A stretch of DNA of 32,110 nt from Oscillospiraceae bacterium (GTDB lineage: Bacteria; Bacillota; Clostridia; Oscillospirales; Oscillospiraceae). The notes under the pieces are model-generated. The model saw nothing but the letters and a program-made list of their open reading frames with translations, did not search any database and had not been told where the DNA came from. Of the stretch, positions 1 through 32,110 are shown piece by piece. The stretch is from the NCBI GenBank assembly GCA_017458085.1, contig JAFTGE010000075.1, positions 1-32,110 of the forward strand, given 5' to 3'. Each line of letters opens with the position of its first letter. Position 1 is the first letter of the stretch. The position numbers and the translations under genes are program-made.

Positions 1-2
1 CG

Positions 3-695
3 GCGACCCCGACACCCGCACCGTCCGCAAGTCCCGCGCCCACCGCGGAGCCGAGCCCAGCACCCACGGCGACTGCCACGCACGTGCCTGCGCCTGCTGC
101 CACGCCAGCGCCGACGGCGACGCCGTCATCGTCACCCATACCGACAGTGGCCGCAACCGCCTCGCCCATCCCGCTGCCCAGCTTTACGCCGACACCGACC
201 TTCACGCCCTATCCGGAATCCCTGATGGCGCCGCTGCCCGAGGGCCGCGTCTACTGGACGCCGCCTCCTACGCCGGTGCCGACGCCCACCCCCGTGGTCA
301 CAGCCCCGCCGACGCCGGTGCCCGTCAACCCGCAGGGACAGGACATCGCCGATTACGCCATGCAGTTTGAGGGCTATAACTACCTCTACGCCGGAAAGGA
401 CCCGGAGACGGGCTTTGACTGCTCCGGCCTGGTCTGGTACGTGTACCGGCACTTCGGCATTGAGCTCAACCGCACCGCCGCGGGCCAGTCCCTCAACGGC
501 GAGCATGTCGAGCCGGACCAGCTTCAGCCGGGCGACATCCTCTGCTTCTACAACTGGGGAAGCGGCGTCGGTCACTCCGGCATCGCCCTGGGCGGCGACT
601 GGTACATCCACGCGATGGACGCGGCCCACGGCGTGGTGATCTCCGCGCTCAGCGACCGGACCGACCGGATCGAGATCCGCCGGGTCTTTGAATAA
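3..695 (+). CDS. NlpC/P60 cell-wall endopeptidase, 5' end outside window
   Basis: The reading frame is open from the window edge, so the true start and any signal peptide lie upstream. The visible protein has a long, low-complexity Pro/Thr/Ala-rich linker (about the first 100 residues, with repeated TPTP and PAPT units) followed by a compact C-terminal NlpC/P60 domain. The catalytic set is visible: Cys140 in DCSGL, His191 in GHSGI and His203 in WYIHA (numbering from base 3). Family members cleave gamma-D-Glu-diamino acid bonds in peptidoglycan stem peptides outside the membrane. The Pro/Thr linker is typical of a spacer crossing the wall. A GTG at 84 lies in frame but is inside the linker and has no ribosome binding site, so it is not the start. 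A strong terminator follows the stop codon. Confidence 0.85.
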   Translation, partial: ATPTPAPSASPAPTAEPSPAPTATATHVPAPAATPAPTATPSSSPIPTVAATASPIPLPSFTPTPTFTPYPESLMAPLPEGRVYWTPPPTPVPTPTPVVTAPPTPVPVNPQGQDIADYAMQFEGYNYLYAGKDPETGFDCSGLVWYVYRHFGIELNRTAAGQSLNGEHVEPDQLQPGDILCFYNWGSGVGHSGIALGGDWYIHAMDAAHGVVISALSDRTDRIEIRRVFE

Positions 696-701
696 GCTGC
701 A

Positions 702-738
702 AAAACAGCCGCTCAGGATTTCCTGAGCGGCTGTTGGT
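702..738. terminator. Bidirectional intrinsic terminator between NlpC/P60 gene and tsf
   Basis: The arms at about 704-717 and 722-735 pair perfectly around a four-base loop. An A-run precedes the stem and a T-rich stretch follows it, so it can stop transcription from both convergent genes. Confidence 0.85.
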
Positions 739-759
739 TTTATGGGGTTTTGGGGCCGA

Positions 760-1692
760 TTACTTGCCCATGTTCATCTGCGCGGCGACCTCGGCGGCGA
801 AGTCCTCCTGCTTCTTCTCGATGCCCTCGCCCTTGACGAAGTGGACAGCATCAACGAACTTGACGGAGCCGCCCAGCTTCTTGGCGGCGTCGGCAATGTA
901 GCCCTCGACAGAGCCGGAGAACAGGTCGGAGCGGACGAACTCCTGCTGCAGCAGGCAGTTCTCCTTGTAGAAGGCGTTGATCTTGCCGGCGGCGATCTTC
1001 TCCTTGATGGCGGCGGGCTTGGCGGCCATCTTGGGATCGTTGTCCATCAGAGCGACCTGGACTTCCAGCTCGTGGTCGATGTCGGCCTGGGGAACCAGGG
1101 CCTTGTCCCAGAACTTGGGGTTCATGGCGGCGATCTGCATGGCGACGTTCTTGCCGATCTCGGTGGCGTCAATGCCGCCCTCGACAGCCAGGTTCACCAG
1201 GACACCGTGGGTGCCGCCGGCGTGAACGTAGGCAATGTTGGCGGGCTCGGCAAAGCGGACGAAGCGGCGGATCTGCAGGTTCTCACCGATGGACATGACC
1301 TTCTCGGGCAGGATCTCGGCCACGGTCAGCTCACGCTCGGGGTACTTGCACTGGAGCAGCGCCTCGACATCGGCGGGGGCGTCCTTGATGACGACATGGC
1401 AGATGTCCTTGACAAACTGAACGAAGGCATCGCTCTTGGCGCAGAAGTCGGTCTCGCAGTTGACCTCGACGACAGCGCCGACGCCGCACTTTTCGCAGAC
1501 ATGGGCGTAAGCCATACCCTCGGCGGCAATGCGTCCGGCCTTCTTGGCGGCCTTGGCCAGGCCCTTCTCACGCAGCCAGTCGACTGCCTTGTCCATATCG
1601 CCGTCGGTGGCCTGGAGCGCCTTCTTGCAGTCCATCATACCGACGTTGGTCATCTCACGGAGCGTCTTAACATCCTGAGCGGTAAAAGCCAT
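760..1692 (-). CDS. tsf: Translation elongation factor Ts
   Basis: EF-Ts is the nucleotide exchange factor that regenerates EF-Tu-GTP in the cytoplasm. The 310-residue protein begins MAFTAQDVKTLREMTN and carries the signature TNVGMMDCKKAL in the N-terminal UBA-like domain, then the two dimerisation-type core subdomains (NCETDFCAK around residue 75-90). Length fits the longer bacterial EF-Ts class. The start is the ATG at 1692-1690 because AGGAGG lies eight bases upstream; an in-frame start 24 bases earlier precedes that site and is rejected. It follows rpsB by 63 bases, the conserved bacterial order, with an attenuator-like hairpin in the gap. Confidence 0.97.
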   Translation of the reverse strand: MAFTAQDVKTLREMTNVGMMDCKKALQATDGDMDKAVDWLREKGLAKAAKKAGRIAAEGMAYAHVCEKCGVGAVVEVNCETDFCAKSDAFVQFVKDICHVVIKDAPADVEALLQCKYPERELTVAEILPEKVMSIGENLQIRRFVRFAEPANIAYVHAGGTHGVLVNLAVEGGIDATEIGKNVAMQIAAMNPKFWDKALVPQADIDHELEVQVALMDNDPKMAAKPAAIKEKIAAGKINAFYKENCLLQQEFVRSDLFSGSVEGYIADAAKKLGGSVKFVDAVHFVKGEGIEKKQEDFAAEVAAQMNMGK

Positions 1693-1719
1693 AGTAATAT
1701 CCTCCTGTAAATTCATTTG

Positions 1720-1747
1720 AAAAAGGGGAGCGAAGCGCGCCCCCCTT
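1720..1747 (-). terminator. Attenuator-like hairpin in the rpsB-tsf gap
   Basis: Read on the minus strand, a 10-bp stem with one G-U pair (arms 1738-1747 and 1723-1732, five-base loop) runs straight into a U5 tract. It sits between rpsB and the tsf ribosome binding site, so it probably terminates part of the transcripts and lowers tsf output relative to rpsB. No separate tsf promoter was seen. Confidence 0.65.
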
Positions 1748-1755
1748 AAAGTTTC

Positions 1756-2490
<735 letters not shown>

Positions 2491-2602
2491 TTGATTTTCT
2501 CCTTTTTTTGTTTTTTCCTCCGGGGGCTTCAACCCCTCCACCAAGCCGCTTTTCACCGCGGCCACATGGGGGAGAGTCCGCTCCCGTGCGAAATGCCTTG
2601 AT

Positions 2603-2631
2603 ATAATAGCAGAAAGATTTCCCTTTTGCAA
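2603..2631 (-). promoter_or_regulatory. SigA-like promoter of rpsB-tsf
   Basis: On the minus strand the -35 box TTGCAA (2631-2626) and -10 box TATTAT (2608-2603) are separated by exactly 17 bases. Transcription would begin near 2597, giving an rpsB leader of about 105 bases, long enough for autoregulatory RNA structure. Confidence 0.75.
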
Positions 2632-2667
2632 GGGCTTTGCAAGAATTTTTTCAACTTTTCCGGTGTT

Positions 2668-3639
2668 TTATACGTCCATATTGACCACGTTGACGGGCGC
2701 GCCGTTGAGAAAGGCGCGGATATTGTCGGCAGTGACGGTCATAATGCGCTCACGCGCCTCCCTGGGCGCCCAGCTGATATGCGGGGTGATGAAGCAGTTT
2801 TTGGCCGTAAGCAGGGGGTTATCGCCCCGGATGGGCTCGGTGGAGACCACGTCCAGCCCCGCGGCGAGGATCTTCCCGGCATTGAGCGCGTCGGCCACGT
2901 CCTGCTCCACCAGCAGACCGCCGCGGCTGTTGTTGATGAGGATGACGCCGTCCTTCATTTTGGCGATGGTGTCCTTGTTGATCATGCCCGCCGTGTCGGG
3001 AAACAGCGGGCAGTGCAGCACCACTACGTCGGCGCGGGCCAGGAGCGTGTCGCGGTCGACATACGAGGCAATAGCGCGGCCCGCCTCGGTTTCACGGCTG
3101 CCGCAGGCAAGCACGGTCATGCCCAGGGCTTTGGCAATGCGCCCGGTGGCCTGGCCGATGCGCCCGAAGCCGATGATGCCCATGGTCTTGCCCTGCAGCT
3201 CGATCAGCGGATAATCCCAGAAGCACCAGTCGACACTGTGCTCCCAGCGTCCGGCGTGCACCGCCTCGGAATGGTGCGCCACATGAGAGCAGATCTCCAG
3301 CAGCAGCGCAATGGCAAACTGCGCCACCGCAGCCGTGCCGTAGGTCGGCACATTGCAGACGGGGATCCCCCGCTCGGCGGCGTAGACGGTGTCCACCACG
3401 TTGTACCCCGTGGCAAGCACCGCAATCAGTTTTATATTCGGGCACCGGTCGATGGTCTGGCGTGAGATGGGCGTCTTGTTGGTGACGACGATCTCCGCGT
3501 CCCCAATGCGCGCGGCAATGAGCGGCGACTCGGCATAGGCGGTGCGGTCATAGACCGTCAGCTCGCCAAAAGCGCCGAGGCTGTCCCAGCTCAGATCGCC
3601 GGGGTTTTCGGTATAGGCGTCAAGAACCACAAGCTTCAT
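2668..3639 (-). CDS. D-2-hydroxyacid dehydrogenase, glycerate dehydrogenase-like
   Basis: This 323-residue protein belongs to the NAD(P)-dependent D-isomer 2-hydroxyacid dehydrogenases, which interconvert 2-keto acids and D-2-hydroxy acids. The Rossmann motif GFGRIG is at residues 157-162. The catalytic set is visible as Arg239 (NNSRGG), Glu268 (STEP) and His287 (TPHISWAP). The TPHISWAPREARERIM stretch is most like the glycerate/hydroxypyruvate dehydrogenase branch (HprA), but the substrate cannot be fixed from sequence. The start at ATG 3639-3637 is chosen because AGGAAGG lies just upstream. It is transcribed divergently from the aconitase X pair across a palindrome-containing promoter region, suggesting coordinated control. 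No clear terminator follows it, so transcripts may run toward rpsB. Confidence 0.9.
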   Translation of the reverse strand: MKLVVLDAYTENPGDLSWDSLGAFGELTVYDRTAYAESPLIAARIGDAEIVVTNKTPISRQTIDRCPNIKLIAVLATGYNVVDTVYAAERGIPVCNVPTYGTAAVAQFAIALLLEICSHVAHHSEAVHAGRWEHSVDWCFWDYPLIELQGKTMGIIGFGRIGQATGRIAKALGMTVLACGSRETEAGRAIASYVDRDTLLARADVVVLHCPLFPDTAGMINKDTIAKMKDGVILINNSRGGLLVEQDVADALNAGKILAAGLDVVSTEPIRGDNPLLTAKNCFITPHISWAPREARERIMTVTADNIRAFLNGAPVNVVNMDV

Positions 3640-3682
3640 AGGGGCCTTCCTTTCTTCCGGCCGGAATCCGGGTGTTTTTTTC

Positions 3683-3712
3683 ATACTAGCATCGCGCCGC
3701 CCGGCCTGTCAA
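3683..3712 (-). promoter_or_regulatory. SigA-like promoter of the hydroxyacid dehydrogenase gene
   Basis: On the minus strand a consensus -35 TTGACA (3712-3707) is separated by 18 bases from -10 TAGTAT (3688-3683). It points away from the aconitase X promoter. Confidence 0.7.
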
Positions 3713-3725
3713 GCGGACGAAAGCG

Positions 3726-3752
3726 CGGAGAAAAGCGCAGCGCTTTTCTCCG
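3726..3752. promoter_or_regulatory. Perfect 27-bp palindrome between divergent promoters, candidate operator
   Basis: Two 13-base arms (CGGAGAAAAGCGC and its exact complement) flank a single central A. Outside them, CGAAA and TTTCG extend the symmetry imperfectly. The palindrome lies between the two outward-facing -35 boxes, 13 bases from one and 17 from the other, the classic place for a shared regulator site. It has no downstream T-run in either direction, so a terminator is less likely. The regulator is not in the window. Confidence 0.55.
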
Positions 3753-3769
3753 GTTTCGCCCACGATGGA

Positions 3770-3798
3770 TTGACTTTGCGGGCAAAGACGGTTAGAAT
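3770..3798 (+). promoter_or_regulatory. SigA-like promoter of the aconitase X operon
   Basis: The -35 box TTGACT (3770-3775) and -10 box TAGAAT (3793-3798) are separated by 17 bases. Transcription would start near 3805, about 45 bases before the chosen start codon. Confidence 0.75.
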
Positions 3799-3850
3799 AA
3801 TAACAAAGTAGAAAACCAATTTTTTTATGATAAAAAAGGATGTGATTTTG

Positions 3851-5131
3851 TTGATTCTCACCCCTGAACAGCAGGCGCTGCTCGACGGCGCCAAGGGCGA
3901 AACCATGGCCAAGGTGGTCAAGACGCTGGTCATGTACGGCGACGCCTTCGGAGCCGAGCGCATGGTCCCCGTCACCAGTCAGTGCGGCCACACGGTCATC
4001 TCCTTCGGCCTCAAGGCCATCCAGCCGGTCTACGAGCTGTACGACCAGCTGATCGACGCGGGGCTGACCGCGGGGCAGAAGTTCTCCGCCGATCCGCGGC
4101 CGCTGGACCCGAACGTCCCCTCCTCGCTTTTGGAGGACATCGTATTCAAGAAGATCATGTACACCCACCAGGAGCAGTACGAGGAGCAGCTGAAAAAGCT
4201 CGGCATTCTGGGCGACGACGACTACACCTGCACCTGCTACCTCGACCAGGTAGGGAACAAGCCCAAGGAGGGCGATGTCCTGAGCTGGGCGGAGTCCTCG
4301 GCGGTGGTGTACGCAAACTCCGTGCTGGGCGCAAGGTGCAACCGCAACTCCGGCATCATCGAGCTGATGGGCTCCATCGCGGGCTTTGTGCCGGAATTCG
4401 GCCTTGTGACCGACGAGGGGCGCAAGGCCACCTGGGTGGTGGAGGTCAAGTGCTCCAAAAAGCCGGAGGCGCAGCTGCTCGGCTCGGCCATCGGCATGAA
4501 GGTCATGGAGGAGGTCCCCTACGTCAAGGGCCTGGACAAGTGGATCGGCACGGAGCTGGACGAGGCGACATGTTCCTACCTCAAGGACTTCGGCGCGGCC
4601 ACGGCCTCCAACGGCGCGGTGGGTCTGTTCCACATCGATCATCTCACGCCCGAGGCCAAAAAGCAGGGAACCAAGCTCATCCAAAAGGACGCGAAGGTCT
4701 ACGTCATCGACGACGAGGAGCTTGCGCGCGTCAAGGCCGGCTACCCCATCATCTGGAAAAATCCCGACGCAAAGCCCCAGCTGTGCTTTGTCGGCTGCCC
4801 GCATCTGACGGTCACACAGATCAAAAGCTGGTGCGACCAAATCGAGAACAAGCTACGCGAAAACGGCCTGAACCAGGTCACCGTACCCACGGTCTTCACC
4901 GCCTCCCCCGCCGTCATCCGCGAGATCGAGCAGAGCGTTTACGCCTCGAAGCTCAAGACCTACGGGATCGTGCTCAGCTACATCTGCCCGCTGATGTACA
5001 TGAACAATCCCCTGTGCAAGAAGAAAGCGGTCATCACCTGCTCCAACAAGCTGCGCACCTACACCAGCGCGCGCTTCTACACCGAGGAGGAGATCCTCAC
5101 CATCATCACCAGCAAGGGGGCCAGATTATGA
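3851..5131 (+). CDS. Aconitase X catalytic (large) subunit
   Basis: This is the large subunit of aconitase X (formerly DUF521), an Fe-S dehydratase family related to aconitase. Characterised members are cis-3-hydroxy-L-proline dehydratase (bacteria) and mevalonate-5-phosphate dehydratase (archaea); the substrate here is unknown. The 426-residue protein contains the conserved SVLGARCNRNSG segment (about 157-168), the MGSIAGFVPEFG stretch after it, and several cysteines available for cluster binding. The start is taken as TTG 3851, giving MILTPEQQALL as in relatives, because AAGGATGTGA sits five bases upstream; the ATG at 3827 has no ribosome binding site. Its stop overlaps the small-subunit start as ATGA, so the two are translationally coupled. 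Confidence 0.88.
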   Translation: MILTPEQQALLDGAKGETMAKVVKTLVMYGDAFGAERMVPVTSQCGHTVISFGLKAIQPVYELYDQLIDAGLTAGQKFSADPRPLDPNVPSSLLEDIVFKKIMYTHQEQYEEQLKKLGILGDDDYTCTCYLDQVGNKPKEGDVLSWAESSAVVYANSVLGARCNRNSGIIELMGSIAGFVPEFGLVTDEGRKATWVVEVKCSKKPEAQLLGSAIGMKVMEEVPYVKGLDKWIGTELDEATCSYLKDFGAATASNGAVGLFHIDHLTPEAKKQGTKLIQKDAKVYVIDDEELARVKAGYPIIWKNPDAKPQLCFVGCPHLTVTQIKSWCDQIENKLRENGLNQVTVPTVFTASPAVIREIEQSVYASKLKTYGIVLSYICPLMYMNNPLCKKKAVITCSNKLRTYTSARFYTEEEILTIITSKGARL

Positions 5132-5583
5132 AACAGTTTCAAGGACGCGTGATCGTCCCCGGCACCTGCACGGCCGAGGCCCTGGTCAGCCGCGGCGGCT
5201 TCAACACCCTCGCCAGCTACCAGATGGCCCTGATGTTCGGCGACAAGCAGGTCAAGTGCGGCGACCAGAACAACGCCGATATCTACAAAAAGCCCATGCT
5301 CGGCAAGGCCCTGTGCCTGCCGATGACGATCGGCTCCACCACGGGCGGGATGGTGCTCTACACCGCCTGCGCCATGGGCAAGCAGCCGGCCTGTATGCTC
5401 TTCTCCATGCCCATCGATTCTCTCGCCGCCAGCGGCGCCATCCTCGGCGACGTGTGGACGGACGCGGTCATGCCCGTGGTCGACTCCCTGGGCGATGAGT
5501 TTTTGCAGACCGTCCAGACCGGGATGACCGTCACCGTGGGAGAAAACGGCCTCGTCACGGTTGAGGAGGCCAGCGCCGAATAA
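5128..5583 (+). CDS. Aconitase X swivel (small) subunit
   Basis: This 151-residue protein matches the DUF126 swivelling domain that completes the aconitase X active site. It starts MKQFQGRVIVPGTCTAEALV, and the conserved GSTTGG motif with Ser70 is the expected substrate-side serine region. In some organisms this domain is fused to the large subunit; here it is separate and overlaps the large-subunit stop by four bases, so equal production is likely. A GC-rich hairpin follows the stop codon. The same strand carries a long overlapping frame upstream of 5128, but that part is only a shadow of the large subunit. Confidence 0.88.
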   Translation: MKQFQGRVIVPGTCTAEALVSRGGFNTLASYQMALMFGDKQVKCGDQNNADIYKKPMLGKALCLPMTIGSTTGGMVLYTACAMGKQPACMLFSMPIDSLAASGAILGDVWTDAVMPVVDSLGDEFLQTVQTGMTVTVGENGLVTVEEASAE

Positions 5584-5589
5584 TATAGC

Positions 5590-5630
5590 GCGCGCCGGGG
5601 ACCAAACGCCTCCGGCGCGTTATCTGGTTT
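5590..5630 (+). terminator. Terminator of the aconitase X operon
   Basis: Eight-base arms CGCGCCGG (5591-5598) and CCGGCGCG (5612-5619) form a GC stem followed by a T-rich but interrupted tract. It separates this operon from the ATP synthase operon. Confidence 0.6.
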
Positions 5631-5741
5631 ATTTTGGGTTTAGCTTCCCATGGTATATCCACTACACTGAATGCGCGGGGAATTGCATTTCTTTATGTCA
5701 ATATTAAGAAATTCTGTCTTTCCTTTCCCCGGCTTTTGGTG

Positions 5742-5747
5742 TATACT
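5742..5747 (+). promoter_or_regulatory. Candidate -10 box of the ATP synthase operon
   Basis: TATACT lies about 55 bases upstream of atpB. The region 5640-5750 is distinctly AT-richer than its surroundings. No good -35 box occurs at 16-18 bases, so the assignment is weak. Confidence 0.35.
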
Positions 5748-5803
5748 GTCTCCGCAAAAAACGGGGCGGACGCGCCCCGCAGTTTATTTACAGAGGTGAT
5801 CGT

Positions 5804-6475
5804 ATGGAAGAGGCTTCCAACGTGCTGTTTTCGATCGGGCCGCTGGAGGTGACCAGCACCGTCACCGCCACCTGGGGCATCATTCTGGTGCTGACGGTGG
5901 TGTCGTGGCTGGCCACCCGCAGACTCAAGGAGGTGCCGGGCACACTGCAGACCGGGGCTGAAATGGCCGTAAGCTCGCTGCAGAACTACTTTGCCGGCAT
6001 CCTCGGCAAGGAGCATGCGAAGAAGTATTTCCCGATTTTCGCAACCTTCTTCATCTTTATCATCGTTTCCAACTACAGCGGACTGCTGCCCGGCGCGGGC
6101 CATCTCAAGGGCTTTGCGGTGCCGACGGCCTGCCTGTCGGTGACGGCGGGGCTGGCCATCATCGGCTTTTTCACCACCCATACCATCGGCATCAGGGAAA
6201 AGGGCTTCGGCAAATATATGCTCAGCTTCCTCAAGCCCGTGGCGCTGCTGCTGCCGCTGACGCTCATTGAACAGGTGGTGCGCCCCTTCTCCCTGGCCCT
6301 GCGTCTGTACGGCAACATGTACGGCGAGGAAAACGTCACCGAGAACCTGTACAACATCTTCCCCATTCTCGTGCCCCTGGTGATGCAGGTGCTGAGCTTG
6401 CTGTTCTGCATGATCCAGGCCCTCGTGTTTACCATGCTGCTTTCGATCTACGTGTCGGAAGCGATCGAAGACTAA
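5804..6475 (+). CDS. atpB: F-type ATP synthase subunit a
   Basis: Subunit a forms the two ion half-channels of the membrane Fo sector. The 223-residue polytopic protein contains the family signature [13 protein letters not shown], which holds the essential arginine that faces the c-ring carboxylate. The hydrophobic segments are spread along the protein as expected. AGAGGTGAT lies just upstream of the ATG. It is the first gene of the operon; no atpI-like gene precedes it. Length is slightly short of the roughly 240-270 usual for bacterial subunit a. Confidence 0.96.
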
Positions 6476-6506
6476 ACAGAAATTACATTTTAGGAGGAAC
6501 CACACT

Positions 6507-6734
6507 ATGAATTCCGGACTTATCGCTATCGCCGCCGCTCTCTGCATGGCTCTGAGCACCATCGCCCCCGCCATTGGTCAGGGCCTCACCGCCTCCAAGG
6601 CCATGGACGCCATCGCCCGCCAGCCCGAGGCCGCCGGCGACATCCGCTCCACCCTGATCCTGTCGCTGGGTCTGATGGAGGCGCTGACCATCTACGGTCT
6701 GCTGATCGCCTTCATGCTGATCGCCAAGATCTAA
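6507..6734 (+). CDS. atpE: F-type ATP synthase subunit c
   Basis: Subunit c forms the rotating proteolipid ring. The 75-residue hairpin has two membrane helices joined by the loop ARQPEA and the ion-binding carboxylate Glu58. Aligned with the sodium-binding Ilyobacter tartaricus c subunit (offset 7), Pro21, Gln25, Glu58 and Tyr63 match Pro28, Gln32, Glu65 and Tyr70. However the Ser66 and Thr67 equivalents are Ala59 and Leu60. Ion specificity is therefore uncertain. The gene has an AGGAGG site and follows atpB by 31 bases. Confidence 0.96.
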
Positions 6735-6758
6735 AGACCCGACGGAAGGAGCTTGTCC

Positions 6759-7187
6759 ATGTTAAGCATCAACATTTCCGAGCTCATATGGACGTTCATC
6801 AACTTCTTCCTGCTGCTGTTTCTGCTCAAGCGGTTTCTGTACACGCCCGTCTCCCAATTCATGGAGCAGCGCCAGGCGAAGATCGACGCCGGCCTTGAGG
6901 CCGAGCGCGAGGCCCGCCGGGAGGCAGAGGAAAACCGCGAGAAGCTTTCCGAGGCCAGGGCCGAGGCGAGAGCCGAGGCCGCACAGCTCGTAGGCGCCGC
7001 CCACGGCGAGGATACGCGCCGGGGCGCCGAGGTCATCGCCGCCGCCAAGGGGGAGGCCAAAGCCGCCCTGAAGACGGGGCAGGCCGATCTCGATGCGCTT
7101 TGCGCAAAAGAGCGGGCCGCGCTGAACGCCGGCGCCGGCGACCTTTCGGCGCAGCTGGCCGCACGGCTTCTGGGCCGGGAGGAATGA
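6759..7187 (+). CDS. atpF: F-type ATP synthase subunit b
   Basis: Subunit b is the peripheral stalk that holds F1 against rotation. The 142-residue protein has one N-terminal membrane helix (about residues 8-28, rich in Phe and Leu) followed by a long charged coiled coil made of Glu, Ala, Arg and Lys. This is the canonical b subunit of the operon; a second b-type segment follows in the next gene. The start is ATG 6759 because GGAAGGAG is seven bases upstream; an in-frame TTG at 6753 would be too close to it. It is slightly shorter than typical b subunits (about 155-170). Confidence 0.9.
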   Translation: MLSINISELIWTFINFFLLLFLLKRFLYTPVSQFMEQRQAKIDAGLEAEREARREAEENREKLSEARAEARAEAAQLVGAAHGEDTRRGAEVIAAAKGEAKAALKTGQADLDALCAKERAALNAGAGDLSAQLAARLLGREE

Positions 7188-7219
7188 TTGTGTATGACAG
7201 TACGAAGCAGGAAGGAGGG

Positions 7220-7234
7220 ATGACCGGACCATGA
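7220..7234 (+). other. Four-codon minicistron overlapping the b'-delta-alpha start
   Basis: An ATG directly after the strong GGAGGG site opens a frame of four codons (M-T-G-P). Its TGA overlaps the ATG at 7231 as ATGA. The b' start itself is about 11 bases from the ribosome binding site, so initiation at 7231 may depend on termination-reinitiation from this minicistron. Confidence 0.4.
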
Positions 7235-7506
7235 GCGGTTGGAATATCCTCTATGGATTGATTAACTTTGCGATCCTGGCCGGAGCGCTGGTTTTCATCG
7301 GGCGAAAGATCGTGGCCAACGCCGTCAAAAAGCATCAGGATCAGGTGGAAAACGACCTGAAGCAGTCCGCGGTGTCCCTTGAAAACGCAAAAAAGCTGCG
7401 TGAGAGCATCGGGCAGGAGAGCGTCAGAGGCGCCGAGGAGCGCGAGGAGATCCTCGCCGCGGCGCGGAAGACCGCCGAGGCCGGCTCCCGCAAGGCCGAC
7501 GAGTAG
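7231..7506 (+). CDS. Second b-type (b') stalk segment, ends at an in-frame amber codon
   Basis: The 91 residues before the stop comprise one N-terminal membrane helix (about 7-24, LINFAILAGALVFIG) and the start of a charged coiled coil, the layout of an ATP synthase b or b' subunit. Codon 92 is TAG. Beyond it the same frame continues without another stop through more coiled coil, a delta C-terminal domain and the complete alpha subunit to 9495. A 91-residue b' would be too short to span from membrane to the top of F1. I therefore read this as the first part of a b'-delta-alpha fusion, interrupted by a nonsense mutation, a sequence error or a read-through codon. Start ATG 7231 follows GGAGGG at about 11 bases. 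Confidence 0.7.
   Translation: MSGWNILYGLINFAILAGALVFIGRKIVANAVKKHQDQVENDLKQSAVSLENAKKLRESIGQESVRGAEEREEILAAARKTAEAGSRKADE
7504..7506 (+). other. In-frame TAG codon inside the b'-delta-alpha frame
   Basis: The triplets run GAC GAG TAG ATC CGG ACG, with coiled-coil coding on both sides. TAG is one base from CAG (Gln) or GAG (Glu), both natural at this position. TAG is a genuine stop of miaB in this window, so the genetic code is not globally reassigned. Confidence 0.9.
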
Positions 7507-7557
7507 ATCCGGACGCAGACGGCGCACATTGCCGCCGACGCGGACGCCGACCTTAAA

Positions 7558-9495
7558 TTGGAAGCACGGCGCGCGCACCATGCGCTGAGCGTCGAGGCCG
7601 CCGAACGCATAACCGCCGAGGCCGCCGCGCTGATCGCGCAGCCCGAAAACGCCGCCGCCCGCGACGCCATGCAGGAAAAGCTTGTCTCCCTGGTGGAGCA
7701 GAAGCTGACCGTTTCCCGCGGGGAGCTGGGCAGCTTCCGCGACAGAGGCAGCGTGAAAGTCCTCGTCAGCGCCGCCGAGCCGGTAGGCGCCGACCGCCTC
7801 GCCCGGCTGCGCGACGCGGTCACAAAAAGCTTTGCCGCCGCCGGAGAAGCCCCGGCCCCGGAGCAGCTTATAATGGAAACAAAAGTGGACGAAGGGCTGA
7901 TCGGCGGACTGCGCCTGCAGGTGGGCGACACCGTCTATGACGGCAGCGTCGCGGCCCTGCTGGGCCGCGCCCGCCGCGAGCTTGGCGAGAACGACGACCT
8001 GGATCACGCGCTGACCGAGGCCCTTTCCGCCCAGATCGCGACCCTTTCCGCGAACCCCGAGATCTACCAGATGGGCACCGTCATCAGCGTGTCCGACGGG
8101 ATCTGCCGCGTGTCGGGCATCTCCGACGCCATGGCGGGCGAGCTGCTGGAAATCCAGGGCGGCCTGCGCGGCATGGTCATGGACCTGGAAAAGGACAACG
8201 TGGGCGCCGTGCTGCTGGGCAGCTACGACACCCTGCAGGAGGGCAACTGGGTGCGCCGGACTGGGCGCATCACCGAGGTGCCCGTGGGCGAGGAGCTGCT
8301 CGGCCGCGTGGTCAACGCCCTGGGCGTCCCCGTGGACGGCCTGGGCGAGCTGCACACCGCCGAGACGCGGCCCATCGAAAGTCCCGCGCCCGGCGTCATC
8401 GACCGCAAGAGCGTCTCCCGGCCCATGCAGACCGGCATCAAGGCCATCGACGCACTGGTGCCCATCGGCCGCGGTCAGCGTGAGCTGATCATCGGCGACC
8501 GGCAGACCGGCAAGACCGCCATCGCCATCGACACCATCCTCAACCAAAAGGGCAAGGATATGATCTGCATCTACGTCGCGATCGGTCAGAAGGAATCGAC
8601 CGTGGCGGGTGTAGTCAACACCCTGCGCGAGCACGGCGCCATGGACTACAGCATTGTGGTCTCCGCCAGCGCCTCGGAGTCGGCGCCCATGCTCTATATC
8701 GCGCCCTACGCCGGCGCCGCCATGGGCGAGTACTTCATGTACAAGGGCCGCGACGTGCTCATTATCTATGACGACCTGTCCAAGCAGGCCGTCGCCTACC
8801 GCGAGATCTCGCTGCTGCTGCACCGTCCGCCCGGACGCGAAGCCTTCCCCGGCGACGTGTTCTACCTGCATTCGAGACTGCTCGAGCGCGCGGCGCGTCT
8901 CAGCGACGAAATGGGCGGCGGCAGCATGACCGCCCTGCCCATCATCGAGACCCAGGCCGGCGACATCGCCGCTTACATCCCCACCAACGTCATCTCCATC
9001 ACCGACGGCCAGATCTTCCTGGAAACCGACCTGTTTGCCTCCGGCGTGCGGCCGGCCATCAACGTCGGCCTGTCCGTGTCCCGCGTGGGCGGCTCGGCCC
9101 AGCTGGGCGCCATGAAGCAGGTGGCGGGACGTCTGCGCATGGATCTGGCCCAGTACCGCGAGCTTGCCGCCTTCGCGCAGTTCGGCTCCGATCTGGACAA
9201 AACCACCCAGGCCACCCTGCGCCGCGGCGACCGCATGACAGAGCTTTTAAAGCAGGGGCAGTACGCACCCATGGAGGCCTCCGATCAAGTGATCTCCATC
9301 TTCGCGGCCAACGCCGGGTACATGGACGATGTGGCGCTCAAGGACATCGCCCGCTTCGAGGCGGGGCTGATCCCCTTCGTCAACGAGCAGTATCCCGGCC
9401 TGCACGGGGAGATCCTCTCCGGCAAAAAGCTTGACGACGGGCAGCTTGCCAAGCTGCGCCGCGCCATCGAGTCCTTCAAGGAGAGCTTTGAATAA
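7558..9495 (+). CDS. atpA: ATP synthase alpha subunit with N-terminal delta-like domain
   Basis: Alpha subunits form the F1 hexamer with beta and bind nucleotide at non-catalytic sites. Numbering from the TTG at 7558: residues 1-50 are coiled coil continuing from the preceding b' segment; 66-140 match the delta C-terminal domain ([27 protein letters not shown]); alpha begins near 147, with Walker A GDRQTGKT at 313-320 and the VSRVGGSAQ arginine-finger region. Normal alpha is about 500 residues, and the alpha part here is complete. The delta N-terminal six-helix domain is absent, and no separate delta gene exists in the operon. TTG 7558 has no ribosome binding site; the frame is open back to the amber codon at 7504. 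The best internal start is ATG 7873 (Met106), preceded by GGAG at nine bases. The true start is unresolved. Confidence 0.85.
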
Positions 9496-9520
9496 TTTTT
9501 AAGGAAAGGAGCTTGATTGT

Positions 9521-11768
<2,248 letters not shown>

Positions 11769-11777
11769 GGAGCGGCC

Positions 11778-12041
11778 ATGGCAAAGGAATTTCGTCTGAG
11801 CGTTGTCACCGGAGACGGCACCGTCTTTGATGACAGCGTGGACTATCTCAACATCCCCACGCCCTTCGGCTCGGTGGGCGTGCTGGCCGGACATGCCAGC
11901 ATGCTCTGCGCCGTGGAGCCGGGCGTCCTGCGCTGCACCAGGAATGGCGAGACGCTGCGCATCCGCGTGGGCAAGGGCGTGGCCAACGTCGAGGGCCGCG
12001 AGACCACCGTCCTCGTGGCCGAGGGCGAGACGCTGGAATAA
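11778..12041 (+). CDS. atpC: F-type ATP synthase subunit epsilon, short form
   Basis: Epsilon is part of the central stalk and, in many bacteria, an inhibitor of ATP hydrolysis. This protein has only 87 residues: the N-terminal beta-sandwich is present (FRLSVVTGDGTVFDD, FGSVGVLAGHASML, VGKGVANVEG), but the C-terminal two-helix arm that inserts into F1 is missing; usual length is about 130-140. The stop is followed within ten bases by the operon terminator, so this is a natural end and not an obvious frameshift. GAGGAG precedes the ATG, nine bases after atpD. Confidence 0.93.
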   Translation: MAKEFRLSVVTGDGTVFDDSVDYLNIPTPFGSVGVLAGHASMLCAVEPGVLRCTRNGETLRIRVGKGVANVEGRETTVLVAEGETLE

Positions 12042-12050
12042 GAGAACGCA

Positions 12051-12082
12051 TTGAGGCCCCCGCCGTTTGGCGGGGGCCTCAA
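12051..12082. terminator. Bidirectional terminator between atpC and the galactokinase-like gene
   Basis: A perfect 14-bp stem (12051-12064 with 12069-12082, loop GTTT) lies between the convergent stops. The T-run is weak on both sides, but the stem is very GC-rich. Confidence 0.75.
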
Positions 12083-12096
12083 TGCTGCGTTTATTC

Positions 12097-13176
12097 TTAC
12101 AGCAGCTTCATCTTCATGCAGCTGCCGGGGCCGAAGGTCTTCTCCATCTCGGTCCTGTAATCCTCGAACAGCGCCGTGGGCATCAGCGCCTGCACACAGC
12201 CGGCAAAGCCGCCGCCGTGCACACGCCAGGCACCCTTGCCCTCCAGCAGCTTACGGCTCAGCGCCAGGCCCTGCTCAAGCTTGGTGTCGCCGGTGGCGCT
12301 GGTGACGATGTTATTGAGCAGCTCCTCCGAGGAGCGGCCCGACTCGTTCATCAGGCGCATATACTTTGCGCCGTCGCGATCCTTGAGCGCGTCGCGCATC
12401 TGGGGCACGCGCTCGTTTTCCGCGAAAAAGTGCATCGCACGGCGCACCGGGCGGTTGGAGGCGTCCCAGCCCCGGGCGCGAAATTCCTCCGGGTCCACAT
12501 CCGCCAGCACACCCTTGTCAAAGAGGTTGGCCACATACACCATGTCCGCCGGGATGCGGGCATAGGAGGTGTCCAGCCCCGCGTGGCTGCCGCCGGTGTT
12601 GGTCAGGCACACGGTCAGGCCCATGCCCTCAAAGTCGGCCTCGACCGGCTCGATCTCGCGGGTCTGAAAGTCCACATAGATGGTCTTGCCCAGGGCGCAG
12701 GTCATCTGACTCATGAGGCCGCAGGGCTTGCCAAAAAACTCGTTCTCCGCCTGCTGCGCGGCACGGGCAATGACCATGGAGTCGACCTTGCCGTCATTAA
12801 ACAGCGCGCTGAGAATGCGCCCGATGGTGACCGAGAAGGCCGCCGAGGAGCTCAGCCCCGCGCCGATGGGCAGCGTGCTGCGAATGGTGGCGTCAAAGCC
12901 GCCAACGGCGAGGCCGAGATCGGCAAAGGCCGCGATCATGCCGCGCACCAGCGCCTTGGGCGTGCCGAAATCGGCGGTCTTGGGGCGCAGATGATCCACG
13001 CGCACATCAAAGGGACGCATCCCCTCGGGCCGGACATGCACCATTTTGGTGCCGTTGGCCTCAAAATCGGCGGTGATGCCGCGGTCGACGGCGGCGGCAA
13101 GAATGCGGCCGTTCTGGTGATCGGTATGGTTGCCGGCAAGCTCCATCCTGCCGGGGGTAAAAATCTGATTCAACAC
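12097..13176 (-). CDS. Galactokinase-like GHMP kinase with altered active site
   Basis: The 359-residue protein belongs to the GHMP kinase superfamily, closest to galactokinase, which phosphorylates galactose at C1. The sugar signature is present in variant form (PGRMELAGNHTDHQNG, residues 8-23, with Asn in place of the usual Glu before HTD). The ATP loop TLPIGAGLSSSAA is at 101-113, and the C-terminal glycine motif VHGGGFAGCV is present. The catalytic Asp in the usual GIMDQ motif is Ser156 here (CGLMSQ). The start is GTG 13176, with AGGAG upstream and a stop codon five codons before it, so the protein lacks the roughly 20-30 N-terminal residues of typical galactokinases. It could be a kinase with another substrate or an inactive, regulatory homologue. 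Confidence 0.8.
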   Translation of the reverse strand: MLNQIFTPGRMELAGNHTDHQNGRILAAAVDRGITADFEANGTKMVHVRPEGMRPFDVRVDHLRPKTADFGTPKALVRGMIAAFADLGLAVGGFDATIRSTLPIGAGLSSSAAFSVTIGRILSALFNDGKVDSMVIARAAQQAENEFFGKPCGLMSQMTCALGKTIYVDFQTREIEPVEADFEGMGLTVCLTNTGGSHAGLDTSYARIPADMVYVANLFDKGVLADVDPEEFRARGWDASNRPVRRAMHFFAENERVPQMRDALKDRDGAKYMRLMNESGRSSEELLNNIVTSATGDTKLEQGLALSRKLLEGKGAWRVHGGGFAGCVQALMPTALFEDYRTEMEKTFGPGSCMKMKLL

Positions 13177-13232
13177 TTGAATATGCTCCTAAACTCCTGA
13201 AACCTTGAATTTCCAATGCTTTACAATTCAGT

Positions 13233-13261
13233 AGCATATACCAGATCGTCCGTAAAGTCAA
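13233..13261 (-). promoter_or_regulatory. SigA-like promoter of the galactokinase-like gene
   Basis: On the minus strand -35 TTGACT (13261-13256) and -10 TATGCT (13238-13233) are separated by 17 bases, about 57 bases upstream of the start codon. Confidence 0.7.
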
Positions 13262-13339
13262 CCGCCGCGCCATCGAATTAAAAAGTTTTATCCGATCTTT
13301 TTGCTTCATTATTTCTGCCTGAACTTGGAACACTAACCC

Positions 13340-13368
13340 TTGCGATCGGCCCCGATAGATTGTATAAT
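13340..13368 (+). promoter_or_regulatory. SigA-like promoter of pncB
   Basis: -35 TTGCGA (13340-13345) and a perfect -10 TATAAT (13363-13368) are separated by 17 bases, about 38 bases before the start codon. Confidence 0.75.
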
Positions 13369-13406
13369 AGCTTCAGCAAAGTGATTTTTTGGAGGAATAC
13401 AACAAC

Positions 13407-14873
13407 ATGAATCTGAATAAAGCCAACGGAATCAATCTCACCATGCTCTGCGATTTTTACGAGCTGACCATGGGCAACGGCTACTTTGCCGACGGCATGG
13501 CCGACCGTATATGCTACTTCGACGTTTTCTACCGCAGCGTGCCCGATAACGGCGGCTACGCCATCGCCGCGGGGCTGGAATCCATCGTGCAGTATATCCA
13601 GGATCTGCACTTTGACGAGGAGGATATCGCCTACCTGCGCGGCCGCGGTCTGTTCAGCGAGGGCTTCCTCGACTACTTGAGAAACTTTAAATTCGTCGGT
13701 GACGTCTGGGCCATCCCCGAGGGCACGCCCATCTTCCCCATGGAGCCGATCATCACCGTCCGCGCCCCCGCGATCCAGGCCCAGCTGATCGAGACCTATC
13801 TGCTGCTGGAGTTTAATCACCAGAGCCTGATCGCCACCAAGGCCAGCCGCATCTGCCGCGCCGCCCAGGGCCGTGCGGTACTGGAGTTCGGCTCACGGCG
13901 CGCCCAAGGCATCGCCGCCGCCGTCACCGGGGCCCGCGCCGCCTTCATCGGCGGCTGCGCCGGCACCGCCTGCACCGTCTCCGACCAGATCTACGGCGTG
14001 CCCGCCGCCGGCACCATGGCCCACTCCTGGGTGCAGATGTTCGACTCCGAGTACGACGCCTTTGTCAGCTACTGCCGCACCTATCCCCACGCGGCGACGC
14101 TCCTGGTGGACACTTACAACACGCTCAAATCCGGCGTGCCCAATGCCATCCGCGCCTTTAACGAGGTGCTCAAGCCCCTGGGCATCACCAAATGCGGCAT
14201 CCGCCTCGACTCCGGCGACATGGCCTACCTGACCCAGAAGGCCCGGAAAATGCTCGACGAGGCCGGTTGGACCGAGTGCACCATCACCGTCTCCAACTCC
14301 CTGGACGAGCGGCTGATCACCGATATCATCCAGCAGGGCGCCAGGATCGACTCCTTCGGCGTGGGCGAGCGGCTGATCACCTCCAAGAGCGCGCCGGTCT
14401 TCGGCGGGGTGTACAAGCTCTGCGCTGTGGAGAAGGACGACGGCACCGTCATCCCCAAGATCAAGGTCAGCGAGAATATCGGCAAGATCACCAACCCCGG
14501 CTTCAAGAAGGTCTACCGCTTCTTCAACCGCGAAACCGGCATGGCCGAGGCCGACTACATCTGCATGGCCGACGAGGTCGTCGACGACAGCCAGCCCCTG
14601 ATGATCTGCGACCCGCAGGAGCGCTGGAAGAAAAAGCTCATGGAGAACTTCCGCGCCGAGCCGCTGCAGGTGCCCATCTTCAAAAACGGCGAGCTGGTCT
14701 ACCAGCTGCCCTCGCTCAAGGAGATCAAGACCCGCTGCGCCTATCAGGTCAGCACCCTCTGGCCCGAGGTCAAGCGCTTTGACAACCCCCATCAGTACTA
14801 CGTGGATCTCTCCCCGAAGCTCATGGAACTCAAGGACCGGATGCTGGAGGAGCACGGCCACGCGCAGATTTAA
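13407..14873 (+). CDS. pncB: Nicotinate phosphoribosyltransferase
   Basis: The enzyme makes nicotinate mononucleotide from nicotinate and PRPP in the NAD salvage pathway. The 488-residue protein starts MNLNKANGINLTMLCDFYELTMGNGYF, characteristic of the family. It includes the EFGSRRAQG substrate loop, the GTMAHSW segment with the histidine that is phosphorylated in the family, and GIRLDSGDMAYL followed by FGVGERLITSK, the phosphoribosyl-binding region. Length fits the Gram-positive long form. Start ATG 13407 follows GGAGG by 11 bases. It has its own promoter and a strong terminator, so it is probably monocistronic. Confidence 0.95.
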   Translation: MNLNKANGINLTMLCDFYELTMGNGYFADGMADRICYFDVFYRSVPDNGGYAIAAGLESIVQYIQDLHFDEEDIAYLRGRGLFSEGFLDYLRNFKFVGDVWAIPEGTPIFPMEPIITVRAPAIQAQLIETYLLLEFNHQSLIATKASRICRAAQGRAVLEFGSRRAQGIAAAVTGARAAFIGGCAGTACTVSDQIYGVPAAGTMAHSWVQMFDSEYDAFVSYCRTYPHAATLLVDTYNTLKSGVPNAIRAFNEVLKPLGITKCGIRLDSGDMAYLTQKARKMLDEAGWTECTITVSNSLDERLITDIIQQGARIDSFGVGERLITSKSAPVFGGVYKLCAVEKDDGTVIPKIKVSENIGKITNPGFKKVYRFFNRETGMAEADYICMADEVVDDSQPLMICDPQERWKKKLMENFRAEPLQVPIFKNGELVYQLPSLKEIKTRCAYQVSTLWPEVKRFDNPHQYYVDLSPKLMELKDRMLEEHGHAQI

Positions 14874-14876
14874 GGC

Positions 14877-14907
14877 AAAAATCCCGGACTTTCGTCCGGG
14901 ATTTTTT
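14877..14907. terminator. Bidirectional terminator between pncB and trmO
   Basis: A 13-bp stem (AAAAATCCCGGAC and its complement, loop TTTC) ends in a T6 run and begins in an A-run. It serves both convergent genes and overlaps the trmO stop codon. Confidence 0.85.
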
Positions 14908-15592
14908 ACGTTCTCTCGTTGATCTCCGTCACGGTCAGGGTCTCCCCGTCCACCGAGAAGGCCACGTCCAGGCCGGCGAAGGCCATGGCGTAGCGCCGGG
15001 CGGGGTCATCCTGATAGCGCGGACGCGGATCGTTGGCCAAAACCGCGGTCAGTGCCGCGCGTTTGTCTGCCGGCACCTTTTCCTCCATGCCCGGCGCAAA
15101 GCGCACGGCCAGGGTCGCCCCCGGATCGGGGGCAAAGCCCGACAGGGCCTCCGGGTGGCAGTCGGCATAGGGCAGGTAGGGCTTGATGTCATAGACGGGA
15201 GTACCGTCCATAAGGTCGACGCCCGCGATCAGCAGCACCGTGCCGAGGCCGGGCCGCGTTTCCATCCCCATCAGGCGCACGCAGGACAGGCCCAGCGCAT
15301 TCGGCCGAAAAGGGGAGCGCGTGGCGAACACGCCCATGCGCTTGTTGCCGCCCAGCCGCGGCGGACGCACCGTCGGCGACCAGGGCTTATTCGCATTTTC
15401 GGAGAACTGCCAGATCAGCCAGATATGACTGAAGCCCTCCAGCCCGCGCAGGGCGTCGGGATTGCGGTACTCCGGCTCAAAAACCACGGCGGCGGTCAGC
15501 TCCCCCACCACGCCCGCCTGCCGGGGGATGCCGAATTTTTCCTGAAAATCGCTCCGAACGCGGGCGATCGGGCGAACGATATAGTCCGCCAT
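14906..15592 (-). CDS. trmO: tRNA m6t6A37 methyltransferase TrmO family (TsaA-like)
   Basis: The 228-residue protein has the TsaA/TrmO beta-barrel signature: PIARVRSDFQEKFGIPRQAG near the start, LEGFSHIWLIWQF, the GVFATRSPFRPNALGLS motif that binds S-adenosylmethionine and substrate, and DIKPYLPYAD. Known members N6-methylate t6A at position 37 of threonine tRNA. Start ATG 15592 lies two bases after the stop of the upstream protease gene, so translation is probably coupled. It is last in the miaB-mutS-CPBP-trmO operon; another tRNA-37 modifier, MiaB, leads that operon. Confidence 0.85.
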   Translation of the reverse strand: MADYIVRPIARVRSDFQEKFGIPRQAGVVGELTAAVVFEPEYRNPDALRGLEGFSHIWLIWQFSENANKPWSPTVRPPRLGGNKRMGVFATRSPFRPNALGLSCVRLMGMETRPGLGTVLLIAGVDLMDGTPVYDIKPYLPYADCHPEALSGFAPDPGATLAVRFAPGMEEKVPADKRAALTAVLANDPRPRYQDDPARRYAMAFAGLDVAFSVDGETLTVTEINERT

Positions 15593-15594
15593 AC

Positions 15595-16308
15595 TCACAG
15601 ATACGCCTGCAGGCTCAGCGCGGCGTTGATGGCGATGGTGTTGACCGCCATATGGAAAAAGATGCCGCACCAGATGCTGTTTGTGCGCTCATAGCAGCGC
15701 GCCAGCAGCCAGCCCACCGGCAGATACTGCAGCAGGTAGACCAGATAAAGGGGGTTGGTCAGCGCATAGCTCCAAATATGGTACAGCGCAAAGGCCGCCA
15801 TACTGACCGCGTAGGCCAGCACCCGGTTTTTCCGCCGCAGCACACCGAAAAGCCCCGCCCGGAACATCAGCTCCTCCACAATGGGAGCCAGCACCATGGC
15901 CGCGGCCTTCATGGGGCCGGTGTCATGGAGCACCAGGGACATGACCTCGGCATTGTTGGGGTTTTCGCTGTCGGGCAGCGCCGCCGTCATCAGGCTGAAC
16001 AGGAGCAGGTTGAACGCCATCATCGCCAGGTACGACCAGACCACCTCCAGCACACAGCGCAGCGGGTGATCCGCCAGCGGGTCAAAGTCCCGCCGTAAAA
16101 AGCGGAAGGCCACCAAAACCATGTACACGGCGCCCACGCCGTAGACAATGAAATTGGCCATGTTTTCGGTCAGGCCCGTACGCTCGGCAACCAGCCCCAG
16201 CGCCACAGGCAGCAGGACTATATGCACCGGCAGCCAGGAGAGCACGCAGATGGCTTCCCGCCTGGTCAGCGCGCTGGTAAAGGGAAAATTGACGCGTTTG
16301 CCCATCAT
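15595..16308 (-). CDS. CPBP family intramembrane metalloprotease
   Basis: This 237-residue polytopic membrane protein has all three motifs of the CPBP (Rce1/Abi) family: EELMFR, FALYH and HMAVN, which supply the Glu and His residues of the intramembrane active site. About six to seven hydrophobic segments are visible. Substrates of bacterial members are mostly unknown; some act in peptide maturation or self-immunity. Its ATG overlaps the mutS stop (ATGA), so it is translationally coupled to mutS, and trmO follows within two bases. Nothing in the context explains its role. Confidence 0.85.
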   Translation of the reverse strand: MMGKRVNFPFTSALTRREAICVLSWLPVHIVLLPVALGLVAERTGLTENMANFIVYGVGAVYMVLVAFRFLRRDFDPLADHPLRCVLEVVWSYLAMMAFNLLLFSLMTAALPDSENPNNAEVMSLVLHDTGPMKAAAMVLAPIVEELMFRAGLFGVLRRKNRVLAYAVSMAAFALYHIWSYALTNPLYLVYLLQYLPVGWLLARCYERTNSIWCGIFFHMAVNTIAINAALSLQAYL

Positions 16309-18908
16309 GCCCTCGCTTTCCTTTGCAGCTCAAAGAGCAGGTTCATCGCCTCAAGCGGCGTTAAGGTGTTGAGGTCGGTATCCTGTAAAATGCGGCGCAC
16401 CTCGTCGCTGCCCACGTCGGAGAGGCTGATCTGCCCGACCTCAGGCGCGGCAGCATGGGGCAGGGCAGACACGCCCTCGGCCTCCAGCTCCTTGAGGTAG
16501 CCCTTGGCCTTGCTGATGACCGCGTCGGGCAGGCCCGCAAGCTTTGCCACCTCGATGCCGTAGCTGTCGTCGGCGGCGCCGCGCACGATCTTGCGCAGGA
16601 AAACCAGGTCCCCGCCCTGCTTCTTGGCGGTGATGTTATAGTTGCGCACGCCCGCCAGCTCCCCCTCCAGGGCCGACAGCTCATGGTAGTGGGTGGCGAA
16701 CATGGTCTTGGCACCCAGGCGGCGCTTGTCCGCGCAGTATTCCAGCACCGCGCGGGCGATGGCCATGCCGTCAAAGGTGGAGGTGCCGCGGCCGATCTCG
16801 TCGAGAATGAGAAGGCTTGCGCCGGTGGCGTGCTTTAAGATGGCGGCGGTCTCGCTCATCTCCACCATGAAGGTGGACTGCCCGGAGGCCAGATCGTCCG
16901 AAGCGCCGATGCGGGTGAAGACCCGGTCGACGATGCCGATATTGGCGCTCTTGGCCGGGACAAAGGAGCCCATCTGCGCCATGAGGACGATCAGCGCCGT
17001 CTGGCGCATGTAGGTGGATTTACCGGCCATGTTCGGGCCGGTGACGATGGCGACGCGGTCATCGGCGTCGTTGAGGAAGGTGTCGTTCGGGACAAAGAGC
17101 ACGTCCTTCATGGCCTGCTCCACCACGGGATGGCGGCCCTGAACGATGTTCAGGGTGCGGGAGGTGTCGATTTCGGGGCAGGTGTAGTTGTTGCGCACGG
17201 CCACCTCCGCCAGCGCGCACAGCACGTCCAGCCGGGCCACACAGTCCGCCGCGGCCTGCACCCGGTCGACCTTGGAGGCAACGCTGTCGCGCACCTCGCA
17301 GAAGTAGCGGTACTCGAGATCGTTGATGCGCTCACGCGCGGTCAAAAGCGTATTCTCCAGCTCCTTGAGCTCCTGGGTAAAATAGCGCTCGTTGGAGACC
17401 AGGGTCTGCTTGCGGATATAGTCGGCGGGGACATTTTCCAGCCCTGCCGAGCGCGGCACATCGATGTAATAGCCGAAGACCTTGTTGTAGCCGACCTTGA
17501 GCTTTTTGATGCCGGTGCGCTCCCGCTCCCGGCTCTCCAGCTCCTGCACCATTTTGGCGCCGTTGTCGCGCACATTGCGCAGGCGGTCGACCTCCTCGGA
17601 ATAGCCGGGGCGCAGGATGCCGCCCTCGCGCACAGAGAAGGGGGGATCGTCGCAGATGGCGCGGTCGATTTCCATCCGGATATCCTCCAACGCGTCCATG
17701 GCCGCGATGTCCTTCAGCTCCATGCATTTGGCGTTTTTAAGCAGCTCCTTGAGCCGGGGCAGGGCGGCGGCGCACTGGCTCAGGGCGCGCAGATCGCGCC
17801 CGCCGGCGGTGCCGTAGACCGCGCGGCCGATGAGCCGCTGCATATCGCCCACGGCGCGCAGGGTCTCGATCAGCTCGCCCCGGGTGATGTGATCGGCGTG
17901 CAGCTCTCCCACCGCGTTGAGGCGGCGGCGAATGCCCACCGCGGAGAGCAAAGGCCGCTCCACCCAGGCGCGAAGCATGCGCCCGCCCATGGGGGTCTTT
18001 GTGCGGTCGAGCACCCAGAGAAGGCTGCCCTTCTTCTCCCCGCTGCGCAGGGATTCGGTCAGCTCCAGATTGCGGCGGGTCGTCCAGTCCAGCTCCATAT
18101 ACCGGCCGCCGTAAAAGACATCGAGGCGGTTGATGTGGCTGAGGTCAAATTTCTGGGTGCGGATGATGTACTCCAAAAGCGCGCCGGCGGCGCAGACCGC
18201 GCCCGGCTGGTCGCCCAGGCCCGCGGCGTCAATGTCCTTGAAGCCGAACTGCTTGCACAGCAGGATGGAGGCGGGCATGTAGTCAAAGCACATGGCGCCC
18301 TCCTCCGGCATGGCGGAGAGCTTCTTGGTGACGAAATCATAGATGGCGGCGCTGTCCTTCGCGCCGGGGGAGAGCAGCGCCTCCCGCGGGGCAAAGCGCC
18401 CCAGCTCGTTTAAGATATGGCCCTCGGCGTCGGCGTCGAAGGCGGCGCAGCAGAATTCGCCCGTGGACACGTCGCAGAACGCCACGCCCCCCTCCCGCGC
18501 GGCCAGATACACCGCGGCCAGATAGTTGGAGCGCCCCTCCTCGAGCATGGAGCTCTCGGTGACGGTGCCGGGGGTGATGATGCGGATGACGTCCCGCTGC
18601 ACCAGGCCCTTGGCGAGGGCCGGGTCCTCGGTCTGCTCGCAGATGGCGACCTTGTAGCCCTTGGCGATCAGGCGCGCGATATACGCCTCCGCGCTGTGGT
18701 AGGGCACGCCGCACATGGGGGTGCGCTCCTCCGGGTCCTCGACGCTGCGGTCGCGGGTGGTCAGCGCCAGGTCCAGCTCCTTGGAGGCGATCTTCGCGTC
18801 CTCGTTGAACATCTCGTAAAAGTCTCCGAGGCGGAAGAACAACAGGCAATCGGCATACTGCTGCTTGATATCGTTATACTGGCGCTTCATGGGCGTGAGT
18901 TCTGCCAT
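16305..18908 (-). CDS. mutS: DNA mismatch repair protein MutS
   Basis: MutS recognises mismatches and small loops and recruits MutL. The 867-residue protein has the mismatch-contacting GDFYEMF motif (Phe30 and Glu32) near the N-terminus and the connector, core and clamp regions. The C-terminal ATPase has Walker A TGPNMAGKSTYMRQ, DEIGRGTSTFDG and the ATHYHEL signature. Length is standard for MutS1. GAGGAA lies before the ATG. It is transcribed with miaB (96 bases upstream, GC hairpin in the gap) and overlaps the CPBP gene at its end. mutL is nearby but on the opposite strand. Confidence 0.97.
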   Translation of the reverse strand: MAELTPMKRQYNDIKQQYADCLLFFRLGDFYEMFNEDAKIASKELDLALTTRDRSVEDPEERTPMCGVPYHSAEAYIARLIAKGYKVAICEQTEDPALAKGLVQRDVIRIITPGTVTESSMLEEGRSNYLAAVYLAAREGGVAFCDVSTGEFCCAAFDADAEGHILNELGRFAPREALLSPGAKDSAAIYDFVTKKLSAMPEEGAMCFDYMPASILLCKQFGFKDIDAAGLGDQPGAVCAAGALLEYIIRTQKFDLSHINRLDVFYGGRYMELDWTTRRNLELTESLRSGEKKGSLLWVLDRTKTPMGGRMLRAWVERPLLSAVGIRRRLNAVGELHADHITRGELIETLRAVGDMQRLIGRAVYGTAGGRDLRALSQCAAALPRLKELLKNAKCMELKDIAAMDALEDIRMEIDRAICDDPPFSVREGGILRPGYSEEVDRLRNVRDNGAKMVQELESRERERTGIKKLKVGYNKVFGYYIDVPRSAGLENVPADYIRKQTLVSNERYFTQELKELENTLLTARERINDLEYRYFCEVRDSVASKVDRVQAAADCVARLDVLCALAEVAVRNNYTCPEIDTSRTLNIVQGRHPVVEQAMKDVLFVPNDTFLNDADDRVAIVTGPNMAGKSTYMRQTALIVLMAQMGSFVPAKSANIGIVDRVFTRIGASDDLASGQSTFMVEMSETAAILKHATGASLLILDEIGRGTSTFDGMAIARAVLEYCADKRRLGAKTMFATHYHELSALEGELAGVRNYNITAKKQGGDLVFLRKIVRGAADDSYGIEVAKLAGLPDAVISKAKGYLKELEAEGVSALPHAAAPEVGQISLSDVGSDEVRRILQDTDLNTLTPLEAMNLLFELQRKARA

Positions 18909-19004
18909 AACAATTCCTCAATGCTTTCTATTATCTCTGTTGAATAAACCCGGTTTTAAAAATCCGTATCGCAGGGGCCGCCGCGGGCGCCGGCCCCGGC
19001 AAAG

Positions 19005-20423
19005 CTATTCCTCCACGATTTCACCGTAGAGGGCCCAGGTGTTGCTGGCGGTGATCTTCGCCTGCACAAACTGCCCGACGAGCTTCGGGTCGCCCTTGAG
19101 GTGGACAAGGCGGCCGCCTCCCGTGCGGCTGGAGAGATTGTATTCGTCCTTGCCGGTCTCCCCGTCGATGAGCACGCGGAGGGTCCTGCCCTCGTATTCG
19201 GCGTGCTTTTCGCCGGAGATGCGGTTGGAAAGCTCCATGAGCCGGTCAAAGTGCTTCTGCTTATCGGCCCGGGTATAGGGGTCGGGCATTTTGGCCGCAG
19301 GGGTGCCCACGCGCTTGGAGTAGATGAAGGTGAACATGGCGTCATAGCGCACCTGCTCGCAGAGGGAGAGCGTCTCGTTAAACTCCTCCTCCGTCTCGCC
19401 GGGGAAGCCCACGATGATATCCGTGGTCAGCACCAGATCGGGCATATAGCGGCGGGCGGTCTCGATCTCGCTCAGGTATTTTTCGCGGTTGTAGCTGCGG
19501 TTCATGGCCTTGAGCACCCGGTCGCTGCCCGCCTGGACGGGCAGGTGGATATGGTGGGCGCACTTGGAGCACTCGGCCATGGTCTTGAACAGCTTCTCGG
19601 TGGCGTCCTTGGGGTGGCTGGTCATAAAGCGGATGATAAAGTCGCCGGGGATGTCGTTGACCATACGCAGAAGGTCGGCAAAGTCCACGCCGATGCCGAG
19701 ATCCTTGCCGTAGGAATTGACGTTCTGCCCCAGAAGGGTGATGTCCTTGTAGCCCTCGGCCACCAGCTGCCGGGCCTCCGCCACCACGTCCTCCGGCTGA
19801 CGGGAGCGCTCCCGCCCGCGGACATAGGGCACCACGCAGTAGGTGCAGTAATTGTTGCAGCCGTACATGATGGAAAGCCACGCCTTGACCTTGCCGTCAC
19901 GCCGGAGAGGAATGCCCTCGGCCACGGCGCCGTCGTCCCTGGCGGTGGCGAAAACGCGCTTGTGCGAGTCCATGAAGCGCTTCATCAGCTCCGGGAAGCG
20001 CCAGAGCTCATGCGGCCCGAAGACCAGATCCACCACGGGGTAGGACTTTTTGATCTTCTCGGCCATGTGCTCCTGCTGCACCATGCAGCCGCAGACGGCG
20101 ATGATCTGCCCGGGACGGGCCTTCTTGCTGTGCGTCAGGGCGCCGACGTTGCCGAGCACGCGCATCTCCGCATGCTCACGCACGGCGCAGGTGTTGACGA
20201 CGATCACATCGGCCTGAAACTCGTCCTGCGTAAAGCCGTAGCCCATCGCCGCCAGATACCCGCGCAGCTTCTCGCTGTCGGCCTCGTTCTGCTGGCAGCC
20301 GTAGGTGTCCACCATGGCCAGCGGGCGCTGCCCGTCGCCGGCGACGCGCTCGAAGATCTCGGCGCAGATGGCCTCCTGCTCTTTTATTTTTGCAATATCG
20401 ATCGTTTTTCTCACATATGCCAT
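19005..20423 (-). CDS. miaB: tRNA-2-methylthio-N6-isopentenyladenosine synthase MiaB
   Basis: MiaB is a radical-SAM methylthiotransferase that adds a methylthio group to i6A37 of tRNAs, the step after MiaA. The 472-residue protein has the N-terminal domain cysteines (DTYGCQQN, VNTCAVRE, VCGCMVQQE), the radical-SAM CxxxCxxC motif in YGCNNYCTYC, and a C-terminal TRAM domain. The N-terminus is longer than in E. coli, as usual in Clostridia. The gene ends in TAG, showing that amber is a normal stop in this genome. It leads the minus-strand operon and is divergent from mutL. Confidence 0.96.
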   Translation of the reverse strand: MAYVRKTIDIAKIKEQEAICAEIFERVAGDGQRPLAMVDTYGCQQNEADSEKLRGYLAAMGYGFTQDEFQADVIVVNTCAVREHAEMRVLGNVGALTHSKKARPGQIIAVCGCMVQQEHMAEKIKKSYPVVDLVFGPHELWRFPELMKRFMDSHKRVFATARDDGAVAEGIPLRRDGKVKAWLSIMYGCNNYCTYCVVPYVRGRERSRQPEDVVAEARQLVAEGYKDITLLGQNVNSYGKDLGIGVDFADLLRMVNDIPGDFIIRFMTSHPKDATEKLFKTMAECSKCAHHIHLPVQAGSDRVLKAMNRSYNREKYLSEIETARRYMPDLVLTTDIIVGFPGETEEEFNETLSLCEQVRYDAMFTFIYSKRVGTPAAKMPDPYTRADKQKHFDRLMELSNRISGEKHAEYEGRTLRVLIDGETGKDEYNLSSRTGGGRLVHLKGDPKLVGQFVQAKITASNTWALYGEIVEE

Positions 20424-20469
20424 GGTTTCTTCCGTTCCGCGCCCGCGGCGCTGCGTATTTTGACAGGAT

Positions 20470-20499
20470 ATTTTATCATAAAAGCTATGGAAGTTTCAA
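20470..20499 (-). promoter_or_regulatory. SigA-like promoter of the miaB-mutS operon
   Basis: On the minus strand -35 TTGAAA (20499-20494) and -10 TAAAAT (20475-20470) are separated by 18 bases. Start of transcription would be about 40 bases before miaB. Confidence 0.6.
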
Positions 20500-20510
20500 C
20501 AGAAATCATG

Positions 20511-20516
20511 TATAAT
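20511..20516 (+). promoter_or_regulatory. Candidate -10 box of the mutL operon
   Basis: A perfect TATAAT lies 42 bases before mutL. No clear -35 box is present at the right distance; the miaB promoter occupies the region immediately upstream. Confidence 0.45.
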
Positions 20517-20557
20517 AGCTTCTTAATGAAATCTGTTTCCCTTTGGAGGATTTGTTC

Positions 20558-22474
20558 ATGGCCGTCATCAACATACTCTCCCCCCATGTGGCCGATATGA
20601 TCGCCGCCGGCGAGGTGGTCGAACGCCCCGCGTCGGTGATCAAGGAGCTGATGGAAAACGCCTTTGACGCCGGGGCCCACGCGGTGACCGTGGAGCTGCG
20701 CGGCGGCGGGGCCACCTATATCCGCGTGGCCGACGACGGCTGCGGCATGGCCCCCGAGGACGCGGGCATCGCCTTCATGCGCCACGCCACCTCCAAGCTC
20801 CATGACGAGCAGGGACTGGAGGCCATCGGCACGATGGGCTTTCGCGGTGAGGCGCTGGCCGCCATCTCCGCCGTCAGCGAAATCGAGCTGACCACCCGTC
20901 GGCAGGGCGACGGCAGCGGCACCTACGTCTCCGTCTCCGCGGGCGATATTCAGGATATGCACGAGGCCGGCTGCCCCGAGGGTACGATCATGACCGTGCG
21001 CAGCATCTTCTTCAACACCCCCGCCCGGCTCAAGTTCCTCAAATCCGATCGGGCGGAGGCCTCGGCCTGCGTGCAGACCGCGCTGCGCTGCGCGCTGGGC
21101 CGGCCCGAGGTTTCTGTGCGCCTCGTGCGCGACGGGAAGGAAGAATTTTTCTCCCCCGGCGACGGGAAAGCGGCGTCCTGCGTCTACGCTCTGCTGGGCC
21201 GCGAGATGGCCAAGGATCTGCTGCCGGTTTCCGGCGAGGACGGCGACATGCGCGCTACCGGCTTTACCTCCTCCCCCGCGGCGGGCCGCGGCAACCGCGC
21301 CGCGCAGTTTTTCTACTGCAATGGGCGCTATATCCGCTCGGCCCTGCTGCAATCCGCTGTGGAGCAGGCGTATAAAAACACACTGCTGGTGGGGCGCTTC
21401 CCCGCCTGCGTGATCTATCTGACGCTCTCCAACGCCGCGGTGGACGTCAACGTCCACCCCGCCAAGACCGAGGTCAAATTCTCCCAGGAAAAGCGCGTGT
21501 TCGACCTGGTGTATCACGCGGTGCTGTCGGCCCTGACACAGGAGGACCGCATCGAGGCCGAGGAAGCCCCGGCCGCCAAGCCCGCCGCCGCGCCGACTCC
21601 CGTGACCACGGGGCCGACCTACAAGGCCGCGCCCCGGCCCGACTTCTACCGCAGCATGTCGAGCGAGAGCTTCCGCGCCCAGGGCTACAGTGTAAAGCCC
21701 GCCCCGGCATCGCAGCCCGCGGCGTCCGTCCCTGTTCGCGCAGCGGAAATCCCCTATCAGACACGCATGGACATGCCGCCCATCGGACATGCCGCGCCCG
21801 CGGTCCCCGTTACCCGACCGCAAACGACTGAAAACACGGCTTTTCGCCCCGATTCGACAGCCCCGGTTGTGGAAAACCCTGTTCAAAATGTTGAAAAGTT
21901 GGCCGTACCCGACCACAAGATAGTGGGTGAGGCACTGAAGCTGTACATCCTTGTCGAGATGGGTGAGGAGCTGATTCTGATCGACAAGCACGCCGCCCAC
22001 GAGCGGATGATTTTCGACCGGCTCAAGCAGCAGGAGCGCAGCATCATGGCCCAGGAGCTGCTCACGAGCGTGCCGCTGCGCCTGACGGAGGAGGATCGCG
22101 AGCTGATCGACATAAACGGCGCGCTCCTCTCCGAGCTGGGCTTTGAGATCGAGCCCTTCGGCGAGCACGACTATGTGCTGCGCACGGTGCCCTCGGATAT
22201 GGCGCCTTCGGACGCGGAGGCCGCCGTGGAGGAAATCCTGGACAAGCTCAAGAGCGGCAAAGCCCCCGATCCGCAGAGCGCGCGGGACGAGATCCTGCAC
22301 ACCGTGGCCTGTAAAGCGGCGATCAAGGCCGGGTACGACACCACACGCGAGGAGCTGCAGCGCATCGTGGACGCGGTGCTCTCCGGCGCCGTCAAATACT
22401 GCCCCCACGGGCGGCCGGTCTCCGCGGTCATGACACGGCGGGACCTGGACAAGCTGTTTAAACGGATCGTTTAA
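20558..22474 (+). CDS. mutL: DNA mismatch repair protein MutL
   Basis: MutL couples mismatch recognition by MutS to strand incision. The 638-residue protein has the GHKL ATPase N-terminus (AAGEVVERPASVIKELMENAFDAG, DDGCGM, GFRGEAL), a variable Pro/Ala-rich linker (about 330-430), and a C-terminal domain with the endonuclease-type motif LIDKHAAHER and the conserved CPHGRPVSAVMT. The motif is DKHAAHERMIFDRL, a slight variant of the DQHA(X)2E(X)4E consensus. Start ATG 20558 follows GGAGGA by seven bases. The S23-like cassette begins immediately after its stop. Confidence 0.96.
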   Translation: MAVINILSPHVADMIAAGEVVERPASVIKELMENAFDAGAHAVTVELRGGGATYIRVADDGCGMAPEDAGIAFMRHATSKLHDEQGLEAIGTMGFRGEALAAISAVSEIELTTRRQGDGSGTYVSVSAGDIQDMHEAGCPEGTIMTVRSIFFNTPARLKFLKSDRAEASACVQTALRCALGRPEVSVRLVRDGKEEFFSPGDGKAASCVYALLGREMAKDLLPVSGEDGDMRATGFTSSPAAGRGNRAAQFFYCNGRYIRSALLQSAVEQAYKNTLLVGRFPACVIYLTLSNAAVDVNVHPAKTEVKFSQEKRVFDLVYHAVLSALTQEDRIEAEEAPAAKPAAAPTPVTTGPTYKAAPRPDFYRSMSSESFRAQGYSVKPAPASQPAASVPVRAAEIPYQTRMDMPPIGHAAPAVPVTRPQTTENTAFRPDSTAPVVENPVQNVEKLAVPDHKIVGEALKLYILVEMGEELILIDKHAAHERMIFDRLKQQERSIMAQELLTSVPLRLTEEDRELIDINGALLSELGFEIEPFGEHDYVLRTVPSDMAPSDAEAAVEEILDKLKSGKAPDPQSARDEILHTVACKAAIKAGYDTTREELQRIVDAVLSGAVKYCPHGRPVSAVMTRRDLDKLFKRIV

Positions 22475-22478
22475 AGAC

Positions 22479-22515
22479 GTGTGGAGTTTGGAGTTTGGAG
22501 AGTGGAGTTGTGAGT
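22479..22515 (+). repeat. Left terminal array of TGGAGNN heptads
   Basis: GTG is followed by four copies of a seven-base unit TGGAGTT/TGGAGAG. It matches the reverse complement of 22897-22933. It also supplies the GGAG ribosome binding site for the enclosed gene. Confidence 0.85.
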
Positions 22516-22866
22516 CGGGAAAACTCATCCAGAGCAAAGAGCAAGGCTTTTGCGGTACGGATCGTGAAGCTGTATCAATATCTGTGCGATGAAAAGAAGG
22601 AATTCATTTTATCCAAGCAAATCCTGCGCTGTGGGACAAGCATTGGCGCGAATCTGGCAGAGGCGTCGACCGCGATCAGCCGGAAGGATTTTTTGTCTAA
22701 AGTTTATATCGCCTTGAAAGAATGTTCAGAAACCCTGTATTGGTTGGAACTGCTGCGAGACACGGGGTATCTGTCTGAAGAAATGTACGTTTCCCTGTAC
22801 AACGACGGAGATGAGCTGCGAAAAATGCTCTCTTCCACAACAAAAACCATCCGTGCAGAGCTGTGA
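22510..22866 (+). CDS. Four-helix-bundle protein, S23/IVP (Avd-like) family
   Basis: The 118-residue protein starts at GTG 22510 (VSRENSSRAKSKAFAVRIV...). It has the family's hallmark segments: the FAVRIVKLYQYL first helix, the SKQILRCGTSIGANLAEAS turn-helix, and the ISRKDFLSKVYIALKECSETLYWLELL third helix. The family includes the protein encoded in 23S rRNA intervening sequences and the Avd accessory protein of diversity-generating retroelements; molecular role is generally nucleic-acid binding or unknown. No reverse transcriptase or template repeat is seen here, so it is not a retroelement Avd. Its ribosome binding site (GGAGAG, seven bases upstream) lies in the left repeat arm. Codon use is AT-richer than in mutL and miaA, indicating acquisition. 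Confidence 0.85.
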   Translation: MSRENSSRAKSKAFAVRIVKLYQYLCDEKKEFILSKQILRCGTSIGANLAEASTAISRKDFLSKVYIALKECSETLYWLELLRDTGYLSEEMYVSLYNDGDELRKMLSSTTKTIRAEL

Positions 22867-22896
22867 AGACCCGGATGTTAAAACACGCGCGAAGCG

Positions 22897-22933
22897 CTCC
22901 ATAACTCCACACTCCACACTCCACTCTCCACAC
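22897..22933 (-). repeat. Right terminal array of TGGAGNN heptads, inverted
   Basis: Read on the minus strand it begins GTGTGGAGAGTGGAGTGTGG and continues with two more heptads, matching the left arm at most positions. The arms could pair to form a hairpin enclosing the gene. Confidence 0.85.
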
Positions 22934-22956
22934 GCAAAAACGAAAGGGCGGTGTTT

Positions 22957-23907
22957 TTGACGCGCAATAAGATTCTCGTCATCGCCGGGCCGACCGCCTC
23001 CGGCAAGACCCGGCTCGGCATCGAGCTGGCAAGGCAGCTCGACGGCGAAATCGTCTCCGCCGACTCCATGCAGGTCTACCGCGGCATGGACATCGGCACC
23101 GCCAAGGCCGACGCGGAGGAGCGCGCCGCGGCGGTCCACCACATGCTGGACGTGGCCGAGCCCGCGGAAAGCTACTCGGTGGCCCGCTATGTAGAGGACG
23201 CCGGGCGCTGCGTGGACGATATCCTCGCCCGCAGGAAGCTGCCCATCGTGGTGGGCGGCACGGGACTGTATATCGACTCGCTGATCGCCGGGCGCGACTT
23301 TGCCGAGAACACCGGCGACGGCGCGCTGCGCGCCGCGCTCTCCGCCCGTTATGACGCGATCGGCGGGGAGGCCATGCTCCAAGAGCTTTCCGCCTTTGAC
23401 CCCGAACGCGCCCGGAAGCTGCACAGCGGCGATAAGCGCCGCATCGTGCGGGCTGTGGAGATCTACCGCCTGACGGGGAAAACCGCCACGGCGCACGATG
23501 CCGAAACCCGCGCCCGACCCCCGCGCTATCAGGCCGCGCGGATCGTTTTGAATTACGCCGACCGCGCCGCGCTTTACCGGCGCATTGACCGCCGGGTAGA
23601 GGAGATGGCCGCGCGCGGACTCTTTCAGGAGGTTTCGGGTCTGCTGGACGCGGGCCTGTCCCCGGACTGCACCGCCATGCAGGCCATCGGCTACAAGGAG
23701 GCAGTGCAATGCCTCAAGGGCGAGCTGACGGAAAACGAGGCCGTCGCCCTCATTCAGCAAAACAGCCGCCGTTACGCCAAGCGGCAGCTGACCTGGTTCG
23801 GCCGCTGGGAGGACGCCCACCGGATCGTCTGGGAAGCGCAGCCCGATTTTGAAGCGGCCCGACAGTCTTCGACAAGGTTTTTAATCAGCCGCGGGTATCA
23901 TGGTTAA
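22957..23907 (+). CDS. miaA: tRNA dimethylallyltransferase MiaA
   Basis: MiaA prenylates A37 of tRNAs reading UNN codons, making the substrate of MiaB. The protein has the P-loop AGPTASGKT near the N-terminus, SADSMQVYRGMDIGTAK, the GGTGLYIDSL motif and the C-terminal AIGYKEAVQCL and KRQLTWFGR segments. Length about 316 residues is standard. The start is either GTG 22951 or TTG 22957; TTG is preferred because AAAGGG lies eight bases upstream, but this is uncertain. The right arm of the four-helix-bundle cassette ends about 20 bases before it. hfq follows. Confidence 0.95.
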   Translation: MTRNKILVIAGPTASGKTRLGIELARQLDGEIVSADSMQVYRGMDIGTAKADAEERAAAVHHMLDVAEPAESYSVARYVEDAGRCVDDILARRKLPIVVGGTGLYIDSLIAGRDFAENTGDGALRAALSARYDAIGGEAMLQELSAFDPERARKLHSGDKRRIVRAVEIYRLTGKTATAHDAETRARPPRYQAARIVLNYADRAALYRRIDRRVEEMAARGLFQEVSGLLDAGLSPDCTAMQAIGYKEAVQCLKGELTENEAVALIQQNSRRYAKRQLTWFGRWEDAHRIVWEAQPDFEAARQSSTRFLISRGYHG

Positions 23908-23951
23908 GCGCCTGATAAGCGCAAATACTATGAGACAGGAGTGGCTGAAAC

Positions 23952-24179
23952 ATGCAGAAAACGCAAAATCTCCAGGACGGTTTTTTGAACCAATTGAGAA
24001 AGGACAAGTCCGTCGTCACCATGTTTTTGATGAACGGCTTCCAACTGCACGGGGTTGTCCGCGGCTTTGACGGCTTTACCGTCGTACTTGATTCCGACGG
24101 AAAGCAGCAGCTGATCTATAAGCACGCGATTTCCACCGTTGTCCCGCCGAAGCCCATCGCCTTCGATTGGGATACATAA
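23952..24179 (+). CDS. hfq: RNA-binding protein Hfq
   Basis: Hfq is an Sm-like hexameric RNA chaperone. The 75-residue protein has the Sm1 region ([40 protein letters not shown]) and the Sm2 motif as YKHAIST. The C-terminal tail is very short, as in other Firmicutes. GACAGGAG lies upstream of the ATG. The gene follows miaA by 44 bases, the conserved bacterial order, and its stop abuts the next start. Confidence 0.96.
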
Positions 24180-24782
24180 GTGGGCGCGTCCCGCTTTTAC
24201 GCGGCCTTGGCCGCACTGCTGTTCACGGCCGCCTGCGCTTGGTTCGGGGCGGCCGTGTTTCGTTCTCTGCCGGTCTCGCCGGTCCCGGCGGTCGAGTCCC
24301 CCGTGCCCACCGCGGCCTCCGGCCGCTTTCGCGGCGTCGCGGTGCGCCGGGAACAGGCGCTGCCCATGGGGACAAGCCTGTACGCCACGGCGGGAGAGCG
24401 GCTTTCCGCCGCCGAGACCGGCACCGAGAGCGCCCTGTTTTTCCCCGACGCCGACGGGCTGGAGTATCTGGACCCGGAGGCGCTGCCGGATCTGACGCCG
24501 GAGGCGCTGGACCGCCTGCTGCTTTCCGAGCCGGAGAGGTCCGCGGACGCAGGGCGGCTGGTCTACGGCCGGGAGCTCTACATTGCGGCCTTCTGGGAGG
24601 GCGATGAGATTCCCACACCGGGCCGCTGCACGCTCGAATTTGACGGCGGCACGAGCCTGCGGGCAGCGCTCCTGAGCGTTTCCGCCGACGGTGACGGCCG
24701 CACGGCGCTGCTGCTGCGCCTGCCGCTGGGGGAGGGCGCGCCGCTCACGGAGAGATTTGTAGAAGGTACGATTTTGTTTTGA
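24180..24782 (+). CDS. Membrane-anchored extracytoplasmic protein of unknown function
   Basis: I do not recognise this 200-residue protein. It has an N-terminal hydrophobic segment (about residues 5-28, Ala/Leu/Phe-rich, preceded by Arg5) that fits a signal anchor or signal peptide, then a Pro/Ala-rich stretch and an acidic soluble domain. The pattern REQALPMGTSLYATAGERLSAAETG vaguely recalls membrane-fusion adaptor proteins, but this is not enough to assign a family. The start is GTG directly after the hfq TAA, suggesting translational coupling; its own ribosome binding site is weak. Confidence 0.65.
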   Translation: MGASRFYAALAALLFTAACAWFGAAVFRSLPVSPVPAVESPVPTAASGRFRGVAVRREQALPMGTSLYATAGERLSAAETGTESALFFPDADGLEYLDPEALPDLTPEALDRLLLSEPERSADAGRLVYGRELYIAAFWEGDEIPTPGRCTLEFDGGTSLRAALLSVSADGDGRTALLLRLPLGEGAPLTERFVEGTILF

Positions 24783-24807
24783 TGATATAGAGAAAGAAGG
24801 ATCATTC

Positions 24808-25527
24808 ATGTCTGAAAATCTGTCCATCGCGGAAAATCTGGCCCTGGTGCGGGCAAACATCGCCCGTGCCGCCAAAGAATCGGGCCGCGACGAGAAGGAT
24901 ATCCTGCTCATCGGCGCGACGAAGATGAACGACGCCGACCGTGTGCGCCAGGCCATTCGCGCGGGGCTCACCGCCTGCGGCGAAAACCGCGTGCAGGAGC
25001 TTTTGGAGAAAAACGAGCAGCACGCCTACGACGGCGCCGCGCTGCACTTTATCGGCCATTTGCAGAAAAACAAGGTCAAATACCTGGTGGGAACGGTGAG
25101 CCTGATCCACAGCGTGGACAGCGTGGCGCTCATGCAGGAGATCAGCCGCCAGGCCGAAAAACGGAGCATCGTGCAGGATATCTTGCTGGAGGTCAACAGC
25201 GGCGGCGAGGAGAGTAAATCCGGCTTTGCCCCCGACGAAGTGGCCGCGGCCCTTGACGCGGCGGGCGCGCTGCCCGCCATTCGGGTCCGCGGGCTGATGA
25301 CCATCCCCCCGATCTGCCGGTACGGGGAAGAAAATCTCCCATATTTTCAGCTTTTGAAACAGCTTTTTGTTGACAATGGAGAAAAAAAATACGATAATGT
25401 ACGTATGGACTTTCTGTCCATGGGTATGAGCGGCGACTATGAAGCCGCCATCTCCTGCGGGGCAAACATGGTGCGCGTCGGCTCGGCCATCTTCGGGCAG
25501 CGCGTCTATCCCGCGAAACAGTCTTGA
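24808..25527 (+). CDS. YggS/YlmE family PLP homeostasis protein
   Basis: Members of this family bind pyridoxal 5'-phosphate on a single-domain alanine-racemase-like barrel and maintain PLP and amino-acid pools rather than catalyse a known reaction. The 239-residue protein has the IGATKMN lysine motif (the Lys forms the PLP Schiff base), FGENRVQEL-like CGENRVQELLEK, HFIGHLQKNK, and the FLSMGMSGDYEAAISCGANMVRVGSAIFG phosphate-binding end. A GAAGG site precedes the ATG. It sits directly before sepF, the conserved ylmE-ylmF order of Firmicutes division clusters. Confidence 0.93.
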   Translation: MSENLSIAENLALVRANIARAAKESGRDEKDILLIGATKMNDADRVRQAIRAGLTACGENRVQELLEKNEQHAYDGAALHFIGHLQKNKVKYLVGTVSLIHSVDSVALMQEISRQAEKRSIVQDILLEVNSGGEESKSGFAPDEVAAALDAAGALPAIRVRGLMTIPPICRYGEENLPYFQLLKQLFVDNGEKKYDNVRMDFLSMGMSGDYEAAISCGANMVRVGSAIFGQRVYPAKQS

Positions 25528-25551
25528 TGCATTGCTCACTGGAGGATCGCC

Positions 25552-26124
25552 ATGGGTTTCATGGATGGATTGAAAAAACTGACGCAGCCTTACGATGACG
25601 ACGAGGATTTCTTCGAGGGCGCAGATCTGAGCTTCAAGCCCCAGCCAAAGCAGGAGCAGAAGAGCGCGGTGTCCGCGGCGCAGATGGCCTTCGAGAACGC
25701 CTTTGCCGACGCCGGGGCCGGCCCCGCGCCGGAGGACGAGCCGCAGACAAACAAGAAAAGCGGCGCCGCCGACGGCGGCATCTTCGGCAACTTAGGGCTG
25801 AAAAAGGGTGGCCGCGCCAAGGGTCAGCGTACCGTCAATTTCGGCGGGAAGGAGACCTCGGTGCTGCTGTTCAGTCCCAAGTCCTTCGATGAGGCGGGGG
25901 AGCTGGTCTCTTACCTGCAGCAGGATCTGACCGTGGTGATGACGCTCGAGAGCGTCCCGGCCGAGACCGCGCGCCGCCTGCTCGACTTTCTGTCGGGCAT
26001 CGCCTACGCCCTCGGCGGAAAAATCACCCCCGTTTCCGCGAAAACGTATTTCATTACGCCCGCGAATGTGGACATTCTGGGCGCCCAGCCCGAGCAGCCG
26101 GAGAGCTCCGGACACTATTTTTGA
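25552..26124 (+). CDS. sepF: Cell division protein SepF
   Basis: SepF binds FtsZ and the membrane and helps assemble the division septum. The 190-residue protein has the N-terminal amphipathic membrane-binding start MGFMDGLKKLTQP, an acidic linker, and the C-terminal SepF domain (from about 97: VNFGGKETSVLLFSPKSFDEAGELV, then RRLLDFLSGIAYALGGKITPVSAKTYFITPANVDI). The GGAGG site is clear. It precedes divIVA, but the usual ylmG and ylmH genes in between are missing. Confidence 0.94.
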   Translation: MGFMDGLKKLTQPYDDDEDFFEGADLSFKPQPKQEQKSAVSAAQMAFENAFADAGAGPAPEDEPQTNKKSGAADGGIFGNLGLKKGGRAKGQRTVNFGGKETSVLLFSPKSFDEAGELVSYLQQDLTVVMTLESVPAETARRLLDFLSGIAYALGGKITPVSAKTYFITPANVDILGAQPEQPESSGHYF

Positions 26125-26162
26125 CCTGGCAGGGTCGTAAAGATTGGAAAGGTGGATAAGCT

Positions 26163-26747
26163 ATGATTACCGCGCAGGATATTCGTGAAAAGGGATTTGA
26201 GAAGGTTCGTCTCAACGGCTACGACATGGCCGCGGTCGACGATTTTCTGGAGGAGCTGGCCGACGACGTCGCCGCGTCCCAGAAGGAAAACGCCGTGCTC
26301 AAGAGCAAGATGAAGGTCCTCGTCGACAAAATCGAGGAGTACCGCGCCAATGAGGAGGCCCTGAACCTGGCCGTCCTGTCGGCCCAGAAGCTCGCCGTCC
26401 AGATCGAGGCCGAGGCCCGCCAGAAGGCCGCCGCCATCATCGCCGACGCCGAGAAGCAGGCGCACGACACCATCGGTTCCATTTCCGACCGCGCCGACGC
26501 CGAGGAGAAGCGCCTGGCCGACGGCAAGGAGGCCTGCGCCAAGTTCTTCGAGGCCGCCAGCGCCCTGTGCAACACCCAGCTGAAGAAGCTGGAAAAAATC
26601 GCCACCGATATGGGCGTCGCCCCCGTCGTCGAGACCGCTGTGGAAACGGTCGAAGCCGTTGCCGAAGAGCCCGCAGACGAGCCCGTGCTGCCCGACTTTA
26701 CCGCAAAGCAGCGCCCGCTGGACAGCACCCAGCCCTTCTCCTTCTGA
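26163..26747 (+). CDS. divIVA: DivIVA domain protein
   Basis: DivIVA recognises negatively curved membrane at poles and septa and recruits other proteins. The 194-residue protein has the N-terminal membrane-binding motif (MITAQDIREKGFEKVRLNGYDMAAVDDFLEEL), a long coiled coil (about 30-150) rich in Glu, Ala and Lys, and an acidic Val/Glu tail. GAAAGGTGG precedes the ATG. It lies between sepF and ileS, the standard Firmicutes position. Confidence 0.92.
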   Translation: MITAQDIREKGFEKVRLNGYDMAAVDDFLEELADDVAASQKENAVLKSKMKVLVDKIEEYRANEEALNLAVLSAQKLAVQIEAEARQKAAAIIADAEKQAHDTIGSISDRADAEEKRLADGKEACAKFFEAASALCNTQLKKLEKIATDMGVAPVVETAVETVEAVAEEPADEPVLPDFTAKQRPLDSTQPFSF

Positions 26748-26766
26748 TCCCCATTCGGACCTTTCG

Positions 26767-26791
26767 GGGGCGCGCGCGCTGCGTGCGCCCC
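26767..26791 (+). other. GC-rich hairpin in the divIVA-ileS gap
   Basis: GGGGCGC and GCGCCCC arms pair around an internal GC-rich loop. There is no T-run, so it may stabilise or process the mRNA rather than terminate it. The 77-base gap is too short for a T-box leader. Confidence 0.4.
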
Positions 26792-26824
26792 AAATTATAT
26801 TAAACATACAGGAGCTTCAAACAC

Positions 26825-29623
26825 ATGTCACAGGATTTTAACGGTACGCTGAATCTGCCGAAAACCGACTTTCCCATGCGCGCCGGCCTTCCCAAGCGCG
26901 AGCCCGAAATGCTCAAGAGCTGGGAGGCGCTGGACGTCTACAACGAGCATCTGAAAAAGAGCGAGGGGCTGCCCCTGTTCAGCCTCCACGACGGCCCTCC
27001 GTTCTCCAACGGCGACATCCATATGGGTCACGCCCTCAACAAGTCCCTCAAGGACTTCATCAACCGCAGCTACATGATGCGCGGCTACCACGTGCCCTAC
27101 ATTCCCGGCTGGGATAACCACGGCATGCCCATTGAGTCGGCCATTATCAAGGAGCAGAAGCTCAACCACAAGGCCATGAGCGTGGCGGATTTCCGCTCCG
27201 CCTGCCACGCCTACGCCGACAAGTACGTCCACCGTCAGATGGACGGCTTCAAGCGGCTGGGCGTCCTCGGTGACTGGGAGCACCCCTACCTCACCATGAA
27301 CAAGGGCTTTGAGAGCGACGAGGTGCGCATTTTCGGCAAGATGTACCGCAACGGCCACATCTACAAGGGCCTCAAGCCCGTGTACTGGTGCGCCCATGAC
27401 GAGACCGCCCTGGCCGAGGCCGAGATCGAATATCACGACGACCCCGTCACCACCGTCTACGTCAAGTTCCCCATGCATGACGACAAGGGCAAGCTCGCCC
27501 ACCTGGACAAGTCCAAGCTCTTCTTCCTCATCTGGACCACCACCACCTGGACCCTGCCCGGCAACCTGGGCATCACCCTCTCCCCCGGCGACAGCTACGC
27601 CATCGTCAAGGTCCCGAACGGCGAGATGTACATTCTGGCCGAGGCGCTGATCAGCTCGGTCATGGCCGCCGGCGGCATCACCGAATGGAAGGTTCTGGAA
27701 ACCCATGAGGGCCGCTTCTTTGAGTACATGCTGGCCCACCATCCCTTCCTGGACAAGACGAGCCTGCTGATGCTGGCCGACTATGTCACCATGGATTCCG
27801 GTACAGGCTGCGTTCACACCGCCCCCGGCTTCGGCGCCGAGGACTACCAGACCTGCATGCGCTACGGCACCGAGATGATCGTCCCCGTGGACGATCAGGG
27901 CCGCCACACCGACTACGCCGGCAAGTACGCGGGCCTGACCACCGAGGAATCCAACCCCGTCATCCTCGCGGACATGAAGGCCAGCGGCGTCCTCTTTGCC
28001 AGCGAGGAGCTTATGCACAGCTACCCCCACTGCTGGCGCTGCAAAAAGCCCATCATCTTCCGCGCCACGCCGCAGTGGTTCTGCTCCGTCGACTCCTTCA
28101 AGGAGGAGGCCGTCGCCGCCTGCGAGGACGTGCGCTGGCTGCCCGCCTGGGGCAAGGAGCGCATGGGCGCCATGATCCGCGAGCGCGCCGACTGGTGCAT
28201 CTCCCGCCAGCGCCGCTGGGGTCTGCCCATCCCCGTGTTCTACTGCGACGACTGCGGCAAGCCCGTCTGCACCGAGGAGAGCATCGAGGCCGTTGCCCAG
28301 CTCTTTGAGAAGGAAGGCAGCAACGCCTGGTTTGACCGCCCGGCCAGCGCCATCCTGCCCGAGGGCTTTACCTGCCCCCACTGCGGCGGCAAGCACTTCA
28401 CGCAGGAGACCGACACCCTCGACGGCTGGTTCGACTCCGGCTCCACCCACTACGCCGCCATGAAGCGCGACCAGGGCTTCTGGCCCTCCACCATGTACAT
28501 CGAAGGCGGCGACCAGTATCGCGGCTGGTTCCAGTCCTCGCTGCTGGTGGCGGTCGGCGCGCTGGAGCAGGGCGCCCCGTACAAGGAATGCCTCACCCAC
28601 GGCTGGACCGTCGACGGCGAGGGCAAGGTCATGCACAAGTCCCTCGGCAACGGCGTCGACCCCGCCGACCTGATCAAGGAATTCGGCGCTGATATCGTCC
28701 GCCTCTGGGCCGGCTCCGCCGACTACCACGTGGACGTGCGCTGCTCCAAGGAGATTTTCAAGCAGCTGAGCCAGAGCTATCTCAAGTTCCGCAACACCGC
28801 CCGCTACTGCCTCGGCAATCTGGACGGCTTCGACCCCAACGCGCTGGTCGCGCCGGAGGAGATGCTGCCTCTGGACCGCTGGGCCGTCACCAAGCTCAAC
28901 GCGCTGATCGACAAGGTCGAGGATGCCTACAAGGACTATGAGTTCCACACCGTCTCCCACGCCATCAACGATTTCTGCGTGGTGGAGCTGTCGAGCTTCT
29001 ACCTCGATATCATCAAGGACCGCCTCTACTGTGAGGAGAAGGACGGCCTGAAGCGCCGCAGCGCCCAGACCGCCCTGTATCTGATCCTTGACTCCATGAC
29101 CAAGATGTTCGCCCCCATCCTCGCCTTCACCTGCGATGAGATCTGGCTGGCCATGCCGCATCGCGAGGGCGACGATACGCGCAACATCGTGCTCAACCAG
29201 ATGAACAAGCCCTTCGCGGACTACAACCTCCCCGCGGACGAGATGGCCCGCTGGGAAAAGCTGATCGCTCTGCGCAATGACGTCAACGGCGTCCTGGAGA
29301 CCGCCCGCGCCGCCAAGCGCATCGGCAAGCCCCTGGAGGCCGCCGTCACCCTGCGCGTTTCGGACGCGGCCGGCAAAGCCGCCGTGGACGAGCTGGCTGA
29401 CATGGGTCTGGCCGAAATGTTCATCGTATCCCAGTGCCTGGTTGCCGCGGATGAACCCGACGAAGCGGCTGCCGCCGCCGACAGCACCGCTGTGCCGGGT
29501 CTGCGCGTGGCCGTGATGGAAGCCCCGGGCGTTAAGTGCCCGCGCTGCTGGAAGCACTCCGTCGACGCCGACAGTGATACCGGTCTTTGCCCGCGCTGCG
29601 CCGCCGTCGTGGCAAAGCTCTGA
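26825..29623 (+). CDS. ileS: Isoleucyl-tRNA synthetase
   Basis: The class I enzyme charges tRNA-Ile. The 932-residue protein has PPFSNGDIHMGHALNK (the HIGH motif as HMGH), an editing domain in the middle, the SWISRQR-like DWCISRQRRWGLPIP stretch, and a variant KMSKS loop reading MHKSLGNG. The C-terminus carries a zinc site with two CxxC motifs (CPRCWKHS and CPRCAAVV). Length is normal for bacterial IleRS. CAGGAG precedes the ATG. It sits between divIVA and lspA as in many Firmicutes. Confidence 0.96.
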   Translation: MSQDFNGTLNLPKTDFPMRAGLPKREPEMLKSWEALDVYNEHLKKSEGLPLFSLHDGPPFSNGDIHMGHALNKSLKDFINRSYMMRGYHVPYIPGWDNHGMPIESAIIKEQKLNHKAMSVADFRSACHAYADKYVHRQMDGFKRLGVLGDWEHPYLTMNKGFESDEVRIFGKMYRNGHIYKGLKPVYWCAHDETALAEAEIEYHDDPVTTVYVKFPMHDDKGKLAHLDKSKLFFLIWTTTTWTLPGNLGITLSPGDSYAIVKVPNGEMYILAEALISSVMAAGGITEWKVLETHEGRFFEYMLAHHPFLDKTSLLMLADYVTMDSGTGCVHTAPGFGAEDYQTCMRYGTEMIVPVDDQGRHTDYAGKYAGLTTEESNPVILADMKASGVLFASEELMHSYPHCWRCKKPIIFRATPQWFCSVDSFKEEAVAACEDVRWLPAWGKERMGAMIRERADWCISRQRRWGLPIPVFYCDDCGKPVCTEESIEAVAQLFEKEGSNAWFDRPASAILPEGFTCPHCGGKHFTQETDTLDGWFDSGSTHYAAMKRDQGFWPSTMYIEGGDQYRGWFQSSLLVAVGALEQGAPYKECLTHGWTVDGEGKVMHKSLGNGVDPADLIKEFGADIVRLWAGSADYHVDVRCSKEIFKQLSQSYLKFRNTARYCLGNLDGFDPNALVAPEEMLPLDRWAVTKLNALIDKVEDAYKDYEFHTVSHAINDFCVVELSSFYLDIIKDRLYCEEKDGLKRRSAQTALYLILDSMTKMFAPILAFTCDEIWLAMPHREGDDTRNIVLNQMNKPFADYNLPADEMARWEKLIALRNDVNGVLETARAAKRIGKPLEAAVTLRVSDAAGKAAVDELADMGLAEMFIVSQCLVAADEPDEAAAAADSTAVPGLRVAVMEAPGVKCPRCWKHSVDADSDTGLCPRCAAVVAKL

Positions 29624-29679
29624 GTCAGCATGGATCAAGGCGGCCGCGTCTCGGACAGTTTCCGACGCGCTTACGCGCT

Positions 29680-29708
29680 ATGAGAAGCAGACTTTGTCTG
29701 CTTCTCAT
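29680..29708. other. Perfect 13-bp hairpin in the ileS-lspA gap
   Basis: ATGAGAAGCAGAC and its exact complement flank a TTT loop. A second, imperfect hairpin lies just upstream at about 29645-29668. No T-run follows, so termination is unlikely; an RNA processing or stabilising element, or a small repeat, is possible. Confidence 0.6.
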
Positions 29709-29765
29709 GGGAAACCAGTATAAAATCGCGCGCCGGGTTCCCCTTCCCGGCAGATTGGAGAGTCT

Positions 29766-30740
29766 ATGTTATACTCAATTGTCGGCATTCTGGTCGTCAT
29801 TGTCGATCAGCTTGTGAAGTTTTGGGTGTCCAACCACCTCTTTGGCACGGACATCGTCAAGTTCATTCCCGGCGTTATCAGTCTGGTAAGTGTCCGCAAC
29901 TATGGCGCGGCCTTTGGCTTCCTGGATGTCAGCGGCGCACGGATCTGGTTCATTGTCGCCACCGGCGTTTTTGTGATCCTGGTGATCCTTGCCCTGGCCA
30001 CCAACTTCATCTCCGGCAGCCTGTCGCGCTGGAGCCTGGTTCTGGTCGCCGCCGGCGGCGTCGGCAACATGATCGACCGCATCATCTACGGCTATGTGCA
30101 GGATATGTTCAAGGTTGAGCTGTTCAACTTTGCCGTCTTTAACGTGGCGGACATTTTCATCACGGTCTTTGCCATCGTCTTTGCCCTGGCCATGATCTTT
30201 GAAAAGCCGGAGGACGATGAGCTGGAAGAGTTTGCCGACGATGACGAGGAGGATGAGCCCAAGCCCGCCCGTAAGCCCAAGCTCAAGACCAAAAAGTCCA
30301 GGGCCGAAGCGGACGACGCAGAGGATGAGGAGGATTCCCCGAAAAAGGCTTCTGCCGTCAAATCCGCGCGCAAATCGCGTCAGGATAAGTATGAACAGGA
30401 ATATGAGGCTTACAAGGCGCAGCAGCGTGCGGCCATGAAGAAGGCCGCGCCCGTGCAGGAAGCGCCCAAGCCTGACCCGGCGGAAGCGCCCGTACGGGAG
30501 GACGATCCCTTTGCCGCCTGGGAAAAGGCCAACGCCCGCGCCGAGGCCGCCCGTGACGACTCCTATGCCAGCCGTGTGATGGACGCGCCGCAGACCAAGC
30601 CTGCGCCGCAGCCCGTCGAGAAGCCCGCACAACAGCCAGTGCAGCCTGCACCGCAGCCGGTCGCACGGCCCGCGGCCCAGCCCAAGCCCACGGTCAGCGA
30701 GGATTTTGACCTCGACGACATTCTGGCTGAGTTCAAGTAA
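29766..30740 (+). CDS. lspA: Lipoprotein signal peptidase with long C-terminal extension
   Basis: LspA cleaves signal peptides from diacylglyceryl-modified prolipoproteins in the membrane. Residues 1-146 are a complete LspA: DQLVKFW (Asp14), VRNYGAAFG, GGVGNMIDRI with catalytic Asp104 and VFNVADIF with catalytic Asp129, and four membrane helices. Residues 147-324 are an extra tail: first very acidic, then Lys/Arg-rich, then Pro/Ala/Gln-rich, ending DFDLDDILAEFK. The tail has no hydrophobic segment, looks disordered and should be cytoplasmic. Typical LspA is 150-170 residues. GGAGAG precedes the ATG. Its stop overlaps the rluD start. Confidence 0.93.
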   Translation: MLYSIVGILVVIVDQLVKFWVSNHLFGTDIVKFIPGVISLVSVRNYGAAFGFLDVSGARIWFIVATGVFVILVILALATNFISGSLSRWSLVLVAAGGVGNMIDRIIYGYVQDMFKVELFNFAVFNVADIFITVFAIVFALAMIFEKPEDDELEEFADDDEEDEPKPARKPKLKTKKSRAEADDAEDEEDSPKKASAVKSARKSRQDKYEQEYEAYKAQQRAAMKKAAPVQEAPKPDPAEAPVREDDPFAAWEKANARAEAARDDSYASRVMDAPQTKPAPQPVEKPAQQPVQPAPQPVARPAAQPKPTVSEDFDLDDILAEFK

Positions 30741-31666
30741 TGGACGAAGATCGTATCGAAATACACGTAGAGGAGAGCGGAGAACGAATTGACGCTCTCC
30801 TCGCGCGCACTTTGCCGCAGTTTTCCCGCAGTCTGCTTCAGAAATGCCTGGACAGCGGCGCGGTCACCCTGGACGGCCGCCGGGTAAAGAAAAACTGCCG
30901 CCCGGAAAGCGGCTCCGTGATTGAGCTGGTTCTGCCCGAGACCGAGGAGCTGCCCCTGATCGCCCAGGATCTCCCCCTGGATATCGTCTACGAGGACGAC
31001 GACCTGATCGTCGTCAACAAGCCCCGCGGTCTGGTGGTGCACCCCGCGCCGGGACACCCGGACGGAACCTTGGTCAACGCTCTGCTCTATCACTGCGGGG
31101 ATTCCCTCTCCGGCATCGGCGGCCAGCGCCGCCCCGGCATCGTCCACCGCATCGACAAGGACACCTCGGGCCTGATCGTGGCGGCCAAGAATGATTTTAC
31201 CCACCAGGGCCTGTCAGCGCAGCTGGCAGACCACAGCCTGTACCGGGAATATGAGGCCCTTGCCTGCGGCACTTTCCGCGAGACAGCGGGGACGGTTGAC
31301 CGACCGATCGGACGCCACAGCGTCGATCGAAAGCGTATGGCGGTCACCGAGAAAAACAGCAAAAGCGCCGTCACCCACTGGCAGCTGATCACCAACTATA
31401 AAGGCTACGCGCATATCCGCTGCCGCCTGGAGACCGGACGCACGCACCAGATCCGCGCTCACATGGCCAGCATCGGCCACCCGCTGCTGGGCGACGGACT
31501 GTACGGCGCCAGATGCCCCGATAAGGGGCTTGAGGGCCAGTGCCTGCACGCCCGCCGCCTGCATCTGACCCATCCGCGCAGCGGCACGGAATTGGTGTTG
31601 GAGGCGCCGCTGCCGACATATTTTACGGAGGTTCTGGCCCGCCTGGGGCCACCGTCGAGCATATGA
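30740..31666 (+). CDS. RluA/RluD family pseudouridine synthase
   Basis: The 308-residue protein has an N-terminal S4 RNA-binding domain (ERIDALLARTLPQFSRSLLQKCLDSGAVTLDGRRVKKN) and an RluA-type catalytic domain with HRIDKDTSGL, holding the catalytic Asp. The RLETGRTHQIRAHM motif follows. It most likely modifies 23S rRNA like RluD, but family members differ in target. Its ATG overlaps the lspA stop by one base (TAATG), so translation is coupled. This lspA-rluD pairing is conserved in Firmicutes. Confidence 0.93.
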   Translation: MDEDRIEIHVEESGERIDALLARTLPQFSRSLLQKCLDSGAVTLDGRRVKKNCRPESGSVIELVLPETEELPLIAQDLPLDIVYEDDDLIVVNKPRGLVVHPAPGHPDGTLVNALLYHCGDSLSGIGGQRRPGIVHRIDKDTSGLIVAAKNDFTHQGLSAQLADHSLYREYEALACGTFRETAGTVDRPIGRHSVDRKRMAVTEKNSKSAVTHWQLITNYKGYAHIRCRLETGRTHQIRAHMASIGHPLLGDGLYGARCPDKGLEGQCLHARRLHLTHPRSGTELVLEAPLPTYFTEVLARLGPPSSI

Positions 31667-31689
31667 TACCATGACAAGGAGGTCACCCC

Positions 31690-31884
31690 ATGAATTCCAG
31701 AAAGCTTATCTCCGCCATCATTGCCGCGGCCGTCGCCATTGCGCTGGTCGTGCTGCTGGTCAAGATCGTCTCCGGCGCGTTCAGCCTTTTAAGCGGCGCA
31801 GTCAATGCCGTGCTGGGCATCGTTGTGGTCGTGGCGTTGGTGATTATCGTCGTCTGGATGTTCGCCTATGCCAGACGGCACTGA
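31690..31884 (+). CDS. Small membrane protein of unknown function
   Basis: This 64-residue protein is almost entirely two hydrophobic helices (about residues 6-27 and 35-58), with Lys/Arg at the N-terminus and an ARRH end. The family is not recognised. A strong AAGGAGGT site lies seven bases before the ATG, and a terminator follows, which supports it being a real gene at the end of the rluD operon. Confidence 0.75.
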   Translation: MNSRKLISAIIAAAVAIALVVLLVKIVSGAFSLLSGAVNAVLGIVVVVALVIIVVWMFAYARRH

Positions 31885-31890
31885 TACGGA

Positions 31891-31922
31891 AAAATGACAG
31901 CGGAAATCCGCTGTCATTTTTT
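31891..31922 (+). terminator. Intrinsic terminator at the end of the rluD operon
   Basis: A 13-bp stem (AAAATGACAGCGG and complement, loop AAAT) ends in a T6 run. Confidence 0.9.
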
Positions 31923-31946
31923 AATGTGTCGACAAACCTCAAAAAA

Positions 31947-32088
31947 CGTCATTCCGAGCCAGTGCTCACACTGGCGTGGGAATCCGCTCTACGGTAAAGT
32001 GCTGGAAATATGCGGCTTTCGGGGAATACGGATTGCACCCGCAGGGCGTACACCACACCAGTGACGCGGTCACTGGTTCGCAATGACA
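31947..32088. repeat. Palindromic intergenic repeat element
   Basis: The ends are inverted relatives: the left reads CGTCATTCCGAGCCAGTG and the right, on the minus strand, TGTCATTGCGAACCAGTG. Each arm holds its own small hairpin (CCAGTG...CACTGG), and GGAATCCG/GCAATCCG close the arms. It holds no credible gene. The nested palindromes look like a short dispersed repeat or MITE-like element of the kind common in Clostridia. The last 22 bases of the window hold nothing recognisable. Confidence 0.65.
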
Positions 32089-32110
32089 GATGGGTACTTT
32101 GTCTACAGTC

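Follow-up and report, generated by a model that had tools for sequence, protein, structure and literature searches.

The F-type ATP synthase operon of an Oscillospiraceae bacterium (assembly GCA_017458085.1) encodes subunit b′, the C-terminal domain of subunit δ, and subunit α in one reading frame, and sequence comparison with relatives establishes this b′-δ-α fusion as real. The operon is located on contig JAFTGE010000075.1, which was analyzed over its full length of 32,110 nucleotides (hereafter, the window) and is one contig of a source genome of 2.67 Mb (135 contigs, 93.5% complete). The architecture is referred to as type IV, or b′-δ(dN)-α, where dN denotes δ without its N-terminal domain. 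The enzyme is a variant of F-type ATP synthase and no new type of machine; by analogy with an engineered enzyme, we consider it rather likely to be a naturally locked multi-stalk form, in which b′-δ(dN)-α chains would support up to three peripheral stalks and three a subunits with a raised ion/ATP ratio.

The operon is encoded on the forward strand in the order a, c, b, [b′-δ-α], γ, β, and ε. Upstream of the fusion gene are atpB for subunit a (5804..6475, 223 aa; PF00119, E 4e-45), atpE for subunit c (6507..6734, 75 aa; PF00137, E 8.9e-19, and c alignment), and atpF for a separate subunit b, the likely partner of b′ (6762..7187, 141 aa; PF00430, E 1.3e-17). Downstream of it are atpG for γ (9521..10369; PF00231, E 3.6e-83), atpD for β (10374..11768; PF00006, E 6e-74), and atpC for an ε of 87 aa comprising the N-terminal domain only (11778..12041; PF02823, E 4.3e-18). 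Pfam analysis of nine window stretches recovered the F-type set of a, c, b, α, γ, β, and ε, and no second domain was detected in the window ε at E 0.1. Stop-to-stop ε frames of 88–115 aa were observed in 15 of 24 type IV rows of the comparative set, those of type II and III rows being at least 137 aa; a short ε also occurs in 3 of 15 full-δ rows. Subunit c of the window carries Gln in helix 1 and the motif MEALTIY in helix 2, i.e., Glu followed by Ala-Leu-Thr. The helix-1 Gln is present in all 24 type IV rows and Glu-Ala-Leu-Thr in 21 of them, and the latter form is absent from the 36 other rows of the c alignment. The type IV pattern is presumably of the proton type.

The fusion gene (7231..9495) comprises 755 codons with a final TAA and one internal stop, an amber codon at codon 92 (7504..7506). 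Its b′ part, with an approximate end (7231..7695), consists of a single membrane helix and a coiled coil; the region before the amber matches PF00430 (b/b′) at residues 6–84 with 28.1 bits, the cut-off being 28, and the match extends over residues 6–135 in the relative L175. The region after the amber matches PF00213 (δ/OSCP) only at profile positions 99–172 (7741..7983), i.e., the C-terminal domain alone and not the full two-domain δ of F-type enzymes. It continues into α (8017..9495, with an approximate start), which consists of an N-terminal helix, a β barrel, a nucleotide-binding domain with GDRQTGKT, and a C-terminal domain (PF02874, PF00006, PF00306); α is complete, its nucleotide-binding core is intact, and it is colinear with the engineered chain 9jc1_I. 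In the relatives L125, L175, and L096, PF00430, the PF00213 C-terminal domain, and the α domains are found in a single chain, each above the cut-off, and the PF00213 range in the fusions, including that of the window, is limited to about 97–172. Translation and Pfam analysis therefore agree with the sequence-only reading, which had described one frame from ATG 7231 running through b′, a TAG, the δ C-terminal domain, and a complete α in an operon devoid of a separate δ gene or a δ N-terminal domain.

The same reading had named two observations that would speak against a fusion, i.e., separate b′, δ, and α genes in relatives and a δ gene elsewhere in the genome; the former was not seen in the clade, nor the latter above the cut-off in the source genome. 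Outside the fusion, no PF00213 match above the Pfam cut-off was detected in the 93.5% complete genome, a second match scoring 11.7 bits, below the cut-off. PF00306 matches the same genome once, in the fusion, and no other F-type α was found. Ten other genomes of the genus are at least 90% complete and carry the fusion (G012, G015, G018, G023, G026, G029, G030, G032, G033, and G034), and PF00006 at E 1e-10 detects in them only the fused α, β, and two V-type-sized members; an interruption of the fusion frame in G026 accounts for its five PF00006 rows. Several genomes of the genus lack the fusion and have only V-type-sized PF00006 members; four of at least 79% completeness (G001, G008, G022, and G027) have just two.

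Conservation of the fusion was examined by using the 178 residues downstream of the amber to query 59 other genomes (60 with the source genome). This query matched 28 of the 59 (29 of 60 with the source genome), and open frames of 737–790 codons were found in 24 of the 28, so that the fusion is not a product of chance; among the four exceptions, contig ends truncate the frames of G005 and G016, and those of G002 and G026 are shorter and interrupted. A wider scan of named genomes, with the b′-δ part of 22 sequences as query, detected 268 relatives, of which the best 80 less one provided 79 loci; two of these (L123 and L135) share one genome. Among these best 79 of 268, a single closed frame of 735 or more codons is present in 69 loci, including L157 and L160, each without one of the two motifs asked for. 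Eight of the remainder are cut by contig ends, one of which (L163) also stops early, and two are interrupted in α; altogether, α is interrupted in L153, L163, and L178. A motif rule without a length limit counts 72 of the best 79 as fused. The gene order a-c-b-fusion-γ-β-ε is constant wherever the genes were matched in these 79 loci. By tblastn, b was matched in 76 of them and ε was missed in 18, many of which are on early-ending contigs; under a stricter rule, b lies upstream of the fusion in 74. The b′ membrane helix and δ are 203–222 residues apart in the 73 loci measured among the best 79. Most of the 79 are metagenome-assembled genomes (MAGs) labelled Oscillospiraceae, Ruminococcaceae, or Clostridiales, and the titles of many mention rumen or gut; one record, L175 (contig CCFG01000005 of 'bacterium MS4'), seems to come from an isolate. 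The genome shared by L123 and L135 (G006) is a MAG with two type IV operons 45% identical in b′-δ, reflecting either duplication or a mixed bin.

The amber codon is most likely an isolated sequencing or assembly error of the MAG or a strain-level nonsense mutation, and not part of the design. In an alignment of 28 related rows, the amber column contains a residue in 25, a gap in three, and a stop in none; the residues are 8 Glu, 5 Ala, 4 Arg, 2 Lys, 2 Leu, and one each of Gln, Gly, Ile, and Ser. The comparison proposed in the sequence-only reading, i.e., an uninterrupted codon at 7504 in homologues, thus gave an amino acid in all 25 rows with a residue (Glu in eight, Gln in one, others in 16). 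That reading had left sequencing error, strain-level nonsense mutation, and read-through as options, and the first two stand. That the TAG is read as an amino acid, leaving the frame intact in this organism too, is extremely improbable: although a second in-frame TAG occurs in the A subunit of the V/A-type ATPase of the same genome, release factor 1 (RF1) is present, TAG ends 33 of 247 frames of at least 250 codons in a 410-kb sample of the genome, and no CUA anticodon was found among the tRNA loci examined (49 Rfam matches above the cut-off and three below). Suppression or recoding was consequently rejected, the genome showing neither loss of RF1, nor rarity of TAG as a stop, nor a CUA tRNA. 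Furthermore, of the 36 other genomes of the genus, 34 have a PF00006 match, and none of these matches contains a stop. The second TAG (L117, reverse strand at the end of contig 94) is about 70 bases from the contig end, and the 28-base overlap of this end with the end of contig 56 contains one mismatch; further residues near this TAG also look unusual. Damage-type errors throughout the window were also rejected, on the basis of leave-one-out departures at near-invariant columns: these are ordinary (1 of 204 columns in the fusion, 1 of 233 in β, and 0 of 19 in γ), and the amber is thus not one among many errors. Whether the gene is truly broken in this strain, through a nonsense mutation or decay in a fermenting organism whose V-type enzyme also reads as broken, is a separate matter compatible with the fusion, and we regard such a break as a tentative possibility. 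It agrees with the one TAG in the frame and with the four genomes noted above with only two V-type-sized members, in which the F-type enzyme seems dispensable. However, an assembly error explains the TAG equally well, and because 755 codons contain no other stop and one departure in 204 near-invariant columns, any break would be very recent.

The three-arm consequence of the fusion, absent from the sequence-only reading, is the main consequence inferred here. F1 contains three α subunits. Since no other α or δ was found and no conserved internal start was detected, three b′-δ arms per F1 are expected. Each fusion would form a stator piece running from the membrane helix through the coiled coil and the δ C-terminal domain to α, and every F1 would carry three such b′-δ arms, which could dock alike once the δ N-domain is gone. 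Each arm would most likely pair with one separate b and hold one a subunit against the c-ring. With as many as three stalks and three a subunits, more ions would then be moved per turn (c × a), which would permit ATP synthesis at a low ion-motive force. Three stalks, three a subunits, and a raised ion/ATP ratio are probable on the basis of stoichiometry and the engineered precedent.

The precedent was provided by Ueno et al. (2025; PMC12229609), who argued that the δ N-domain, on the threefold axis, restricts the enzyme to a single stalk. In their engineered Bacillus PS3 FoF1, the δ N-domain was deleted and the C-domain was fused to α, giving up to three stalks, each with an a subunit. About two stalks on average were estimated by SDS-PAGE, cryo-EM particles carried 0, 1, 2, and 3 stalks in 15, 51, 26, and 8% of cases, and the H+/ATP ratio was 5.8; the rule proposed is that ions per turn equal c × a (PMC12229609). 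The authors state that stalks dissociated, cryo-EM grids showing fewer of them than biochemistry did, and call for a version in which the stalks stay stably bound (PMC12229609). A chain of the engineered enzyme, 9jc1_I, ranks third among the 60 PDB matches listed for the post-amber part; the alignment begins inside the δ C-domain, crosses the joint, and stops close to the end of α. The natural and engineered enzymes (PDB 9JC1) share the absence of the δ N-domain, the fusion of the C-domain to the α N-terminus with joint spacings of 46 and 49, and, according to the published description, the missing ε C-domain. Unlike the natural form, the engineered one is man-made and is described with a separate b2 dimer; here, b′ is covalently built into the arm, so that one b-like chain is fused and one b gene stands apart in place of a b2 homodimer. 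The authors also noted a natural δ-α fusion in Acidaminococcus fermentans and comparable features in two UniProt entries, G4Q3K6 and A0A1I2C5T3 (PMC12229609). That fusion likewise joins δ without its N-domain to α, whereas type IV adds b′; Acidaminococcus was compared by its published description, the relevant passages of which mention no b fusion.

A b-like N-terminal part joined to δ is also found in the mycobacterial b-δ (PDB 7JG5 chain d, subunit b-δ), in which profile matches cover residues 2–158 and 368–441 of 445. In contrast to type IV, which lacks the N-domain and has α fused, the mycobacterial chain has about 210 residues between the matches and a separate α; we take this stretch to be the δ N-domain plus an insertion. 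Three peripheral stalks also occur in eukaryotic V-ATPase, which differs from type IV in its unrelated stalk subunits, its single a, and its role as a hydrolytic pump. The b′-δ-α chain had been proposed in the sequence-only reading as a new stalk design; this holds for the covalent b′, and not for the δ-α half, which was engineered and noted in 2025 (PMC12229609). New here are the covalent attachment of b′, the clade, and how far it is spread. Among the papers listed in a search of open-access literature, none dealt with a b′-δ-α fusion, and PMC12229609 was the only one found bearing on it.

Several points weigh against the multi-stalk reading: α could be released by post-translational cleavage of the fusion; the engineered enzyme has about two stalks by SDS-PAGE, with three in 8% of particles (PMC12229609); loss of the δ N-domain also occurs without fusion to α; this frame contains a stop; and there are genomes in the genus without the fusion. 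Moreover, because a and b are encoded by one gene each, extra copies of these subunits must come from higher expression. If the fusion were cut, or if α were also started internally, most α subunits would be free and one b′-δ-α per F1 would support a single stalk. Such an arrangement would retain the normal 3:1 stoichiometry, and some start codon is available within a 48-codon junction window in 61 of 71 loci (including that of the window and some near-copies). However, a strong ribosome-binding site with a start is found at the junction in 27 of the 71 against 278 of 638 control windows (44%), no start codon is present there in ten, some of them near-copies, and 68 of the 71 have a strong ribosome-binding site at their best start within the first 70 codons. 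No conserved internal start for a free α was thus found in the junction window of the 71 loci, and an internal start giving free α was set aside as unsupported, ribosome-binding sites not being enriched. Furthermore, the spacing is tightly kept. The joint, measured from the DxVYD motif of δ to the first barrel strand of α in 76 of the best 79 of 268 loci, spans 46 residues in the window and in 49 of the 76, and 44–50 in all 76, and the membrane-to-δ distance is similarly constrained (203–222 in 73 of the best 79). The δ N-domain expected for a single stalk is missing as well, and we consider cleavage or internal initiation unlikely.

Alternatively, all three fused arms might be present with only one engaging b and a, the other two being idle membrane tethers. 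The single a and b genes of the operon would suit this arrangement, as would the ease with which the engineered enzyme reportedly lost stalks (PMC12229609). Yet without the δ N-domain there is no asymmetry by which one arm would be selected, and idle arms should decay, whereas the fusion is kept closed in 69 of the best 79 of 268 loci; we judge this arrangement quite improbable. For the strongest form of the multi-stalk reading, our confidence is evenly divided: an obligate triple-stalk enzyme with three b/b′ stalks built into the α subunits, each with its own a, would, in gut and rumen Oscillospirales-type bacteria, raise the ion/ATP ratio roughly threefold over that of a single-stalk enzyme with an identical c-ring, the δ N-domain having been lost repeatedly and stalk number acting as an evolvable gear.

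The evolutionary setting was examined with a tree of the α core and β from 60 chosen rows, 24 of which were selected from a larger number of type IV operons (quick search, SH-aLRT support only, midpoint root). Representing at least four genome families (f1, f18, f19, and f20), all 24 type IV rows fall into one clade (SH-aLRT 100) apart from the δ(dN)-α rows. Rows lacking the δ N-domain occupy three places in the tree with full-δ rows between them, and under the midpoint root this separation suggests that the δ N-domain may have been lost more than once. In the order, 145 of the 295 genomes searched contain a PF00213 match. Among the matches listed, full separate δ proteins are about 173–199 aa, and the δ C-domain alone (73–78 aa) occurs in at least seven genomes, near-full δ-α frames (670–706 aa) in at least three, and tandem δ domains in at least two. 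The same matches include at least 25 frames of δ(dN)-α size (579–668 aa; by size and profile range) and frames of b′-δ(dN)-α size (737–784 aa) in at least nine genomes besides the source genome, eight of the nine having no other OSCP match among those listed. Purpose-made profile models were applied to 45 atp-bearing stretches (20 and 25), which cover 11 of the 25 δ(dN)-α and five of the nine type IV frames; all were as expected except L211, in which the δ domain was not seen by the model.

Other stator arrangements were found in the same survey. Seven loci (L202, L204–L208, and L246) have a separate δ C-domain gene (73–78 aa) between b and α with no fusion; since the δ N-domain is lost here without α fusion, fusion is not needed for the loss, and these operons are possibly multi-stalk too. 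L245 carries a b-δ(dN) fusion of 239 aa; this locus and L217, L218, and L214–L216 have rearranged stators, comprising tandem δ C-domains fused to α, a full δ with an extra C-domain, b-δ(dN), and near-full δ-α. In five genomes (G127, G265, G287, G309, and G329), a full-δ match and a δ-N-less match of fused size coexist among the matches listed, and both operons of G127 and of G329 were read with the profile models; these five suit a comparison of two stators in one cell. In three genomes (L212, L242, and L245), γ continues into β in a single uninterrupted frame (649, 795, and 776 codons, respectively), which is puzzling because a rotor-stator fusion would jam rotation; a possible β start signal lies inside each frame, and β of L212 changes frame later.

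Outside the order, 340 of 398 genomes had a match, and 35 were picked by hand, most for a weak or multiple match, so that the result gives no frequency; they contain at least 11 frames of 611–659 aa with C-domain-only matches, assigned by size, in eight other families of the phylum. No type IV frame was found outside the order among the matches listed for a class sample of 391 genomes. One candidate (G735, locus L278) was rejected, its b being separated by one stop from a δ(dN)-α that lies in frame with it; this locus might represent a step towards a b-δ-α fusion.

The neighboring designs in the order, i.e., δ C-domain alone, b-δ(dN), δ(dN)-α, near-full δ-α, and tandem δ, make the evolutionary path testable by comparison. 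The type IV clade, in which the b′ half of the stalk is covalent, may be the version with stably bound stalks wanted by the authors of the engineered enzyme (PMC12229609). If the multi-stalk reading is confirmed, the ion/ATP ratio would be changeable by stalk number as well as by c-ring size, and the finding would bear on how fermenting anaerobes obtain ATP from a weak gradient.
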